This document shows, in pieces, positions 1 to 64,000 of a DNA stretch of 64,000 bases. Each line of letters opens with the position of its first letter. The first letter of the stretch is position 1. A model generated the notes under the pieces. That model did no database searches. It saw only the letters and a list, made by a program, of their open reading frames with translations, and was not told the origin of the DNA. The stretch comes from Pedobacter sp. SYSU D00535. Lineage in GTDB: Bacteria; Bacteroidota; Bacteroidia; Sphingobacteriales; Sphingobacteriaceae. The position numbers and the translations under genes are program-made. The stretch is taken from contig NZ_JAFEWD010000002.1 of the NCBI RefSeq assembly GCF_017355855.1, forward strand, positions 558,001 to 622,000, given 5' to 3'.

Positions 1-1
1 C

Positions 2-253
2 CTCAAGGACATCGTTGATAACCTTTTCCTGGTATTGGCGACTGAAAATGAGGGTAAACCGGGACTGACCGTCATGATTTCTGAGAATTTGGTAGAGGAG
101 CGAGGTTTGCACGCTGGAAACATCGTCAGAGAACTGGCGAAAGAAATCCAGGGCGGCGGCGGTGGACAGCCGTTTTATGCTACCGCGGGCGGTAAAAACC
201 CTGCAGGATTGGCTGCTGCGCTTGAAAAGGCCCGAGCTCTGGTTGCGGGTTAA
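2..253 (+). CDS. alaS: Alanyl-tRNA synthetase, C-terminal fragment
   Basis: Only the last 83 codons are in the window; the gene enters from the left edge in frame 2. The translation ends in the DHHA1-type C-terminal domain of AlaRS: a Gly-rich GGGGGQP motif followed by ATAGGKNP and a final helix. AlaRS charges tRNA-Ala, and this domain helps tRNA binding and dimerisation. A strong hairpin terminator follows 20 bases after the stop. Assignment rests on the highly conserved tail motif; the catalytic and editing domains are outside the window. Confidence 0.9.
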
Positions 254-273
254 CAAGAATATAAATAAGGAAG

Positions 274-310
274 AGGGTTTGTTTTTAAATAGAAAACAAA
301 CCCTTTTTTT
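274..310 (+). terminator. Rho-independent terminator after alaS
   Basis: A 13-base inverted repeat (arms at about 274-286 and 291-304) built on AGGGTTTG/CAAACCCT is followed by a run of seven T. It lies between the alaS stop and the next forward gene at 340. Confidence 0.85.
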
Positions 311-339
311 GTTAGTTATATCGGAAACTGGGGGTATCT

Positions 340-1056
340 ATGCAGTTCGATAAAATTAACAATAAAGGGCAGGCTCGTTTATTCAAAAATGGTTTTCTAG
401 AGAGTTTAACCAAAACTAGACCCTGGGTTATCTACAGTATATATATCCCTTTGTGCGCTTATTTGCTGTACTACAGTTATTCGCAGCTTGAGTTTTCGAT
501 CCCTTTCATAGCTGGCCTCTTTTTCTTGGCCATGTTAGTGTGGACGTTATTTGAATACTTCGCTCACCGGTACCTATTTCATTTCGAAGCAGAATCCGAG
601 CTGGGGAAGAAGATTATTTATATTTTTCACGGCAATCATCACGAATATCCTCGGGATCGAGAGCGTCTGTTTATGCCTCCTGTTCCAAGTATTATCCTGG
701 CAACAGTTGTTTTCTCGCTAATCTACCTTGGTTCGTATCTGCTGGCTGGTAGTGGTAGTTACGCCTTCGTGTTTTTTCCAGGTTTTTTAATAGGCTACCT
801 GATTTATGTATCTATGCATTATGCTATTCATGCATTTGCACCTCCCAGAGCTTTGAAAGGTTTATGGCGAAACCATCACTTGCATCATTACAAGTATCCA
901 GAAAAAGCTTTCGGCGTAAGTTCCGTCTTTTGGGATATCATTTTTCGAACGCTTCCCGAAAGTGAAAAGAAAGAGACACGCGAGAAGATAGAGACAACTA
1001 ATACGGTTTATATCCCGAATAAATTCTCAACGACCACTAATAACTTAAAATCTTAA
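340..1056 (+). CDS. Fatty acid hydroxylase-family membrane protein (sphingolipid-type)
   Basis: A 238-residue integral membrane di-iron protein of the sterol desaturase/fatty acid hydroxylase superfamily. The histidine clusters are visible: HRYLFH (76-81), HGNHH (97-101), HYAIH (160-164) and HHLHH (179-183), with hydrophobic segments between them. The pattern is closest to fatty acid 2-hydroxylase (FA2H/Scs7), which hydroxylates the N-acyl chain of ceramides. That fits a sphingolipid-making Bacteroidota, but the substrate is inferred. The start ATG has GGGGG 5-9 bases upstream. The 3' end overlaps the convergent gene by 20 bases. A carotenoid hydroxylase is less likely from the spacing of the His motifs. 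Confidence 0.8.
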   Translation: MQFDKINNKGQARLFKNGFLESLTKTRPWVIYSIYIPLCAYLLYYSYSQLEFSIPFIAGLFFLAMLVWTLFEYFAHRYLFHFEAESELGKKIIYIFHGNHHEYPRDRERLFMPPVPSIILATVVFSLIYLGSYLLAGSGSYAFVFFPGFLIGYLIYVSMHYAIHAFAPPRALKGLWRNHHLHHYKYPEKAFGVSSVFWDIIFRTLPESEKKETREKIETTNTVYIPNKFSTTTNNLKS

Positions 1057-2929
1057 ACTCGGTCCGTCTGTTTTTCTGGCGACCTTCCTCTGTAGTGTTG
1101 CTGAGAAGTGGCTTACTTTCTCCATATCCCTTGAAACTTAGTCGCTGCGGGGCAATCCGGTTGTTCACCAAATAGCCATATACGCGTCTGGCCCGATTCT
1201 CGGAGAGGACCTGATTGGTCTTTTCTTCGCCTACGTTGTCAGTGTGGCCGGCTATCTCAATGCTCACTTTCGGATTGGCATTCATGAAATGGATAAGCTG
1301 TTGTAGCTCTACCTCAGACTCAGGTAGAAGGTCTGCTTTGTTCGTTTCGAAAAATATGTTGCTGAGGGTAGCAAGTTTTCCTACTTCAATTTTTTGTAAG
1401 GGTACTTCAATCGTAAAGGGTTGGGCTGATGAACTGCTCCGGTTTAAAGGGAAGTTCTGCGAATACAGAAGATAGCCCTCCTTTTCAACGGTGAATGCGT
1501 ATGATTTTCCGACTGGCAGGGTAGAGAGAAATTGTCCATCCTCATTACTTTGGTCATCAAAAGCTGTATGTCTGCTACTGAGTTCCGTTATTTTTACGTT
1601 TGCTATTAAGCATTCTTTGGTTTTCTCATCCAGCACTATTCCTTTTATATAGGTTACCGACTTCGGTCGTGAATAGACAGGCAGCTCGAACGAGTGAAGG
1701 TCCAGCCCTCCGAGGCCGCCTTCTCTGTTGGATGCATAATAAGCGGTTCTGCCGTCGCTACTGATCGTTAAGCTACTTTCCTCCGCGAAGGTATTTATAG
1801 GATAGCCCAGGTTTTCCGCCTTAGCCCAATTGCCGCTAGCGTCTTTCCTGCTGACAAACAAATCTTTATCACCCATTCCGGGCCAGCCATTGGACGAAAA
1901 ATAAAGTGTTTCATTATCGGGATGAATGAATGGAAAGTTTTCATCATAAGCCGTGTTGATCGAGGGGCCCAGGTTCTCCGGAGCGGACCAGCCGCCATCT
2001 GACTGGAGTTCCGTTTTCCAGATGTCATAACCACCTAATCCTCCCGGACGATTACTAACAAAATATAGCGTCGATCCATTAGCGCTAATAGCCGGCTGAG
2101 ATTCCCAACCTCGCCCGTTAATTGGAGAACCAAGGTTAAATGGAGCACTCCAGTCTTTTCCCTCTCTTCTGCTGATGTAAATATCACAAGAACCTTTGCC
2201 ATCAGGACGATTGCAACCTGTAAAAAAGAGGTAGTTTCCGTCAGGGGAGATAGTCTGTGCGCCCTCATTGTAGCTAGGGGTGTTAATAGCAGGGCTTAGC
2301 CCGGAAGCTGTAGTCCACTGGCCATCCTTATTTTCGCTTTTAAAAAAGTCCTCGTTCTTGTCGCCCACCCGTCGGGTAAATATCAAGAGACCCTGATCCG
2401 CTGTTACCACCGGGAGATACTCCATTTCAGCTGTGTTTACCCCGCTCCCTAAGTTAATAGGATTGAAAGGTTGGGGACGCTTTATAGCATCCAGGGCAAA
2501 TCGACAGTCCGCTATTAGTTTTTGAGCACCCAACTTGTTAGCCTCTGGAACATTCGGGTAACTGAGGTATTTAGTTAAGTGAGCAAGGGCTGACGTATAT
2601 TCTCCAATAGCTAATTTGCTGGTGCCGATTCCGAGGTAGGTTCCTCGGTCGAATTCAGGATTAAGGCTCAAGACTTTTTCATAGAAGCCGATCGCTTCCT
2701 GATGCCTGCCAGACGAGCGATTCAAATCTCCTAGCCGGCGAATTGCAGCTATAAAGCTTGGATCTGCTTGAACTGCAGATTGAAGAAATTCAATTTCTTT
2801 CTCCTTAGAAGGAGCCTGTTTTGCCAGGTCGTAGAATTTCTGAGCCTGCTTATTCGAGGATGAAACCGTTGGTTGCGAATATGAAAACGCAGACCAACAG
2901 CACAAGAACAACAGAAGAACGTTTTTCAT
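1037..2929 (-). CDS. PorE-like outer-membrane protein: TPR, PD40 propeller, CRD and OmpA domains
   Basis: A 630-residue exported protein starting at an ATG at 2929; a TTG two codons earlier is less likely because the signal peptide begins MKNVLLLFLCC. Domains in order: signal peptide (1-19); TPR helices (about 25-130); several WD40-like PD40 repeats with YFxSNRPGGLGGYDI-type blades (about 160-430); a carboxypeptidase regulatory-like domain starting YIKGIVLDEKTKE (about 430-510); and an OmpA peptidoglycan-binding domain with AGHTDNVG and QKNRRTEF (about 520-630). This is the architecture of PorE, a type IX secretion accessory protein that binds peptidoglycan, but the family has many paralogues. 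The gene starts 30 bases downstream of the queE stop on the same strand, so co-transcription is likely. Confidence 0.8.
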   Translation of the reverse strand: MKNVLLLFLCCWSAFSYSQPTVSSSNKQAQKFYDLAKQAPSKEKEIEFLQSAVQADPSFIAAIRRLGDLNRSSGRHQEAIGFYEKVLSLNPEFDRGTYLGIGTSKLAIGEYTSALAHLTKYLSYPNVPEANKLGAQKLIADCRFALDAIKRPQPFNPINLGSGVNTAEMEYLPVVTADQGLLIFTRRVGDKNEDFFKSENKDGQWTTASGLSPAINTPSYNEGAQTISPDGNYLFFTGCNRPDGKGSCDIYISRREGKDWSAPFNLGSPINGRGWESQPAISANGSTLYFVSNRPGGLGGYDIWKTELQSDGGWSAPENLGPSINTAYDENFPFIHPDNETLYFSSNGWPGMGDKDLFVSRKDASGNWAKAENLGYPINTFAEESSLTISSDGRTAYYASNREGGLGGLDLHSFELPVYSRPKSVTYIKGIVLDEKTKECLIANVKITELSSRHTAFDDQSNEDGQFLSTLPVGKSYAFTVEKEGYLLYSQNFPLNRSSSSAQPFTIEVPLQKIEVGKLATLSNIFFETNKADLLPESEVELQQLIHFMNANPKVSIEIAGHTDNVGEEKTNQVLSENRARRVYGYLVNNRIAPQRLSFKGYGESKPLLSNTTEEGRQKNRRTEFKILSY

Positions 2930-2959
2930 AGCCAATTAACGAAGTAAAGGCAACGGAAG

Positions 2960-3583
2960 TTACGGGATATTCAAATATTTATGAGTTTGCAGGGAGATCT
3001 CCCATTTTGGATTCGCCATCACATATTCAATAATTAAAGGAGTGATCTCCTTCGACTTAGACCATTCTGGCTGTAAATAGAGTTTACATTCCGGTCCCAC
3101 CATTGCTGCATGTTTTTCTGCCCAGTCAAAATCACTTTTGTTAAACACGATGACCTTTAGCTCATGTGCTGCCAGGGCAATTGAGGCGCCAGGTGCCTTG
3201 AATTTCTTTGGGGAAAGACAGATCCAATCCCAGGAACCGGATAGGGGATAAGCGCCTGAGGTTTCAATAAACGTTTGAATTCCTCTATCATGCAATTTAG
3301 CAGTAAGATAATCTAGATTATAGATCAGTGGTTCCCCGCCGGTCACCACGACCGCCTTCCCGGGAAACTTAGTCGCATTTTCAACAATTACATCCGCAGA
3401 AGTTAAGGGGTGCAAGTCAGCATCCCAGCTTTCCTTAACATCACACCAATGGCAACCAACATCACATCCGCCAAGACGAATAAAATAGGCCGCTTTACCT
3501 GTGTTAAATCCTTCCCCTTGTATCGTGTAAAATTCTTCCATCAATGGAAGTAGTGTTCCGTCTTCTGGTATCTGATGAGCCAT
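2960..3583 (-). CDS. queE: 7-carboxy-7-deazaguanine synthase (radical SAM)
   Basis: A 207-residue radical SAM enzyme of queuosine/7-deazapurine biosynthesis that converts CPH4 to 7-carboxy-7-deazaguanine. The N-terminus has the QueE signature EEFYTIQGEG and then the 4Fe-4S cluster motif with C40, C44 and C47 (CX3CX2C, the canonical radical SAM spacing). The SAM-binding VVTGGEP motif follows at about residue 80. No queC, queD or queF is adjacent. A TAAATTTG element sits 17 bases upstream of the ATG. The downstream OmpA-family gene is only 30 bases away. Confidence 0.93.
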   Translation of the reverse strand: MAHQIPEDGTLLPLMEEFYTIQGEGFNTGKAAYFIRLGGCDVGCHWCDVKESWDADLHPLTSADVIVENATKFPGKAVVVTGGEPLIYNLDYLTAKLHDRGIQTFIETSGAYPLSGSWDWICLSPKKFKAPGASIALAAHELKVIVFNKSDFDWAEKHAAMVGPECKLYLQPEWSKSKEITPLIIEYVMANPKWEISLQTHKYLNIP

Positions 3584-3599
3584 CTTTGTAATTAGCCTG

Positions 3600-3607
3600 C
3601 AAATTTA
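3600..3607 (-). promoter_or_regulatory. Promoter -7 element for queE
   Basis: On the minus strand this reads TAAATTTG, a perfect match to the Bacteroidota TAnnTTTG -7 element, 17 bases upstream of the queE ATG. No TTTG -33 box is seen at the ideal distance. Confidence 0.5.
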
Positions 3608-3710
3608 ATTTATTTTTGGCCTGTTTCTTTTTGAAGGGCCAAACATTGCTCCGTTATGATAAAAACTTTTATTGCAGCACTGTACTTTTAATTCATTATG
3701 CATGCATACA

Positions 3711-4055
3711 ATGACAAACTGGGTTAAAGTCGCAGAAGTTCCTGATGACCAAGAAGATTTCATAAGGGTTGTCAAGGTGGAAGGTAGACAGCTTCTCCTG
3801 GTGTGTCACGCCGGCTCTTTTACAGTTACGCAGAGCATTTGCCCGCACGCGGGAGCTCACCTGAGTGGGGGCTGGTGTAAAAACGGAAAACTTGTTTGTC
3901 CCTATCATCGTTATGAATATGATTTACAAACGGGACGCGGGGCTGCGGGACAGGGTGACTACATAGAGATATATACCACTGAGCAGAGGAGCGATGGTAT
4001 TTATGTTCGGGTGCCCTCTCGTCAGACGTTTTTCCAGAAATTGTTTCGCCTATGA
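3711..4055 (+). CDS. Rieske [2Fe-2S] ferredoxin-like protein
   Basis: A 114-residue protein consisting of one Rieske domain. The two cluster-binding motifs are CPHAGAH and CPYHRYEYDL, i.e. C-x-H and C-x2-H, about 18 residues apart, typical of ferredoxins of ring-hydroxylating dioxygenases and NirD-like proteins. It is probably a soluble electron carrier with an unknown partner. The ATG at 3711 is chosen because homology begins at once (NWVKVAEVP); an in-frame ATG at 3702 and a TTG at 3672 are alternatives. The last codons overlap the start of the next gene by 4 bases (ATGA), implying translational coupling. Confidence 0.85.
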   Translation: MTNWVKVAEVPDDQEDFIRVVKVEGRQLLLVCHAGSFTVTQSICPHAGAHLSGGWCKNGKLVCPYHRYEYDLQTGRGAAGQGDYIEIYTTEQRSDGIYVRVPSRQTFFQKLFRL

Positions 4056-4489
4056 ATAACATCCAGGAAATTGATTTAGTAATTAAAGAGTTCTACGATT
4101 GCGTTTGCTTTAACCCGGAGCACTATCCAAAGTACGACCGCTTACAGGAGCTGTTTTACGGCGATGGGAAGTTGATGAACTGTAACTATGAGAAACCTCT
4201 TGATTTTACCGTCGCCAGCTACACACAAGCGGTAATGCATCAAATTGAAGAAGGAAATTCTACGTTTTATGTTCAGCAGGAAATTTCTGACATCACGGAA
4301 GTATTCGGACGCACAGCTCAACGTATCAGCGTTTATGAGTACTCGTTTGAAGCTGAAGCTATTCAGCCCTGGAAACGCGGAGTAAATTATGTCCAGCTTA
4401 TTTTTGCTGAAGGGAAGTGGAAAATAGTGTCAATGATTTGGAGCGACGAAAAAGAAGGGGTGACAATTCCGGAAACGTATCTATTATAA
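4052..4489 (+). CDS. NTF2-like (SnoaL-type) fold protein
   Basis: A 145-residue protein with the alternating helix/strand pattern of NTF2-like proteins: an N-terminal helix with EFYDCV, and C-terminal strands including VNYVQLIFAEGKWKIVSMIW, the usual cone-fold ending. Members are small enzymes or ligand-binding proteins, and the sequence does not show which. It overlaps the Rieske gene by 4 bases, so the two are one operon, and it might act on a substrate linked to the Rieske protein. A bidirectional terminator follows. Confidence 0.65.
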   Translation: MNNIQEIDLVIKEFYDCVCFNPEHYPKYDRLQELFYGDGKLMNCNYEKPLDFTVASYTQAVMHQIEEGNSTFYVQQEISDITEVFGRTAQRISVYEYSFEAEAIQPWKRGVNYVQLIFAEGKWKIVSMIWSDEKEGVTIPETYLL

Positions 4490-4492
4490 TAA

Positions 4493-4534
4493 AAAGAGCG
4501 CTGCCAGTGATAACTTCACTTAGCAGCGCTCTTT
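4493..4534. terminator. Bidirectional terminator between the NTF2-like gene and folD
   Basis: A perfect 12-bp stem AAAGAGCGCTGC / GCAGCGCTCTTT with an 18-base loop lies between two convergent genes. A- and T-rich flanks on both sides would let it act on both strands. Confidence 0.8.
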
Positions 4535-4549
4535 CTATTATGGGTTTTG

Positions 4550-5431
4550 TTATTTATAAATCTCTTTTTTGGCTGAAGCGAGGGTGTTTCTTAGTAAGCC
4601 GATAATTGTCATCAGTCCCACACCTCCTGGTACTGGTGTAATCCACGAGGCCTTTGGCGCTACGTTTTCAAAGTCTACATCTCCAAAAAGCTTAAACCCT
4701 GATTTCGTTGTGGTTGATATTTCCCGGTTGATCCCCACGTCAATAACTACAGCACCTTCCTTTACCATATCTGCAGTCACAAAGTTCTTCTTACCAATAG
4801 CAGCTACTACAATATCGGCAGAGCGAACAATCTCTTCCAGATTTTTAGTGCGACTATGAGTTAGTGTGACAGTACAGTTACCTGGATTACTATTTCTGGC
4901 CATGAGTATGCTCATTGGGCTTCCCACAATGTTGCTTCGCCCAATCACTACACAATGTTTTCCTGCCGTATCGATCTTGTATTCTTCCAGCATCAGCAAT
5001 ATCCCGTAAGGGGTAGCAGGAATAAAACAAGGAAGGTTACGCATCATCCGCCCAAGGTTGATAGGGTGGAAGCCGTCAACGTCTTTCCGGTGATCAATTT
5101 TTTCGGTGACTTTCTCCGGGTCGATGTGCTTTGGAAGAGGTAACTGAACGATGAGTCCATCAACTTCCGGATCCTGGTTAATTTCCTCTACTTTGGCAAG
5201 TAATTCTTCTTCGCTTACTGTCTCATCATAGCGTACAAGAGAAGAGCGGAAGCCCACTTTCTCGCAATTTTTCATTTTGCTGGCAACATAGGTTTCGCTG
5301 CCTCCGTCGTTACCAACCAGGATAGCGACTAGATGTGGTTTTCTGCCTGAGTTTGCCAGCACTTCAGCTGCTTCGTTTGCTATTTCCTGCTTTAGCTTTT
5401 CTGATACGTATTTTCCGTCGAGTAATTGCAT
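4550..5431 (-). CDS. folD: Bifunctional methylenetetrahydrofolate dehydrogenase/cyclohydrolase
   Basis: A 293-residue FolD that interconverts 5,10-methylene-, methenyl- and 10-formyl-THF in one-carbon metabolism. Motifs: [17 protein letters not shown], which holds the catalytic Lys; [29 protein letters not shown]; the NADP-binding GRSNIVGSP; and the C-terminal [11 protein letters not shown]. Length is normal and the start is an ATG. It lies 43 bases downstream of lepA on the same strand, so it may be read from the lepA promoter. Confidence 0.95.
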
Positions 5432-5474
5432 GTGAAATTATGATGAGGCAGGTACTAGACCTTAACCTTTTTGT

Positions 5475-7262
5475 TTAATCTAGTTTCAATACAGCCATAA
5501 ACGCTGATTGTGGTATCTCTACGTTACCAACCTGGCGCATACGCTTTTTACCTTTCTTTTGCTTCTCCAAAAGTTTACGCTTCCGCGAGATATCACCACC
5601 GTAACATTTAGCGGTTACGTCTTTACGAAGCGCACTGATAGTTTCTCTGGCGATAACTTTAGCGCCAATAGAAGCCTGGATCTTGATCTCAAACTGCTGG
5701 CGCGGAAGAAGTTCTTTCAGCTTCTCACAGATTTTCTTACCAAAATCATAGGCATTGTTTCGGTGAATCAAAGACGAAAGCGCGTCTACAGGTTCGTCAT
5801 TCAGACGTATGTCCAGCTTTACCAGATCTGACTTTCGGTAACCTACCTGATGGTAGTCAAACGATGCATATCCTTTTGAAATCGTTTTCAGCCGATCGTA
5901 GAAATCAAATACGATTTCGCCCATTGGCATTTCAAACACAAGCTCTACCCGGTCAGATGTAAGATATGACTGGTTCACAATTACTCCTCTTTTCTGGATA
6001 CACAAGGACATCACGGGCCCCACAAACTCGGATTTTGTGATGATGTTGGCCTTGATGTATGGCTCCTCGATAGCGTCTATCTTACTTGGGTCGGGAAGGT
6101 CAGATGGGTTATTAACGAGCACTTCTTCTCCTTTTGTAGTATAGGCTACATAAGATACGTTAGGGACCGTGGTGATGACGGTCATATCGAATTCCCGTTC
6201 CAGGCGCTCCTGGATGATCTCCATGTGGAGCATTCCAAGGAATCCGCAGCGGAAGCCAAAGCCCAAGGCAGCCGACGATTCCGGTTCAAATACGATAGAC
6301 GCGTCGTTCAGCTGCAACTTGTGCATGCTTTCGCGAAGCTCTTCATAATCCTCTGTATCCACAGGGTAGATCCCCGCAAATACCATTGGTTTTACTTCTT
6401 CAAACCCTTGAATCGCGTCTTTAGCAGGACGATCTACATGGGTGATGGTATCTCCGACTTTAACCTCACGGGCCTCTTTTATTCCCGAAATAATGTAGCC
6501 TACATCACCGGTTTTAATTACATCTTTAGGCTGCTGCTGGAGTTTTAGCGTCCCAACTTCGTCGGCTATATATTCTTTTCCTGTAGCAATGAATTTTACC
6601 CGGTCGCCTTTTCTGATCTCACCGTTTTCAACCTTAAAATACGCAATAATTCCGCGGAAGGAATTGAAAACAGAGTCGAAGATAAGGGCCTGAAGTTCTC
6701 CTTTAGGATCTCCAACTGGAGCAGGAACACGTTCAATAATAGCTTGTAAAATATCGTACACGCCCATCCCGGTTTTTCCGGAAGCAGGAATAATATCTTC
6801 GCGTTTGCAACCAATAAGTTCAATGATTTGATCTTTTACCTCTTCTGGCATTGCTCCCGGAAGGTCCATCTTATTTAGAATAGGAATGATTTCCAGATCG
6901 TGCTCTAACGCCAGGTACAGATTGGAAATAGTCTGTGCCTGAATTCCCTGTGCAGCGTCAACGATCAATAATGCTCCTTCACAAGCAGCGATAGACCGCG
7001 ATACTTCGTACGAAAAGTCAACGTGCCCCGGGGTGTCGATAAGGTTTAAAATATAATCCTGACCATCCAGTTGATAGTTCATCTGGATAGCGTGGCTCTT
7101 TATGGTGATACCGCGCTCACGCTCCAGGTCCATGTCATCAAGCAGCTGGGCCTGAGCTTCACGCTGGGTAATTGTTTTGGTATATTCAAGCAGTCGATCA
7201 GCCAACGTACTCTTTCCGTGATCGATGTGTGCAATAATGCAAAAATTACGAATGTGCTTCAT
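5475..7262 (-). CDS. lepA: Elongation factor 4 (back-translocating GTPase LepA)
   Basis: A 595-residue translational GTPase. The G domain begins at once with AHIDHGKS (G1), followed by RERGITI (G2), DTPGHVDF (G3) and NKMDLP (G4). EF-G-like domains follow, and the LepA-specific C-terminal domain holds [19 protein letters not shown] and [12 protein letters not shown]. It binds ribosomes and is thought to aid elongation under stress or 30S assembly. A TATCTTTG promoter element ends 9 bases before the ATG, so the transcript would have almost no 5' leader. Confidence 0.96.
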
Positions 7263-7270
7263 TTGAACCG

Positions 7271-7278
7271 CAAAGATA
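7271..7278 (-). promoter_or_regulatory. Promoter -7 element for lepA
   Basis: It reads TATCTTTG on the minus strand (TAnnTTTG consensus). The lepA ATG starts only 8 bases beyond it, so transcription should begin at or within a few bases of the start codon. No good -33 TTTG box is visible. Confidence 0.5.
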
Positions 7279-7321
7279 GTTTTTTGGCCGCATATTTAGC
7301 GACTTAGCTTAATTTTAGAAC

Positions 7322-8203
7322 ATGTTTGTGACCGAAGATTTAGTAAAGGGCCTTGGTGAGATTCTTAGTGCAAAATTTGGAAGGCAAAATCAGTTGCGCG
7401 TGCTAAGACCAGTATCCGGAGGGTCGATCAACCAAGCCTATCAAATTGAGTTTGCAAGAGAGCTTTTTTTTCTGAAGCTGAATAATGAGCGCCGATTTCC
7501 GAATATGTTTATAGCAGAGGCGGAAGGTTTGCGGCGGATAGGGGAGGCGGTTCCAGGAAGTGTTCCAAAAGTAGTAGCGGTTGGAGTGATCAAAGAGCAT
7601 CAATATCTTATCCTCGATTGGGTGGAATCAGGTAACTGCACTAACAAGAGCCAACAGGCCCTTGGTCGCGATCTAGCCTTGCTTCATAAATCTACTGGTG
7701 AGATGTTCGGTCTTGATCATGATAATTATATGGGCTCTTTGCCTCAGTATAACACAAAGTGTTCATCTTGGTCGGATTTCTTCATCTCCCAGCGCCTTAA
7801 ACCGCAACTTGACCAGTTCCGTGCTAAACGACTACTTGTCAACTACAAAAAAGAATTTGAAAGCCTTTTTGATCGCTTGAAGAATTTGGTCCCCATCGAG
7901 GTTCCAAGTCTGGTGCATGGAGACCTTTGGGGAGGAAATTTCATCTCTGGGCAAGATGATAAATCCTTTCTTGTTGATCCGGCTATTGCTTACGCGCATA
8001 GAGAAGTTGATATTGCGATGACCACACTATTCGGTGGGTTTACTAGTGGTTTTTATGATGCCTATCAGGAGGTGTATCCTTTGCATCCTGGCTGGAGGAG
8101 CAGATTAGATCTTTGGAATCTTTACCCTGTGTTGGTACACGTTAATCTTTTCGGTAGCACTTATTTGGCAAAGCTAGAGCAGTGTTTGAAACGATTCTTA
8201 TGA
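7322..8203 (+). CDS. Fructosamine/ketosamine kinase-family protein
   Basis: A 293-residue protein of the FN3K/APH fold. Visible are the glycine-rich GGSIN loop, a Lys in the FFLKLN strand, the E of FIAEAEGL, the catalytic loop LVHGDLWGGNFI with HxD-type residues, and the metal-binding FLVDPA. FN3K family enzymes phosphorylate sugar adducts on proteins or free ketosamines so that glycated amines can be repaired. It is a single gene, divergent from lepA with 59 bases between them. Function is by family; the bacterial substrate is unknown. Confidence 0.85.
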   Translation: MFVTEDLVKGLGEILSAKFGRQNQLRVLRPVSGGSINQAYQIEFARELFFLKLNNERRFPNMFIAEAEGLRRIGEAVPGSVPKVVAVGVIKEHQYLILDWVESGNCTNKSQQALGRDLALLHKSTGEMFGLDHDNYMGSLPQYNTKCSSWSDFFISQRLKPQLDQFRAKRLLVNYKKEFESLFDRLKNLVPIEVPSLVHGDLWGGNFISGQDDKSFLVDPAIAYAHREVDIAMTTLFGGFTSGFYDAYQEVYPLHPGWRSRLDLWNLYPVLVHVNLFGSTYLAKLEQCLKRFL

Positions 8204-8298
8204 ACCAAATATAATTTGGTGTTGGGTTTTTGGTGTTTATATAGCTCTATCATCGAGGATATTAAACCCATTTTTTTAAACTACTATTTCACCTAATT

Positions 8299-8547
8299 TC
8301 AACCTTCGTACCTTTGATAAGCAGCATAGAAGTCCTCATTCATCAGTTTAAAGCGAGCTACCACTTTCGTGATGAATTCTTCGTCCAGGAGTTGAAAAAT
8401 GCCATCTAGTCCACCAGTTACATCCATTTCCGAAATCTTGAATGACTGCTCCAAATTTCCCTGTTCAAATTTGATGATGAACTTCATGTTCATGGAAAAG
8501 ATGGAAATTTTGCAGTCGGGTCTTGGAAGTTCAGCTATTACTCTCAT
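8299..8547 (-). CDS. Small conserved protein of unknown function (CrtA-like operon)
   Basis: An 82-residue protein with no signal peptide or membrane segment. It starts MRVIAELPRPDCKISIF and is predicted alpha/beta. It resembles small uncharacterised proteins I recall from Sphingobacteriales, but I cannot name a domain. The ATG is 3 bases after the stop of the upstream CrtA-like gene, so the two are almost certainly co-transcribed. Confidence 0.7.
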   Translation of the reverse strand: MRVIAELPRPDCKISIFSMNMKFIIKFEQGNLEQSFKISEMDVTGGLDGIFQLLDEEFITKVVARFKLMNEDFYAAYQRYEG

Positions 8548-8550
8548 ATG

Positions 8551-9246
8551 TTATATTTTACCAGCCAGCGGATCAATTCCGTTGATCGTGCCAAAGGTAG
8601 CAAGAGGTTTAAATCTTGCAAAAAGCTCTTCACTGTACCAATTTTCTTCTCTTGTCTTTTTGATCACTTCTCTATGGTCATTGGAAGCGTAAGCATAGTT
8701 TTTTACTGCCTCAACATTTTCCCATACAGAGAAAGTTGCCTGCAGATGGAGCGGAGCTTCTCCGATACCAAAAGATAGGAGATAACCAGGAGTGGAGGTC
8801 ATGTTGGCTGCCGCTTTATCCACGTTTTGCCAGAAGTTCTTCAGCCTCTTTAAACGAATACTTGCTCTTGTTAACACAGCTACTGGCCCCTGGTACTCTT
8901 TCACCTTTACGTTTCCGAATGGTTCTTTGCCATCCCATTTACCATGGCTAGATAAAGGTTCACAAAGAATGGTATATTGCTCTTTAGTGAAAGTCTGCCA
9001 CCAGCTGCTTATGCTTGAATTAGCTATAAAACGTTCAAAGGAACCTTTTGACGCCCATACCGCAAGTAGTCCCCATTGCTGCCAGTCTGGATTTATATCA
9101 AAGGTTCCGTTCTTTCCGCAACCCATCAGTTTCCAAAATGTACAACCTTTGGTTAACGAGAGCGGGATCCGGTGAACTGCCATTGCTAGCAGGGCAAAGG
9201 GAATGAACGCCTTTCGGTATCGAACAATGGTAAGCGAAACTAACAT
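8551..9246 (-). CDS. Spheroidene monooxygenase (CrtA)-like protein
   Basis: A 231-residue protein matching the CrtA-like family by memory: the N-terminal IPLSLTKGCTFWKLMGCG block, then WQQWGLLAVW, WWQTFT, and a C-terminal part with Y/W-rich strands (FGIGEAPLHLQATFSVW). CrtA in phototrophs is a heme-dependent carotenoid 2-ketolase/monooxygenase. Here there are no other carotenoid genes and the organism is probably a heterotroph, so a different oxygenase substrate is possible. It is the first gene of a two-gene unit with the 82-residue protein. Confidence 0.65.
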   Translation of the reverse strand: MLVSLTIVRYRKAFIPFALLAMAVHRIPLSLTKGCTFWKLMGCGKNGTFDINPDWQQWGLLAVWASKGSFERFIANSSISSWWQTFTKEQYTILCEPLSSHGKWDGKEPFGNVKVKEYQGPVAVLTRASIRLKRLKNFWQNVDKAAANMTSTPGYLLSFGIGEAPLHLQATFSVWENVEAVKNYAYASNDHREVIKKTREENWYSEELFARFKPLATFGTINGIDPLAGKI

Positions 9247-9283
9247 TGTGCGATAGTATTAAAAAAAGAGGAGAGAAGACAAT

Positions 9284-9317
9284 AAAAAAAGGAGATTGTG
9301 CCAGCCAATCTCCTTTT
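9284..9317 (-). terminator. Terminator of the YtxH-like gene
   Basis: A 12-bp perfect stem AAAAGGAGATTG / CAATCTCCTTTT with a 7-base loop. The A-run at 9284-9290 is a T-run on the minus strand, so it ends leftward transcription from 9339. Confidence 0.8.
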
Positions 9318-9338
9318 CTATTCAACACGATACTGTTG

Positions 9339-9548
9339 TTACATCATGTTATTCGCTTTGTTTTTCAAATTGGCGAAAGTATCAGACGCTTTATTAGCAA
9401 CCGTATCACTCATGCCTTTAACTGAGCTCATAAGTTGGTCGCAAGTTCTCTTTCCGTTTTCTGTACCAAATAAATAGTACGCTGCAGCTCCGGTGGCCAG
9501 CCCTGCCAGCACCCAAGTGGATGTTTTTTTATTGTTTCTGATATTCAT
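9339..9548 (-). CDS. YtxH-domain small membrane-anchored protein
   Basis: A 69-residue protein. The N-terminal membrane segment has the YtxH pattern (VLAGLATGAAAYYLFGTENGKR), followed by an amphipathic helical tail with repeated Asn/Ala/Lys (KASDTFANLKNKANNMM). YtxH proteins are general-stress proteins of unknown biochemistry in many bacteria. It has its own terminator and is 104 bases downstream of the ferritin gene, with a terminator between them. Confidence 0.75.
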   Translation of the reverse strand: MNIRNNKKTSTWVLAGLATGAAAYYLFGTENGKRTCDQLMSSVKGMSDTVANKASDTFANLKNKANNMM

Positions 9549-9623
9549 AAGATAATGTTTCTAGTTGTACTCCTATGTAGTATAAAAACCCTGCCAAAAG
9601 CACTTCATTAGGACTAGAAATAA

Positions 9624-9649
9624 AAAAACCGCTGAGGGCAGCGGTTTTT
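9624..9649. terminator. Ferritin terminator
   Basis: A perfect 11-bp stem AAAAACCGCTG / CAGCGGTTTTT with an AGGG loop, immediately after the ferritin stop codon (9653, minus strand). On the minus strand it is followed by a run of T. Confidence 0.85.
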
Positions 9650-9652
9650 CTT

Positions 9653-10192
9653 TTATTCTTCTCCGGCTTCTTCGCCGTATGTGACTTTCGGAATGTTTTT
9701 GTCGATCTGCCAGCGGCCTGTACCTTCTTCCCCAATTACATCGAACAATTCCAGAATTCTCCGAGCTACGTATTCTTCCTCAATTTGCTCTTTCAAGAAC
9801 CACTGAATAAACTGGAAGGTCATGTAATCTTTGGCTTTGAAGCAACGATCTGCAATGTTGTTGATCTTGGAGGAGACGTGAATTTCCTGCTGCAGTGCAA
9901 GTTCGAATACGCCTCTAAATGATTCAAATTCCTGAGGTATGTTCGTGATCTCCGGAGAAACAGCTCTTCCTCCCATATCGTTCACAAAACGGAAGATCTT
10001 CATCATATGCTCTCTCTCTTCGTAAGATTGTTTTTCCAAATAGGAGGCGCTATTATCGTAACCATTGCGATTACACCAAGAGGACATCGCCAGGTATACC
10101 GCAGATGAATAAGCTTCGATCTTTATTTGTTCATTTAAAAGAGCTTCGATTTCTTCGGTCAATGAAGTTCTTAGTCTTAGAAGGTCTTTCAT
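9653..10192 (-). CDS. Ferritin (non-heme iron storage)
   Basis: A 179-residue four-helix-bundle ferritin of the FtnA type. Ferroxidase-site residues are recognisable in KIEAYSSAVYLAM, SYEEREHMMKIF (E and H of the second helix), LALQQEIHVSSKIN and QWFLKEQIEEEY. It oxidises and stores iron in the cytoplasm as a 24-mer. Start and length match the family. Upstream are paired inverted repeats that could be an operator (see 10199-10240). A terminator lies directly after the stop, so it is probably monocistronic. Confidence 0.93.
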   Translation of the reverse strand: MKDLLRLRTSLTEEIEALLNEQIKIEAYSSAVYLAMSSWCNRNGYDNSASYLEKQSYEEREHMMKIFRFVNDMGGRAVSPEITNIPQEFESFRGVFELALQQEIHVSSKINNIADRCFKAKDYMTFQFIQWFLKEQIEEEYVARRILELFDVIGEEGTGRWQIDKNIPKVTYGEEAGEE

Positions 10193-10198
10193 AATATT

Positions 10199-10240
10199 TC
10201 CTGTTTTTTTCTTATGTCTAAAGTTATAGACTTTAACAGG
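10199..10240. promoter_or_regulatory. Nested inverted repeats upstream of ferritin
   Basis: A perfect 6-bp inverted repeat TAAAGT-TATAG-ACTTTA (10219-10235) lies inside a second pair CCTGTT (10200-10205) / AACAGG (10235-10240). The minus strand at 10219-10226 reads TAACTTTA, one mismatch from the TAnnTTTG promoter element. An iron- or redox-responsive operator over the promoter is possible; the regulator is unknown. Confidence 0.35.
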
Positions 10241-10297
10241 AAACTACGCGAAAAGTATGCCGTTATTTGCTATACGGAATAAGAATAAGTCTAAATA

Positions 10298-10654
10298 TTA
10301 CGAAACTGGATTGCTAAGGCATTGGAAGATCATGCTATTCAGTTGGAGCATAAACTTCGCGCCTGAAAGCAATTCCCTAAGCTTTAAAACATCTGTCATG
10401 GTGAGAACAAAACAGCGCTCGGTATAATGGGGCATTAGGATAGCGATATCAGATCCCGGAGAAGTACTGCTTGCCATCGCTTCAATATCAATTTTGTTTA
10501 CCTTTTTGATGAAGTCAAGGAAATCGGTGATTTTGAAAAACGACGAAACACCTGAAAATTCAAGACAAAACATGTTCTGTCTGTTGCACTGGTAAACAAT
10601 TCCTTGTTCCGTTTTGAATACTTCAACTAGTTGGCAGTTCTTTTTCCCTTGCAT
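10298..10654 (-). CDS. Conserved hypothetical cytosolic protein with Cys residues
   Basis: A 118-residue protein I cannot assign. The N-terminal part carries three or more Cys, with QCNRQNMFCLEF as the most regular block (CX7C), suggestive of metal or disulfide chemistry but unproven. The C-terminal part is helical and hydrophobic (LRELLSGAKFMLQL). It has an unusually good promoter (TTTG-N20-TATATTTG) and lies upstream of ferritin in the same direction, 105 bases away. It resembles small Bacteroidota proteins found near iron genes, but this is a weak association. Confidence 0.65.
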   Translation of the reverse strand: MQGKKNCQLVEVFKTEQGIVYQCNRQNMFCLEFSGVSSFFKITDFLDFIKKVNKIDIEAMASSTSPGSDIAILMPHYTERCFVLTMTDVLKLRELLSGAKFMLQLNSMIFQCLSNPVS

Positions 10655-10673
10655 CGTTATTTAAAAAGCAATG

Positions 10674-10705
10674 CAAATATAAGGGTTGTTTATAATTAGT
10701 CCAAA
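10674..10705 (-). promoter_or_regulatory. Sigma-A-type promoter of the 118-residue protein
   Basis: On the minus strand a TTTG -33 box (10702-10705) is followed by 20 bases and then TATATTTG (10674-10681), an exact fit to the Bacteroidota consensus TTTG-N19-21-TAnnTTTG. The ATG is at 10654, giving a leader of roughly 13 bases. Confidence 0.7.
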
Positions 10706-10740
10706 TAACCTTTGCTCTAAATTAGAATTAATTTAAATAA

Positions 10741-11955
10741 CTAGTCTTTGTAGGGATCATAGGTTTCATCGCCTGCCATTGCAACTCCAATAGGCCGGAG
10801 TCGGTGAAGTATGCGTATTGTGTCGCCCTGGTATTTTAGCACCTCTTCTAGCTTTTTATAGCAGGCAGGAGCTTCATCGGCGCCAGCACCTCGTAGCTCA
10901 ATGTTGTGTTCACGCATCTGGCTCTTTACCTCGTCGAAATCAATTAAGCCCTTCGAGACTAAGGTTGGCCTTTTTTTTCCGTTTGGTCCGCTAATCCACT
11001 TTTTCTTACCGGCTGCCTGGGTTCTCGACATCACACGACCTGCGCCATGGACGGTAGAATATAGTCCTTTGCGTGATAATTCCGAGTCCACCCCTTCAAT
11101 AATAACTGAAATGTCTGCCATCGTGGAGCCAATAAAACCGTGCTGGCCGGGGAATGCAGGGGTGCATCCCTTTCTTACAACATAGTACTGCTCACCAAAA
11201 TGCTCCTCGTGCCACGCAAAGTTGTGGTGATTATGTACTTCGAAAGTCACCTCCGGGTTATCCAGTATTTCTAATACTTTATTTACTACCGTATCACGCC
11301 CGGCATAGGCATATTCTCCTGCAAGAGCCATCGCTTCCAGATAAGCTTCTCCAATCGCTGTGTCAATGTTAAAAAGGATAGGAGGGGCATCCATTGATCC
11401 TTCCTTGCCGTGGTCTGAAAACGACAAGCCCTGGGACATCGCAATAAATCCCGTAGCGGTTTTATGACCAAAGCCGCGGGATCCGAAGTGTACTCCTATC
11501 CAAAGAAAGCCCTCTTCGTCTGAAAAAAGATCTATAAAATGATTGCCTGAGCCAACAGTCCCAAGTTGTGAGGCAGCCAGGCTGAGTAATTTCCTCTGTG
11601 GCTTAAAATTCGCCTGCCTGATATGATCAAGTACGGGGTGGTCAACAGGTTCATTATTCGGACGTCCAATGCCAAAGGAAATCCGCTTAAAGATTTCGTC
11701 CATCACTGGCCCCGTCTGGATTTCATTCGCCTTGATGTTGGTCCGGACCGCCTTGTTACCGCAGGCAATATCAAATCCCACTCCAGACAACGAAATCTTG
11801 TTTTTGTAAGCTACTGCACCGCCTATAGGATGGCCATATCCATAATGAGCGTCTGCTGTAAGTACAGCAATGTCTTCTTCAGTAATGCACCGCTTAATTT
11901 GTTCAATCGATTTCTTATCAATGATCTCTTCCCCAAATACTGTCAAGTTCTCCAT
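10741..11955 (-). CDS. rtcB: RNA-splicing ligase RtcB-family protein
   Basis: A 404-residue RtcB-type GTP-dependent RNA ligase, joining 3'-phosphate or 2',3'-cyclic phosphate ends to 5'-OH ends. The Mn2+ site motif GVGFDIACG, the H-rich GTVGSGNHF and VHFGSRGFGH blocks, EVHNHHNF, and the guanylylation motif HGAGRVMSR are all present. The ATG at 11955 (MENLTVFGEEI) is preferred; the open frame extends to a TTG at 12027 with no conserved sequence. No rtcA, archease or rtcR is adjacent. It probably repairs tRNA or rRNA breaks. Confidence 0.9.
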   Translation of the reverse strand: MENLTVFGEEIIDKKSIEQIKRCITEEDIAVLTADAHYGYGHPIGGAVAYKNKISLSGVGFDIACGNKAVRTNIKANEIQTGPVMDEIFKRISFGIGRPNNEPVDHPVLDHIRQANFKPQRKLLSLAASQLGTVGSGNHFIDLFSDEEGFLWIGVHFGSRGFGHKTATGFIAMSQGLSFSDHGKEGSMDAPPILFNIDTAIGEAYLEAMALAGEYAYAGRDTVVNKVLEILDNPEVTFEVHNHHNFAWHEEHFGEQYYVVRKGCTPAFPGQHGFIGSTMADISVIIEGVDSELSRKGLYSTVHGAGRVMSRTQAAGKKKWISGPNGKKRPTLVSKGLIDFDEVKSQMREHNIELRGAGADEAPACYKKLEEVLKYQGDTIRILHRLRPIGVAMAGDETYDPYKD

Positions 11956-12092
11956 TCTAGTATGTATAACAGCAAAAGGAGCTGTTTGTCTGCGAAAAAT
12001 TCTGCCTTTGCGAGAAATGTCAAACAAAAGAAAGGTTAAAATATTTTACTAGCAATAGCTTGAATAGTAACTTCGGCTTTTAATAATACCCC

Positions 12093-13247
12093 ATGAAAGA
12101 ATTGCCAATAACTGTTAAAAGATCAATTGAACTTGTTGGTCTTGTAATGCTTGCCTATGTCATTGCAATAGGGAAGGATATTATAATGCCTATAGTGATG
12201 GCCTTCTTCATCAGTATAGTCCTACTGCCTCTTTATCAGTTTTTTAAGCGTCGAAAATTGCCGGAGGCTCTGGCTATTTTTCTATCGATTTTAATTCTGA
12301 TAGTCATCTTCGCCCTTATCGGATGGTTTTTTTCCTCACAAGTCACAAATCTGTTGGCCGACTTTCCAACCATTCGTCGAAATGTAACCATTCATCTAAA
12401 CTCTCTTAGTGGCTGGATTGACAGTATAAGTCACTTTTCTACAGATGAACAGATTAAATTTATAGACGAACAGAGTAACAAGCTGCTCAATTATGCAACC
12501 GGTTTACTGACGAATGCCGCTAACTCTGTATCGGCTGTGTTATTATTTGTAGGATTGTTACCCATTTATGTTTATCTGTTGCTGTTTTATAAAAACTTGC
12601 TACTGAGATTCGTTTTTATGTGGTTTCCGGAAGAAAATCACGCGAAAGTGAAGGAGGCGATGCTCGAAACCAAGGTAATCATCAAAAGTTACCTCATTGG
12701 TCTACTAATCCAGGTAACGTATATGACTGTGCTACTTGGAACAATTTTACTGATTATTGGTATTAAACACGCCCTCTTGATTGCCGTGATATTTGCCTTC
12801 CTTAATCTAATACCCTATATCGGTGCTCTTATTGGGAATTTGATTGGTGTGTTACTAACATTAACTTCAAGCGACCAGCTCTGGCCAATTTTTGCTGTTC
12901 TTGGAACCATCGCATTCGTGCAGTTTCTGGATAATAATATTTTGATGCCGAGGATTGTGGGGTCTAAAGTGAAAATAAATGCATTGGGAACAATTGTAGG
13001 AGTGTTCGTGGGAGGAAGCCTGGCCGGAATTTCAGGGATGTTTCTATCGCTGCCAATCATCGCAGTATTGAAAATTACTTTCGACCGGTCTAATGTATTG
13101 AGGCACTGGGGCGTGCTATTGGGAGATGAAATTCCAAAAGAAAACCCTATAACTCATCCTGAAGTGCGCTCTGATTCAGAAGAGGTCCGAAACAAGCTGG
13201 AAAAGGACAACGGCATCGAGCCCACTAAAAAGGGTAAGGACGTATAA
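12093..13247 (+). CDS. AI-2E family transporter (PerM-like permease)
   Basis: A 384-residue inner-membrane protein with about seven or eight transmembrane segments, including the family's typical FAFLNLIPYIGALIGNLIG and the P-rich ends of the last helices. The central soluble loop (about residues 85-140) is also typical. The C-terminus is a charged cytoplasmic tail. The family includes TqsA and PerM; the transported substrate is uncertain, and AI-2 export should not be assumed. It is a single gene with a terminator behind it. Confidence 0.85.
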   Translation: MKELPITVKRSIELVGLVMLAYVIAIGKDIIMPIVMAFFISIVLLPLYQFFKRRKLPEALAIFLSILILIVIFALIGWFFSSQVTNLLADFPTIRRNVTIHLNSLSGWIDSISHFSTDEQIKFIDEQSNKLLNYATGLLTNAANSVSAVLLFVGLLPIYVYLLLFYKNLLLRFVFMWFPEENHAKVKEAMLETKVIIKSYLIGLLIQVTYMTVLLGTILLIIGIKHALLIAVIFAFLNLIPYIGALIGNLIGVLLTLTSSDQLWPIFAVLGTIAFVQFLDNNILMPRIVGSKVKINALGTIVGVFVGGSLAGISGMFLSLPIIAVLKITFDRSNVLRHWGVLLGDEIPKENPITHPEVRSDSEEVRNKLEKDNGIEPTKKGKDV

Positions 13248-13270
13248 CGGACGTATTCTGCGGGCAATAA

Positions 13271-13299
13271 AAAAAGCCAGAGTTTTGCTCTGGCTTTTT
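13271..13299. terminator. Bidirectional terminator
   Basis: A perfect 12-bp stem AAAAAGCCAGAG / CTCTGGCTTTTT with a five-base loop, between the convergent AI-2E gene and the RRM gene. Confidence 0.88.
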
Positions 13300-13318
13300 T
13301 ATTAGACTTTGTTTTGGA

Positions 13319-13702
13319 CTACCAACGGTTGCCGTTTCTGAAATCTTCACGATCGCGGCTACCTCCGCTGTTGCGGCTGTAACCGCTTCCGCCTCCGCCT
13401 CTATTAAAATTTCCTCCCGATCTATCAGGTCTGCTAAAGGACCTGCCACGGTTATTATCTCTTTTCTCCTCTGCTTTCGACACGGCGATAGCTCGACCGT
13501 GCATCTCAGCCCCATTAAGTTCGGAGATGGCTTTCTGCGCCTGCTCGTCATCAGGCATCTCAACAAAACCAAATCCTCTTTTCTTTCCTGTTTCTTTGTC
13601 AAGGATAAGTTTAACGGACGCTACAGTACCAAATTCTTCAAAAGTTTCTCTTAGATCGGCTTCCTCAAGCTGATAAGGGAGGCTAGCAACAAAAATGTTC
13701 AT
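13319..13702 (-). CDS. RRM RNA-binding protein with Gly/Arg-rich tail
   Basis: A 127-residue protein. Residues 1-80 form one RNA recognition motif with RNP2 (IFVASL) and RNP1 (KRGFGFVEM). Residues 85-127 are an RG/SG-rich disordered tail (RGGGGSGYSRNSGG) like cyanobacterial and Bacteroidota Rbp proteins. It binds single-stranded RNA and may act in RNA metabolism or at low temperature. A paralogue lies at 27037-27351 with a shorter tail. The 150 bases upstream are AT-rich with no clear promoter match. Confidence 0.9.
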   Translation of the reverse strand: MNIFVASLPYQLEEADLRETFEEFGTVASVKLILDKETGKKRGFGFVEMPDDEQAQKAISELNGAEMHGRAIAVSKAEEKRDNNRGRSFSRPDRSGGNFNRGGGGSGYSRNSGGSRDREDFRNGNRW

Positions 13703-13851
13703 TGGATGATTAAATAAGGGTGAGAATTATGTTTTAAGTTTAATTATCAGAGGGTATTGTTTAAATAGAATTACAATTTACATAAATTATTGTTTGAGAA
13801 AAGTTTTTTGAATTAAAAAATGCAGGGAATGGTTTTTGATCCTTCTGTTGC

Positions 13852-14445
13852 ATGCATGATTCGGAATCTTTTTTTGTAGTGGGGATCGGCGCTTCCGCTG
13901 GTGGTTTAGATGCGCTCACCCGGTTTTTTAAACAACTTCCTCCTGTTAGCAATGCCGCATTCGTAGTAGTCCAGCACTTACTTCCCCAACATCCAAGCCT
14001 ACTATCCAAGATACTTAGTGATAAGACTCAAATGGAAGTGATTCCTATACGGGGACCACTTAAAATTGAAAGAAACAAAGTGTATGTTTTAACTGAAGGT
14101 TTGATGCTTACAGTGGAAAATGGTGTGCTGCAGGTAAGGAGGCGGACAAACTCGGAAATAATAAATAGGGCGGTAGATATATTTTTTCACTCCCTTGCTG
14201 CTGATGTTAAAGAAAAAGCAATCGGAATAATTTTATCCGGGATGGGTTCAGACGGCTTGCAGGGGTCGAAAGCAATAGAGGAAGCGGGTGGGAAAATCAT
14301 GGTTCAGGATCCAGACTCAACAAAGTTCAAGAGTATGCCGAGTGAGGTAATAAAGAGGGATAGTCCAAACTTGGTATTGCCTCCTGAAGAATTAGCGCAT
14401 TCAATCCTTTGGTTTATCGAACAACAGTTTGTAACTAAAACATAG
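13852..14445 (+). CDS. CheB-type methylesterase, catalytic domain only
   Basis: A 197-residue protein consisting solely of the CheB C-terminal domain. The Ser-His-Asp triad is visible: S15 in GIGASAGG, H42 in VVQH and D134 in GMGSDG. There is no receiver domain and no linked CheR, PAS or chemoreceptor gene. CheB enzymes demethylate or deamidate glutamates of chemoreceptors; in Bacteroidota such domains also occur in CheB-CheR-PAS kinases. Without a receiver, activity cannot be controlled by phosphorylation in cis, so the role is unknown. The start is at the first ATG, where the fold begins within six residues. Confidence 0.85.
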   Translation: MHDSESFFVVGIGASAGGLDALTRFFKQLPPVSNAAFVVVQHLLPQHPSLLSKILSDKTQMEVIPIRGPLKIERNKVYVLTEGLMLTVENGVLQVRRRTNSEIINRAVDIFFHSLAADVKEKAIGIILSGMGSDGLQGSKAIEEAGGKIMVQDPDSTKFKSMPSEVIKRDSPNLVLPPEELAHSILWFIEQQFVTKT

Positions 14446-14516
14446 CTTTTGTAGTAGACAGTTTAAACTAATTACCATTTTCTAAATCAAATATTATTAA
14501 AAGTTGTAATTACGAG

Positions 14517-14532
14517 CACACACACACACACA
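14517..14532. repeat. (CA)8 dinucleotide repeat before a small gene
   Basis: Eight perfect CA units, ending 9 bases before the ATG at 14542. Slippage would change the spacing between upstream promoter elements and the start codon. Nothing else like it was noticed in the window. Confidence 0.9.
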
Positions 14533-14541
14533 TTACTAGCT

Positions 14542-14754
14542 ATGGAAACGATTTTGACAGCCCAGGAGGCAGAACATATATTTGAAAAACTAACTGAAAA
14601 AGCGAAAGCACAGATCAAAAACGATATCATACGTTTCGGTGAATATTTTATTGGGCGCAAGGACGATTCATACTTTCGGATTAATCCGATCAACGTGGTG
14701 ATTTCAGACGGGAAGCCTAAGGTGGTGACGCCCGACTCAATCACTGAGATATAG
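14542..14754 (+). CDS. Small protein of unknown function (70 aa)
   Basis: A 70-residue soluble, helix-rich N-terminal half (TAQEAEHIFEKLTEKAKAQ) and a beta-rich C-terminal half (YFRINPINVVISDG). No signal peptide and no recognised domain. Codon use resembles its neighbours. It is followed after 21 bases by the lipoprotein gene, so they may be co-transcribed. The CA repeat lies directly upstream. Confidence 0.6.
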   Translation: METILTAQEAEHIFEKLTEKAKAQIKNDIIRFGEYFIGRKDDSYFRINPINVVISDGKPKVVTPDSITEI

Positions 14755-14775
14755 TTTTACAAGGGTCAATCTGGT

Positions 14776-15381
14776 ATGATCAGGAAGTGGTTTTTTGCAA
14801 TACCTATTATTATTAGCTCTTGCGGTTTGAAGCAGCAGGCAGACGAGCTTCGGGCTCTCGAGCGCTGTACTTATCAAATCGTATCGACCGACAGCCTGTT
14901 CCTGGGAAGTATCAACGTGTCTCAATTGGCGAAGACAAACAGTTTTGAATGGACGTTGTTGCAGGAGCTTGGTCCAGCAGTTATCAATCAGCAACTGCCG
15001 CTCAAGGGTATCATCGCCCTGGAGGTGACCAATCCGGGCACAGAGAAAGCTGGCATTAATGAATTCGAATACCAGGTCTGGATAAAAGACCAGCAACTTG
15101 CTGCAGGGTTGGTAGATCAGACCGTGTCTGTAGGAGCAGGTGGTGGAAAGGATACTATTAGTATCAGAATTGACGAAAATATCTATCCCATCATTGCAAA
15201 ACCTGAAAATCAACAGGCGCTCAGCAGCTTTGTAATATCGGATAGCTTAAAAACAGCAGTGATCACATTGAAAATAAAACCGGCTTTACTCGTAGGGAAC
15301 GAGAAGATAAAGTATCCCGGATTCATGACGGTGGAGAAAGAGTTAACCAATAAGCAGCTAAAAGAGTCACTTCATCAATAA
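14776..15381 (+). CDS. LEA14-like (WHy domain) lipoprotein, copy 1
   Basis: A 201-residue exported lipoprotein; the signal peptide ends in an IISSCG lipobox with Cys at about residue 16. The mature part has the LEA type 2/WHy pattern: a strand beginning PLKGIIALEVTNPG, then NEFEYQVWIKDQQLAAGLV, and a C-terminal ITLKIKPALLVG strand. It is a clear paralogue of 18614-19210: both share the NEFEY block, IYPII/IYHLL, and the conserved end KIKYPG(F/Y)(M/I)T. LEA14-like domains are beta-sandwiches linked to desiccation/stress in other organisms; the bacterial role is unknown. The stop is one base from the convergent SGNH gene. Confidence 0.7.
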   Translation: MIRKWFFAIPIIISSCGLKQQADELRALERCTYQIVSTDSLFLGSINVSQLAKTNSFEWTLLQELGPAVINQQLPLKGIIALEVTNPGTEKAGINEFEYQVWIKDQQLAAGLVDQTVSVGAGGGKDTISIRIDENIYPIIAKPENQQALSSFVISDSLKTAVITLKIKPALLVGNEKIKYPGFMTVEKELTNKQLKESLHQ

Positions 15382-15382
15382 C

Positions 15383-16021
15383 TCATTTTATCGACCGAAA
15401 TATAACGGAAGCTAGTAAGGCATTTCCCTCACCGTTCGGATGCACCCCATCGTAGGTAAAGCTATTCCGGCCAAGGAATGGTGTGTGAAGATCAATCACC
15501 TTGACTTTCGTCTTCCTTGCGGCCTTTTCAATAGTAGGGATTATTTCATTTTTTACCACCCGTTCGCTAATTCCCCACTTATCTTCAAATACTGGAATCG
15601 GGTAGCAGGCATATATCTTTGGTTTTCCCGCAATACCTTTAAGTGATTTAAGGAAGGCAACGTAGTCATCACAGAATTCGGACCTGAACTTCCAATTTTG
15701 AGGTTTCGAGTCATTTGTTCCAAGTTTTACAATAATGATATCAGGCCTCCAGCTTAGCACTTCCTGGTATCTTGTCTCATTCCAGTAGGGCTGGTCGCCT
15801 TTCTTAAGAAGCGTACGGCCACTGAGGCCGAAGTTGCGCACCTCGTACTTATTCCCCAGGTAGTTTTGCAGGATTGCGGGATATTTCTCCTGCTCTGGAA
15901 GGCCCACTCCTTCAGTAATACTATTTCCAACACAGGCAACTTTTATCTTGTTCTTCTCTTTAAAGCTAGTAAGGAGAAGGCCCGACAAGCAAAATGATAG
16001 TAGTAGGTGTTTTATTTTCAT
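15383..16021 (-). CDS. Secreted SGNH/GDSL-type hydrolase
   Basis: A 212-residue protein with a signal peptide (1-20). SGNH blocks: block I VGNSITEG (nucleophile Ser), block II with G in GLSGRT, block III LGTNDSK (Asn), and block V YDGVHPNGEG with catalytic Asp and His. Family members are periplasmic or surface esterases acting on acetylated sugars or lipids; the exact substrate cannot be told. A TATATTTG promoter element lies 16 bases upstream of the ATG. Confidence 0.85.
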   Translation of the reverse strand: MKIKHLLLSFCLSGLLLTSFKEKNKIKVACVGNSITEGVGLPEQEKYPAILQNYLGNKYEVRNFGLSGRTLLKKGDQPYWNETRYQEVLSWRPDIIIVKLGTNDSKPQNWKFRSEFCDDYVAFLKSLKGIAGKPKIYACYPIPVFEDKWGISERVVKNEIIPTIEKAARKTKVKVIDLHTPFLGRNSFTYDGVHPNGEGNALLASVIFRSIK

Positions 16022-16037
16022 TCAATTACTCAATCCT

Positions 16038-16045
16038 CAAATATA
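16038..16045 (-). promoter_or_regulatory. Promoter -7 element for the SGNH hydrolase
   Basis: It reads TATATTTG on the minus strand, a perfect TAnnTTTG match, 16 bases before the ATG at 16021. Confidence 0.5.
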
Positions 16046-16130
16046 TTAGTTAGCAGGGGATTTGCAGGAAGGGAGTGTGATTTGAAAAACATTCGTTTAA
16101 ATGGTACTTCAATTTATACTTTCGCTTCTG

Positions 16131-17057
16131 ATGTGTTTAACGTTTCTGAAATTGCCACTAGTTTCTGGCATCTGCCTCATCAGTATTCTTTTTTATGCCT
16201 GTGGAAGCAAAAAGGGGAGCGGGAACGAACGCCCCTCGCTGAAAGAAGTAGTAGGTATCAAGTATATTGAAGTCCGCCGGGAATTTGATACTGGCTTCAG
16301 CTTCAACGAGTTTGGCTTTCAGCAGGTACCGGAGTGGACAATGAAGTTCTTTTCTGAGGATTCAGTAATGATTTACAGTCCGAAAAGGAAGAGGTACCTG
16401 CACTACCTGGTCCATTTTGACCATGATTCTGTATACAACATTGCCAGGGAATGGGTGCGGATGAAGACTATTAGTAAGGATAGTTTAGTATTCCAATTGC
16501 TGGAAGTCGAAGGAAAGGAAATCTCAAGGGACCGATCAAATGTCTTGATGAAGTTTTATTCCGAAGAATATCTAGCAAGCCGGGGATTAGACACCGCTAT
16601 CCTTCGTCGGCCAAATAAGAAAGATTCTGCCTTTGTCCGCTCACGGGCCTTGCGTGCTAGCAGAAACCCTGGTAATTTGGACAGCGCCTTTGCTGCCCGG
16701 AGCCCCGTTCATCTAGAAAGTTTAAGTCCTGATATTTCCGTTCAAAAATCTCATGGTGAGGGAGACGAGCTGAATCCCAGCGCTGCGGACGAGTACTTGT
16801 ATCCCGAGTATAGAATAGAAATAAATGGAGCCTGGAAAAACTTTGACTATAAGTTTACGGTATTGGTAGACCAGAACGGAAAGCTGCACCTCGGCAACTT
16901 TCTGGTTTCGGACGAGTTTAGAGCCTCGCGCAAGCGCGTACTCGAAGGGATAATTAAGCTATACCTGGAGAAATATCTACGTATCACCCCGGGTAACACC
17001 TTGGGTGTGCCACACACGAGCGAAGTCCTATTTTACGTAAAAGGACGAACGAGTTAA
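16131..17057 (+). CDS. Predicted lipoprotein with TonB-C-like end
   Basis: A 308-residue protein from the ATG at 16131, chosen because it gives a 23-residue signal with Lys7 and a lipobox ILFYACGSK; an ATG ten codons earlier (16101) is an alternative. The mature N-terminal half (VEVRREFDTGFSFNEFGFQQ region) is unrecognised. The middle (about 165-215) is Ser/Arg/Asp-rich and probably disordered. The last 70 residues (FTVLVDQNGKLH ... ITPGNTLGVP ... VLFYVKG) resemble the beta-alpha-alpha-beta TonB C-terminal module, but weakly. No partner gene is evident. Confidence 0.6.
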   Translation: MCLTFLKLPLVSGICLISILFYACGSKKGSGNERPSLKEVVGIKYIEVRREFDTGFSFNEFGFQQVPEWTMKFFSEDSVMIYSPKRKRYLHYLVHFDHDSVYNIAREWVRMKTISKDSLVFQLLEVEGKEISRDRSNVLMKFYSEEYLASRGLDTAILRRPNKKDSAFVRSRALRASRNPGNLDSAFAARSPVHLESLSPDISVQKSHGEGDELNPSAADEYLYPEYRIEINGAWKNFDYKFTVLVDQNGKLHLGNFLVSDEFRASRKRVLEGIIKLYLEKYLRITPGNTLGVPHTSEVLFYVKGRTS

Positions 17058-17059
17058 TG

Positions 17060-17284
17060 CTAGAAGTACCGGCGGGATAGACTTTGCGTTCCGTATAGTG
17101 TAAATTCTAAGGTATCGATCTCGACAATCGCCGACTCAACCGATTCCCTCATTGTACCTGATAAACTCTCAAGAAGTTCGCTATTACTGCGGACGAGATC
17201 TCTGAGTTTTTTCAAATCCATTAGATTATTCGCATTCATGATCAGTAGCGCGAGATCCTGAGCTGTACTTTTCCCTTTTCTCAT
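17060..17284 (-). CDS. Small helical protein of unknown function (74 aa)
   Basis: A 74-residue protein predicted almost entirely helical (LALLIMNANNLMDLKKLRDLV ... SVESAIVEIDTLEF). No signal peptide, Cys cluster or known motif. It ends 3 bases from the convergent lipoprotein gene. The start is the first ATG; upstream is AT-rich. Confidence 0.55.
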   Translation of the reverse strand: MRKGKSTAQDLALLIMNANNLMDLKKLRDLVRSNSELLESLSGTMRESVESAIVEIDTLEFTLYGTQSLSRRYF

Positions 17285-17491
17285 GCAGAGTGATTAGCAA
17301 GAATCCTTCCAAGCCTTGTTTTTTCCTAAAATCGCGAAAATTAAAAACATTTAGGGTTGTTTAATTGTATCGCAAACCTCCTGGTTGTCCTTTATAGCAG
17401 AAAGTGTCGTGTTTTAACTACGCTAGTGGAAGGTGAGGTTGTGGAAGATACTTGGACTGAATTTTGCAACTATACGTTTATACTTCTAGCT

Positions 17492-18493
17492 ATGAATAAA
17501 GAAACAAGGAATTTGATCGCCGATAAGGCACTATACGAAAAAACAGTAGTAATTACAGGTGCGTCGAGTGGAGCTGGCCGGGCAGCGGCTCTGTCCTTTG
17601 CAGAAGAAGGGGCGACTGTGGTGCTCGCAGCCCGACGTGTTGCCGCCTTAGAAGAGGTTGTTGAAGAATGCTTGAAACTCGGTGGAAAGGCCATCGCAAT
17701 ACCCACTGATGTCACAGATACGGAAGCAGTTAAACAGCTGGCTGCAGCTGCTCAGGCAGCAACTGGCTGTATTGATGTTTGGATTAACAACGCAGGCGTG
17801 TTGGCTGCCGGCGAGTTTGAACAGACTCCTGTAGAGGTCCATGATCGGGTAATAGAAACGAATTTAATGGGATACCTTCACGGTGCTCACGCGGCCTTGC
17901 CTTATTTTAAGGATCAGGGTTTTGGAGTGCTTATCAATAACATTTCGGTGGGTGCTTGGGTGCCAACTCCTTATGCAGTAGGGTACTCTGCAAGTAAGTA
18001 TGGACTGTTAGGGTTGTCGGAGGCACTAAGAGGAGAGCTTACTAAATGGCCTGCTATTCATGTCTGTGATCTTTTTCCAGCTTTTCTCGATACCCCCGGT
18101 ATACAGCATGCTGCAAATTATACTGGAAAAGAATTAATGCCGGCCCCTCCGGTGTTCAATCCTCAACGAGTAGCTGAAGCCATGGTAGCCCTGGCTAAAA
18201 AACCGCACCGCAGTAAAATTACCGACTTGGCTGCTCCGTTTTTCCGCCTGGGATACACGCTTTTTCCGAAGCTTACCATGAAGTTTGCTTCTAGTATGAT
18301 GGAAACTTACTTCAACAGGGCGAGAAAAATTTCCTCTACTCCCGGCAATCTATTTATCCCCCTTAAGTTTGGTACTAGTGTTTCCGGAGGATGGAAGTCG
18401 CGATTGAAACATCGCTCTGCAAAAAGCGTTTCTCCCACCATTTTTATTGTAGGAGCTATTGCAGGCATATTGGCTTTTTCAAGATGGCGGTAA
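17492..18493 (+). CDS. Short-chain dehydrogenase/reductase with C-terminal membrane anchor
   Basis: A 333-residue classical SDR. Motifs: NAD(P) site TGASSGAG, VLAARR after strand 2, NNAG, the catalytic Ser region NNISVGA, and YSASK with the catalytic Tyr and Lys. Beyond the Rossmann domain is an extension ending in a hydrophobic helix (TIFIVGAIAGILAF) followed by RWR, a likely membrane anchor. The ATG at 17492 is preferred; the frame stays open to 17357 but that stretch has no SDR character. The substrate is unknown. Confidence 0.85.
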   Translation: MNKETRNLIADKALYEKTVVITGASSGAGRAAALSFAEEGATVVLAARRVAALEEVVEECLKLGGKAIAIPTDVTDTEAVKQLAAAAQAATGCIDVWINNAGVLAAGEFEQTPVEVHDRVIETNLMGYLHGAHAALPYFKDQGFGVLINNISVGAWVPTPYAVGYSASKYGLLGLSEALRGELTKWPAIHVCDLFPAFLDTPGIQHAANYTGKELMPAPPVFNPQRVAEAMVALAKKPHRSKITDLAAPFFRLGYTLFPKLTMKFASSMMETYFNRARKISSTPGNLFIPLKFGTSVSGGWKSRLKHRSAKSVSPTIFIVGAIAGILAFSRWR

Positions 18494-18613
18494 TTAGATC
18501 ATCACATTATAGAAGAAGAATGTGAGTAAACCTTCGTTTCAATTTCCTGTCATAATAGAACACACATTTAAATCCAAAGAAGGTATTGATCAATTAACCC
18601 TTAAAGTTCGATT

Positions 18614-19210
18614 ATGAAAAAGTTTCTTTTGTTATGTATTCCTGCGTTGTTAATGCTGGGCTGTGGAGTAAATCGGCAGTTTAACCTGAAAGCCTTCGAA
18701 AAAAGCAGGTACGAAATTACTTCTGCCGACAGTATTTATCTCGCAAATGTGCGAGTATCAGAATTGGTAGGAAAGGAGGATTTTCAACTAATTAAAATGC
18801 CTAGAATTGCATTGGCTCTATTGAGAAAGGATGTTCCGCTCCGTGCCCGAGTAAACCTTGCCATTGAGAATCCAACCAGTTCGGCTGCTGCACTCAACGA
18901 GTTCGAATATAAAGTATTGTTAAAAAATCGGGAACTGGCTAACGGCTTCGTTAATCAGAAAATTTCCGTTGGTCCTAATAGCAGGACTGTAGTACCTATT
19001 CACATCAACTCCAACATTTATCATCTCCTTTCGGATGAGAAGGTGCAGGATGCCATTGCAGACTTTATAGCTGCAGATCCTGAAAAAAGGGAACGTAAAA
19101 GCAGTCTTACAATCAAAATAAGACCTACTCTTGGGATTGGTAATAAGAAAATTAAGTACCCTGGTTATATCACCATCGACAAGGAAATCAGCAGTAAAAT
19201 TTTATTATAA
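18614..19210 (+). CDS. LEA14-like (WHy domain) lipoprotein, copy 2
   Basis: A 198-residue lipoprotein with signal MKKFLLLCIPALLMLGC and a lipobox at LMLGCG. The mature domain matches copy 1 (14776-15381) along its length: YEITSADSIYLANVRVSEL aligns with YQIVSTDSLFLGSINVSQL, then NEFEYKVLLKNRELANGFV, and the end KIKYPGYITIDKE. Identity is moderate, so this is an old duplication. A bidirectional terminator follows. Confidence 0.7.
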   Translation: MKKFLLLCIPALLMLGCGVNRQFNLKAFEKSRYEITSADSIYLANVRVSELVGKEDFQLIKMPRIALALLRKDVPLRARVNLAIENPTSSAAALNEFEYKVLLKNRELANGFVNQKISVGPNSRTVVPIHINSNIYHLLSDEKVQDAIADFIAADPEKRERKSSLTIKIRPTLGIGNKKIKYPGYITIDKEISSKILL

Positions 19211-19226
19211 GCGGAAGGTTAAATGG

Positions 19227-19273
19227 AAAGGCTGTTGAATAATTTACGTTACTTATTCAACAGCCTTTTTTTA
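19227..19273. terminator. Bidirectional terminator
   Basis: A long stem AAAGGCTGTTGAATAA / TTATTCAACAGCCTTT closes an 11-base loop, followed by T7 on the plus strand; it lies between convergent genes. Confidence 0.88.
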
Positions 19274-19465
19274 TTCTTTTGTGAGATCAGGAATTGCATC
19301 CAGAATAGTGGTAAGAAAATCAGGACGTGTTTCTAAAATTTCCAGCTGATTTTCCAGATTTTTAACTTCCTCCTCTAGTCGTACTATTTCGTCTTTTTTA
19401 GCCTTTATTTTTTGCTTGATAGAGGTTAAAATTAATTGAGATCTGTTTTTTGGTATCCGTGCCAT
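19271..19465 (-). CDS. Small coiled-coil protein (64 aa)
   Basis: A 64-residue, Lys/Glu-rich protein. A heptad-like stretch from about residue 15 to 45 (KQKIKAKKDEIVRLEEEV) predicts a coiled coil. No other motif. It overlaps the terminator tail at its 3' end. It is likely real because the composition is regular and the ATG is well placed, but the function is unknown. Confidence 0.55.
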   Translation of the reverse strand: MARIPKNRSQLILTSIKQKIKAKKDEIVRLEEEVKNLENQLEILETRPDFLTTILDAIPDLTKE

Positions 19466-19566
19466 TTATTAATTGTTGAAGAATGGAGGTTAAAACGTCT
19501 GCAAATATCTGCATTGGTATCGGTGCCTACAAATTGAATTGACGATTCCGAATAACTAAATGGGCA

Positions 19567-20865
19567 CTATCCTCGAGGTGTTGGCAGACTAATAGTAAAT
19601 GTAGTGCCTTTTTTCGCGGTGCTGTTAACCATTATCGCCCCATTTTGCAGTTCCGTAAATTCCTTGCAAAGTACTAACCCCAATCCTGCACCTTTTTCGT
19701 TTTTTGTGCCCTTAGATGATTTTACTTTTAATGAAAACAGAGATTCCTGCAGGTCAGGGGTAATTCCCACTCCCTGATCACTTACACTTATTTGAACCAT
19801 GTCGTCGCTCAAGCTCGTCCGAATGGTAATTAGGCTATTAAGAAAACTAAATTTGATGGCATTGTTTATTAGATTTCGAAGAACGAGTTGTATCATATCT
19901 TTGTCTGCTAATGCAACGAGCTGCTCCTCAATCTCTAGTCCAATTTTAATTGCTTTGTCTTCAGCCAAAGGCCTTTGCACAACTAGTATTTCTGCCAGCA
20001 CAGCGGCGATATCAACTGGCGCCAGCACTACCTTTAATCCATCCATCTGCGAGCGGGTCCAATAGAGCAGATTTGCAAGCATCGCGGAAGTATACCGCGT
20101 CTTGTTAAGCAGCTCCTTTTCGATCCACTGTTTCTCCTCCTGATTTAGGCTAATTTCCGCAGAAGCTTCTAAGTAGCCCTGAATAGAGCTCAGTGGGGCA
20201 CTGAAATCATGTGCAAGAATCGAAAAGAGCTTGTTTTTGGTTTCATTCACTGCCTCCAATTCGGCTGTCTTTCTGATGCTGACGCTTCTTTCTTTCAAGT
20301 AGCTGTTTCTTATGTAACGAGTCACGAGGAAAATAAGCAAGACAATGACGGTGTAGGAAAATCCCAAGTCCCAGTACTTGTATTGCTCGCTCGGGTAAGT
20401 ATTTTCAACAAGACCAGGATAGCTGTAATCAAGAATTAAAAGACCGCTCACTACGACAATATTCAATCCGATCCATATCCAATTTTGCGTGGTCGGGGCT
20501 ATTGCAAGTATCAAGAAAATGGCTAACAAAGAAATAAGCAGGGTAGGACCCTCAATTCCGGAATTCAAGTAGTAATTAACCACCAGAAATACATTGCTCA
20601 GCAAAGCATACAGCATTATGCTATAGGAGGTTTTGTTTTTGAACCGAGAAATGTAGTAGAAGATGAAAACCAGCGTAACGACAGCCAGCATCAGGAAGGC
20701 CAGGTCGGGAACACCGATGAAAGCAGTGAAAATTGCACTAACCAAAAGAGAAGCAGCAGTGGTGATGCAAACCGTATTGAAGATTCGCGACTCCATGCTA
20801 GTCTCTGTAGCGCTTCCTGTTAGGCGATACCAAAATTGGCTTAATTGTTCGAACTCCCTTTTCAA
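19567..20865 (-). CDS. Membrane sensor histidine kinase
   Basis: A 432-residue kinase. Six hydrophobic segments (about residues 31-185) form an integral-membrane sensor without a large periplasmic domain. The HisKA H-box is ILAHDFSAPLSS (His219), and the HATPase domain has N-box LRNLINNAIKFS, G1 VSDQGVGI and G2 GAGLGLVL. The start is a TTG at 20865 because the segment before the first helix (FWYRLTG, ESRIFN) looks conserved in this kinase type; an ATG at 20796 is the alternative. It is divergent from the single-domain response regulator at 21112, which is the obvious partner. Confidence 0.88.
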   Translation of the reverse strand: MKREFEQLSQFWYRLTGSATETSMESRIFNTVCITTAASLLVSAIFTAFIGVPDLAFLMLAVVTLVFIFYYISRFKNKTSYSIMLYALLSNVFLVVNYYLNSGIEGPTLLISLLAIFLILAIAPTTQNWIWIGLNIVVVSGLLILDYSYPGLVENTYPSEQYKYWDLGFSYTVIVLLIFLVTRYIRNSYLKERSVSIRKTAELEAVNETKNKLFSILAHDFSAPLSSIQGYLEASAEISLNQEEKQWIEKELLNKTRYTSAMLANLLYWTRSQMDGLKVVLAPVDIAAVLAEILVVQRPLAEDKAIKIGLEIEEQLVALADKDMIQLVLRNLINNAIKFSFLNSLITIRTSLSDDMVQISVSDQGVGITPDLQESLFSLKVKSSKGTKNEKGAGLGLVLCKEFTELQNGAIMVNSTAKKGTTFTISLPTPRG

Positions 20866-21111
20866 TAAATGCTGGTCTAAGACTGATTTTCCGTGGTTTT
20901 TGAAACAACTCCTGTTACGGAATTTGAAAAAAAGGGTTTGAATATTTTTTAAGCCGTGTTGGGGGGCTCTCCCGGTTGTTTTTCTTTTATAGGTAAAACT
21001 AGTTTGTTTGAATCATTGTTTACTGGGTACGAAGCAGTAATGATTTGGAATAAATTGTTAGATCATCATTAACTGAAAAAATAGAATTGAACTTTTAGAA
21101 TTGTACTCCAG

Positions 21112-21498
21112 ATGAAACGTGTATTAGTTTGCGATGATGATATAACAGTGTCTGAAATAGTTGCCTTAGTGCTGACTGACGCAGACTGGGAAGTATATAC
21201 GCTACCTGATTGTAATAATATCATCGAAAAGGTGGAGGCTATCAATCCTTCGGTGATTTTTATGGACAATAAGATTCCTGATGAAGGGGGGATTGTTGCG
21301 ACGCAAAAAATAAAACAGCATCCGGATTACAAGGAGATTCCTGTCATATATTTCACAGCCAACTCAGATATTGATCAGCTTGCAGAGGAGGCGGGAGCGG
21401 ATTTGATTTTGCAGAAACCTTTCAATATTAAGCAGCTGGAGGATACGGTACAACAAGCCTTTACGGTCTATCAGGAGAAGCAGTCAGGTCAGGATTAG
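21112..21498 (+). CDS. Single-domain response regulator, copy 1
   Basis: A 128-residue receiver domain with no output domain. Acidic pocket D8/D9, phospho-acceptor D52 (FMDNKIP), switch T82 and K102 are all present. It shares an unusual MDNxIPxxGGIxATQ block with the second copy at 46738-47106. It probably passes phosphate on or acts by protein contact. It is divergent from the histidine kinase at 19567-20865. Its 3' end overlaps the convergent hydrolase by 38 bases. Confidence 0.9.
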   Translation: MKRVLVCDDDITVSEIVALVLTDADWEVYTLPDCNNIIEKVEAINPSVIFMDNKIPDEGGIVATQKIKQHPDYKEIPVIYFTANSDIDQLAEEAGADLILQKPFNIKQLEDTVQQAFTVYQEKQSGQD

Positions 21499-22495
21499 AC
21501 AGAGGCTGCAGGAACGAGGCAAGTACCCGGTTTACGCCTGACGGATTTTCTATTAAACTTAAGTGGCCCTGATGCAACAATCGAAGCTCTGCATTTTTTA
21601 TTTTCGATTGCATGATATAACTGGCAGCGGGTACTGTCAGTCGATCATTAAAAGCACTAATTATTAGTACCGGAACGTTCACGTCTTTTAGCTTTTCACT
21701 TAGGTCATACTTAAACATTTCTAGTAGCGACTGTGCCACCACTGCCGGGCTAACGCCCACTGAAAGTTCAGTCATATACTGCAGTTGTGCTGACGTCTGT
21801 TTTCCTGTAAAAAAGATATATCGAAAAAAAGCACTCGTAGTGCCATTCAAATAGTTTATAACACAAAGAATCCAAAAAGGGAGTTCCAGATTGCTGGCCA
21901 GTCGAAGGAATGGTCTGAGCACGGGAAATTGAATAGGCGAGAGTATAGTTGAAAAAGCGCAGGTTCGAACAGGATTGGTGAAGGTTGTATGATGAATGAT
22001 CAAGCCTTTTGCATTGATAGCCGCTTTTGCGTCAGCGGCGTACTGAAGTGCCTGCATCCCGCCCATACTATGCCCATAGATATAAGGAGATTGCAGCTCA
22101 AGATAGTCTAAGATATATTTTAGATCTTCTCCCAGGGTTTTGATGGATAAATCCCGGGGGCGGGGAGAGCGACCATGTCCCGGAAGATCGATGTAAATAA
22201 GTCGAAAGTCTTTTTTAAAACGAGCACGTTGGTAGAACCACTGATAACGATTTGCATTCAATCCATGTATGAAAACAAGAGGCTGTGCGTTCTTTTGCCC
22301 TTCAGATTCAACATAAACTATGTTTCCTCCGGGACATTTAAGCCAGGTGAATTCTTCAGGCCTCCATTTTTTAGGCGCCTCAATTGGTCTCTCAGTAGAT
22401 AAGAGTCGGGAAACCAGATATCGGCCGGCAAGCATAAGTGCTGCACCCGCCAGTAATTTTAAAGCGCCACGATTAGTATACATGGTAGAGGGCAT
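21461..22495 (-). CDS. Membrane-anchored alpha/beta hydrolase
   Basis: A 344-residue protein with an N-terminal hydrophobic helix (about 10-30, LKLLAGAALMLAG) and an alpha/beta hydrolase fold: oxyanion region FIHGLNAN, nucleophile elbow GHSMGG, Asp in SAFNDRLTVP and His in HQGHLSLIENP. Substrate unknown; an esterase or lipase-like role is typical. The 3' end overlaps the response regulator on the other strand by 38 bases. An ATG at 22483 is an alternative start. Confidence 0.85.
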   Translation of the reverse strand: MPSTMYTNRGALKLLAGAALMLAGRYLVSRLLSTERPIEAPKKWRPEEFTWLKCPGGNIVYVESEGQKNAQPLVFIHGLNANRYQWFYQRARFKKDFRLIYIDLPGHGRSPRPRDLSIKTLGEDLKYILDYLELQSPYIYGHSMGGMQALQYAADAKAAINAKGLIIHHTTFTNPVRTCAFSTILSPIQFPVLRPFLRLASNLELPFWILCVINYLNGTTSAFFRYIFFTGKQTSAQLQYMTELSVGVSPAVVAQSLLEMFKYDLSEKLKDVNVPVLIISAFNDRLTVPAASYIMQSKIKNAELRLLHQGHLSLIENPSGVNRVLASFLQPLSNPDLTASPDRP

Positions 22496-22586
22496 CGCTG
22501 TAAGGGAGGTTATAAAAGAGGCAGCAAAGACAAGGTGTTTTTACCCCTGGCCTCACTGCCTTATTTTTATTTTGTGTGCCGATGAG

Positions 22587-23327
22587 TTATTCTCCGGCAG
22601 CTGTGCTCATATAGCGCTGGTATTCTTCTCCTTCAACATAATGTTTGAAATTCATAATGTCTTCTCTCACCATCTTCTCAAACCAGCCATTGAATAGTTG
22701 GGCGATACCATGACCGAGACTTCCAGCAGGAGGGAAGTAGTTAAGTTCAATATTCAGTTCGGTTCCTGCCCCGCTAATTGCATCTGTAAATTCTACTTTT
22801 CCTGCATTGTCAACCATAGATCCATCCACAGATTGCCAGCCGATATAGCGATTTTCTTCCTCACGGGTGATTTCTGCATTCCAGTTGATTTTGGCAACAT
22901 TGCCCGGAATGTTAGCAGCCCAGTGAGATACTTTCTCATCAATTTCAGTAACAGAAGCAAGATGCTTCATGAATTTGGGAAGATTTTCCAGGTGTCTCCA
23001 AAATCGGTATACTTCTTCTCTGGGCTTATTCACAATGAATCGTTCAGTAATGCGGATTGCCTGAAGATCTGTAGTGTCCTTTCCAATCTTTTCGTAAATC
23101 GGGCAGTAACCTGTCGCACCTCGGTACAAAAGCATCCCACCCAGAGCAGCTTCACCTAAACCAATAAAAGGATGCTTAAACATGGTTGTTAAACCCTTGA
23201 ATAAAATATATGTGCCTGCAGCTGCGGAAATTACCCGTTCCGTAGTGTTTACATTTTCATATCCCGGTGGTTCAATCGCTGTACCCTTTAACCGGTCGTT
23301 TACTGTATTTGTTAATTGATCAATCAT
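22587..23327 (-). CDS. SRPBCC-domain protein with DUF2892-like membrane segment
   Basis: A 246-residue protein. Residues 25-80 look like the YgaP/DUF2892 two-helix membrane domain (ERVISAAAGTYILFKGL, GGMLLYRGATGYCPIY). Residues 90-235 form an SRPBCC (START/Bet v 1-like) lipid- or ligand-binding domain with VNKPREEVYRFWRHLENLP. The same fusion occurs in other Bacteroidota and Proteobacteria, often near stress genes. The ligand is unknown. Confidence 0.8.
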   Translation of the reverse strand: MIDQLTNTVNDRLKGTAIEPPGYENVNTTERVISAAAGTYILFKGLTTMFKHPFIGLGEAALGGMLLYRGATGYCPIYEKIGKDTTDLQAIRITERFIVNKPREEVYRFWRHLENLPKFMKHLASVTEIDEKVSHWAANIPGNVAKINWNAEITREEENRYIGWQSVDGSMVDNAGKVEFTDAISGAGTELNIELNYFPPAGSLGHGIAQLFNGWFEKMVREDIMNFKHYVEGEEYQRYMSTAAGE

Positions 23328-23354
23328 ATGTTTTTCGTTAGATAGATTGCTTTT

Positions 23355-23534
23355 TTAATTTCCTTCGACGATTATCTCGCTTTCAGGAAGACAAAACTTT
23401 TCAGTTAGTTCTTTAATGGTGCGTTTTACGCTTTCCAGCTTACTTGAATGGTTACGTGTAATAAGTTGATGTAGGATCTCGTCTGTATTTTTATCTCTGA
23501 ATCTAAATGTTGTGTATATACTTTGCTCTGTCAT
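23355..23534 (-). CDS. Small protein of unknown function (59 aa)
   Basis: A 59-residue protein from the ATG at 23534; an upstream extension to 23615 is rich in F/Y and unlikely to be coded. It starts MTEQSIYTTFRFRDKNTDE and ends in a helix (KRTIKELTEKFCLPESE). No domain recognised. It lies 27 bases upstream of the SRPBCC gene on the same strand and may be its operon leader gene. Confidence 0.55.
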   Translation of the reverse strand: MTEQSIYTTFRFRDKNTDEILHQLITRNHSSKLESVKRTIKELTEKFCLPESEIIVEGN

Positions 23535-23656
23535 GTTTCTTCTAACAAAAAAAAATTGAAAATGTTGGAAATTTTTCGGGCTATAGTGCAAGTAGTCAGA
23601 AATCAAGATTGGCATTTCGATTGTTGGACCAAAACCGTGAAAAACTTAGATGGAAA

Positions 23657-23908
23657 ATGAAACAGTTATTTTTAATATCTCACGATACTCAAACTGCAGT
23701 GAAAGCGGGTAAGGCCGTGGCCGGCATCCCGTACATAGAACCTGAACAGGTTGAAGCGTTGAACGCGTTTCTGACATTAAATCATTTGAAAAATATTGTT
23801 CCTGTTTGGGATGATGATGATGACTTCGAGGAAATTTTAGACAGTTACACGTTCATCACTACCGAAGATGCAAGGAATAGTATTTACAGTCAGGACAAGT
23901 TAGGTTAA
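23657..23908 (+). CDS. Small acidic protein of unknown function (83 aa)
   Basis: An 83-residue protein from the ATG at 23657; the frame is open to 23609 but the added residues look random. It starts MKQLFLISHDTQTAVKAGKAV and carries a run of five Asp (WDDDDDFEEIL) near residue 55. The first part has a Rossmann-like strand-helix feel but I recognise no family. A hairpin follows the stop. Confidence 0.5.
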   Translation: MKQLFLISHDTQTAVKAGKAVAGIPYIEPEQVEALNAFLTLNHLKNIVPVWDDDDDFEEILDSYTFITTEDARNSIYSQDKLG

Positions 23909-23913
23909 AAGAT

Positions 23914-23948
23914 TAACGCTGCTTCCACAAGGTGGTGGAGCAGCGTTA
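23914..23948. terminator. Hairpin between convergent small genes
   Basis: Stem TAACGCTGCT ... AGCAGCGTTA extended by CCAC/GTGG, lying between two convergent genes. The downstream T-tract is weak (ATAATTTTA), so efficiency is uncertain. Confidence 0.55.
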
Positions 23949-23966
23949 CTATAATTTTAGTTGATT

Positions 23967-24227
23967 CTAGTGCGACAGCCTGCTAATTGCCCTGCCTAGC
24001 ATATGTGTAATTCCCGGAGTAAGTCCTCCCTCCAGTTGTTCCCATTCATCGTTTCCGGATAACCTCAACCTACTGATGAGCTTCTCTTCATGGTACACAT
24101 AATATTCATTCGCGTCAGCACCGCTTTCCACTAATAGCTTTTTAGGTCCCTCTTCATTTATTGCAGCCTCAATGTAAAAGGGGCGTCCATTATTTGCCGG
24201 TACGTTTAGATCATTTTGTCCTTCCAT
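23967..24227 (-). CDS. Small protein of unknown function (86 aa)
   Basis: An 86-residue soluble protein, beta-rich in the middle (YYVYHEEKLISRLRL) and helical at the end. No signal peptide. It is divergent from a gene of similar size at 24277-24546 with 49 bases between, so they share a promoter region. No domain recognised. Confidence 0.55.
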   Translation of the reverse strand: MEGQNDLNVPANNGRPFYIEAAINEEGPKKLLVESGADANEYYVYHEEKLISRLRLSGNDEWEQLEGGLTPGITHMLGRAISRLSH

Positions 24228-24276
24228 TTACAGTAAACATTGCGAGATATAATTTGTTCAGCCAAAAAATATAGTT

Positions 24277-24546
24277 ATGGAGCAAGAAAATCAAGGTAAA
24301 ATAACGATCCAGCAGGGAGCTAAATATGGAGAAGCGATCTCCTGGGGGCCAGTGCTTGGAGAGAAAGAGTTCCTGTATTTCAGCGAAGCAGAGGAAGCCT
24401 TTCAAACCATTTCCTGGCAGAAAGCCGAAGAAGTTTGTAGTCAGAAACTCGATGAGTCGCAGGCAGTCCTGGTTAGGCCTTATAGAAAAACGGCTGATGA
24501 AGAATGGAACTCTTCCGAAGAAAAGATTCTTTTCATCGGAAGGTAA
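24277..24546 (+). CDS. Small acidic protein of unknown function (89 aa)
   Basis: An 89-residue acidic, Trp-containing soluble protein with GEAISWGPVLGEKEFLYF and KAEEVCSQKL segments. No recognised domain. It is divergent from 23967-24227. Codon use is like its neighbours and the start ATG is clear, so it is probably real. Confidence 0.55.
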   Translation: MEQENQGKITIQQGAKYGEAISWGPVLGEKEFLYFSEAEEAFQTISWQKAEEVCSQKLDESQAVLVRPYRKTADEEWNSSEEKILFIGR

Positions 24547-24577
24547 CACCCGATTCTCATCTACCTATTTTTTTAGG

Positions 24578-25213
24578 TTAAAGTTTCAGATAATAATCCG
24601 TAAAGCTTTGGAAATCGTCGAATTTGAGATGATAACTTTGTGCGTTTCCAAAGCCAAAACTGAAGAAAACAAAAGGAACCCCCGCCAATTCGCTTTCTAG
24701 CCTGTCGCCTTCTGTGTCTCCGATATAAACTGGATTTGCCAAGTTATATTTCTCGACAAGTAGCCTGATGTTATGACTTTTGGGTTTACTATTAAATCCG
24801 TAGGCCATTTCATCCGTAATGTATTGTGAGATACCTGCCCATTTCATAAAAAGCGTAATCATTCCTTTGGGACAATTGCTTACGATGAAGAGTTTATATT
24901 TTTCAGATAATTTTATAATTCCCTCCTTCACACCGTCGTATAATGTGCCACCAATCGTCTCTACCTGCTGGGCTCGGTGCCTGTTTATAGTTTCGTAGAT
25001 GCTGTACTGTTTTTCTCGCGAGTAATCCGGCAATATAGTATTTAGCACCTTCTGCGAATCCATTCCCATCATCGAACTAATTTCTTCGCGGCTTACGGTG
25101 CGTTCAACTTTTTCTTCCTGCAGCCCCGCATTCCAGGAACTGACGTAAATATCTAAGGCATCCCATAAGGTGCCATCCATATCAAAAATAAGACTGTCCG
25201 GTTTGTTATTCAT
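24578..25213 (-). CDS. HAD-superfamily phosphatase
   Basis: A 211-residue haloacid dehalogenase-like hydrolase of the PGP/YqaB type. Motif I FDMDGTLW (nucleophile Asp), motif II VSNCPK, motif III Lys in NSKPKSHN and motif IV GDTEGD are present, with a helical cap (about 15-85). The substrate is a small phosphorylated metabolite, unknown. The ATG at 25213 (MNNKPDSLIFD) is used rather than a TTG at 25222, because a TAAACTTG near-consensus -7 element on the minus strand at 25220-25227 would overlap the latter. Confidence 0.88.
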   Translation of the reverse strand: MNNKPDSLIFDMDGTLWDALDIYVSSWNAGLQEEKVERTVSREEISSMMGMDSQKVLNTILPDYSREKQYSIYETINRHRAQQVETIGGTLYDGVKEGIIKLSEKYKLFIVSNCPKGMITLFMKWAGISQYITDEMAYGFNSKPKSHNIRLLVEKYNLANPVYIGDTEGDRLESELAGVPFVFFSFGFGNAQSYHLKFDDFQSFTDYYLKL

Positions 25214-25251
25214 GTCCTGCAAGTTTAGCTAAAATGATTTTTTTGAAAATG

Positions 25252-25281
25252 ATAAACATCATGCAGACAAAATTATTTTTG
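25252..25281 (+). promoter_or_regulatory. Promoter of the sirtuin gene
   Basis: TTTG (25252-25255), an 18-base spacer and TATTTTTG (25274-25281) fit the Bacteroidota consensus. The ATG is at 25302, giving a leader of about 14 bases. Confidence 0.6.
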
Positions 25282-25301
25282 TTTTTATAGCAATTCATAA
25301 G

Positions 25302-25988
25302 ATGAAACAACACGTAGTAGTGCTTACTGGGGCGGGAATTTCTGCAGAAAGTGGACTGAAAACCTTCCGTGATTCGGACGGTCTATGGGAAGGATATGAT
25401 GTTTACGAAGTAGCCACACCTGAAGCATGGCAGCGAAATCCTAACTTGGTACAGGAGTTTTATAACATGCGCCGAAAGGCGGTCCTGGAAGCTCAGCCGA
25501 ATGCCGCACATTATGCGCTGGCAAAGCTCGAATCAAAGTTCGATGTTACTATCGTCACTCAGAATGTCGATAATCTGCACGAGCGGGCAGGCTCCAGCGC
25601 TGTTTTACATCTACACGGTGTAATCACAAAGTCTCAATCGAGTAAAGATCCAAGTTTAACTTATGACATCGAGGGATGGGAGCTAAAAATGGGGGAGCAA
25701 TGCGAGCTGGGGTCACAGCTGCGCCCTCACGTAGTCTGGTTTGGAGAGCCTGTTCCGATGATTGAGAAGGCGGCTCAAATCTGCTCAACGGCAGACATAT
25801 TCCTTTTAGTAGGTACTTCGTTGAATGTTTACCCCGCCGCTGGTCTTAAAGATTTTGTTCCCAATAACGCCCGGAAGATTGTTGTGGATCCCCAGGCTTC
25901 TTCTTTGTCTGTCCGAGATATGCGAATCATTTCTGAAAAGGCAGGTGTTGCAGTCCCTGCTATCGTAGAGGAACTCCTAACGTCGTAA
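25302..25988 (+). CDS. Sir2-family NAD-dependent deacylase, zinc-less form
   Basis: A 228-residue class III-type sirtuin. NAD-binding GAGISAESGLKTFRD, TQNVDNLH and GTSLNVYPAA are intact, with catalytic H105 in HLHG. Y54 and R57 form the YxxR pair associated with removal of succinyl/malonyl groups. The region that normally holds four zinc-binding Cys has only one Cys (C134), so the zinc ribbon is lost or replaced. It probably reverses protein lysine acylation. It has its own promoter and is followed by a terminator. Confidence 0.9.
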   Translation: MKQHVVVLTGAGISAESGLKTFRDSDGLWEGYDVYEVATPEAWQRNPNLVQEFYNMRRKAVLEAQPNAAHYALAKLESKFDVTIVTQNVDNLHERAGSSAVLHLHGVITKSQSSKDPSLTYDIEGWELKMGEQCELGSQLRPHVVWFGEPVPMIEKAAQICSTADIFLLVGTSLNVYPAAGLKDFVPNNARKIVVDPQASSLSVRDMRIISEKAGVAVPAIVEELLTS

Positions 25989-25990
25989 CA

Positions 25991-26021
25991 AAAAAGCCCC
26001 TGACGGTGTCGGGGGCTTTTT
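25991..26021. terminator. Bidirectional terminator
   Basis: A 14-bp stem AAAAAGCCCCTGAC / GTCGGGGGCTTTTT with one wobble pair and a GGT loop, followed by T on both strands, between convergent genes. Confidence 0.88.
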
Positions 26022-26043
26022 TGTAGTAGTTATATCTAAAAAT

Positions 26044-26577
26044 TTATTTTTTTACCAAAGCTACCGTAGGATATCTTTTTTCCAAAAGATAAAACCCTCC
26101 AAAGAGCAGCACGCCATAAATAACATCGGCAATCAGCATGTTACGTAAAAATGGCAGACCCATAATGTATGATTGTATTATCCCTTGCATATTGTGCGGG
26201 TACCAGCTGTAGAAGAATGCGAAATTGGTAATCAGAAAAAATGCGAAAGCACCGGCAACCGAAGCAAGAGCGACATTGGTTACATTAACTCTGTTTCTTA
26301 TGAATAAACCACAAGCTACCATTGCTACGAACCCTGCATAAACTACAACGTTAAAGCCTTGTCCTATAAAAACATCAGATAGAGCCATCGCGGCTAATGG
26401 TATAATAAAAGCCAGACGTTTGTCTGTGAACTGCGATCCTGCAAAAATTGCAAGAGCACCAACTGCCGTGAAATTCCAGATGTTTGGTAATAAAATAGGT
26501 AAGGCACGGGTAGCGGCGGCAACAATTATTAAGAGGCTCAAAACTAAAAACCGTGTAGATTGCAATTGTTTCATCAT
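26044..26577 (-). CDS. DUF6580-type membrane protein (putative transport component)
   Basis: A 177-residue integral membrane protein with five or six hydrophobic helices. The block PNIWNFTAVGALAIFAG and PLAAMALSDVFIG matches the DUF6580 family as I recall it, whose topology resembles ECF-transporter S components. Substrate unknown; family members are often next to cobalamin-uptake genes, but none is here and no cobalamin riboswitch is seen. The start is the ATG at 26577; a GTG two codons upstream is possible. Confidence 0.65.
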   Translation of the reverse strand: MMKQLQSTRFLVLSLLIIVAAATRALPILLPNIWNFTAVGALAIFAGSQFTDKRLAFIIPLAAMALSDVFIGQGFNVVVYAGFVAMVACGLFIRNRVNVTNVALASVAGAFAFFLITNFAFFYSWYPHNMQGIIQSYIMGLPFLRNMLIADVIYGVLLFGGFYLLEKRYPTVALVKK

Positions 26578-27036
26578 AACCACAAAATTAAAAAAATACT
26601 TCTTTAAAAAGACTCTATTTCATATTGATTTAAAATAGCCGGAGCAGGATATTTTAAAGCTATAGGCTCGCTAAAATTTGTGGACTTTTTGTGGGAATAG
26701 TTAAGTCACGTGTAAAATGACTAGTTCAACGCAAGGTCTTCCTACGAAAAATCAATAATCCATTTAATGTAATAATAACAGAAAAAACACGCGTTATAGG
26801 AAGAAAACGCTTACCTTGCGCGTAAGTCGCGTGATCTTGATCAGAGAGAAGTTGTGGGCGTTTTTTCGGAGTCACGATTGCTACTAATAAAACTAAAATT
26901 TCTGTTTTTTTAAGATTATAACGATATGATTTTAACAGGCAGGGAGAGTGGTTTTGGCTCGAACCTTGCAAGATTACGCAGAGGTTACTAACGTTCAATT
27001 AAATAGGGTAGCTCCTGAAAAGCTGAATAATAATAA
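26578..27036. other. 459-bp intergenic region between the DUF6580 and RRM genes
   Basis: No convincing gene. The forward half could be a long leader for the RRM protein gene. A 90-codon reverse frame (26726-26998) looks random. The inverted repeat TGATC-TT-GATCA (26829-26840) and GC-rich islands (CTTGCGCGTAAGTCGCG) stand out against AT-rich flanks. A non-coding RNA or remnant gene cannot be excluded. Confidence 0.4.
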
Positions 27037-27351
27037 ATGAAAATTTTTATCAAAAATCTGCCATTACAGGTGGAAGAAAAAGAGTTAAGAGAAGTCTTCG
27101 GTGACTTCGGAGTAGTTAAGTCGCTCAGGATTATAAAAGATAAGGAGACAGGAGCCAGTCGTGGTTTTGGTTTCGTAGAAATGCCTGACGAGGCACAAGC
27201 TAAAGAAGCTATTAGAAATATGAATGGTGGCGACTACTACGGAAATAAGATTTTCGTCACTGAAGCCAGAGATGACGATAACGGTGGTGGTGGTGCTAAC
27301 AGAGGTGGCTTTAAAGGCGGTGCGCCTCGTGGAAATACCAGAAGATTTTAA
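27037..27351 (+). CDS. RRM RNA-binding protein, short tail
   Basis: A 104-residue protein with one RNA recognition motif (1-80; RNP2 IFIKNL, RNP1 SRGFGFVEM) and a short Gly-rich tail (DNGGGGANRGG). Paralogous to 13319-13702. It probably binds single-stranded RNA. It has a long non-coding upstream region and its own terminator, so expression may be controlled through the leader, as for other cold-inducible RNA-binding proteins (inference). Confidence 0.9.
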   Translation: MKIFIKNLPLQVEEKELREVFGDFGVVKSLRIIKDKETGASRGFGFVEMPDEAQAKEAIRNMNGGDYYGNKIFVTEARDDDNGGGGANRGGFKGGAPRGNTRRF

Positions 27352-27367
27352 GTTAAGACACCCTTCA

Positions 27368-27406
27368 TAGTTTAATAGTCTCAATTGAAGGCTATTAAAC
27401 TATTTT
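27368..27406 (+). terminator. Terminator of the RRM gene
   Basis: An 11-bp perfect stem TAGTTTAATAG / CTATTAAACTA with a 13-base loop, followed by TTTTA. Confidence 0.7.
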
Positions 27407-27486
27407 ACCTAGCCTGCAATAGTTTCAAATCCATATTTTTCTCAGCTAAACGCAAAATGTGATCCTATAAAATTGCTGGGAAATTA

Positions 27487-27494
27487 TATTTTTG
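27487..27494 (+). promoter_or_regulatory. Probable -7 element for thrS operon
   Basis: TATTTTTG matches TAnnTTTG 53 bases before the thrS ATG. No -33 TTTG at the right distance. A small hairpin TCGCC/GGCGA follows at about 27499-27514 in the leader. Confidence 0.4.
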
Positions 27495-27547
27495 CCCTTC
27501 GCCTAAGCTGGGCGATTTTCAAAAAGAACTAAAAATCATAGTTGTAG

Positions 27548-29473
27548 ATGATTAATATAACACTTCCTGATGGCTCTATCCGCCAATATGAGAAGGGAAT
27601 AACAGCCTTTCAAATTGCACAATCTATTTCCGAAGGATTAGCAAGAAACGTTTTAGCAGCAGAAGTTAATGGTGAATGTTGGGATGCTTCTCGTCCCATA
27701 GAGAACGATTCAACGGTGAAGCTTCTGACCTGGAATGATCAAACTGGAAAGTCCACTTTTTGGCACTCTTCAGCACACTTAATGGCGGAGGCTTTGGAGG
27801 CCCTTTATCCGGGTACTAAATTTGGTATTGGCCCGGCCATAGAGACTGGTTTTTATTACGATGTTGATTTCGGTGATCGTGATTTTTCTTCCGATGATTT
27901 TAAGAAAATAGAAGACAAAATACTTGAGTTAGCCAAGACGAAGTCTGAATTTGTGCGGAAGCCGGTAAGTAAGGCTGATGCAGAACAGTACTTCATCGAA
28001 AAAGGTGATGAATACAAACTTGATTTGATTAAGGATCTTCCTGACGGGTCGATCACATTCTATACACAAGGTAGCTTCACAGATCTTTGCCGCGGACCGC
28101 ACATACCAAATACCGGGTTTATAAAGGCAGTAAAGTTGATGAACGTGGCTGGCGCTTACTGGCGCGGGGACGAATCGCGTAAGCAGTTGACAAGAATCTA
28201 CGGTGTCACCTTCCCTAAACAGAGCGAGCTTTCCGATTATCTGAAAATGATCGAAGAAGCCAAGAAACGTGACCACCGGAAATTAGGCAAAGAGCTGGAG
28301 TTATTCACTTTCTCTGAAAAAGTTGGAATGGGTTTGCCACTATGGCTGCCTAAAGGAACCGCACTTCGGGAGAAGTTAGTGAATTTCTTGCAACGGGCCC
28401 AGATGAAAGCCGGGTACGAGCAGGTAATTACTCCTCATATAGGCCACAAAAATCTTTACATTACTTCAGGACACTACGAGAAATATGGAGCAGATTCTTT
28501 TCAACCGATAAAGACGCCGCAGGAAGGGGAGGAGTTTTTCCTGAAACCAATGAACTGTCCGCACCATTGTGAAATTTATAAGTCCAAGCCACGGTCTTAC
28601 AAGGATCTTCCTGTAAGGTTCGCTGAATTTGGGACAGTATATAGGTATGAGCAGAGCGGCGAACTTCATGGTTTGACACGTGTTCGTGGCTTCACTCAGG
28701 ATGATGCCCATTTATTCTGCCGCCCAGATCAGGTGAAGGAAGAATTCAAGAAGGTTATCGACCTTGTATTATATGTATTCAATGCGCTGGGCTTTGAGGA
28801 CTATACTGCTCAGGTTTCCCTTCGTGACCCTGAAAATAAGACAAAGTATATAGGTACGGACGAGAACTGGCAGCTTGCTGAATCTGCAATCATTGAAGCG
28901 GCTGAAGAAAAAGGTTTGAAAACGGTGGTTGAGCTAGGAGAAGCCGCTTTCTATGGTCCTAAACTTGATTTTATGGTGAAGGATGCTTTAGGAAGAAAAT
29001 GGCAGCTCGGGACAATCCAGGTTGATTACAATCTTCCCGAACGTTTTGAGCTGGAGTATACAGGCAGCGACAACCAAAAACACCGGCCGGTGATGATCCA
29101 CAGAGCACCTTTTGGTTCATTGGAAAGATTCGTAGCGGTACTTATTGAGCACTGTGCCGGCAACTTCCCATTATGGCTAACTCCGGAACAGTTCATTATA
29201 CTTCCGATCTCTGAGAAGTATGAAGAATATGCAAAAAAAGTTTTAGAATCTCTTAATAATTCCGATATTCGCGGGCTGATCGACTTGCGAGATGAGAAAA
29301 TCGGAAGAAAGATCAGAGACGCGGAAGTGAAGAAAATTCCGTACATGCTTATCATAGGAGAAAAGGAAATGGCTGATGGTACAGTTTCGGTACGAAGACA
29401 CGGCCACGGCGATGTTGGAAGTATGAGGGCAGAAGAATTTAGAAATCAATTAATTACAGAAATAACCGTTTAA
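27548..29473 (+). CDS. thrS: Threonyl-tRNA synthetase
   Basis: A 641-residue class II aminoacyl-tRNA synthetase. The N-terminal TGS domain (1-60) is followed by the editing domain ([11 protein letters not shown] and CRGPHIP with metal-type His/Cys), the catalytic core ([11 protein letters not shown]; zinc-ligand Cys in MNCPHHC; motif 2 [19 protein letters not shown]; motif 3 [13 protein letters not shown]) and the C-terminal anticodon-binding domain. First gene of thrS-infC-rpmI-rplT, the usual order in many bacteria. Confidence 0.97.
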
Positions 29474-29486
29474 ACAAAATTTAAAT

Positions 29487-30056
29487 TTGGCATTAGGAAG
29501 ACCAGGTTTTAACAGAGGGCCAAGACCTCCGTTTAAGAAAAAAGAGGCAGAGCATAATATCAACGAGTTCATCAAAGCTCCTCAGATCCGTCTTGTTGGA
29601 GATAACGTTGAGCAAGGTGTTTATTCTTTGAGCGAGGCCAGAGCTATTGCTGAAGAGCAAGAGCTGGACCTTGTAGAAATATCGCCGAACGCTAATCCTC
29701 CGGTTTGTAAAGTAATTGACTATAATAAGTTCATCTACGAGCAAAAGAAAAAGCTTAAGGAGATTAAAGCGAACGCTAAGCAGACGATTATCAAAGAAAT
29801 TCGTTTCGGACCTAATACAAGCGAGCACGATTTTCAGTTTAAGCTGAAACATGCAGTCAGTTTCCTGGAAGCTGGAGAGAAGGTGAGAGCTTATGTCCAC
29901 TTCAAAGGGCGGGCAATTGTTTACAAGGAGCAAGGTGAAATTCTTCTCCTGAAGTTTGCGCAAGCTTTGGAAGAATATGGAAAAGTAGAACAGCTTCCGA
30001 AATTAGAAGGTAAGCGGATGTTCTTGATCGTGGGTCCGAAAGCAACAAAAAAATAG
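29487..30056 (+). CDS. infC: Translation initiation factor IF-3 (TTG start)
   Basis: A 189-residue IF-3. The N-terminal domain has [21 protein letters not shown] and [17 protein letters not shown]; the linker is Lys-rich; and the C-terminal domain has [14 protein letters not shown]. No ATG occurs in frame between the thrS stop (29471-29473) and the middle of the gene, so translation must begin at a rare codon; TTG at 29487 (Leu-Gly-Arg-Pro follows) is the only standard one. IF-3 discriminates against non-AUG starts, so this gives a built-in negative feedback. It lies 13 bases after thrS. Confidence 0.95.
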
Positions 30057-30062
30057 ATTTTT

Positions 30063-30116
30063 AGATGTGCATATATACTGATGTGTAAATGTGCAACCGA
30101 AATATATTAAACATCT
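30063..30116 (+). promoter_or_regulatory. Interrupted stem between infC and rpmI
   Basis: AGATGT (30063-30068) pairs with ACATCT (30111-30116) and, inside, ATATAT (30071-30076) with ATATAT (30102-30107), enclosing a 25-base loop just upstream of the rpmI ATG at 30137. Position is right for L20-type translational feedback on rpmI-rplT, but the sequence is AT-rich and does not match a known operator. Confidence 0.3.
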
Positions 30117-30136
30117 TAAATTCAAATAAATAGGTT

Positions 30137-30337
30137 ATGCCAAAAATGAAGACCAATTCCAGTGCTAAAAAGCGTTTTAAGCTTACTGGAACAGGTAAAA
30201 TCAAAAGGAACAACGCATTCATGAGTCACATCTTAACAAAGATGTCGACTAAACGTAAGCGTAACTTAGGTCAAAGCGGTCTGGTATCGGATGCTGACAT
30301 GAGCAACGTGAAACGCATGCTTTGCATTGGAAAGTAA
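30137..30337 (+). CDS. rpmI: 50S ribosomal protein L35
   Basis: A 66-residue, strongly basic protein with the L35 signature [20 protein letters not shown] and [16 protein letters not shown] structural component of the large subunit. It is in the usual infC-rpmI-rplT order, 80 bases after infC. Confidence 0.97.
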
Positions 30338-30354
30338 GAATCTGTGACAGATTC
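30338..30354 (+). promoter_or_regulatory. Small perfect hairpin after rpmI
   Basis: GAATCTG-TGA-CAGATTC, a 7-bp stem with a 3-base loop directly after the rpmI stop, 80 bases before rplT. There is no T-run, so it is not a terminator; a processing site or part of the rplT leader is possible. Confidence 0.35.
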
Positions 30355-30433
30355 AGTTAATTAATGTTTAACCCGGCTTCCGGTTGTAAGACTGCTGAAA
30401 AACGCAGCGCCGCCTGCCAAAAAAGAAAACAAA

Positions 30434-30778
30434 ATGCCACGTTCGGTTAACGCAGTAGCGTCAAGAAGAAGAAGAAAAAAGATCTTAGGTTTAGCTAAAG
30501 GCTATTGGGGATCTCGCAGCAAGGTTTACACCATTGCTAAAAACACAGTTGAAAAAGGTTTACAGTACGCTTATCGCGACCGTAAAACCAAAAAGAGAGA
30601 GTTCCGTGCTTTATGGATTCAGCGTATTAACGCAGCTGCACGCCATAACGGTCTATCATACTCTCAATTGATGGGTAAATTAAATAAATCAGGTATCGAA
30701 TTAAACCGTAAAGTTCTTGCAGATCTTGCGATGAATGAGCCAGAGGCTTTCAAAGCAGTGGTTGAAGCGGTTAAATAG
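30434..30778 (+). CDS. rplT: 50S ribosomal protein L20
   Basis: A 114-residue basic protein with the L20 hallmark blocks [43 protein letters not shown] and [11 protein letters not shown]. It is a primary 23S rRNA-binding assembly protein, and in several bacteria L20 represses its own operon. It is followed by a strong terminator, the end of this operon. Confidence 0.97.
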
Positions 30779-30800
30779 TTATTCAACCTGTTATAAATAA

Positions 30801-30832
30801 AAAAAGGGAGCCAAAATTGGTTCCCTTTTTTG
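30801..30832 (+). terminator. Terminator of the thrS-infC-rpmI-rplT operon
   Basis: A 14-bp stem AAAAAGGGAGCCAA / TTGGTTCCCTTTTT (one wobble pair) with a 2-base loop and a T tract. Confidence 0.88.
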
Positions 30833-30857
30833 TTTATTTGCTTTAAAAATTGTTTAT

Positions 30858-31778
30858 ATGGACTTTGGGAAAATCGCTTTAGAACAGCTTACAGAAGTTG
30901 ACTTTTGTCTGCAACCAGACACCGAGTTTACGTTAGACGTACTTCAAGGGCGGACAAAGGTTGCTAATCCAAAGATTTATATTGGTTGCGCGAAGTGGGG
31001 GCGAAAAGAGTGGGTAGGCATGATCTATCCTGAAAAGACAAAAGAGGCCAAATTTCTTGACGAATATGTGAAGCACTTCAATTCTATTGAGTTGAATGCT
31101 GTGTTTTATAACATGCCCAAGAAAGAACAGATAAGAACCTGGAAAGAGAAAGCAGCAGCAGTTCGCGATGACTTTAAATTCTGTCCCAAGTTCTCCAGAA
31201 ATATTTCTCACATACGCAGACTAAAAAATGCGGAGGAGGATACGACCCGGTATTTAGAAAGCATTTATGAGTTTGGAACTTATCTAGGGCCGAGCTTCCT
31301 GCAACTAGCCGATAATTTCGGACCAAATAACTTTGAAACACTTAGGGCTTATCTGGAGCATCTGCCTAGTGACCTACAGATCTTTGTAGAAGTGCGTCAC
31401 CCGGAGTGGTTTGGGAATGAGCATGTGAGGAGGGAGTTCTTTTCTATGCTGAAGACAGTGGGCCGAGGCGCAATCATTACTGACGCCAGCGGAAGAAGAG
31501 ATTGCGTTCATATGCATTTATCAACTCCGGAGGCATTCATTCGATTTGTGGGGAACGGCTTACATCCTACTGATTATAAACGGATTGACGATTGGGCGGA
31601 GAGGATTTCTGGCTGGGTAAACAGTGGCTTAGAGTCTGTTTACTTCTTTCTTCATCAACATGATGAGAAGGACACTCCAATTTTAGGGGATTACACAGTG
31701 AAGAAGTTTAACGAGGTGTTAGGAATAAACCTTGCGGCTCCATCCTTCATCAAATCCCACAACCAACTTTTTACATAA
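30858..31778 (+). CDS. DUF72 (YecE-like) TIM-barrel protein
   Basis: A 306-residue DUF72 protein. Typical blocks are IYIGCAKWGRKEWVGMIYP, FNSIELNAVFYNMP, FCPKFSRNISHIRRL, LGPSFLQLADNF and VEVRHPEWF. The family fold is a TIM barrel resembling UV endonuclease-type metal enzymes; the function is not established. An N-terminal extension of about 40 residues precedes the domain. It lies 26 bases after the operon terminator and is a single gene. Confidence 0.9.
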   Translation: MDFGKIALEQLTEVDFCLQPDTEFTLDVLQGRTKVANPKIYIGCAKWGRKEWVGMIYPEKTKEAKFLDEYVKHFNSIELNAVFYNMPKKEQIRTWKEKAAAVRDDFKFCPKFSRNISHIRRLKNAEEDTTRYLESIYEFGTYLGPSFLQLADNFGPNNFETLRAYLEHLPSDLQIFVEVRHPEWFGNEHVRREFFSMLKTVGRGAIITDASGRRDCVHMHLSTPEAFIRFVGNGLHPTDYKRIDDWAERISGWVNSGLESVYFFLHQHDEKDTPILGDYTVKKFNEVLGINLAAPSFIKSHNQLFT

Positions 31779-31864
31779 GCCTTATAAAAGAGATTTCTAT
31801 TTGAGTAAAAAACCTACTAACTTGGTAGAGTTAATAAATTACTTAACCTTTTAAATTTTACACT

Positions 31865-32500
31865 ATGAGCTTAAGACTAGGCGATGTCGCCCCCAATTTC
31901 CAGGCGCAGACCTCACAGGGCGAGATTGATTTCTACGAGTACCTGGGGGATAGCTGGGCTGTTTTATTTTCGCACCCGGCAGATTATACACCGGTTTGTA
32001 CTACGGAGCTGGGCAGAACTGCAGCATTGAATGACGAGTTTAAAAAGCGGAATGTTAAAGTTCTAGCGTTAAGTGTGGATCCCGTGGATAAGCATTCAGG
32101 TTGGATTCAGGATATCAATGAAACGCAAGGTGTAGTGGTAGACTTTCCACTAATTGCTGATGAAGACAAGAAAGTTTCGGAATTATATGGAATGATTCAT
32201 CCGAATGCTTCCGAAACTGCTACTGTTCGCTCCTTATTTATCATATCACCTGATAAAAAGATTAAGTTGATTATTTCGTATCCTGCGTCAACCGGACGGA
32301 ACTTCCAGGAGATCCTCCGGGTAATTGACTCTCTACAGTTAACAGCCAACTACAGTGTAGCAACACCTGCAGACTGGAAAGAGGGAGAGGATGTAGTTGT
32401 TACGCCGGCAATCAAGACGGAAGACATACCTTCCAAGTTCCCTAAAGGGCACAGAATTGTAAAACCTTATCTTCGTTTTACACCCCAACCGAATAAATAA
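31865..32500 (+). CDS. 1-Cys peroxiredoxin (Prx6 type)
   Basis: A 211-residue peroxiredoxin with peroxidatic Cys in DYTPVCTTELG and no second Cys anywhere, so 1-Cys chemistry. The Prx6-type C-terminal extension with TPADWKEGEDVVVTP is present. It reduces H2O2 and alkyl or lipid hydroperoxides; the external reductant is not visible here. A terminator with a perfect 13-bp stem follows. Confidence 0.93.
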   Translation: MSLRLGDVAPNFQAQTSQGEIDFYEYLGDSWAVLFSHPADYTPVCTTELGRTAALNDEFKKRNVKVLALSVDPVDKHSGWIQDINETQGVVVDFPLIADEDKKVSELYGMIHPNASETATVRSLFIISPDKKIKLIISYPASTGRNFQEILRVIDSLQLTANYSVATPADWKEGEDVVVTPAIKTEDIPSKFPKGHRIVKPYLRFTPQPNK

Positions 32501-32506
32501 CAACGA

Positions 32507-32548
32507 AATCCTGAATAATATTTATTTCTTATTCAGGATTTTATTTTG
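32507..32548 (+). terminator. Terminator of the peroxiredoxin gene
   Basis: A perfect 13-bp stem AAATCCTGAATAA / TTATTCAGGATTT with a 9-base loop, followed by TATTTTG. Confidence 0.75.
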
Positions 32549-32549
32549 T

Positions 32550-32557
32550 TATCTTTG
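32550..32557 (+). promoter_or_regulatory. Promoter -7 element for the cold-shock gene
   Basis: TATCTTTG (TAnnTTTG consensus) directly after the preceding terminator. The ATG is at 32665, so the mRNA would have a leader of about 100 bases, as is common for cold-shock genes. Confidence 0.5.
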
Positions 32558-32664
32558 GTTTAGTCGCCAGTTCTTAAATCTTACCTGAATTATAAATTCC
32601 ATTTCTTTTTCAGTCAGCTTTTTTAAATGGTCGATGTAGTACTAATTTATTTATATTAATTTTT

Positions 32665-32862
32665 ATGAAAACTGGAAAGGTTAAATGGTTTAACGCCGAA
32701 AAAGGTTATGGTTTTATCATTCAGGAAGATGGTAAAGAGATCTTCGTACATTTTAAAGACATACAAGGTGGCGTAAACGCGCTTCGTGACAATGATAGTG
32801 TTTCTTTCGAGGTAGCCGAAGGACGCAAAGGATTACAAGCGGTAAACGTGAAGAAAGCATAA
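32665..32862 (+). CDS. Cold-shock-domain protein
   Basis: A 65-residue CSD protein with both nucleic acid-binding motifs: KWFNAEKGYGFI (RNP1) and IFVHFKDI (RNP2). It is a single OB fold that binds ssRNA/ssDNA and melts RNA structure. The AT-rich leader of about 100 bases may be the cold sensor (inference). A terminator follows the stop. Confidence 0.93.
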   Translation: MKTGKVKWFNAEKGYGFIIQEDGKEIFVHFKDIQGGVNALRDNDSVSFEVAEGRKGLQAVNVKKA

Positions 32863-32884
32863 GTGATCCACGATACTTACTAGG

Positions 32885-32912
32885 AAAGCTCTGCTGTGCA
32901 GGGCTTTTTTTG
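32885..32912. terminator. Bidirectional terminator
   Basis: Stem AAAGCTCTGC / GCAGGGCTTT (one wobble pair) with a TGT loop, then T7, between the cold-shock gene and the convergent methyltransferase. Confidence 0.8.
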
Positions 32913-32915
32913 CGT

Positions 32916-34097
32916 TTATGAGTTAACCCTTTCTGCCTCAATAGCAAGAAGTTGATTTTCTGCACCGGTGCAAAAAATGAGATAAAGATCACCTCCGTCC
33001 TGAATTTTGTACTTCTTTTTAATCTCTTCCACCTGTAGGGGGAAATTCCGTGTAATCACGTTTGCCTTTCGAATACCTGAAGCTTTGAATGTTTTTAGTG
33101 TATTTACTGACCGGATCTTAAAAACTCTACCTACGAAGTTTTCAACTATTCTCTCCGAAGTATATAGATGGGTGTTTCTGTTTAGCTTGCCGAGGTGAAA
33201 GCAGGTTGCAATACTTTTGAAAGCTCCGGCTTTTAGAATCGCTACGTCGGGCTCGTATAGGAATGACAGAGGGTTGTAAAATCTTTCTATCCTGAGGCTT
33301 TTCTCTTGAGCTGGTTCGAAAGTATAAAAGAGGCTGTTTGATTCAGTCAAGGCAGCACAAACAATGTTCGGCTCTCCTTCGAAGCCCGCGTCTATCACCC
33401 AAAGTAGTTCTTTGCAGTCGTTTTTTACGCTTACTACATGTATTTCTTTTACGCTGCTAAGCTCCTGCAATCCGGAATGAATGTCAAATAGGGGAGAAGT
33501 TTTGATAATTACCCGTTTCGCCTTCCCTAGTAACAGCGGCAAGTTCGAAACCACATTAGGCTCTGTATCCTGAAGTAGGAACACTTTTTTAGATTCAACC
33601 CGTCGGGATGGGTCGACAAAAATGGTATCAAAATTAACATCGCTCTTGCTAAGGTACTCTAAGCCGTTTGTGTTTAAAAACTCAATATTGGTTTGGTTGA
33701 GCACGCTAGCATTATGGGAGGCAATGGTAGACAGTTCTGAGTTGAGCTCACAATGGACCACATCTTTTAATCTTTTTGAGAAGTAGTAGCTGTCTACACC
33801 GAGGCCGCCAGTCAGGTCGATTAATCGGTCTCCCAGGGCGAGGGTACTTTTGTATCGTGCAGTAAGTTCAGAAGAGGTCTGTTCGATGGAAATTTTAGGC
33901 GGATAGTAGATGCCTTTCCTTGCGAACCAGGTGGGAAGCTTCTTTTCACACTTCTTCCTGCTTTCCAGCTGTTGAGCAAGTTCCCTTGGACTGATGCCAG
34001 CGAAAGGGCTCTTTCCCAATAAGATCCGATTAACGTCATCATCTAGATGCACGTTGAGATAATTCTGAACTTCTTCCTGTAAGATTAAAGGATTCAA
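32916..34097 (-). CDS. Class I SAM-dependent methyltransferase with THUMP-like domain
   Basis: A 393-residue protein. SAM-binding motif I LIDLTGGLGVDSYYF is followed by HCELNSEL and the FVDPSRR motif (DPPY-like position). The C-terminal third matches the THUMP-like domain seen in this Bacteroidota family (SERIVENFVGRVFKI). It probably methylates RNA; the target is unknown. There is no ATG at the front; TTG at 34097 (Asn-Pro-Leu follows) is the likely start. It is 10 bases downstream of aspartokinase in the same operon. Confidence 0.8.
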   Translation of the reverse strand: MNPLILQEEVQNYLNVHLDDDVNRILLGKSPFAGISPRELAQQLESRKKCEKKLPTWFARKGIYYPPKISIEQTSSELTARYKSTLALGDRLIDLTGGLGVDSYYFSKRLKDVVHCELNSELSTIASHNASVLNQTNIEFLNTNGLEYLSKSDVNFDTIFVDPSRRVESKKVFLLQDTEPNVVSNLPLLLGKAKRVIIKTSPLFDIHSGLQELSSVKEIHVVSVKNDCKELLWVIDAGFEGEPNIVCAALTESNSLFYTFEPAQEKSLRIERFYNPLSFLYEPDVAILKAGAFKSIATCFHLGKLNRNTHLYTSERIVENFVGRVFKIRSVNTLKTFKASGIRKANVITRNFPLQVEEIKKKYKIQDGGDLYLIFCTGAENQLLAIEAERVNS

Positions 34098-34107
34098 ATG
34101 CAGTAAG

Positions 34108-35370
34108 TTAATCTTTAACTACTATCTGGGCCGTGTGGCGGCTTGTTTGCTCCAATAGTACTGTTTTTCTTGCCGTTAGCTCACCGATTACTGCTTGTTG
34201 GAAATGCCTCACAGTATAGAGTTTCAAGTCTTGATTGTATTTGATTCGGAACTGTCCGTCCAAAAGCACTTCGAGTTTCTTAAATCGTTTTTCATCCCAA
34301 TCGAAGCAGGCCGAAAAACTTATTGCAGACAACTGCATCATGTTAATTTTTACTCGCGCTTTCGCAAAGATGCCATATATGTCACACAGATGATCCTCTG
34401 TGATAAATGCCAGATCTTTTGTCGAGATGGAAAGTAGTACCTGGTTGTTTTTGACGATAATTGCCGGCTGAGTGATTACTACTTCACTCTCCTTGATGCA
34501 CGTGCCGGGAGCGTGCGGATCTAGAAAAGGTTTTACATAAAGGGGGATTTTTCCGTTCTGGAGGGGTTTAATGGTTTTAGGGTGAATTACAGTTGCACCG
34601 TAAAAAGTCATCTCCAATGCGTCCCGATAGGAGAGCTCCTCATACTTCACAGTATTTTCAAACAGTTTCGGATCAGCGTTTAGCACTCCAGGTACGTCTT
34701 TCCAGATTGTAACTGCGTCAGCTTTGAGGCAGGAAGCAAAAATGGCCGCAGTATAATCAGAACCTTCTCGTCCTAAGGTAGTCGTAAAGTTCTCAGAAGT
34801 CCCCCCGATGAAACCTTGAGTGATAACAATGTGACTTGAAAGCTGAGAGGCGAGTTGTGTTTCTATTGCCGTACAGGTTCTTTTCCAGTCTACCCTTCCT
34901 TCCCGATAGGTGTTGTCGGTATGAATGTAGCTTCTGGCGTCAATCCATTTAACGGGAACTCCCGAGTGAGCCAGGTAGTTACTTACGATCCTGGTAGAAA
35001 GGAGTTCGCCAATAGACACGATCTGGTCGTAGATAAAGTCGAAGTCATCTTGTGGCTCATCTTCCAGCATCCACTCAACCTCTACGAACGTATTCGCTAT
35101 TTCATCAAAGACAGGATGTGAAGCGTCGCCAAACAGCTCAAGCATTACTCTTTCATGGTAGGCTTTGATTCCTTCAAGAACCGCTTGTACATCGTCCCGC
35201 TGCTCAGCATATGCTTTTGTTAGCTCTTCCAGGGCGTTAGTTGTTTTACCCATCGCTGAAACAACGATCAGTAATTGCTTGTCCTTGTAGAGTTGGATGA
35301 TTTTTGCAAGATTTTTGATCCCCTCAGCATCTTTCACTGATGCCCCACCAAATTTGAATACTTCTGCCAT
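34108..35370 (-). CDS. Aspartate kinase (monofunctional)
   Basis: A 420-residue amino-acid kinase: FKFGGASVKD at the N-terminus, VVSAMGKTTNALEEL, the TLGREGSDYTAA substrate motif, WKDVPGVLNADPK and the tail of the kinase domain, then a shortened regulatory region with one recognisable ACT-like block (ARVKINMMQLSAISFS). It catalyses the first step of Lys/Thr/Met/diaminopimelate synthesis. The divergent ACT region may change feedback control. It lies in a reverse run yggS-GNAT-this-methyltransferase. Confidence 0.93.
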   Translation of the reverse strand: MAEVFKFGGASVKDAEGIKNLAKIIQLYKDKQLLIVVSAMGKTTNALEELTKAYAEQRDDVQAVLEGIKAYHERVMLELFGDASHPVFDEIANTFVEVEWMLEDEPQDDFDFIYDQIVSIGELLSTRIVSNYLAHSGVPVKWIDARSYIHTDNTYREGRVDWKRTCTAIETQLASQLSSHIVITQGFIGGTSENFTTTLGREGSDYTAAIFASCLKADAVTIWKDVPGVLNADPKLFENTVKYEELSYRDALEMTFYGATVIHPKTIKPLQNGKIPLYVKPFLDPHAPGTCIKESEVVITQPAIIVKNNQVLLSISTKDLAFITEDHLCDIYGIFAKARVKINMMQLSAISFSACFDWDEKRFKKLEVLLDGQFRIKYNQDLKLYTVRHFQQAVIGELTARKTVLLEQTSRHTAQIVVKD

Positions 35371-35416
35371 CGGCTTATACTTGGAATTTTGAGTTTTGAA
35401 TAGTACTTGAAACGAC

Positions 35417-35905
35417 TTAAATTGTTTGGTCGGTGAGAAGATGAGTTAAGTTAGCTATTTGCTCCTTAGTCAGTGACGCGTTCAGCCACTCCGGATCAAA
35501 ACTTGCGTTATATTTTTTGTAGAAATTAATAGCTGGTTCGTTCCAGTCTAACACCTGCCAGCTCATCCCATTGAAGTCCTTTTCCCTCGCTTCTTGCACA
35601 ATTCTGTCAAACAGTCTCTTGCCAATGCCGCGGCCTCTGAATTGTTCTGTCACCAGGAAATCCTCCAGATAAAGTCGGCAGCCCTTCCATGTAGAATAGC
35701 GGATATAGTACAAGGCAAACCCTTGCACTATCCCATCAATTTCTGCTACGAAAGCTTTCCATACTGCTGATCTTCCAAATCCGGCTTCTTCGAATTCTTC
35801 CAGTGTTACAGTTACCTCGTTAGGCGCTTTTTCGTATTCGGCGAGCTCCTGAATCAACTCCAAAAGTCTCTTGCAATCTTTCTTTTCGGCGACACGAATG
35901 ACCAT
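35417..35905 (-). CDS. GNAT acetyltransferase (SSAT-like)
   Basis: A 162-residue N-acetyltransferase. The acetyl-CoA loop is RGRGIGKRLF. The surrounding blocks LYLEDFLVTEQFRGRG and WQVLDWNEPAINFYKK are those of the spermidine/spermine or thialysine N-acetyltransferase group. It may acetylate a polyamine or lysine analogue. It lies between yggS and aspartokinase with gaps of 50 and 46 bases. Confidence 0.88.
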   Translation of the reverse strand: MVIRVAEKKDCKRLLELIQELAEYEKAPNEVTVTLEEFEEAGFGRSAVWKAFVAEIDGIVQGFALYYIRYSTWKGCRLYLEDFLVTEQFRGRGIGKRLFDRIVQEAREKDFNGMSWQVLDWNEPAINFYKKYNASFDPEWLNASLTKEQIANLTHLLTDQTI

Positions 35906-35955
35906 GTTGACTGTTTTTGAATTAGTAATGATTGTTTAAAAAAAAGGAGTTGCCT

Positions 35956-36666
35956 TTAATTTTCTTCGGCAGGGTTATTTTGTATTCTCCAGTGCGGAAT
36001 AACCCTTTTTCCAAAGATACTGCTTCCTACGCGGATCATAGTGCTGCCTTGTTCGATAGCAATTTTATAGTCGCCAGACATTCCCATCGAGATCTCCTTA
36101 AACGAGCTTTCATTCCTAAAAAAGCTCTGTTTCAATCCCTCGAAAAAAGTTCTCAGTTCGTAAAACTCTTCTTTTATCTGTTTTGGATTTTCTGTGTTTG
36201 AAGCAATACCCATCACGCCAACAATCCTCACGTTTTTCAGGGAATAAATATCTTCAGATCTCAACAAGTCAATTGCCTCATCAAAGCCTAAACCAAATTT
36301 AGTTTCTTCATCAGCAATGTATATTTGAAGCAGGCAGTCTATTACCCGGTCATTTTTTTTAGCCTGTTTGTCTATTTCTTTTAATAGTTTCAAACTATCG
36401 ACGGAATGGATCAGACTAACAAAGGGAGCAATGTATTTAACCTTATTAGTTTGCAAGTGGCCTATCAAGTGCCACTGGATGTCTTTGGGCAATTGCTCAT
36501 ATTTCTCCACCAACTCCTGAACATGGTTTTCGCCGAAAACTTTCTGTCCCGCCTGATATGCTTCCAATATTTCTTCCTTTGTCTTCGTTTTAGATACGGC
36601 GATCAAGGTGACATTTAAACGGCTCAATTCCTTCTTTAATTCTGTCAAGTTGGCTGCTATGCTCAT
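35956..36666 (-). CDS. yggS: YggS/PLPBP-family PLP homeostasis protein
   Basis: A 236-residue PLP-binding TIM-barrel protein. PLP lysine lies in LIAVSKTK (about residue 26), with FGENHVQEL, WHLIGHLQTNK and the phosphate-binding MGMSGDYKIAI region. Members hold free PLP and affect amino-acid pools without known catalysis. First gene of the reverse run. The ATG is 40 bases from the divergent DUF4296 gene. Confidence 0.94.
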   Translation of the reverse strand: MSIAANLTELKKELSRLNVTLIAVSKTKTKEEILEAYQAGQKVFGENHVQELVEKYEQLPKDIQWHLIGHLQTNKVKYIAPFVSLIHSVDSLKLLKEIDKQAKKNDRVIDCLLQIYIADEETKFGLGFDEAIDLLRSEDIYSLKNVRIVGVMGIASNTENPKQIKEEFYELRTFFEGLKQSFFRNESSFKEISMGMSGDYKIAIEQGSTMIRVGSSIFGKRVIPHWRIQNNPAEEN

Positions 36667-36706
36667 TATATGTATTTTTAACGCAAAATCACGGCTAAAT
36701 TAAGAA

Positions 36707-37255
36707 ATGAGGAGTTCACTGGCATTGTTTTTTCTATTCATTTTTTTTTCAGGATGTACCCGAGATAAGGTTCCTGCAGGAGTGCTTGCTGAAGGAAAGA
36801 TGATTGAAGTGTTAACTGATGTTCATCTTGCAGATGGTTATACTTCGACCCTTGACAGCTACAACGACTCAACTAAAATTGTTCAGTTATACAAAGCTGT
36901 GTACAAAAAGCACGGAATCGATTCGATGCAGTTCAAAAAGAGCCTGGAGTACTATTCGAAGAGTCCCAAGAAGTTGCAGTTGATGTATAAGCAGATAGAC
37001 GAGCAGCTTGTAAAGCTTCAGAAGAGCGAGGAGAAGCGCGAACAGCAGCGACTGAAGGATGAGCAGAGGAAGGAAAAACTCCGCCTTGAGCTATTGAAAA
37101 AGAAAGAGAAGCTGAAAAGAGACTCGTTGAAGAGGGATTCTTTGAAGAAAATAACACTAAAGAGAGATTCTTTAAAGCGGGATTCGGTAAAGAAGGCTGA
37201 GTTAAAGAAAGAAGAGAGAAAGAGGAATGATATACCCGCAAAACGCAATAGATAA
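36707..37255 (+). CDS. DUF4296 lipoprotein with Lys/Arg/Asp-rich repeat tail
   Basis: A 182-residue lipoprotein; signal and lipobox FFSGC at residue 17. Residues 25-105 match DUF4296 (MIEVLTDVHLADGY, LYKAVYKKHGID, YYSKSPKKL). Residues 105-182 are a very basic, probably helical tail with four KRDS(L/V)K units (KRDSLKRDSLKK and similar). The function of DUF4296 is unknown. The last 29 bases overlap the start of mutS2 in another frame, suggesting coupling. Confidence 0.85.
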   Translation: MRSSLALFFLFIFFSGCTRDKVPAGVLAEGKMIEVLTDVHLADGYTSTLDSYNDSTKIVQLYKAVYKKHGIDSMQFKKSLEYYSKSPKKLQLMYKQIDEQLVKLQKSEEKREQQRLKDEQRKEKLRLELLKKKEKLKRDSLKRDSLKKITLKRDSLKRDSVKKAELKKEERKRNDIPAKRNR

Positions 37256-39593
37256 ATTAGGGTTTACAGAAATAAAATCGCTGATCAAGTCGCACTGTCT
37301 GAGTGAAATGGGAAGACAGATGGTGGACAGGATTCAGATGATGACAAGCTTTGAACAGATTAACAAGTTTCTTCGCCAAACGAGGGAGTTTAAGGAAATT
37401 CTGGAGAACGATGCGCCATTACCTATCAGACATCTGTTTGATATCAAGTCACTCGCGGAGAAGATCCGTGTAGAAGGTGCATTTTTAACCGAGGCCGAAT
37501 TACATCAGGTGTTGTTATCTCTGCAGACCGTTTTTTCGGTGATAAACTATTTTAACGAGAGGGAAGGGCGATACCCTAACCTCGAAGCTTTATTTGAGCA
37601 TCTGCCCATCGAAAAGAAAATCATCAAAAGCATTGAGAATGTAATTGATGAAAAAGGGAAAATTCGCTCCAATGCTTCCCCAGAGCTGCAATCTATTATC
37701 TACTCGATCTCCAAAGCGGAGTCGGAGGCACGGAAAAAGATTGATCAGATTTTTAAGAACGCACAAAATAACGGCTGGGCCGCCGACGGGAATTTAACTA
37801 TTCGAGATGGGCGTCTTTGTATCCCGGTGCTGGCCGAGAATAAGCGTAAACTAAAGGGTTTTATTCACGATGAATCCGCCTCCGGCCAGACGGTTTACAT
37901 AGAGCCTGAAGAGGTCTTTCAACTTAATAACCAGGTTCGCGACCTGGAATTTGATAAGCGAAGAGAGATTATAAGAATTTTAACTGAGGTGAGCAATCAA
38001 TTAAGACCTTATGCTCCCTTGTTGCTGGCCTATCACGGCTTGTTAACCAAGCTCGACTTTGTAAGGGCAAAGGCGATGTTCGCTTTGGAAACAGAATCGG
38101 AAATGCCGGTTCTTGTGAGCACGCCAGAGGTGAACTTGATAAATGCTCGTCATCCATTGCTACTTATTAATTTCAAAAAGGAGGGACATACAGTTGTTCC
38201 ACTGAATGTGAAAATTGATGAACAGCAAAGGGTTATAGTGGTATCTGGGCCGAACGCTGGTGGTAAGTCTGTGGCTATGAAAACGGTAGGCTTACTGCAA
38301 ATTATGGTGCAGGCTGGTCTGCTGGTACCCGCGGCTGAAAGTTCTACAATAGGAATCTTTAAGCAGATCTTTGCAGACATCGGAGATGACCAGTCGATCG
38401 AGAGCGACTTAAGTACTTACAGCGCCCATCTATCGAAAATGAAATATTTTGTGGAGAATGCGGGCGGGAAAACGATGGTGCTGATAGATGAGTTTGGAAC
38501 AGGAACAGATCCGCAATTTGGTGGTCCCATTGCTGAAGCTGTACTTGAGGCACTGAACCGAAAAAAAATTAGAGGCGTAATTACTACCCATTATTCTAAT
38601 CTGAAGGTTTTTGCGAACTCCGCTGAAGGCTTGGAAAATGCTTCGATGATGTTTGACAATCTGGAGATGCGGCCCTTATATATCCTGGAAACAGGAAAGC
38701 CGGGAAGCTCTTATGCCTTTGAGATAGCCCAAAAAATAGGTTTACCTCCCCAGGTTTTGAATGCTGCAAAAAATAAGATCGGAGCGCAACAGAAACGTGT
38801 AGATACCCTTTTGGTTGATCTGGAGAGAGATAAAAAAGAATTGCTGGAAACCAAGATCGCTGTTGAAAAGCAGCAGCGAAAGGTGAATGCGCTACTGGAA
38901 GAGAATACGAAGCTGAAAGACTACCTGGAGGAAAACAAGCGCTCGATTCTGAAAGACGCTAAGAAGGAGGCTCAGAACATCATCCTCAATGCAAATAAGC
39001 TGGTTGAGAATACCATTTCGGAGATCAAGCAAAGCAAAGCAGACAAGGAAAAGACGCAGAAGTTGCGGCAAAATCTCCAAACTGAACTACAGAAGCACCA
39101 GGTGAAGGAAGCCCCTTCGAAGAAGCCGGAGACGGATACCTCGGAATTAGCAGCAGGCGATTGGGTGAAGTTGGTTGACTCGGAAACGGTTGGGCAGGTA
39201 ATTGATGTGACGAAGGATAATGTAATTCTCGCTATGGGCGATTTACGTTCTGTCGTGAAGAGGAAGAGGGTACAGAAAATCTCTAATAAACAGGTGCCTA
39301 AAGAGATCAGAAGAAGCTACTCGTCCCAAATTACCGATTCGATAGCCAGTTTTAGTCCCGAGATAGACGTCCGCGGGAAGCGGGGTGAGGAGGCACTGTA
39401 TGAGATTGAACGCTACCTTGACAAGGCAATCATGATGGGTTTTCCCAATCTTAAAATAATCCATGGTAAAGGCGATGGTATTTTGAGGAAGCTTATTCGG
39501 GACTATTTGAAGAAGTATTCGCAAGTAAGTCGAATGGAGGATGAGCATCCCGACCGGGGCGGCGACGGTATCACGTACGTCCATCTTGCATAA
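37227..39593 (+). CDS. mutS2: Endonuclease MutS2
   Basis: A 788-residue MutS2. N-terminal core and lever (IDKLGFTEIKSLIKSHCLSEMG), ATPase with Walker A GPNAGGKSVAMK and Walker B MVLIDEFGTGTDP, a long coiled-coil clamp (about 500-640), a KOW-like SH3 segment, and the C-terminal Smr nuclease domain (IDVRGKRGEEALYEI, IIHGKGDG). It was first seen as an anti-recombination factor and is now also linked to collided-ribosome rescue. The start overlaps the DUF4296 gene by 29 bases. Confidence 0.95.
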   Translation: MIYPQNAIDKLGFTEIKSLIKSHCLSEMGRQMVDRIQMMTSFEQINKFLRQTREFKEILENDAPLPIRHLFDIKSLAEKIRVEGAFLTEAELHQVLLSLQTVFSVINYFNEREGRYPNLEALFEHLPIEKKIIKSIENVIDEKGKIRSNASPELQSIIYSISKAESEARKKIDQIFKNAQNNGWAADGNLTIRDGRLCIPVLAENKRKLKGFIHDESASGQTVYIEPEEVFQLNNQVRDLEFDKRREIIRILTEVSNQLRPYAPLLLAYHGLLTKLDFVRAKAMFALETESEMPVLVSTPEVNLINARHPLLLINFKKEGHTVVPLNVKIDEQQRVIVVSGPNAGGKSVAMKTVGLLQIMVQAGLLVPAAESSTIGIFKQIFADIGDDQSIESDLSTYSAHLSKMKYFVENAGGKTMVLIDEFGTGTDPQFGGPIAEAVLEALNRKKIRGVITTHYSNLKVFANSAEGLENASMMFDNLEMRPLYILETGKPGSSYAFEIAQKIGLPPQVLNAAKNKIGAQQKRVDTLLVDLERDKKELLETKIAVEKQQRKVNALLEENTKLKDYLEENKRSILKDAKKEAQNIILNANKLVENTISEIKQSKADKEKTQKLRQNLQTELQKHQVKEAPSKKPETDTSELAAGDWVKLVDSETVGQVIDVTKDNVILAMGDLRSVVKRKRVQKISNKQVPKEIRRSYSSQITDSIASFSPEIDVRGKRGEEALYEIERYLDKAIMMGFPNLKIIHGKGDGILRKLIRDYLKKYSQVSRMEDEHPDRGGDGITYVHLA

Positions 39594-39791
39594 GCAAAAA
39601 TAGCTGTCGGCATATTGTTAAGCCGCCAGCTATTCCTACCAGTGTTGCCTTTTCTTTAGCTTAGACTAACTTTTGGCATAACAAGCTCGTATAAGAGGAC
39701 ATTGTTGGGAATAACCAGGGTAAAAGTACCCGAACTCTGTTATCAAAAGGCAGGCTCCCGGCTTGCTATATTTAAAAATATCGACCGCTGT

Positions 39792-40367
39792 ATGATTAGT
39801 GAAACTAGTTCCTTTAAAAGTGTAAATGTTTATTTGGCACTCGACCGGAATTCAGTGGAAGAGTATTTTAACCGGAACGATCCCTCGCCCATGTATCGGC
39901 GGCAGTTAAGTGTAAAGTTTGAAGATTATATCAAAAAGTGTGTGCTGGAAGCGAAGGAAGACGACCTGGTGATATTTAAGTTGTATAGCAGTAGCGATAA
40001 GGAACAACAGTATGCAGAGCCGCTCATGTATGCAATAAAAAGGCATTTTTCGGAGAGAAAAACGGAAGAAATCAGGGCCTTCACTAAATTCAAACGGCAC
40101 AATGGTGGAATAATAGCCGTTAATCTGCTGGTGGTAGCCTTGTCTAATTTCCTGCTTCCATTGATCATTTCTGAAAAGGTAGCCTACGAAACAGGAGTAA
40201 AGCATCTACTCGAGGTTCTATGGTTCGTGATTTTTTACCATCCTTTAGGCGAATTGTTGTTTAATTGGAAGCCCCACGTGCAGAAGATTGAGTTGATGGA
40301 AAAGTTAACCAACGTGGAATACCTCATCGTCGAAAAAGAGAAAAAAAGGCAGATCATCTACGATTAA
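39792..40367 (+). CDS. Unknown protein with two C-terminal membrane helices
   Basis: A 191-residue protein from the ATG at 39792; a TTG at 39702 would add 30 poorly composed residues. A soluble N-terminal domain (VNVYLALDRNSVEEYFN, PMYRRQLSVKFEDYIKK) is followed by two hydrophobic helices (about 105-125 and 135-155) and a basic tail. The N-terminal part resembles a family I recall in several phyla with a FRxRxLxxxxxxYI pattern, with no known function. It lies 77 bases upstream of the helicase gene. Confidence 0.7.
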   Translation: MISETSSFKSVNVYLALDRNSVEEYFNRNDPSPMYRRQLSVKFEDYIKKCVLEAKEDDLVIFKLYSSSDKEQQYAEPLMYAIKRHFSERKTEEIRAFTKFKRHNGGIIAVNLLVVALSNFLLPLIISEKVAYETGVKHLLEVLWFVIFYHPLGELLFNWKPHVQKIELMEKLTNVEYLIVEKEKKRQIIYD

Positions 40368-40443
40368 ACGAATTTAAGCTTACTTTCTACCAACAAATTT
40401 CAGCTAAAACTTTCGTTTTTTAGCTACTCAGAAAGGAACATCA

Positions 40444-42342
40444 TTGGAGGAATATTTCAAAGCGCAGCTGGATTTATTACGGCAGGAGCGCGAGGAAGAC
40501 TGGAAGAATTATAACAGTGTGATCAAGACTTCCACTGTTTTTGAGCGCCGTGAAAACGGTCTCTGCTGGTATCCGCTTATCATTAAAGGTTCAGAACTTG
40601 GTAGGGGCGACTACTTGACGGTTGAATTTGAACGAACTTCGAAAGTAGACGACTTCCATCAGTTCAAAACTGGAAGTCCCGTTGCTCTCTTTTCTAATTC
40701 GGAAGCCAACGTCAAGAGACTCGAGGGGACAGTTAGTTACCTGAACGGTAATAGAATTAAAGTCAACTTTAGAACCGACGAACTACCCGATTGGAGTTCG
40801 AAGGGGAAGTTAGGATTGGACCTTCTGTTCGACAACGGCAGTTATCAGGAAATGGAGAAAGCCCTTAGGGCTGCAGAAAGTTTAGCTACGCATCACAAAG
40901 TGGGCTCTTTAGTTCGAATTTTGATTGGCGAAGACAGTCCCTCTTTTGATGCTATACCCTCCACTCTGCCTTCTTCCCCACTAAACGATTCTCAGATGGA
41001 CGCTTTCCAGAAGGTGCTTTCGGCAAGGGATATTGCACTTGTTCATGGTCCCCCTGGTACTGGAAAAACGACTACTATTGTCCAGGCGATCAAAGCAATG
41101 GTGCAATTTCAGAACGAACGGGTTTTAGTAGTAGCACCAAGTAATGCTGCAGTAGATCTGTTATCTGAAAAGTTGTCGGATGTCGGCTTAAATGTTCTTA
41201 GAATCGGTAATCCACTACGTATTTCCGATAAGCTTACTGCTCTTAGTCTGGACGGCAGGATGGCCGTGCATCCTGCAATGAAAGAAGTGAAGAGCTTGAA
41301 ACGGCAGGCGGCAGAGTATAAAAACATGGCCCACAAGTATAAACGCAATTTTGGAAGGGCTGAGCAGGAACAACGAAAGGCTCTTTTTAATGAAGCCAGG
41401 CAAATTCTGAAAGAGGTGGACCGAGTGGAGACGTTTGTTGTGGATGACCTCGTGAGTAAAGCGCAGGTGATAACTAGTACGCTGGTTGGTGCAAATCATT
41501 TTGCCGTTCGAGACTTAGAGTATAATACGGTGCTGATAGACGAGGCGGCCCAGGCCTTGGAGCCTGCTACCTGGATCCCGATTTTGAAGGCGAAAAAAGT
41601 GGTGCTGGCTGGAGACCACTGCCAGCTACCGCCTACAGTGAAATCAGAAGACGCAGCACGCAACGGATTGTCGATCACCTTATTTGAGAAATTGAGCAGT
41701 CTGCATCCCGCAGCGGTTTGTATGTTGGAGCAGCAGTATCGAATGCACTCTTCTATAATGGGTTATTCGTCGCAAGTGTTTTATGGTGGCCGACTTAAGG
41801 CCGACCCTTCTGTTGCCGACCATGTTTTATTTGCTGGCGACGATCCACTCGTCTTCCTTGATACAGCAGGATGTGGCTTTGAAGAACGACAGGAGGGTAC
41901 GAGTACTACTAATCCAGAGGAAGCAGCCCTCCTCGTGAGACACCTGCAAGCACTGGTTTCCATGCAACACGAAGACGGACGTCCTCCTTCTATAGGTATT
42001 GTATCCCCCTATAAGCAGCAGGTGCTACTACTTAAGGAATTGATAGAGGATTGTTTTGCCGGGGAGCAGTATGGCGGCAAAATTTCTGTAAACAGTATTG
42101 ATGGCTTTCAGGGGCAGGAACGCGATGTTATTTATATAAGCATGACGCGGAGTAATACTAGTTCGGCGATTGGCTTTTTGAGTGACTTTCGTCGGATGAA
42201 TGTAGCAATGACACGGGCGCGAAAAAAACTGGTGGTAGTGGGGGACAGTGCTACTCTTGGTCGACATCCTTTTTATGCCGATTTTATCGGCTATGTCGAG
42301 AAATTTGGCGTTTATCAAAGCGCTTGGGAATTTGTCGGATGA
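40444..42342 (+). CDS. SF1 helicase, IGHMBP2/UPF1-like (TTG start)
   Basis: A 632-residue superfamily 1 helicase. Walker A GPPGTGKTTT (about 202-211), motif II DEAAQALE, motif III GDHCQLPP, EQQYRMH (motif IV region), SPYKQQ, motif V SIDGFQGQERDVIYIS and motif VI NVAMTRARKKL are all intact, with an N-terminal beta-barrel (1-150). It resembles IGHMBP2-type 5'-3' helicases acting on RNA or DNA. There is no ATG in the first 130 codons; TTG at 40444 (Glu-Glu-Tyr follows) is the only fitting start. Confidence 0.92.
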   Translation: MEEYFKAQLDLLRQEREEDWKNYNSVIKTSTVFERRENGLCWYPLIIKGSELGRGDYLTVEFERTSKVDDFHQFKTGSPVALFSNSEANVKRLEGTVSYLNGNRIKVNFRTDELPDWSSKGKLGLDLLFDNGSYQEMEKALRAAESLATHHKVGSLVRILIGEDSPSFDAIPSTLPSSPLNDSQMDAFQKVLSARDIALVHGPPGTGKTTTIVQAIKAMVQFQNERVLVVAPSNAAVDLLSEKLSDVGLNVLRIGNPLRISDKLTALSLDGRMAVHPAMKEVKSLKRQAAEYKNMAHKYKRNFGRAEQEQRKALFNEARQILKEVDRVETFVVDDLVSKAQVITSTLVGANHFAVRDLEYNTVLIDEAAQALEPATWIPILKAKKVVLAGDHCQLPPTVKSEDAARNGLSITLFEKLSSLHPAAVCMLEQQYRMHSSIMGYSSQVFYGGRLKADPSVADHVLFAGDDPLVFLDTAGCGFEERQEGTSTTNPEEAALLVRHLQALVSMQHEDGRPPSIGIVSPYKQQVLLLKELIEDCFAGEQYGGKISVNSIDGFQGQERDVIYISMTRSNTSSAIGFLSDFRRMNVAMTRARKKLVVVGDSATLGRHPFYADFIGYVEKFGVYQSAWEFVG

Positions 42343-42372
42343 GATAAAGGCATCGTCTTTGCAAGGTGACGA

Positions 42373-43020
42373 TTGTTAATATCACTCGCATTGAAAGACA
42401 CACCAGACATCTGGAGTTTAAGCCTAAAAGAGCTGACTGATATCACTACTAAAAACAGACCTGATATCACCGGTGGCAGCCTTGTTATTACTTCAGCCTG
42501 CTTGGCCGTAGCTTTAGTGCGGATGTCGTTGGAGGTTTCGAGAAAAACAACGTCAGAAACTGAGCCACGCAAACATCTTTCTGAAGAAATTGCAATTCTT
42601 CGGAAAATACAGAAAAGGCTTAGCAAAACGGCTGAGGAAGACCTTGCCGCGTTCAATGCCTATCGGTACCCGTCAATTTCGAAAAAAAACGGTAATAAAC
42701 AGGAGATACAAAGACAAGCACTTGTAGATGCGATCAAAATTCCTCTGGCTTCGGTTCTGATCATTGTTGAGGTTTTACTCATTCTTCCCGGCTGTGTAAC
42801 CTACTGCAAACCGCACATGCTCAGCGATCTTCGAGCTGCGTTTTTCATGCTTGGTGGGGCAGCACAAGGGATCCTAAGTTTGGTAGAAAGTAATGTCGGC
42901 CTGCTTCCTGAGGAGCAGCAGGCCGGCTATTCGGAGCAGGTGGCTACCCAAAGTAAGCGGCTCCTCGACGCCCTAACTGAAGCAGGGATTTATTTGAGGC
43001 CTTCGGGCTCTAATTTCTAA
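42373..43020 (+). CDS. Cyclodeaminase/cyclohydrolase-family (FTCD_C-like) protein
   Basis: A 215-residue all-helical protein of the formiminotransferase-cyclodeaminase C-terminal family: N-terminal GGSLVITSACLAVALVRMS, a helix with EEDLAAFNAY, and a GGAAQGILSLVESNV helix. In FTCD this domain forms methenyl-THF from formimino-THF; stand-alone versions act as cyclodeaminase or serine-cycle cyclohydrolase. No histidine degradation genes are near. A stop at 42367 leaves TTG at 42373 or 42391 as the start. It is 30 bases after the helicase gene. Confidence 0.75.
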   Translation: MLISLALKDTPDIWSLSLKELTDITTKNRPDITGGSLVITSACLAVALVRMSLEVSRKTTSETEPRKHLSEEIAILRKIQKRLSKTAEEDLAAFNAYRYPSISKKNGNKQEIQRQALVDAIKIPLASVLIIVEVLLILPGCVTYCKPHMLSDLRAAFFMLGGAAQGILSLVESNVGLLPEEQQAGYSEQVATQSKRLLDALTEAGIYLRPSGSNF

Positions 43021-43558
43021 AGGGGCTTTCATGCAAATGATAGCAGCTGTCGGACTGGTTTTTACTACAAAATCCGAAGTTAAGGGCAGTATAGGCTATC
43101 TTAACTGCGATGGGAATAATGTAACTATTGTCAATTCTCTGGTAGAGTGGATTGCCCGGATATTCTTGTGTATAGATTTTAGTTCTGTCGGTGATCTTCT
43201 GACTCCTACTAAAAGAAGCGCTAGTTGCAATAATAGGTAGTAACAGCAGAAGATATTTTATTGCTGGTCTTCCCAGGTTTGCTTTAGCTGTAAACGGTGT
43301 TCTAAGTTTTAGTTTAGCTAGAAAACAGGCCTTCCTCGTCAAAATCTCCCAATACTCCTTTTTATACGATTGGAGGATGTCCCGGTTCCTACTATTAAAA
43401 TCGTTTACAGATCAAAAAATGAAACCAGGAGGCAAAGAATGTAAATAATTATGCTAAGTCGTTTCAGGTCAATCATAACTTTTGCGTGTTTATATATATG
43501 ACGTGAACACCCACCGAAGCGTTACAGCTAATTACAAAATTTACCTCCTGTAATTAAG
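43021..43558. other. 538-bp intergenic region
   Basis: No convincing gene. A reverse frame of 110 codons (43010-43342) has a hydrophobic stretch (IKYLLLLLPIIATSA) but overlaps the end of the cyclodeaminase gene and looks random elsewhere. TAATTAC (43529-43535) and GTAATTA (43550-43556) form a 7-bp hairpin next to the reverse glucosaminidase gene and may be a weak terminator. No promoter match or RNA gene seen. Confidence 0.4.
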
Positions 43559-44101
43559 CTAATACATCAGCGCAATTTTATCCTTGTCAAATGAGATAGC
43601 CCTGTCGATTCTAACCAGGTAGTCAGATGTTTCAGAATAGAATTTTTGAATATAGTCCCGGTAATCCTTATGCGTATCTTGAGGTAGCTTAGATATGGCA
43701 TAACTCTGAAATAGGGCATAGTCGATCACAGAATCTTTCCAGTTTTTGTATTGAGCGTGATTTCTATTAACGCCAATTGCTGTAGTCGGTCTCTTTTTGG
43801 CCACTTTCATTCCAAAAAGGTTATGATTCTCCTTAAAAATGGGCGAAGTAAAATTTCCAGTCTCAAGTCGAGCCTGCGCAAGAACAGTTTCGGGATATTT
43901 TACCCCTAATTCATTCATAAATTGCAGTAGCGCCTTTTCTGAAAACTCTTCCTCGGTCGTACTAACTACTTCTGTAGCTGTAGCAGTTGGAACAGGAGAA
44001 AAGTAGCTGCCAATTCCATAGCTCACAGCAGCCAGAATAACATAATAAAAGTGTTTTTTCTTCGGGAGTTTTGCTTTCAGCATCTTAACATTCTTCATCA
44101 T
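43559..44101 (-). CDS. Membrane-anchored glucosaminidase-domain protein
   Basis: A 180-residue protein with an N-terminal membrane helix (about 18-35) and a glucosaminidase (GH73-type) domain: LAQARLETGNF with the catalytic Glu, IFKENHNLFGMK, YKNWKDSVIDYALF. It probably cleaves peptidoglycan glycan strands. The domain is short, lacking LysM or SH3 cell-wall binding parts. Single gene on the reverse strand. Confidence 0.88.
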   Translation of the reverse strand: MMKNVKMLKAKLPKKKHFYYVILAAVSYGIGSYFSPVPTATATEVVSTTEEEFSEKALLQFMNELGVKYPETVLAQARLETGNFTSPIFKENHNLFGMKVAKKRPTTAIGVNRNHAQYKNWKDSVIDYALFQSYAISKLPQDTHKDYRDYIQKFYSETSDYLVRIDRAISFDKDKIALMY

Positions 44102-44352
44102 ACCCTAATTATTAAGCTTCTATTTTTTACTAAAATGTTTTCGATCTATATGATCCGAAAAGGTTTGATTAGCCTTTTTGATACCCAATGTTCAAAAAGG
44201 TTTAGTTAGGAATTAATAACGGGACCAAAGTTTAATTATTTTATAAAAAATTATTCCGCCACGATCAGCAGGGATGTTAGGTTTCGGATAAAAAAAAATA
44301 GAGCGTGGTGTTTCAACAGAAAGTTAAGATACGTACGGGTAAGAAAAAGGTG

Positions 44353-44751
44353 ATGAAAAACGTCTATTTCTTAATGCTGGTGCTCGGGTCTTTAGTAATC
44401 AATTCCTGCGAAAAAGAACTTGAATCAGGATCTGGAGTTACAGGCAAATGGGCACTGGCTGAAGTATGCCAGAACGATCACTGGGGAGCACCTTTCTATT
44501 GGGCCGAATCAATTACTAAAGATAGCATAGAGCTTACGTCATTCGGGGATTACTTGCGAAAATCCGGAACAGCAGGGTGGAAGGCGATGGGGAAATTTCG
44601 GATAGTAGCAAAGAATAAACTAGAAATAACTTCTGTTGAAGATCCGGATAACAAAATCACCTTGAGTTTTAAGGTGAAAGCCGACCAACTGATTCTCGAA
44701 ACTGGTAGATATGAAGGCTTAATTGCAGAAAGTTTCGACAGGGTAAAATAA
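44353..44751 (+). CDS. Predicted lipoprotein (lipocalin-like)
   Basis: A 132-residue lipoprotein: signal MKNVYFLMLVLGSLVINSC with Cys19. The mature part is beta-rich, with VTGKWALAEVC and later KITLSFKVKADQLILET strands, resembling small lipocalin-like Bacteroidota lipoproteins. The ATG at 44353 gives a normal signal peptide; the frame is open 16 codons more upstream. Ligand and function unknown. Confidence 0.65.
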   Translation: MKNVYFLMLVLGSLVINSCEKELESGSGVTGKWALAEVCQNDHWGAPFYWAESITKDSIELTSFGDYLRKSGTAGWKAMGKFRIVAKNKLEITSVEDPDNKITLSFKVKADQLILETGRYEGLIAESFDRVK

Positions 44752-44756
44752 GGCTC

Positions 44757-44790
44757 ATAAAAAAGGGAGTAACCTTTACATTACTCCCTT
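44757..44790 (-). terminator. Terminator for leftward transcription (htrA)
   Basis: A perfect 10-bp stem AAGGGAGTAA / TTACTCCCTT with an 8-base loop. The run of A just left of it (44759-44764) is a T-run on the minus strand, so it suits the HtrA gene ending at 44942; on the plus strand it lacks a T-run. Confidence 0.65.
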
Positions 44791-44941
44791 AAAAAATTAC
44801 ACAATCAAAAACAAAAAACCTCTATATAGAAGTGTGTGTATGTTTCTGATTGCGTTCACTTACGTAGTGAAAAACAAATAGTTAGAATTATTTAAAAAAA
44901 TATTTAGCTCTCTACTGTAAGTAAAATTTATTTCTTTAAAG

Positions 44942-46474
44942 TTACGCTCCTAGGGGAAAATTGAAAACAAAACGCATCCCGTCGGGAGTAATTCCCTCAA
45001 TTCTTGCTACCCCGTTTCTTGAATTAGCCAGGGCTTTATCCAGATCGTCTGTTGAATTTACTGCTACTCCATTCACCCGGGTTATAATAGTGTTTCTAGG
45101 AATGCCTGATCTTTCAAAGAAACCGCCCCTTTCAACCCCTGTTATCATTAGTCCTGCATTCAGCCTAAAATACTGTTTTACTGATGCAGGAAGCGGCCCA
45201 AAGCTGGCACCTAGTCTTTCATGAAGATTATCGGCCCTTGTTCCTGCCACTGTAGGAGAGGTAGCCTGAGGTCCTTTTAGCGTCGCGTTCGTGTTCACCG
45301 TGCGTCCGTTCCGGAGATATGAAAGCTCAATACGATCTCCTGGTCGGTGGCGCGCTACACGTTCCGAAAATTCCGCGGAAGATGTAACTTGATTGCCATT
45401 TATACTTTGTATCACATCTCCGGCTTTTAAACCGGCGGCAGCAGCAGCACTTCCGGGCTGAACTCCTGTAATATAGACTCCTCTAATTGCTCCGGGATTA
45501 ATTCCTTGCTGACGCAGCAACTCGTCTTCTGCTGACGGCGCCGGAAAACTCACCCCAAGATAGCCTCTTCTCACCTCGCCATATGCTTTCAGATCGTTTA
45601 CTACTTTCCGGGCTAAATTTATCGGGATAGCAAAACCATAACCAGCATAGCTGCCTGTCTGTGAAGCAATAGCTGCGTTGATACCAACAAGCTGTCCGGT
45701 TGCATTTACAAGGGCACCTCCACTGTTTCCAGGATTGATAGCAGCATCCGTTTGGATGAAAGACTCAATTGCTGTACTAGCCCCCTCTGCAGCCGCATTT
45801 CCGGGTGTAGCCTGGTCAAGAATGCCGATACTACGTCCTTTTGCACTGATGATTCCAGCAGTAACGGTTGAGTTTAGAGATAAAGGATAACCAACTGCGA
45901 GCACCCATTCACCAATTTGGACCTGGTCAGAATTTCCAAGCTCGACGATAGGGAGATTAGTACCTTCGATTTTCACTAGTGCAAGGTCCGTGCTGGGGTC
46001 ACGGCCCACGAGCCTTCCTTTAAAGGATCTCCTGTCCGGTAAATCAACGGTAATTTCAGATGCGTTCTCAACTACGTGATTGTTAGTCACAATATAACCG
46101 TCGGAAGAAATGATTACCCCTGAGCCGGACGCTCTCGCAGGAGCGCTGTTACCTCCTCCACCAGGAATTCCGAAAAGTTCTTCGAGTGGACTACGTTGTG
46201 ACGATGTCCCTGTATAGGTTGTTTTAATGTGTACCACCGCGGGAATTACCCGGGCGGATGCATCCACAAATTCAGGCGCAACCCCGGCTGACGCAACTTT
46301 TTCGGCATAGTTGGCGAAACTTACCTTATAGTCATCTTCGGGTAGTAGCTGCTGATTATTCTTCGCATCAAAATATCTGTACCCGCCCACGGCGAGAGCT
46401 GCAGAGAATAGAGCAGTCACTAACACCAACCCCGCCATTTTGGTAAAACTGTTGTTTCTGTTATTATTTTCCAT
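44942..46474 (-). CDS. HtrA/DegP-type periplasmic serine protease
   Basis: A 510-residue protein with an N-terminal signal/anchor (about 12-32), a trypsin-like domain with triad H133 (NNHVVEN), D163 (STDLALVK) and S251 (NPGNSGGA), and two PDZ domains (about 295-385 and 410-505). It degrades or refolds damaged envelope proteins. An insert of some 20 residues before the serine (LDQATPGNAAAEG) resembles that of Bacteroidota homologues. Start at ATG 46474; a GTG two codons earlier is less likely. Confidence 0.93.
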   Translation of the reverse strand: MENNNRNNSFTKMAGLVLVTALFSAALAVGGYRYFDAKNNQQLLPEDDYKVSFANYAEKVASAGVAPEFVDASARVIPAVVHIKTTYTGTSSQRSPLEELFGIPGGGGNSAPARASGSGVIISSDGYIVTNNHVVENASEITVDLPDRRSFKGRLVGRDPSTDLALVKIEGTNLPIVELGNSDQVQIGEWVLAVGYPLSLNSTVTAGIISAKGRSIGILDQATPGNAAAEGASTAIESFIQTDAAINPGNSGGALVNATGQLVGINAAIASQTGSYAGYGFAIPINLARKVVNDLKAYGEVRRGYLGVSFPAPSAEDELLRQQGINPGAIRGVYITGVQPGSAAAAAGLKAGDVIQSINGNQVTSSAEFSERVARHRPGDRIELSYLRNGRTVNTNATLKGPQATSPTVAGTRADNLHERLGASFGPLPASVKQYFRLNAGLMITGVERGGFFERSGIPRNTIITRVNGVAVNSTDDLDKALANSRNGVARIEGITPDGMRFVFNFPLGA

Positions 46475-46737
46475 AATCACTAGCTAAATGAGTTTATTAG
46501 ATTGTGTTCTTAAAAAAGAAGACTTAGGTGCTCGAAAAGTTTTTATTAATATGATTTCCCTGTCGGAAGTTGGTGTTCAAAACAAATTATCCTGAAACCA
46601 GGAAGGCGTTTACACGTACAACCTCTGCCGTTGCCTCCTGGAAATACAAGTGAAGTTTTTTACTCCCGGTTTACATTTCAGGTTTGGGATACATTAATCC
46701 CTGCAGCAGCTGTGCGGTCTACTAAGAAACAACACTT

Positions 46738-47106
46738 ATGAAAAAGATTTTGGTTTGTGATGATGATAAGGACATCCTGGAGATCATTGATTTTCTTTTA
46801 TCGGAAAACGGATGGGAAGTGGTTACAACAACACACGTGGATAGGATTATTGAACAGGTTGAAGAAGCCAAACCCTGCGTCATCATTATGGATAACTGGA
46901 TTCCTTCTACCGGGGGAATTATTGCCACCCAAACTATAAAGAGTCATCCGCAACATGGGAATATTCCAGTGATTTACTCGACTGCGAATAATGATATTGA
47001 AAGTTTGGCGGCGAGGGCAGGGGCGGATTTGTTTATCTCTAAACCTTTTAACCTGGATAATTTGGAGCAGATTGTCGACAACGCCTATCAGCTGAAGTAT
47101 GGCTAG
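46738..47106 (+). CDS. Single-domain response regulator, copy 2
   Basis: A 122-residue receiver domain without output domain. D8/D9, D52 (IMDNWIP), T82 and K102 align one-to-one with copy 1 at 21112-21498, including the MDNxIPxxGGIxATQxIK block. No kinase is adjacent, so it is an orphan or shares the kinase at 19567-20865. A small membrane ORF follows after 49 bases. Confidence 0.9.
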   Translation: MKKILVCDDDKDILEIIDFLLSENGWEVVTTTHVDRIIEQVEEAKPCVIIMDNWIPSTGGIIATQTIKSHPQHGNIPVIYSTANNDIESLAARAGADLFISKPFNLDNLEQIVDNAYQLKYG

Positions 47107-47155
47107 TTTCTTTTAAAGGAGTTTATTTTTTAGATTGGTTGAAAAATTAAGCGCA

Positions 47156-47311
47156 ATGAAAGAGCTTGCTAAAGATATTTTGAGGATGGTGGAACGATTC
47201 ACTCCTTTTGATATAACCTTAAGTATTGCAGTTATGATATTGTTAATGCTTGTAATGCTCGTATTTATTGTCGCCTTTATCGCCTTTTTGTTTAAGTCGA
47301 AGAACTCCTGA
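47156..47311 (+). CDS. 51-residue single-pass membrane protein (short ORF)
   Basis: An ATG-initiated ORF of 51 codons: a charged amphipathic start (MKELAKDILRMVERF) followed by one long hydrophobic helix (about 21-46: ITLSIAVMILLMLVMLVF onward) and a KSKNS end. It lies 49 bases after the response regulator, same strand. The composition (N-in, one helix, positive C-terminus) is typical for a real small membrane protein, but there is no homology evidence. A reverse 69-codon frame across the same DNA is rejected. Confidence 0.5.
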   Translation: MKELAKDILRMVERFTPFDITLSIAVMILLMLVMLVFIVAFIAFLFKSKNS

Positions 47312-47313
47312 AC

Positions 47314-47400
47314 ATGCTCCAATGCAAAGCGTGCTGGTTTCCTTGCCGGGAGGATTGCCCCATGAAGTTTGTTAGAAACTATACAAAAAAGCCGCTCTGA
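47314..47400 (+). CDS. Candidate Cys-rich micropeptide (28 codons)
   Basis: Immediately after the 51-codon ORF, an ATG ORF of 28 codons encodes CKACWFPCREDC near its N-terminus (Cys at 4, 7, 11 and 15), then a basic end. Four Cys in 12 residues is unlike background. It runs into the opposite-strand terminator. Chance is a real possibility; listed at low confidence. Confidence 0.2.
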   Translation: MLQCKACWFPCREDCPMKFVRNYTKKPL

Positions 47401-47416
47401 AATTTTCAGAACGGCT
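47384..47416 (-). terminator. Terminator of the OmpA-family gene
   Basis: AGCCGCTCTGAAA / TTTCAGAACGGCT stem with a single mismatch, a one-base apex, and a T-run on the minus strand (A-run at 47385-47390). Confidence 0.8.
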
Positions 47417-47439
47417 TCATATTATTTGTTTAATCCTTT

Positions 47440-48759
47440 TTAGTAGAGGGCAAATTCTACTCTTCGATTTCTCTGACGTCCAGGATCTGTTTCGTTGCTT
47501 GCGATTGGCTGCAACTCTCCGTATCCCGTAGCTTCGATTCTTGAAGGATTCGCGCCTTTACTTACTAAATAAGCTTTTACTGCTTCAGCCCGGTCTTTCG
47601 ATAATCCAAAGTTGTAGCGCTCTGATCCTACATTGTCTGTATGACCAGAAAGCTTCAAACTCCAATTGTTTTCTTTTAACAAGGTTGCCAGCTTATCAAG
47701 TGTTGGATAGGAACTAGAGCGAATGGTTGCTTTCGCAAAGTCGAACTCCAAATTGTTGTAAGCATCGTTTAATACTTTTTGTGCAAATTCAGGCAATGGA
47801 CATCCGGCTCCATCAACTCTTACACCAGCTGGTGTAAGAGGACACTTATCGAATTTATTCGCTACACCATCATCGTCTTCATCCCCAAGTTCCCGATTGT
47901 ATCTTGCGCGGTCTTCGCGTTGCATACTGTCCAGAATTGCAATTCTTCTGCGCAATTCTGAATCGTCATATTTTGAGCTCTGTGGATTGTAAGCGGCCAG
48001 TTGATATTTGTTGCGGTTACCAATTGCAAACTCAAGTCCCAAATGACTGTAGGAGAAGCTGTCGTAGGTCTTACCAATATCGTAGCCATCAAGACGGTCG
48101 GTTTTCATGAAGTTGATCTTGTAACCTAAATCAACGTTAATTCCTCGAGCTATCCCAAAACGAAGGCCAAGGCCCGTTGGTAAGAAATAAGAATCGAGAA
48201 TCCGCTCCGTAGTGTTTCCTGAATTAACGTTTGTTGGATCATAAACCATTTTTCCAACCCCGGCTGTTACATAAGGGCGAAATAACCCAAATTCATCCCA
48301 CATTTTGAAATTTGCAAAACTGTAGTCGACTGCCAGAGCGCCAGACCATTTGATGCGGGTGGAGTAGGAGGTACCGAACTGGATATCGTAGGGAGTCTCA
48401 TTCCCCATTGCCGGAGATTGAGCTCGGAATCCACGTAGTTTTCCAAACATAAAATCTGCCCGGATTCCCAACGAGGGGATGATTTGTTTCCTGACATAGG
48501 CACTATAGCCGAAATCAAGGGTTGGGGTAGTGTAATCGTTGTTGTTGTTGGCCCATAATAGCGTGTGTTGCGACATGACTCCTGCATTAACGCCCACTGT
48601 CCAAGTACGGAAGTTGCGCGCTGAGAACCGTTGAGTAGTAGTGTCGGTAAGTGACGTTTGAGCAATAGATTGAGTTGAAAAGGCTAAAAGCGAAAAAATA
48701 ATTGCTGGCTTAATGAGCCGCCGAGAGGTCTTTTTCTTGCCTTCAAGTAGTTTGAACAT
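47440..48759 (-). CDS. OmpA/OprF-type outer-membrane protein with TSP3 repeat
   Basis: A 439-residue protein. Signal peptide ends near FSTQSIAQ (about residue 34); then an 8-stranded-barrel-like domain with alternating aromatic strands (about 45-270), a thrombospondin type 3 calcium-binding segment (DEDDDGVANKFDKCP, then a second Cys), and an OmpA C-terminal peptidoglycan-binding domain (LSGHTDNVGS, RNRRVEF). It links the outer membrane to the wall. The ATG at 48759 gives a KKKTSRR n-region; an ATG 11 codons earlier (48792) is possible. Confidence 0.9.
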   Translation of the reverse strand: MFKLLEGKKKTSRRLIKPAIIFSLLAFSTQSIAQTSLTDTTTQRFSARNFRTWTVGVNAGVMSQHTLLWANNNNDYTTPTLDFGYSAYVRKQIIPSLGIRADFMFGKLRGFRAQSPAMGNETPYDIQFGTSYSTRIKWSGALAVDYSFANFKMWDEFGLFRPYVTAGVGKMVYDPTNVNSGNTTERILDSYFLPTGLGLRFGIARGINVDLGYKINFMKTDRLDGYDIGKTYDSFSYSHLGLEFAIGNRNKYQLAAYNPQSSKYDDSELRRRIAILDSMQREDRARYNRELGDEDDDGVANKFDKCPLTPAGVRVDGAGCPLPEFAQKVLNDAYNNLEFDFAKATIRSSSYPTLDKLATLLKENNWSLKLSGHTDNVGSERYNFGLSKDRAEAVKAYLVSKGANPSRIEATGYGELQPIASNETDPGRQRNRRVEFALY

Positions 48760-49086
48760 ATGTGTTTTGTTCGCGGGTAAATGGTCTCTCATAGTGAATC
48801 TCCTTAGAAGCTTTGGGTAGAATTAAAATGTAAGTAATTAATAGCGTTTTTTTTGATACAACAACCACGTAATTATCTATTTGTTTTGGATAGGGGTGAA
48901 AACGCTTGTTAACTAACCCCGAAAGCGACTTGGGAGAGACGCAGAAGGGTGTTTCTTATACCAGCGAAGAAAAATAAACCTGACGGAAATAGAAAGCCTG
49001 TAGGGGAAGGGTTAGGTGCATGAATTCGAATCTGCGCTTGTACCCCATAGTAGGACGGAAGTTTGTCGTGTATAACCCTTTATAGA
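48760..49086. other. 327-bp intergenic region
   Basis: Probably the OmpA-gene promoter region on the minus strand. There is no clear TAnnTTTG at a useful distance. A reverse 64-codon frame (48956-49150) overlaps the BLUF-like gene end and looks random. No RNA gene or repeat seen. Confidence 0.4.
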
Positions 49087-49506
49087 TTATGTATTGTTTT
49101 TTATGAAGTCCTTCAGAATTTTCATAGTTGAATGGTCGGAGTTGAGGCACTCTTCTAGATACTCTTTCTGCTCTTCACTTTGAAAGTCATCGGCTGGTTT
49201 CCACTCGTCGGTGTTGATAACCTTGACAGCGAGCGGATGGTCCTCAAAGAAACGGGTCTTCAAGGGCTTGTCATATAACTTGATGAAATTGTGATGCGGC
49301 CTTTCCATTCCCTTTCTGTAGGCGGCAGTGATGAGATCCCTGTCACCCTCAAGCATCACGAGAATATTGCCCGCGGCAAAAATAAGAATGCCAGTGATTC
49401 CTTGCTCCCGAAATTGAGCACGGCTTAGGTCTACAGACTCCTGAAACTCCTCAAAGGGTACAATAGTAGTAGCTGAACTAACATATATGATTGCATGAAG
49501 ATCCAT
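49087..49506 (-). CDS. BLUF-like domain protein lacking key flavin residues
   Basis: A 139-residue protein from the ATG at 49506 (MDLHAIIYVSSA). The fold signature of BLUF blue-light sensors is present: IIYVSSA, QGITGILIF and VMLEG, with C-terminal helices. Aligned with AppA, photoactive Tyr21 is kept (Y8), but Asn45 is F32, Gln63 is V50, Trp104 is D89 and Met106 is P91. Flavin photochemistry depends on the Gln, so this is probably a light-insensitive derivative or binds another ligand. The frame is open to 49623 but homology starts at 49506. Confidence 0.8.
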   Translation of the reverse strand: MDLHAIIYVSSATTIVPFEEFQESVDLSRAQFREQGITGILIFAAGNILVMLEGDRDLITAAYRKGMERPHHNFIKLYDKPLKTRFFEDHPLAVKVINTDEWKPADDFQSEEQKEYLEECLNSDHSTMKILKDFIKNNT

Positions 49507-49653
49507 AACGCGGTCAGTTGAGTTGCTACTTCTACGAACGATTGTTGCAAAAGATACAGTTAAGGAAAAATAACGGGGAAGCTCGGAAATCGAAAGCGGG
49601 AACCAGAAATGGCTTCCTATCACTGTAAAACTGGGAAAGGATTGCCAAACTTC

Positions 49654-49866
49654 CTAAGCCGCAACCCCTTTCTCACGCTGCAAAAAGTCGAGAAATGAAT
49701 AGTATTCGGCATTGGCGAGTTGCCATAAGTTTTCAGCTTCTGTAAGTGGGGCTTGCCTGCAAAAATCTACCCCTTTTAATGCTTTTTCGATTTTTAACTC
49801 TAAGAAAAGGGATTCGATTTTTATTGTTTCTTCTCCCAGCGCCCGAAGGATGGCTATACTGTCCAT
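49654..49866 (-). CDS. Small helical protein of unknown function (70 aa)
   Basis: A 70-residue, acidic and helix-rich protein (ETIKIESLFLELKIEKALKG; AENLWQLANAEYYSFLDFL). No signal peptide or domain recognised. It lies 147 bases upstream of the BLUF-like gene on the same strand and could be co-transcribed. Confidence 0.5.
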   Translation of the reverse strand: MDSIAILRALGEETIKIESLFLELKIEKALKGVDFCRQAPLTEAENLWQLANAEYYSFLDFLQREKGVAA

Positions 49867-49983
49867 AAAAGTAGATTTTAAACTATAAATATTTAATTAT
49901 CAATTATTAAGCAAGGTTGATGCCAGACTCTCTTCATTACGTGATTACATTATATTTCGCGACTTAAAATTTTCCACTACCTC

Positions 49984-50013
49984 CTTGTTTTTAGATTTCA
50001 AATGCTATATTTG
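49984..50013 (+). promoter_or_regulatory. Promoter of the aminotransferase leader
   Basis: CTTG (49984-49987), an 18-base spacer, then TATATTTG (50006-50013), a perfect -7 element. Transcription should start about 50018-50021, at or next to the ATG of the first leader ORF (50020), i.e. a nearly leaderless message. Confidence 0.6.
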
Positions 50014-50019
50014 AAATTA

Positions 50020-50085
50020 ATGAATAAAAAAGCAGCATATATTATTTCAGTCGCAGTCGCACCTTGGCAGATTGACGGGAAATAG
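50020..50085 (+). CDS. Leader peptide 1 of tandem attenuator (21 codons)
   Basis: A short ORF starting at the predicted transcription start. The peptide begins MNKKAAYIISVAVAPW and ends QIDGK; residues 8-14 are Ile-Ile-Ser-Val-Ala-Val-Ala. The last codons hold TTGACGGG (50072-50079), of which GACGGG (50074-50079) is complementary to CCCGTC (50109-50114) in the 5' arm of the next terminator. Stop at 50083-50085, 18 bases before the terminator stem. A control codon run followed by an antiterminator segment that a terminating ribosome would cover is the usual logic of leader-peptide attenuation. Confidence 0.55.
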   Translation: MNKKAAYIISVAVAPWQIDGK

Positions 50086-50103
50086 TATATGGAAAAATAC
50101 AGT

Positions 50104-50137
50104 AAAAGCCCGTCCAGTCTTGGTCGGGCTTTTTTTA
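50104..50137 (+). terminator. Attenuator terminator 1
   Basis: A 9-bp stem AAAAGCCCG / CGGGCTTTT plus an inner CCA/TGG, then a U-run. It is inside the transcribed leader, 170 bases before the aminotransferase start, so it would stop most transcription unless antiterminated. Confidence 0.8.
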
Positions 50138-50148
50138 TTTAAAGCAAT

Positions 50149-50226
50149 ATGAAAACAATGTATCAATTCATTTACGCAGTGGCGATTGTGGCAGTGGTCG
50201 CAGGCATTACAGTCTTGACGGAATGA
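50149..50226 (+). CDS. Leader peptide 2 of tandem attenuator (25 codons)
   Basis: A second short ORF between the two terminators. Its start is MKTMYQFIY; residues 8-18 read Ile-Tyr-Ala-Val-Ala-Ile-Val-Ala-Val-Val-Ala, with 5 Val, 3 Ile and 4 Ala in 25 codons. TTGACGGA (50215-50222) lies just before the stop and is perfectly complementary over 8 bases to TCCGTCAA (50262-50269) at the 5' side of terminator 2. A ribosome stalled at the Val/Ile run would leave it free. As an alternative, it may be a tiny membrane peptide. Confidence 0.55.
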   Translation: MKTMYQFIYAVAIVAVVAGITVLTE

Positions 50227-50255
50227 TTTGATATTGCTATTCGAATGACAGTCAC

Positions 50256-50289
50256 AAGCCCTCCGTCAAAAACGGGGGGCTTTTTTTTT
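50256..50289 (+). terminator. Attenuator terminator 2
   Basis: An 11-bp stem AAGCCCTCCGT / ACGGGGGGCTT (one wobble pair), loop CAAAA, and a run of nine T, ending 18 bases before the aminotransferase ATG. So strong a terminator directly before a gene implies regulated read-through. Confidence 0.85.
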
Positions 50290-50306
50290 AACCAAATCAT
50301 AAAATC

Positions 50307-51494
50307 ATGAAAATTGAACCTTTAAGTTATTACAGTAAGCGCTCTCAAAATGTACCGACTTCGTTTGTGCGTGAAATTTTAAAAGTAGCCTCAGACCCCG
50401 AAATTATTTCTTTCGCAGGCGGCCTTCCTAATCCCGCTTATTTTCCTTTAATCGAATTGCAGAAGTGTGTTCAACAAGTATTCGAGAAACAGGGTACGAA
50501 AACACTTCAATATGCAGCAACAGAAGGATTTTTACCGCTACGGGAATTTATTGCCGAACGATATAAAGGCCTGTATGGTTTAGAAGTTTCACCATCACAA
50601 ATATTGCTGACCAACGGTTCGCAGCAAGGCCTGGACCTTGTCGGCAAGTTGTTTATTGATCCTGGAGACCGGGTATTAATGGAACGACCCACCTATCTGG
50701 GAGCTTTGCAGTGCTTTTCCATGTTTCAGCCGGTATTTGAGGAAATAACGCTCGAGGAAGAAGGTGTAGATCCCGTGGAATTGAGCAAAATACTTGTACA
50801 AACACAGCCAAAACTGTTTTATTGTATTCCTAACTTTCAAAATCCAACAGGCTTGCAGTACAGCCATAAAAGACGGCAGGAGATCGCAAAGGTGTTGTCT
50901 GCGACTTCTTCTATTCTAGTAGAGGACGACCCTTATGGCGCTATTAGTTTCAGCGAAGAACTTATCCCACCCATTTATAAATACCTCCCTCAGCAAACCA
51001 TATTATTGGGTTCGTTCTCGAAAACCGTTTCACCCGGCTTAAGAGTCGGATGGATTCTTGCCTCCGAAGAAATTATCCGCCGGCTCGCAGTAATGAAGCA
51101 GGCCTCAGATCTTCATTCTGCCAACTTATCCCAGCATCTTCTTTTCCAATTTCTCAAAACCTACAACTTCGATAATCACGTAGCGAAGATCAGAGCGGCA
51201 TACAAGGCTCAGAGAGATGTGATGATAGAAAGTATAGCAGCCTTTTTTCCGCCGGACGTTTCTTACACGAAGCCGAAGGGCGGCATGTTTACCTGGGTCT
51301 CATTACCGGAGAAAATACAAGCAAGGGCATTGCTGGAACGTGCCTTAAAAGAAAAAATCATTTTTGTTCCTGGAGATAGCTTTTACGTTACTCAGCCAGA
51401 TCTCCAGACGCTTCGACTGAACTTTTCAAATGTAGATCGGGAGCGAACACGGCAGGCAATGAAGAAATTGGGAAAACTGATTCTAAATTACTAA
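50307..51494 (+). CDS. PLP-dependent aminotransferase (LysN/ARO8-like, fold type I)
   Basis: A 395-residue class I/II aminotransferase of the 2-aminoadipate/aromatic type: FAGGLPNPAYFP, TNGSQQGLDL, PNFQNPTG, VEDDPYG, and the PLP lysine in GSFSKTVSPGLRVGW. There is no N-terminal HTH, so it is not a MocR regulator. Homologues are broad-specificity enzymes for 2-aminoadipate, Leu and aromatic amino acids. The Val/Ile/Ala-rich leader peptides suggest a role in branched-chain amino acid or alanine transamination (inference). Behind the tandem attenuator at 49984-50289. Confidence 0.9.
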   Translation: MKIEPLSYYSKRSQNVPTSFVREILKVASDPEIISFAGGLPNPAYFPLIELQKCVQQVFEKQGTKTLQYAATEGFLPLREFIAERYKGLYGLEVSPSQILLTNGSQQGLDLVGKLFIDPGDRVLMERPTYLGALQCFSMFQPVFEEITLEEEGVDPVELSKILVQTQPKLFYCIPNFQNPTGLQYSHKRRQEIAKVLSATSSILVEDDPYGAISFSEELIPPIYKYLPQQTILLGSFSKTVSPGLRVGWILASEEIIRRLAVMKQASDLHSANLSQHLLFQFLKTYNFDNHVAKIRAAYKAQRDVMIESIAAFFPPDVSYTKPKGGMFTWVSLPEKIQARALLERALKEKIIFVPGDSFYVTQPDLQTLRLNFSNVDRERTRQAMKKLGKLILNY

Positions 51495-51532
51495 AATATT
51501 TGCCTGTCGCTTTCCGGGTCCCGGCCAGAGCC

Positions 51533-51540
51533 TATCTTTG
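51533..51540 (+). promoter_or_regulatory. Promoter -7 element for cydAB
   Basis: TATCTTTG, matching TAnnTTTG, 32 bases before the cydA ATG at 51573. No -33 TTTG at the ideal distance. Confidence 0.5.
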
Positions 51541-51572
51541 ATGCAAGTTTTACGCACAAAGCAGCTCTGGCT

Positions 51573-52907
51573 ATGGATAATCTCTTTGCAGCTCGTTCCC
51601 AAATGGCTCTTTCCCTCGGGTTTCATATTGTTTTCGCCTGTATTGGAATGGTGATGCCCTTTTTTATGGCGGTTGCGCATTTTTATTGGCTCCGGACAAA
51701 AAATATTTTATTCAAAAACATCACGAAGGCCTGGAGTAAGGGTGTAGCTATATTTTTTGCAACAGGTGCGGTGTCAGGTACAGTATTATCCTTTGAATTG
51801 GGGCTTCTCTGGCCCGAATTCATGAAACATGCCGGTCCCATTTTCGGGATGCCTTTCTCCCTCGAGGGCACTGCCTTCTTTATCGAGGCTATCGCTCTGG
51901 GATTTTTTCTATATGGATGGGGGCGTTTCAACCCCTGGTTTCATTGGGTAACAGGCGTGATTGTAGGAATAAGCGGGCTGGTGTCGGGAATTCTGGTGGT
52001 TGCCGCCAATGCCTGGATGAACAGTCCGGCCGGTTTTGATTATATTAACGGGGAATACACGAATATCGATCCGATTGCTGCAATGTTTAACGATGCCTGG
52101 TTTTCGCAGGCCTTACACATGTCTATTGCTGCTTTCGTAGCTACTGGCTTTGCAGTGGCTGGGGTGCATGCCCTAATGATGCTAAAAGGAAAAAATATAG
52201 AGTTCCATCGGAAGTCTTTCAAGATAGCGGCTATTTTCGGGACGGTTGCAGCGCTGATCCAACCTCTAAGCGGAGATATTTCAGCTAAAGATGTTGCCGA
52301 GCGTCAACCGGCCAAGTTAGCAGCCATGGAAGCGCATTTTAAAACAGAAAAAAGCGCTCCTTTAATATTGGGTGGGATTCCTGACGAAGAAAATCAAAAG
52401 GTCGACTACGCGATAAAGCTCTCTGGATTTCTGAGTTTTCTTGCTCATGGAGATTTCGACGCGGAAGTGACTGGGCTCGACCGTATTCCTAAAGAAGACC
52501 ATCCTCCGGTCGCTGTTACCCATTACGCTTTTCAGATAATGGTTGGCCTAGGCATGGTAATGATGTTCATCGCGGTGCTGTATTTATTTTCCCTTTGGAA
52601 AAAGAAGAATTTGCTCGACCAGCGGTGGCTCCTCTGGTTGTTTGTAATTGCTACGCCTATGGGTTTTATTGCGGTAGAGGCAGGCTGGACTGTGACCGAA
52701 GTGGGAAGGCAGCCGTGGATCATTCACGGAGTCATGAGAACTGCAGATGCAGTGACGCCTATGCCTGGTATTGTCTATTCTTTCTATATTTTCACTGCCG
52801 TATATCTCTCATTGTCCCTGGTAGTGATCTTTATGCTATACCGACAGATCCGGATGGTAGATAAACTGTATGACATTCCGGAAGAACAACATCATTTAAA
52901 AAGGTAG
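51573..52907 (+). CDS. cydA: Cytochrome bd quinol oxidase subunit I
   Basis: A 444-residue membrane protein with about nine helices. Heme b595 ligand His18 in GFHIVFA, heme b558 ligand region LHMSIAAF, GMPFSLEGTAFF near the N-terminus, and a short Q-loop (AKLAAMEAHFKTE) of the type lacking the E. coli long insertion. It oxidises quinol and reduces O2 to water with high affinity, and resists cyanide, NO and sulfide. It forms an operon with cydB, 4 bases downstream. Confidence 0.96.
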   Translation: MDNLFAARSQMALSLGFHIVFACIGMVMPFFMAVAHFYWLRTKNILFKNITKAWSKGVAIFFATGAVSGTVLSFELGLLWPEFMKHAGPIFGMPFSLEGTAFFIEAIALGFFLYGWGRFNPWFHWVTGVIVGISGLVSGILVVAANAWMNSPAGFDYINGEYTNIDPIAAMFNDAWFSQALHMSIAAFVATGFAVAGVHALMMLKGKNIEFHRKSFKIAAIFGTVAALIQPLSGDISAKDVAERQPAKLAAMEAHFKTEKSAPLILGGIPDEENQKVDYAIKLSGFLSFLAHGDFDAEVTGLDRIPKEDHPPVAVTHYAFQIMVGLGMVMMFIAVLYLFSLWKKKNLLDQRWLLWLFVIATPMGFIAVEAGWTVTEVGRQPWIIHGVMRTADAVTPMPGIVYSFYIFTAVYLSLSLVVIFMLYRQIRMVDKLYDIPEEQHHLKR

Positions 52908-52911
52908 AAAA

Positions 52912-53931
52912 ATGCTTTACGTTGTAATTGTTTACCTGTGGGCGGCCATCTTATTATACCTGGTAATGGGTGGAGCTGACTTTGGCGCCGGGATTATAGA
53001 GTTCTTCACTTCGGAAAGGAATCGGAAACGAACTCGTAAGACCTTGTATCAGGCTATCGGGCCAATTTGGGAAGCTAATCACATGTGGCTTATCATTGCT
53101 ATTGTAATCCTCTTTGTAGGTTTCCCGGCAATTTATTCCACTATGTCAGTTTATCTGCATATTCCGTTAACTATCATGCTTCTGGGTATTATTGCCCGCG
53201 GAACAGCTTTCACCTTCCGGCACTACGACGCGGTGGTGGACGAGATGCAGACGATCTATAATCGCATCTTCATCTGGTCCAGCTTTATTACACCTTTATT
53301 TCTGGGGATCATTGCAGCGAGCGCTGTTTCCGGGCATATCAATCCACAAGCAACAGATTTTCTTTCTGCTTACGTATTCAGTTGGCTTAGCTGGTTCTCA
53401 GTTTCCGTCGGTTTCTTCACGGTTGCCATCTGCGGTTTCTTAGCGGCAATCTATATCATTGGAGAGACTGAAAATGAACTGGATAAACTCCGTTTCAGAC
53501 GAAAGGCGCTAATAATGAATATTGCTGCTGTTGTTTTGGGAGCTATTGTTTTTGTAGCCGCTTACTTTGAAGGTATTCCTCTGCTCAACTGGGTGTTTGG
53601 AAATGCTGTAGGGGTAATTGCAATCGCGGCGGCTACCATTTCGCTGGTTCTTCTTTGGTACCTTATTGATAAAGGACAAACGCGGCTTCCAAGGGTGTTA
53701 GCAGGATTTCAGGTGACCATGATTCTTCTTACCACAACCTATAGGCACTTCCCGAATATAGTTGTTCTGGAGAACGGACAGTATCTCTCATTACTCGAGC
53801 ATCGGGGACATGACAAGACGATCGAAGCACTGGGCCTGGCATTGTTACTGGGAAGTATTCTGATTCTTCCCGCGCTGTTTTATCTTATCTATAGCTTTCA
53901 AAAAAAGGCTGCATCGGGAATTGAACACTAG
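52912..53931 (+). CDS. cydB: Cytochrome bd quinol oxidase subunit II
   Basis: A 339-residue membrane subunit with about eight helices: GGADFGAGI near the N-terminus, GPIWEANHMWLI and RGTAFTFRHYD. It supports the heme-bearing subunit I. The stop of cydA is 4 bases upstream, so the two are co-translated. No cydC, cydD or cydX was found in the next 200 bases. Confidence 0.95.
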   Translation: MLYVVIVYLWAAILLYLVMGGADFGAGIIEFFTSERNRKRTRKTLYQAIGPIWEANHMWLIIAIVILFVGFPAIYSTMSVYLHIPLTIMLLGIIARGTAFTFRHYDAVVDEMQTIYNRIFIWSSFITPLFLGIIAASAVSGHINPQATDFLSAYVFSWLSWFSVSVGFFTVAICGFLAAIYIIGETENELDKLRFRRKALIMNIAAVVLGAIVFVAAYFEGIPLLNWVFGNAVGVIAIAAATISLVLLWYLIDKGQTRLPRVLAGFQVTMILLTTTYRHFPNIVVLENGQYLSLLEHRGHDKTIEALGLALLLGSILILPALFYLIYSFQKKAASGIEH

Positions 53932-54142
53932 GGATTCGGAATTTTTGATTTGGAAAACGTCTTTTTACCCCTGTACGCAATGCAGTCCTGCCAACCGCTC
54001 TTACTGCGCTCCCAGCCACTTCCTGTTACCCAGCATAAGTCAGGAGGCCGGTATCCGCTCCTGTCAGGTTTATTTTACAACTGCAGTATAAGTAAGACCA
54101 TACCGACACCTCATTCAATATGATTATTTAAAAAAGAAGAAC

Positions 54143-54553
54143 TTGAAAAAACTACTTTCACAGAAGCAAGCCGCCGTCGCGATGCTGGTTATCTTTTCCC
54201 TGGTACTCGTGTTTCACACGCTGGTAATTACTGAAGTCATTCCTTACACTATCGTTTGGGGAGGAAGATTAAACTCAAGAACGGAAATGATTCGCTTTGA
54301 GGTAGTATCCATTGCTATAAATCTCTTTATGTTCATGATTGTAGCAATTCATGCCCGACTGCTTCGAATTGCCATCAGTCGAAATATTACACGTTTCTTT
54401 CTTTGGGCAATGTTCGTACTCTTTATGCTGAACACAGTCGGAAACCTGCTTTCTGAAAACGAATTCGAAATGCTGGCTTTTACACCGCTTACCATTATTC
54501 TCTCGCTGCTTAGTTTGAGATTAGCATTAGATAGAAATGTAGAAGGAATTTAG
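54143..54553 (+). CDS. Small four-helix membrane protein of unknown function
   Basis: A 136-residue protein with four hydrophobic helices (VAMLVIFSLVLVFHTLVI; VVSIAINLFMFMIVAI; FFLWAMFVLFMLNTVG; LTIILSLLSLRLAL). The TTG at 54143 gives a good KK-LL start; an ATG 13 codons later is the alternative. No family recognised. It is 211 bases after cydB, with one base to the convergent egtD gene. Confidence 0.65.
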   Translation: MKKLLSQKQAAVAMLVIFSLVLVFHTLVITEVIPYTIVWGGRLNSRTEMIRFEVVSIAINLFMFMIVAIHARLLRIAISRNITRFFLWAMFVLFMLNTVGNLLSENEFEMLAFTPLTIILSLLSLRLALDRNVEGI

Positions 54554-54554
54554 T

Positions 54555-55538
54555 TTATTGGACCTGCCATATTACGTCGACAAATTGCTTCTTCGAGTCT
54601 TGTAATTCCGCAAGTGGCAGGAATCCGGCTACTTTCGCCAGCTGATTAATTTCCTCTAAAGAATACTTCTGCGAGATCTCCATAAAAATGCATTCGTTTT
54701 CTTCAAATCTGAACTCTTCACCTGCAACTGTTACTATTTGATCCGCTAAGCTTATCAGGTAGCTTTTGCAGGCCCCGGTTTCAGGATCATAGCTTTCGTA
54801 GTGGTCGAACAGTTCGATGTTGAAATCACCATCAAGTTCATGATTTATCCTTCTCAGCAAGTTGAGGTTGAAGTCTTTGGTGATGCCCTTCCAGTCGTTG
54901 TAGGCACGAAAAACAGTCCAGGGATTTTTCTTCAGGTCGAAGCCTACAAGTACCAGATCACCTGCAGATAAGAAGCTCCTTAGCTTCTTTAAAAAAAGTT
55001 CTGCCTCATAGGGAAACATATTGCCAATGTTAGCTCCTAGAAGAAGCACCAGCTTTTGGCCCCCGGAAACTTCGGCTGCTTCTGACAACGCTTCAAAGTA
55101 ATCTCCTATGAATCCTTTCAGCTGGAGTCCCGGCAGTTTCTGCGGCAGCTCTTTTTCCAGGAGGGTGATCACATTTTCTGAAATATCTATTGGTACATAA
55201 GTGAAGGTTACAGACTCCTTTAGCAGGCACTTTAAAAGCTCAGCCGATTTCAAGGCGTCGCCAGCGCCGAGTTCAATTACGTTGATAGCGGTCGTTTTCT
55301 TTGTTAACCAAGCCACTATATCTGTGCAGCGGGTCCGGATAATCTCCAGTTCAGCGTCCGTGAGATAATATTCAGGAGTTCGCATAATCTCCTGAAAAAT
55401 TCGGTCCCCATTTGCGTCATAAAAATATTTTGGCTGCAGAAATTTAGGTTTGCTACCTAGTCCTCTCAGCACATCATCTTTAAAACTGTTGAGCTGATTA
55501 TCTAAGAGATGATTTTTTTCTTGTATCAATGTTTTCAT
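54555..55538 (-). CDS. egtD: L-histidine N-alpha-methyltransferase
   Basis: A 327-residue EgtD that trimethylates histidine to hercynine, the first step in ergothioneine synthesis. Motifs: PKYFYDANGDRIFQEI (N-terminal hallmark), SAM site ELGAGDALKS, GANIGNMFP, the KNPWTVFRAYND region and the C-terminal WQV end. It follows egtB on the same strand with 4 bases between (egtB 55543-56688 upstream), forming a two-gene operon. Confidence 0.93.
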   Translation of the reverse strand: MKTLIQEKNHLLDNQLNSFKDDVLRGLGSKPKFLQPKYFYDANGDRIFQEIMRTPEYYLTDAELEIIRTRCTDIVAWLTKKTTAINVIELGAGDALKSAELLKCLLKESVTFTYVPIDISENVITLLEKELPQKLPGLQLKGFIGDYFEALSEAAEVSGGQKLVLLLGANIGNMFPYEAELFLKKLRSFLSAGDLVLVGFDLKKNPWTVFRAYNDWKGITKDFNLNLLRRINHELDGDFNIELFDHYESYDPETGACKSYLISLADQIVTVAGEEFRFEENECIFMEISQKYSLEEINQLAKVAGFLPLAELQDSKKQFVDVIWQVQ

Positions 55539-55542
55539 CCGA

Positions 55543-56688
55543 TTATTGAGCTAGTCTGATTCCGGAAAACTGCCATTGCAGATGAGGGGGGAAGAAATTG
55601 CGATAGCTAGCGCGGCTATGCCCAGTTGGCGTCGCTTCAGATGCGCCTCTTAGCACCATTTGATTTACCATAAACTTTCCATTGTATTCGCCTATGGCAC
55701 CTTCCGCTGTTTTAAACTTCGGATATGGCAGGTAGGCACTTTCGGTCCATTCCCAGCGTTTTCCCCAATCGAACTTATTAGCAGCCGCCTCCCACTCAAA
55801 TTCTGTGGGTAAACGTTTTCCCTTCCACAGCGCGAAGGCATGCGCCTCATAAAAGTTTACATGGCAAACTGGTTTTTCGGGGTTTAGTTTTTTCAGCCCC
55901 TGCAGCCCATACTCGTACCAGTCTCCATCTTGTTTATGCCAGTAGAGCGGAGATCTTTTAGATGATTTTGCCCAATCCCAGCCTTCAGAATGCCATAGCC
56001 TGAAGTTTTCATAGCCCCCTGCTTCTATAAATTCTAGGTACTCCTGATTACTAACTAGCCGGTTTGAAAGCATATACTCACCAAGAAACACGTGGTGCTT
56101 GCCCAATTCATTATCAAAACAAAATCCATCCCCGGAATGCCCAATCTGATACAGGCCCTCGGGCATGTCGATCCAGTCTTGCAGGCTTGCTTCGCTTTCC
56201 TCTTCAGGGATGTTTTGGTTGTAAGCGGGAAATAGGGGATTGTGGCCTAGTATATACTTTATATCGGTCATCAGGAGTTCCTGATGCTGCTGTTCGTGGT
56301 TTAGGCCTAAAAGGATCACTTCCATCAGCGGTGGACTAAAGTTTTCTCTTTGAAGAAAGAGCACCATGGCCTCATCTACGTAGTTCCTGTATTGGTAGAC
56401 TTCTTCTACGGTTGGTCTGCTCAAATTTCCCCTGTCAGTCCGAATTACTCGCGCTCCCACGGTTTCGTAGTAGCTATTGAAAACGAAATTATAATCCGGG
56501 TTGAATTCTTTGTAATGGGGATGATGTGGCTTGAGGAGAAAGGTCTCGAAGAACCAGGTAGTGTGCCCAAGGTGCCATTTAGGTGGACTAACATCTACAA
56601 CTGGCTGTACAACATAGTCTTCCGTTTTTAAGGGTCGACAAATTTCCTCAGACCGGCTTCTTATTTCCAGGTAGCGGTTTAAAAACAT
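55543..56688 (-). CDS. egtB: Ergothioneine biosynthesis sulfoxide synthase
   Basis: A 381-residue EgtB: DinB-like N-terminal domain with the iron-binding histidines in KWHLGHTTWFFE (H39/H42) and HEQQHQE (H131, H135), and a C-terminal FGE-sulfatase/C-type-lectin fold (FEWEAAANKFDWGKRWEWT; GASEATPTGHSRASYRNFFP). It couples hercynine to a thiol with O2. No egtA or egtC is here, which suggests use of cysteine directly or of a thiol from elsewhere. First gene of egtBD. Confidence 0.92.
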   Translation of the reverse strand: MFLNRYLEIRSRSEEICRPLKTEDYVVQPVVDVSPPKWHLGHTTWFFETFLLKPHHPHYKEFNPDYNFVFNSYYETVGARVIRTDRGNLSRPTVEEVYQYRNYVDEAMVLFLQRENFSPPLMEVILLGLNHEQQHQELLMTDIKYILGHNPLFPAYNQNIPEEESEASLQDWIDMPEGLYQIGHSGDGFCFDNELGKHHVFLGEYMLSNRLVSNQEYLEFIEAGGYENFRLWHSEGWDWAKSSKRSPLYWHKQDGDWYEYGLQGLKKLNPEKPVCHVNFYEAHAFALWKGKRLPTEFEWEAAANKFDWGKRWEWTESAYLPYPKFKTAEGAIGEYNGKFMVNQMVLRGASEATPTGHSRASYRNFFPPHLQWQFSGIRLAQ

Positions 56689-56803
56689 AATTTAATTAGG
56701 TATAAATACTTGAAAACTTAAAATGTTTTGGACTGTCAACAAAAGACATCAATACTGAGATACGAGAGAAACAGTGGCGCAGATGATAAGTGATCAGGAT
56801 TTA

Positions 56804-56811
56804 TAATTTTG
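56804..56811 (+). promoter_or_regulatory. Promoter -7 element for the transsulfuration gene
   Basis: TAATTTTG matches TAnnTTTG. It overlaps a TTG at 56809, which rules that codon out as the start and supports the ATG at 56830, 18 bases downstream. Confidence 0.5.
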
Positions 56812-56829
56812 TTGCTAAATAGAAGAGAG

Positions 56830-57969
56830 ATGAAATTTGCTACGAAAGCTATTCATGCCGGTCAGGAACCGGACCCCACAACCGGAGCGGTAATGACACC
56901 AATCTACCAAACATCGACTTATTGGCAACGGTCTCCCGGCGAACATAAAGGTTTCGAGTATTCTCGGGGTACCAATCCCACAAGGAAGGCCTTGGAAGCT
57001 TGCCTGGCAGCGCTTGAAAACGCGCGATATGGACTAGCTTTCTCCAGCGGAATGGCAGCCACAGACGCCGTGATGAAATTACTTCGGGCAGGAGATGAGG
57101 TAATCACTGGAAATGATCTTTACGGTGGCTCTTTCCGGATGTTCAGCAAGGTATTCGCACACTATGGAATCAAGTTTCATTTTATCGATTTGTCGAAACC
57201 AGAAAATATTAGTCAGTACATTAACGAGAAAACGAGGCTGATCTGGATCGAAACCCCAACCAATCCGACGATGCAGATTGTGGACATTCGAGGCGTTGCT
57301 GCTATCGCGAAAGCAAAAAATATATTATTAACGGTAGACAACACTTTTGCGTCCCCTTACCTTCAAAATCCGATAGATCTTGGAGCAGACATCGTGATGC
57401 ATTCAGCGACAAAATATCTGGGTGGACACTCGGACGTGGTGATGGGGGCTTTGATGTTGAACGATGAAGAATTGTATAAGCAGCTGTGGTTTATCTATAA
57501 TGCTTGCGGAGCTACACCAGGCCCGATGGACAGTTTTTTAGTCCTCAGGGGTATCAAGACCTTGCATCTGCGGATGAAAGCACATTGTGAAAATGGCCGC
57601 GAGATAGCTGCCTTCCTCAAGGCTCATCCGAAGGTCGGCAAGGTTTACTGGCCAGGATTCGAGGATCACCCGAACTATGAAATAGCAAAGAAGCAGATGC
57701 GGGATTTTGGGGGCATGATATCTTTTACTTTAAAGGATGCTGATTTGCGGGGGACTTTTGAGTTAGCGTCGCGGTTTAACGTTTTTACCCTTGCTGAGTC
57801 GTTGGGAGGGGTAGAATCACTAATCAACCATCCTGTTACGATGACCCACGCTTCCATTCCGAAGGAAGCCCGAGAGGCAGTCGGGGTAGTAGATAACTTA
57901 CTGCGGCTAAGCGTAGGGGTAGAAGATATTGAAGATTTACTGGCGGATTTGTCTCAGGCACTAGGCTAG
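56830..57969 (+). CDS. Cystathionine gamma-synthase/lyase-family PLP enzyme
   Basis: A 379-residue Cys/Met-metabolism PLP enzyme: QTSTYWQRSPGEHKGFEYSR, TNPTR, SSGMAAT (phosphate loop), ETPTNPT, VDNTFASPYLQNP, PLP lysine in HSATKYLGGHSDV, and the C-terminal LAESLGGVESL with MTHASIP. Gamma-lyase and gamma-synthase cannot be told apart. It is divergent from egtB with 141 bases between. Because EgtB products need a PLP C-S lyase (EgtE) to release ergothioneine, this enzyme is a candidate or a Cys supplier (inference). Confidence 0.9.
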   Translation: MKFATKAIHAGQEPDPTTGAVMTPIYQTSTYWQRSPGEHKGFEYSRGTNPTRKALEACLAALENARYGLAFSSGMAATDAVMKLLRAGDEVITGNDLYGGSFRMFSKVFAHYGIKFHFIDLSKPENISQYINEKTRLIWIETPTNPTMQIVDIRGVAAIAKAKNILLTVDNTFASPYLQNPIDLGADIVMHSATKYLGGHSDVVMGALMLNDEELYKQLWFIYNACGATPGPMDSFLVLRGIKTLHLRMKAHCENGREIAAFLKAHPKVGKVYWPGFEDHPNYEIAKKQMRDFGGMISFTLKDADLRGTFELASRFNVFTLAESLGGVESLINHPVTMTHASIPKEAREAVGVVDNLLRLSVGVEDIEDLLADLSQALG

Positions 57970-57977
57970 ATCGAGAA

Positions 57978-58859
57978 ATGGTTGAGAACTTGAAGGCATT
58001 TCTGGATCACAAAGTAGAGCAGTACAATGCACCTGATTTTATTCCCAATGACCCGGTGGTTATCCCACATCAGTTTAAGCTGAAACAGGATATCGAGATC
58101 ATGGGTTTTTTTGCTGCGGTGCTGGCCTGGGGGCAGCGGAAGACCATTATTAGTAAATGCAAAGAACTGGCTGAGCGGATGGATAATGCTCCCTTCGAAT
58201 TTGTAAAAAATCACAGGGAGGAAGATCTGAAGGCACTGCTTGGATTTAAGCACCGGACCTTCAATGACACCGACCTGCTTTACTTTATTCACTTCTTCAA
58301 GCATCACTTCGATAAATTCGATTCGCTCGAAGATGCTTTTCTTCCTTCCCGGACTGGACCCGAGAGAACACAGATCTACAGAGAAGAGTTTATCGAAGAT
58401 GTTCCTTTAATTGAGGAGGAAATAAGCCTTAGCTCTTCAGTTTGTTATACGTCAGCTCTTCAAGTAAAAGAGGAGCGAATTGAACAGGTGCTAAACCATT
58501 TTCGTGCCTACTTTTTTAGTCTTCCCGACTTCCCCAGGCGTACCATCAAACATGTTAGTTCACCTTCGCAGAAATCTACCTGTAAGCGCCTGAATATGTT
58601 TTTAAGATGGATGGTACGGAAGGATAACAAAGGTGTAGACTTCGGAATATGGAACAGGATTAGTCCAGCCCAACTCATATGCCCTTGCGATCTCCATGTG
58701 GAGAGAGTGGCGAGAAAGCTAAATTTGATTACGCGTAAACAGGTAGACTGGCAAACTGCTATCGAGCTTACCAGACATCTTCGAACCTTTGATCCTCTAG
58801 ATCCCGTCAAGTACGACTTTGCCCTGTTCGGGCTGGGTATTGAGGAAAAGTTCTACTAG
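57978..58859 (+). CDS. TIGR02757/DUF2400-family protein
   Basis: A 293-residue protein. Typical segments are IPHQFKLKQDIEIMGFFAAVLAWGQ region, KRLNMFLRWMVRKD, GIWNRISPAQLICPCDLHV and DPLDPVKYDFALFGLG near the end. The family has helix-hairpin-helix-like features of DNA glycosylases but no established function. It is 8 bases after the transsulfuration gene, so they are co-transcribed. Confidence 0.85.
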   Translation: MVENLKAFLDHKVEQYNAPDFIPNDPVVIPHQFKLKQDIEIMGFFAAVLAWGQRKTIISKCKELAERMDNAPFEFVKNHREEDLKALLGFKHRTFNDTDLLYFIHFFKHHFDKFDSLEDAFLPSRTGPERTQIYREEFIEDVPLIEEEISLSSSVCYTSALQVKEERIEQVLNHFRAYFFSLPDFPRRTIKHVSSPSQKSTCKRLNMFLRWMVRKDNKGVDFGIWNRISPAQLICPCDLHVERVARKLNLITRKQVDWQTAIELTRHLRTFDPLDPVKYDFALFGLGIEEKFY

Positions 58860-58898
58860 TGGTGCTGATCATCGTAGCCGGCATTCTTTCCAGCTGCA

Positions 58899-59324
58899 CT
58901 ACTGCTGACGATTCCTTAATGAGTCTCTAATTTCTGTCAGCAGTATCTGTTCCTTCGTAAGCACGTCAGGGGCAGGGTGGGCAGGCTGCTCTTGTTCTTT
59001 CTTTTTCAAGCGGTTCATTAGTTTAACAACGGTAAAAACTGCCAGAGCGACAATTAGAAAGTCGATCAGATTCTGGATAAAGTTTCCATAGTTGAGGGTT
59101 ACCGCTTCTATCTTTCGCCCGTCCTCAATAGAGGGACCCTTCATGACCCACTTCAAGTCAGAAAAGTCGACGCCCCCGATGATCATACCAAGTGGAGGCA
59201 TAAACACATCCTCAACTAAGGAGCTAACCACCCGGCCAAAAGCTGCGCCTATTATTAAACCGATAGCGATGTCTACAAGGTTCCCTTTTAAAGCGAACTC
59301 TTTAAATTCTTTTACGATTCCCAT
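58899..59324 (-). CDS. mscL: Large-conductance mechanosensitive channel
   Basis: A 141-residue Msc[18 protein letters not shown] (N-terminal amphipathic helix and TM1), [21 protein letters not shown], the second helix [17 protein letters not shown], and a charged C-terminal bundle ([11 protein letters not shown] ... [10 protein letters not shown]). It forms a homopentamer that opens upon hypo-osmotic shock. Confidence 0.95.
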
Positions 59325-59361
59325 ACTGCATAAAGTTGGAAGCCAGGGAATTTGTTTGCTG

Positions 59362-60387
59362 CTAGAATAGGGTTTGGGTGCCTCCCGGGCGTAGTTTTCC
59401 TAAATGCCGGTATGCAAGGTCTGTCACTTCTCTACCGCGGGAAGTGCGCATTAGAAATCCTTCCTGAATTAAAAAAGGCTCATACACTTCTTCAATTGTT
59501 CCCTCGTCTTCACCAACAGCTGTCGCGATGGTTTTCAGTCCAACCGGACCACCTTTGAACTTGTCAATGATGGCAGACAGGATTCGGTTATCCATCTCAT
59601 CCAGCCCATGTTCGTCGACGTTCAATGCGTTTAAGGCGTATTGAGCAATAGCTGTATCGATACTTCCATTGCCTTTTATCTGGGCAAAATCGCGTGTGCG
59701 ACGAAGTAGTGCATTTGCAATACGGGGAGTGCCGCGGCTTCGTCTGGCAATCTCATAAGCACCTTCGTCCGAAATCGGCGTTTTTAAGATGGATGCAGAC
59801 CGTAGGACAATAGTAGTCAGTAATTTAGCGTCGTAATACTGAAGTCGGGCGTTAATTCCAAAACGGGCTCTCAAAGGAGCAGTTAACAGCCCGGATCGGG
59901 TAGTTGCACCAACCAGTGTAAAGGGACTTAGGGAGATTTGAACTGAACGGGCATTCGGTCCCGTCTCCAGCATAATATCAATTTTGAAATCTTCCATCGC
60001 TGAATAGAGGTACTCCTCCACCAGCGGACTCAGACGATGTATTTCATCAATAAAAAGAATATCTCCCTCTTCCAGGTTGGTGAGCAATCCGGCCAGATCA
60101 CCCGGTTTATCCAATACTGGTCCCGAAGTGATTTTGATGTTAACGCCCATCTCATTGGCAATAATGTGAGATAAGGTAGTTTTTCCTAAACCTGGAGGGC
60201 CATGTAGCAATACATGGTCAAGCGCTTCGCCTCTCAGCTTGGCGGCTTGCACGAATATTCTTAAGTTTTCGAGAATCTTATGCTGCCCCGTAAAATCTTC
60301 AAAGGCCTGTGGGCGCAGTACCTTTTCTATCTCACGCTCCGAGGAGGATAACCTTTCAGCACTAGGGTCAAGATGTTCATTCAGCAT
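59362..60387 (-). CDS. ruvB: Holliday junction branch-migration ATPase RuvB
   Basis: A 341-residue AAA+ motor with [11 protein letters not shown], Walker [10 protein letters not shown], Walker [10 protein letters not shown], sensor 1 VGATTRSG, the ARFGINARL segment, sensor 2 [12 protein letters not shown], and the winged-helix end [17 protein letters not shown] block. It moves Holliday junctions with RuvA. It is a single gene on this strand, with mscL 37 bases further on. Confidence 0.96.
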
Positions 60388-60489
60388 GCAGCTAAAATAG
60401 GGAAAATTATCTATTCACTGATCACTGGCACTGTTGTAGAAATTGTGGCTAATATCTTTCCTAAACATAAATCTTTCAAATATGTACTT

Positions 60490-60497
60490 TAACTTTG
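60490..60497 (+). promoter_or_regulatory. Promoter -7 element for the CDF transporter
   Basis: TAACTTTG matches TAnnTTTG; it overlaps a TTG at 60495, so that codon cannot be the translation start, while TTG at 60516 is 19 bases downstream. Confidence 0.45.
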
Positions 60498-60515
60498 CAA
60501 GCCTTTTTAAGCATT

Positions 60516-61490
60516 TTGAAAGAGCAAAAAAGAATTATTCTATTAGCCCTGTTCGTCAGCATTCTGCTAATGCTGGTCAAATTCGTGGCCTTTTTTATCA
60601 CCTCATCCAACGCCATCTTAACAGACGCCGCGGAGAGTATTGTAAATGTACTGGCTAGTGCCTTTGCATTTTACAGTATTTATCTCTCTGCCCAGCCGCG
60701 AGATCTTAACCATCCCTACGGCCATGGAAAAGTGGAATTCTTCTCCATGTTCGTAGAAGGTATCCTCATTCTTATCGCCGGCATCCTGATTATTTTTAAG
60801 TCAGCTTATAACTTGTTTTATCCGGCTCCTGTAGACGATCTGTTCGATGGTACCCTTATCATTGCCGCTACAGGCATAATCAATTTCGGCCTTGGCTATT
60901 ATCTCATCGACCAATCCAAAAGGTTAAATTCCGTTACGCTTTTCGCGGATGGAAAGCATCTGCAAACGGATGCCTACAGTAGTGCGGGTCTCGTCGCAGG
61001 CCTCCTAATCATCTACTTTACCAATAATTACTACCTGGATAGTATTCTTTCAGTAGTGATGGGAATCTATATTATCTACAATGGATATAAGTTGGTACGT
61101 CGATCCGTTGGTGGTTTAATGGATGAATCAGACCTGGAAAAGGTGAAGGAGATTGTAGCGATCTTGAATGAGAACCGCCGCCCGAGCTGGATTGATATTC
61201 ATAACCTCAGAACTCAGAGCTACGGACATGAACTGCACATCGACTGCCATGTTACGCTGCCCTATTATTTTGAGTTAAACAAAGTGCACGACGAAATCTC
61301 AGAACTGGACACCCTGATAAATCAAAAAGGCGCAGTCCGAACCGAGTTTTTTATTCATACCGATCCTTGCTTGCCTCAGTGCTGCCACTATTGCCGCATG
61401 CCCAAGTGTCCGGTACGGAATGAAGTACAATTAAAGGATATTACCTGGACAGTCGAAAACGTTACACGGAATCACAAACACTATCAATAA
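60516..61490 (+). CDS. Cation diffusion facilitator (CDF) transporter with Cys-rich tail
   Basis: A 324-residue CDF exporter with six helices. Zinc-site residues lie in SNAILTDAAESIVN (TM2) and DGKHLQTDAYSS (TM5), and HPYGHGK follows the second helix. The cytoplasmic domain (about 205-290) ends with an unusual Cys-rich tail CLPQCCHYCRMPKC. It probably exports Zn2+, Fe2+ or another divalent metal. The start TTG at 60516 (Lys-Glu-Gln follows) is chosen because the TTG at 60495 overlaps a promoter element. Confidence 0.85.
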   Translation: MKEQKRIILLALFVSILLMLVKFVAFFITSSNAILTDAAESIVNVLASAFAFYSIYLSAQPRDLNHPYGHGKVEFFSMFVEGILILIAGILIIFKSAYNLFYPAPVDDLFDGTLIIAATGIINFGLGYYLIDQSKRLNSVTLFADGKHLQTDAYSSAGLVAGLLIIYFTNNYYLDSILSVVMGIYIIYNGYKLVRRSVGGLMDESDLEKVKEIVAILNENRRPSWIDIHNLRTQSYGHELHIDCHVTLPYYFELNKVHDEISELDTLINQKGAVRTEFFIHTDPCLPQCCHYCRMPKCPVRNEVQLKDITWTVENVTRNHKHYQ

Positions 61491-61577
61491 ATCGGTTAAA
61501 AGCTTGTTTCAAGACATTCGTCTTACAAACTTCAAATCCAAATTTTGCACTTTTGCCCCGTAACGACTGCAATTGCA

Positions 61578-62030
61578 ATGTATTTATTCAATGTCAGAGT
61601 TTATGGTTTGCTGATCAATGAAAACGATCAGATCCTTATCAGCGACGAGGAGGAGTACGGATTCAGGTTTAGTAAATTCCCTGGCGGTGGATTGGAATAT
61701 GGAGAAGGCCTGATAGAAGGCTTGAAAAGAGAGTTTGTAGAGGAGTGTGAGGTGGAAGTTGAGGTGCTGGAACATTTCTATACTACTGATTTCTTTTGTA
61801 AATCGGCTTTCAACGATAGCCAGATTATCAGTGTTTACTATCTCGTCAAACCCGTCAACGAGCTGAAGCTGAAATTTAAGGATGTGATTTTTGACTTCGA
61901 CTCAGAAGGTGATATAAGGCAAGCTTTTCGATGGAGGAGGATCGACGAACTTGAAGTGGCAGATGTGACCTTTCCAACAGATCAGCGAGTTGTAGAATTA
62001 TTGAAAGAGAAATGGCAGAAAAAAGCTTAA
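61578..62030 (+). CDS. NUDIX hydrolase
   Basis: A 150-residue NUDIX protein. The Nudix box GGGLEYGEGLIEGL-KREFVEECEV fits GX5EX7REUXEEXGU with the Gly near its end replaced by Cys. It hydrolyses a nucleoside diphosphate-linked substrate, unknown. The ATG at 61578 begins the fold (MYLFNVRVYG); a TTG at 61545 is out of character. The last 19 bases overlap the bioA start. Confidence 0.85.
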   Translation: MYLFNVRVYGLLINENDQILISDEEEYGFRFSKFPGGGLEYGEGLIEGLKREFVEECEVEVEVLEHFYTTDFFCKSAFNDSQIISVYYLVKPVNELKLKFKDVIFDFDSEGDIRQAFRWRRIDELEVADVTFPTDQRVVELLKEKWQKKA

Positions 62031-63286
62031 CAGAGAGAGATAAAGCCATTATTTGGCATCCCTATACACAAATGCAAACGGCGCCTGATCCGATCGCGAT
62101 AGTTCGGGGTGAGGGAGCCTACTTGATAGATGATAGCGGAAAAAAGTACATTGACGCAGTTTCTTCCTGGTGGGTCAATTTGCACGGACACTCACATCCT
62201 TACATTGCCGAGCGGGTTTCGACGCAGCTAAAGACGCTGGAACACGCCATCTTTGCCGGCTTTACCCATCCTCCTGCTGTGGAACTGGCTGAAGGTCTTC
62301 TTCAAATTTTACCCAAAGGCCAATCAAAGATTTTTTATTCAGATAACGGATCTACTGCAGTAGAGGTAGCGCTCAAAATGTGTTTCCAATATTGGAGCAA
62401 CAGGGGGGAAGCGCGTAAAAAAGTGCTGGCTTTCAAGAACTCTTATCACGGAGACACCTTTGGGGCAATGGCAGTTAGTGCAAGAAGCGCCTTCACGGCT
62501 CCGTTTGAAAGCTTCCTTTTTGATGTGATCTACATTGATACGCCAGATGAGACTAATCTTGTCCGTTTGAAGGAGGAGATAGCTACTTCCGCTGAGGAGA
62601 TTTCAGCCTTCATCTACGAGCCCCTTGTGCAGGGCTCTGGTGGGATGTTGATGTATGAGGCAAGCCACCTGGATGAGCTTTTAGCTTTCTGCAAAGAGAA
62701 CAGAATCTTCGCCATCGCGGATGAGGTGATGACAGGCTTCGGCCGCACGGGAAGGCTGTTTGCTTCTGAATATATGAGCAATCAGCCGGATCTCGTTTGC
62801 TTATCGAAAGGTTTAACTGGCGGTACTATGGCGCTCGGGGTTACTTCCTGTACGGTTGAAATTTTCAAGGCGTTTCTCTCGGACGACAAGCTGAAGACGC
62901 TATTTCATGGTCATTCGTTTACTGCCAATCCGATAGCATGTGCAGCTGCATTAGCCAGCTTAGATCTCACTTTACGCCCCGAAACTATGCAGTCAATTCA
63001 GCGTATTGCTGACCGCCATCGCCACTTCGCTGAGAAGTTAAGGGGGAATAAAAAGTTGAGGTCTATTCGGCAAACGGGTACCATTATCGCTTTTGAGTGG
63101 GAAACCAATGCTGATACATCTTATTTCAATATGCTGAGAGATCAGCTTTACGCATATTTTCTTGCCGACGGTATTATTCTGCGGCCCCTGGGTAATATCC
63201 TTTACATCTTGCCACCGTACTGTATAAGCGACGAAGATTTAAGTTTTATCTATTCGAAAATCGAACAAGCACTGGAATTATTTTAG
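62012..63286 (+). CDS. bioA: Adenosylmethionine-8-amino-7-oxononanoate aminotransferase
   Basis: A 424-residue class III aminotransferase. BioA-specific IIWHPYTQM and SSWWVNLHGH at the N-terminus, DNGSTAVEVALK, DEVMTGFGRTG and the PLP lysine in CLSKGLTGG, then FHGHSFTANPIACAAA. It converts KAPA to DAPA in biotin synthesis using SAM as amino donor. It overlaps the NUDIX gene by 19 bases; no other bio genes lie in the window. Confidence 0.95.
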   Translation: MAEKSLTERDKAIIWHPYTQMQTAPDPIAIVRGEGAYLIDDSGKKYIDAVSSWWVNLHGHSHPYIAERVSTQLKTLEHAIFAGFTHPPAVELAEGLLQILPKGQSKIFYSDNGSTAVEVALKMCFQYWSNRGEARKKVLAFKNSYHGDTFGAMAVSARSAFTAPFESFLFDVIYIDTPDETNLVRLKEEIATSAEEISAFIYEPLVQGSGGMLMYEASHLDELLAFCKENRIFAIADEVMTGFGRTGRLFASEYMSNQPDLVCLSKGLTGGTMALGVTSCTVEIFKAFLSDDKLKTLFHGHSFTANPIACAAALASLDLTLRPETMQSIQRIADRHRHFAEKLRGNKKLRSIRQTGTIIAFEWETNADTSYFNMLRDQLYAYFLADGIILRPLGNILYILPPYCISDEDLSFIYSKIEQALELF

Positions 63287-63293
63287 GAGGGCG

Positions 63294-63995
63294 ATGATGC
63301 TGAAAAGACATCAGGTATTCAATATCTGCTACCTGTTTATTGGTATTGCGAATCTGTATGCCGTTTATACTGATCTCTTTTTTTTGCAGTTGGTGGCTAT
63401 GCCATTGATTGGAAGCTCCCTGGTGATCTACTTTCTGATTAAAAGCAAGATTCGTGGTAGCTTTAATCTCAAAATTCTCCTGGGCTTACTGCTAGCTATG
63501 GGCGGAGACGTTCAGCTCTTATTCTCTAATGGACGGGGGTACTTGTTTATGTCCGCTCTTATCTCCACGCAGTTAGGCTACCTCCTCTACCTCGGGGCTT
63601 TTGTGGAAGATCTGCGATTTAAGTCGATGCAGCGTAACCAGTTTGGCGTAGCCTCCGCTTTTATTTTTATATCCTTGGCGGCCAGTTATTTTCTTTTTGC
63701 CAAAGAATATCTTGGAGAGTATGAGCAGGCCGCTCTGCTCCACTTATTTGTACTGGCGCTGTTACCAATACTTGCGTCCTTTCGTATTAAAAGAAATTCT
63801 TATAGCTTCGGCGCTCTGTTTACGGCATCGGCTTGTTTTGTTATTTCTGATTACGCGATTGGCTACAGTACGTTTATCAAGTATAACAGGGCACTGGTGC
63901 TGGTTTACCTCACCTTTTATCTGCTGGCTCAGTACTTGCTGGTGATGGGCTCGATCGATAGAGACGCACAGGAAAGCTCGAAACTTATTTATTGA
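63294..63995 (+). CDS. YhhN/TMEM86-family lysoplasmalogenase-like membrane protein
   Basis: A 233-residue membrane protein with about eight helices and the conserved acidic residues of the YhhN family (LAMGGDVQLLF; a second Asp in FVISDYAIGY). Animal members hydrolyse lysoplasmalogens; the bacterial role is uncertain. It starts 7 bases after bioA with GGAGGG just upstream, one of the few Shine-Dalgarno-like sites in the window. The gene ends 5 bases before the window edge. Confidence 0.85.
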   Translation: MMLKRHQVFNICYLFIGIANLYAVYTDLFFLQLVAMPLIGSSLVIYFLIKSKIRGSFNLKILLGLLLAMGGDVQLLFSNGRGYLFMSALISTQLGYLLYLGAFVEDLRFKSMQRNQFGVASAFIFISLAASYFLFAKEYLGEYEQAALLHLFVLALLPILASFRIKRNSYSFGALFTASACFVISDYAIGYSTFIKYNRALVLVYLTFYLLAQYLLVMGSIDRDAQESSKLIY

Positions 63996-64000
63996 TTTAA

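Follow-up and report, generated by a model that had tools for sequence, protein, structure and literature searches.

Attenuators that work through a leader peptide are textbook material and usually come singly, and the survey of Vitreschak (2004) is reportedly a key comparative treatment of them. Two sensing modules in series before one gene are known from tandem T-boxes. For the Bacteroidota, leader-peptide attenuation at amino-acid operons has already been reported (PMC9723704, in the part of the text available), and short ORFs reminiscent of such attenuation have been described there as well (PMC7366714, likewise in its available part). The closest precedent found for the arrangement described here is the mgtCBR leader of Salmonella (mgtM + mgtP), whose "tandem attenuators" were presented by Lee and Groisman in 2012 (PMC3641672, available portion). 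There, as proposed for our case, a single leader mRNA has two consecutive short ORFs, both of which control transcription into one and the same set of downstream genes, and mgtP answers an amino acid through its codons, as the present units would (same portion of PMC3641672). In the literature searched (mainly outside subscription journals) we found no case of two complete leader-peptide attenuators with intrinsic terminators placed in series and answering the same signal.

The leader studied here occupies positions 49984-50306 of the window (by which we mean the whole stretch of 64,000 nucleotides that was analysed) and runs up to the ATG, at 50307, of an aminotransferase gene. We think it very probable, judging from comparison of the sequences, that two ribosome-mediated amino-acid transcription attenuators in series control this one gene. 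All of the features that follow are on the plus strand. A promoter box of the Bacteroidota -7 type, TATATTTG (50006-50013), stands 6 nt upstream of the start codon of leader ORF1 (50020-50085; MNKKAAYIISVAVAPWQIDGK, 21 codons, with Val, Ala and Ile control codons), which has a counterpart in 10/10 distinct genomes. Beside the ORF1 stop codon, the antiterminator strand of unit 1 (segment 2, GACGGG, 50074-50079) pairs over 6 bp with CCCGTC (segment 3, 50109-50114) in the 5' arm of intrinsic terminator 1 (50104-50133, reaching 50140 with its T-rich tail), the stem of which has 12 pairs and one internal mismatch. RNAfold also predicts in this unit a protector (1:2) hairpin (50036-50091), in which 50036-50048 form 13 pairs with 50079-50091. 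Unit 2 consists of leader ORF2 (50149-50226; MKTMYQFIYAVAIVAVVAGITVLTE, 25 codons, with Val-rich control codons), its antiterminator strand TTGACGGA (segment 2, 50215-50222), which pairs over 8 bp with TCCGTCAA (segment 3, 50262-50269), and intrinsic terminator 2 (50256-50282, reaching 50290 with its T tail), whose 5' arm and loop contain that partner. Each of the two units in the window is thus closed by a GC-rich stem and a T tail. A simple terminator scan of the window listed terminator 2 and missed terminator 1, probably because of the internal mismatch.

The first-pass annotation proved correct at the coordinates that it gave, as we found on reading the sequence again, and the two pairings that it claimed are exact; the protector hairpin is an element that it had left unmentioned. 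Its statement that both targets lie in the 5' arm of a terminator is right for unit 1, but in unit 2 three of the eight bases (50267-50269) belong to the terminator loop. The two-unit layout is real and goes beyond chance: when 49984-50306 was shuffled 2000 times with its dinucleotides preserved and the same unit rule was applied, 1993 shuffles gave no unit, 7 gave one and 0 gave two. As to the promoter, TAnnTTTG, a consensus named in PMC9723704 (accessible part), is found 4-9 nt upstream of the ORF1 ATG in 7/10 genomes (the window genome and those of L009, L010, L011, L012, L038 and L040). Since the box TATATTTG is only 6 nt from the ATG in the window, the leader mRNA probably starts at the ATG or just before it, and, given the place of the box in these seven genomes, ORF1 would act as an almost leaderless sensor. 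Several trpE leaders have a TTTTTG-type box near their ATG, and leader peptides translated from near-leaderless mRNA may be common in the clade.

The doubling, which the earlier reading had reported for this one locus, holds in 10/10 distinct genomes found to have the leader, distant Bacteroidota included. Both units are present in 6/6 family genomes that have the gene (the window genome, G001, G002, G012, G034 and G179) and also in four Bacteroidota MAGs (L040, L045, L049 and L075). A scan of named genomes, covering the best 80 loci of at least 565 relatives, added Desertivirga xinjiangensis, with a leader identical to that of G001, and Bacteroidota MAGs. In total, 89 rows were examined, each with about 450 nt upstream. 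Two strong terminators occur in 10 of the 89, corresponding to 9 distinct genomes (window, L009, L010, L011, L012, L038, L040, L049 and L075; the leader of L039 is the same as that of L010 and was counted once), all of them with Val/Ala/Ile ORFs, and the automatic rule, pairing of at least 5 in two units, selected 8/89 rows. The remaining rows, including the Bacteroidota loci L044, L059, L070 and L119-L121, showed no unit pair in the stretch read. A single-unit version, for which the Chitinophagaceae MAG L045 had been a candidate, was discarded when the covariance model of unit 1 recovered the first unit of L045. The terminator of that unit ends about 350 nt before ORF2, which suggests, together with an insert in L012, that the units tolerate separation. 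The extra sequence between the units (L045 2454-2802; L012 about 1211-1309) shows inverted repeats by eye and may be a small mobile repeat.

The unit 1 model (R1), run over 60 relatives, returned five aminotransferase leaders with E-values from 1.5e-16 to 2e-18. Its first match beyond aminotransferase leaders (E 1e-4) was a WLW leader that precedes trp genes; the genome concerned has no close copy of the aminotransferase, and this leader had not been used to build R1. The many weaker matches, up to E 0.5, look like noise, and the one that was inspected (G014, E 0.005) has a terminator without an evident leader. Among the rows and the 60 relatives searched with R1, paired units were found only upstream of the aminotransferase gene. 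In the tree of the enzyme the carriers fall in two clades, one of eight rows (support 98/99), in which the MAG L040 lies inside the Sphingobacteriaceae-type group, and the other formed by L049 and L075 (100/99). One deep origin of the doubling was considered and abandoned, as a second tree, from which L094, L045, L063 and L066 were left out, needs two changes and a single change is enough in only 4% of bootstrap trees; gain and loss are not distinguishable in it. Two changes would be compatible with a single origin followed by losses, with two separate origins, or with transfer of the gene together with its leader.

Further evidence concerns the alternative pairing. The segment at the stop codon of each of 20 units was scored against the terminator arm of its own unit and against swapped arms. 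The mean with the own partner was 17.93, as compared with 13.71 (sd 0.69) for swapped partners, and 0/20000 permutations were as high. Taken alone, unit 2 gave 1/20000 and unit 1 gave 103/20000 (894/20000 before unit 1 of L045 was added), and the ten units of the window, L040, L045, L049 and L075 again gave 1/20000. At least 5 contiguous pairs are present in 18/20 units, the weak ones being unit 1 of L010 (3 bp) and unit 2 of L040 (4 bp). In 18/19 units no segment farther up the unit pairs equally well with the arm, a comparison in which five of the 19 units offer at most 8 such segments. In alignment A3 (unit 2, six genomes), 97.6% of the cells of the antiterminator helix are paired, and the covariation score is 0.375, whereas shuffling gives 0.197 (10/500 as high) and sliding gives no more than 0.158; two pairs are changed on both sides, a number matched by 189/500 shuffles.

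TTGACGGR, found before both stop codons in the window, had been put forward as a shared element. Its letters are not conserved in relatives, so we reject it as a conserved motif; what does stand is the complementarity, kept by compensatory change, of which TTGACGGR is one instance among changing complementary pairs. Its counterparts in unit 2 are TGGCGGGA (L012), TGTCGGA (L038), CCCGGGC (L045) and CACATAGGGC (L075), each with a matching arm, and a segment 2 that changes together with its arm carries more weight as evidence than an invariant motif would. The sequences thus indicate that the alternative antiterminator pairing is conserved by compensatory change. The sequence half of the refutation proposed in the first-pass annotation (loss of the ORFs or of the complementarity in close relatives) was tried, and the claim withstood it: relatives again have the ORFs, the two terminators and the complementarity, with compensatory changes. 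In 4/9 genomes (window, L009, L010 and L040) the stop segment of unit 1 prefers the arm of unit 2 to its own (18.5 versus 17 in the window), and cross-talk between segment 2 of unit 1 and the unit 2 arm is possible.

The codons of the leaders may point to the signal. In 447 leader residues from 20 units, Val is enriched 2.91x, Ile 1.93x and Ala 1.65x, while Leu (0.81x), Phe (0.38x) and Gly (0.29x) are below background, this background being taken from eight window genes and the leaders from ten genomes. Per leader (n=20), at least two Val are present in 19, at least two Ala in 18 and at least two Ile in 17. The stalling codons had been described as Val and Ile; both are indeed enriched, but Ala was missing from that description, and the leader codon counts give a signature of Val and Ala, with Ile in addition. 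Most of these control codons lie 4-12 codons upstream of segment 2, so a ribosome stalled on them would leave segment 2 free. The synonymous choice is also strongly biased (19 units), GTC making up 38% of Val codons as compared with 10% in the background and GCA 66% of Ala codons as compared with 28%, which may reflect codon choice or a constraint on the RNA.

Two quite different views of the ORFs can be weighed against these counts. The peptides are hydrophobic and have 17-31 residues, and one could see in them small membrane or type I toxin-like peptides with terminators of their own, the regulation of the aminotransferase being incidental. Membrane helices, however, usually have many Leu and Phe residues, which the sensing of codons would give no reason to expect, and here Leu (0.81x) and Phe (0.38x) lie below the background of eight window genes and only Val, Ala and Ile are raised; moreover, the peptide sequences diverge widely while the RNA complementarity is kept, and in the rows and relatives searched the paired units were seen only upstream of the aminotransferase gene. 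We regard this view as very improbable. Still harder to believe is that the arrangement is due to chance, or is a constitutive pair of terminators that shields the gene from transcripts arriving from upstream, the ORFs being meaningless. Terminators before genes are common, it is true, but in the window the gene ahead of the leader lies on the opposite strand and a promoter box precedes ORF1, and the 0/2000 shuffles, the pairing test and the codon enrichment all speak against it.

Returning to attenuation, one may ask whether the two units sense the same thing. A variant of our main reading, modelled on mgtCBR, would have a two-input gate, with unit 1 sensing Val and Ala and unit 2 mainly Val. 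It can appeal to the enrichments (V 2.31x and A 1.88x in unit 1, V 3.39x and A 1.47x in unit 2, with Ile at 2.21x and 1.71x, respectively), to unit 1, where 31/36 of the codons in positions 5-8 ahead of segment 2 are for Ala or Val, and to the longer Val runs of unit 2. Most leaders nevertheless hold all three amino acids and the shift between the units is modest, and we consider this variant unlikely, if worth keeping in mind. That both units read the same signal is the version towards which we lean, with some reserve.

Attenuators of this class appear to be ordinary for the clade, as the carriers of the aminotransferase have them before trpE and ilv genes too. A WWW leader with a terminator stands before trpE, singly, in 6/6 carriers of the family, although the stop-segment pairing in this control is only 3-5 bp by the same score, and a single Val/Leu/Ile leader precedes ilv genes in 3/4 genomes examined (G000, G001 and G002), the ilv region of G012 (L146) showing no leader by the rule. 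(In this comparison ilvB, hisG, trpE-type genes and PF01063 were identified by family search, and ilvD, trpD, trpF, trpB and trpA by translation or position.) The Trp leaders with terminators are those of L191-L196 upstream of trpE (WWW) and that of L182 (5097-5236, minus strand; WLW) before trp genes. The ilv leader attenuators are at about 10236-10384 in L143 (minus strand), near 12424 in L144 (minus strand) and near 4905 in L145 (plus strand), the last with a stop-segment complementarity to the terminator arm of 12 bases, G-U included. Short His-rich ORFs (HHVHLHHH, THHMHHTHRHH) upstream of hisG, at 1365-1424 in both L185 and L189, are probable his leaders, without a terminator by the rule used, as holds for the his leaders seen in G179 and G012. 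None of 17 loci scanned, the trp leader loci among them, reached an Rfam gathering score, Bacteroid-trp included. Among the leaders seen, doubling and the joining of Ala to Val and Ile are peculiar to the aminotransferase leader, and the trpE and ilv leaders of the same genomes being single, the tandem doubling is rightly called unusual.

These single leaders also bear on a further alternative, in which a ligand or the peptide itself, and not uncharged tRNA, stalls the ribosome. TnaC is a switch of this nascent-peptide arrest type, and the sequence YIISV followed by AVA, common to the unit 1 peptides of the window, L011 and L012, might be taken for an arrest peptide. It is absent, however, from the other unit 1 peptides and from all unit 2 peptides, in which only the class of amino acid is kept, and in these genomes the codons of the trpE and ilv leaders correspond to the respective product. 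We therefore consider arrest by the peptide very improbable and retain sensing of charged tRNA.

The folding predicted for the RNA left free by the ribosome at each stage (19 units, unit 1 of L045 being absent) agrees with attenuation in part. When the ribosome sits at the stop codon, 19/19 units form the terminator (P 0.83-1.0). With a stalled ribosome and the RNA ending at the 5' arm, segments 2 and 3 pair with P of at least 0.67 in 16/19 units (a figure that covers merely 3 and 4 pairs in unit 1 of L010 and unit 2 of L040, respectively), the lower values being those of L011 unit 2 (0.30), L038 unit 1 (0.55) and L075 unit 1 (0.10). At full-length equilibrium with a stalled ribosome, the terminator outweighs the antiterminator in 16/19 units, both window units included (the exceptions are L009 unit 2, L012 unit 2 and, for one of two ribosome edges, L075 unit 1), so read-through would have to be kinetic. 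In the window, the protector hairpin of unit 1 is predicted to hide the stop segment when there is no ribosome, and RNAfold gives the ORF1 RNA a strong self-fold (50014-50145, z -6.4). Without a ribosome, however, segment 2 is held upstream with P of at least 0.5 in only 11/19 units (0.22 in window unit 2) and the antiterminator forms anyway in 7/19, so that a protector step is not general. Folding of the ORF with its spacer goes beyond z -2 of mononucleotide shuffles in 8/19 units, and the unit 1 protector hairpin showed no column covariation on A2, whose alignment is poor there.

We can then picture the following scenario. RNA polymerase would start at the TATATTTG box, and translation of ORF1 would begin immediately, the mRNA being almost leaderless. 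If charged tRNA-Val, -Ala or -Ile were ample, the ribosome would reach the stop codon and cover segment 2, and terminator 1 would form; if it were scarce, the ribosome would stall about 4-12 codons before segment 2, which would be left to capture the terminator arm, and the polymerase would read on. At unit 2 the same test would be made again. Since termination at either unit would silence the gene, expression would need read-through at both, an AND arrangement that should leak little and respond steeply. The enzyme would be expected to supply Val, Ala or Ile, its gene being on only when these run short.

What the enzyme does is less certain. The gene (50307-51494, plus strand) encodes a PLP-dependent aminotransferase of 395 aa, LysN/KAT-II-like (PF00155, E 4.8e-38). 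Among the best-matching relatives of solved structure are a 2-aminoadipate aminotransferase (2egy, E 6.9e-88), a "multiple substrate aminotransferase" (1wst) and a kynurenine/alpha-aminoadipate aminotransferase (2qlr), and the relationship to the valine-pyruvate aminotransferase 3g7q is no more than remote (E 3.6e-10). None of the 25 NCBIfam matches listed (of 67) reached its cut-off, and the sequence thus leaves the substrate unsettled. The Val and Ala signature fits a transaminase that would exchange valine and alanine, as does AvtA of E. coli, which forms alanine with valine and pyruvate as substrates (available part of PMC7066862), and a valine/alanine-linked transaminase, of the branched-chain or valine-pyruvate type, is our best guess, although a tentative one to which we would give somewhat less than an even chance. 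The gene is rare, with matches at E of at most 1e-100 in 6/399 family genomes, at 1e-90 in 4/395 phylum genomes and at 1e-85 in 2/300 order genomes. The idea that it replaces a missing IlvE was set aside as unlikely, PF01063 being present in 13/13 genomes tested, gene carriers included; this family comprises IlvE and other enzymes, and its presence alone is not specific for IlvE.

Upstream of the leader lies a divergent gene with a BLUF domain (49087-49623, minus strand). Comparison of the neighbour genes across loci found none in common. In particular, cydAB is not part of a conserved regulated unit, cydA or cydB being beside the gene in 0/10 other loci (about 1.5 to 3 kb on most sides). That the aminotransferase is the single target, as had been assumed, agrees with this lack of a shared neighbour, but a gene on the same strand follows closely on its 3' side in the window, L009 and L049, so control of one gene only is not proven. 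In the window, an TATCTTTG box at 51533-51540, in front of cydA (51573), suggests that cydAB may have its own promoter; the terminator scan listed none on the plus strand in the interval from the aminotransferase gene to cydA, and read-through into cydA is thus possible.

The Val and Ala signature of the leader predicts the substrates of an aminotransferase that sequence alone leaves unsettled. The doubling in all ten genomes with the leader suggests that one stage is insufficient, and makes of this leader a natural system for asking what a second attenuator in series adds in terms of leak, steepness and noise. The full proposal, namely that an AND gate with the same signal at both steps has been kept doubled across Bacteroidota families, and that its Val and Ala codons report the balance of the two amino acids and so identify substrates of the valine-pyruvate type, is more speculative, and we offer it as an idea that is rather doubtful as a whole.

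The mechanism, by its class, is already known, and what is unusual here is the doubling, the codon set common to both units and the Val and Ala signature. The Rfam scan of the window gave nothing over threshold, and its lists contained no riboswitch or T-box family and no Trp_leader at the gathering threshold; the nearest leaders by E-value were Thr_leader for unit 1 (27.9 of 55 bits) and Phe_leader for unit 2 (30.1 of 55 bits), both sub-threshold. The Bacteroid-trp leader (RF01692) is also a peptide leader RNA of Bacteroidota, but is keyed to Trp and not to Val and Ala, and on unit 1 it scored 22.4 bits (E 5.2), far under its gathering score of 49. The ermB leader (PMC8274638, accessible part) likewise has two leader peptides before one gene, but works by translational attenuation induced by an antibiotic, whereas the present leader would couple transcription termination to amino acids. 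Tandem glycine riboswitches (PMC3766115, accessible part) share with it two modules in series, one signal and one gene, but these, like T-boxes, are RNA folds that bind a ligand or a tRNA without a leader peptide. With the single trp, ilv and his attenuators (for E. coli trp, see the available portion of PMC3641672) it has in common the leader ORF, the control codons, the alternative pairing and the intrinsic terminator, and it differs from them in being doubled, in joining Ala to Val and Ile, and in having segment 2 at or across the stop codon. The mgtCBR leader, finally, answers two different signals, ATP and proline, with additive effects, and its stem-loops are, according to its authors, not like intrinsic terminators (in both cases as given in the available portion of PMC3641672), whereas both units described here end in intrinsic terminators and largely share one Val/Ala/Ile codon set, with a modest shift towards Val in unit 2.
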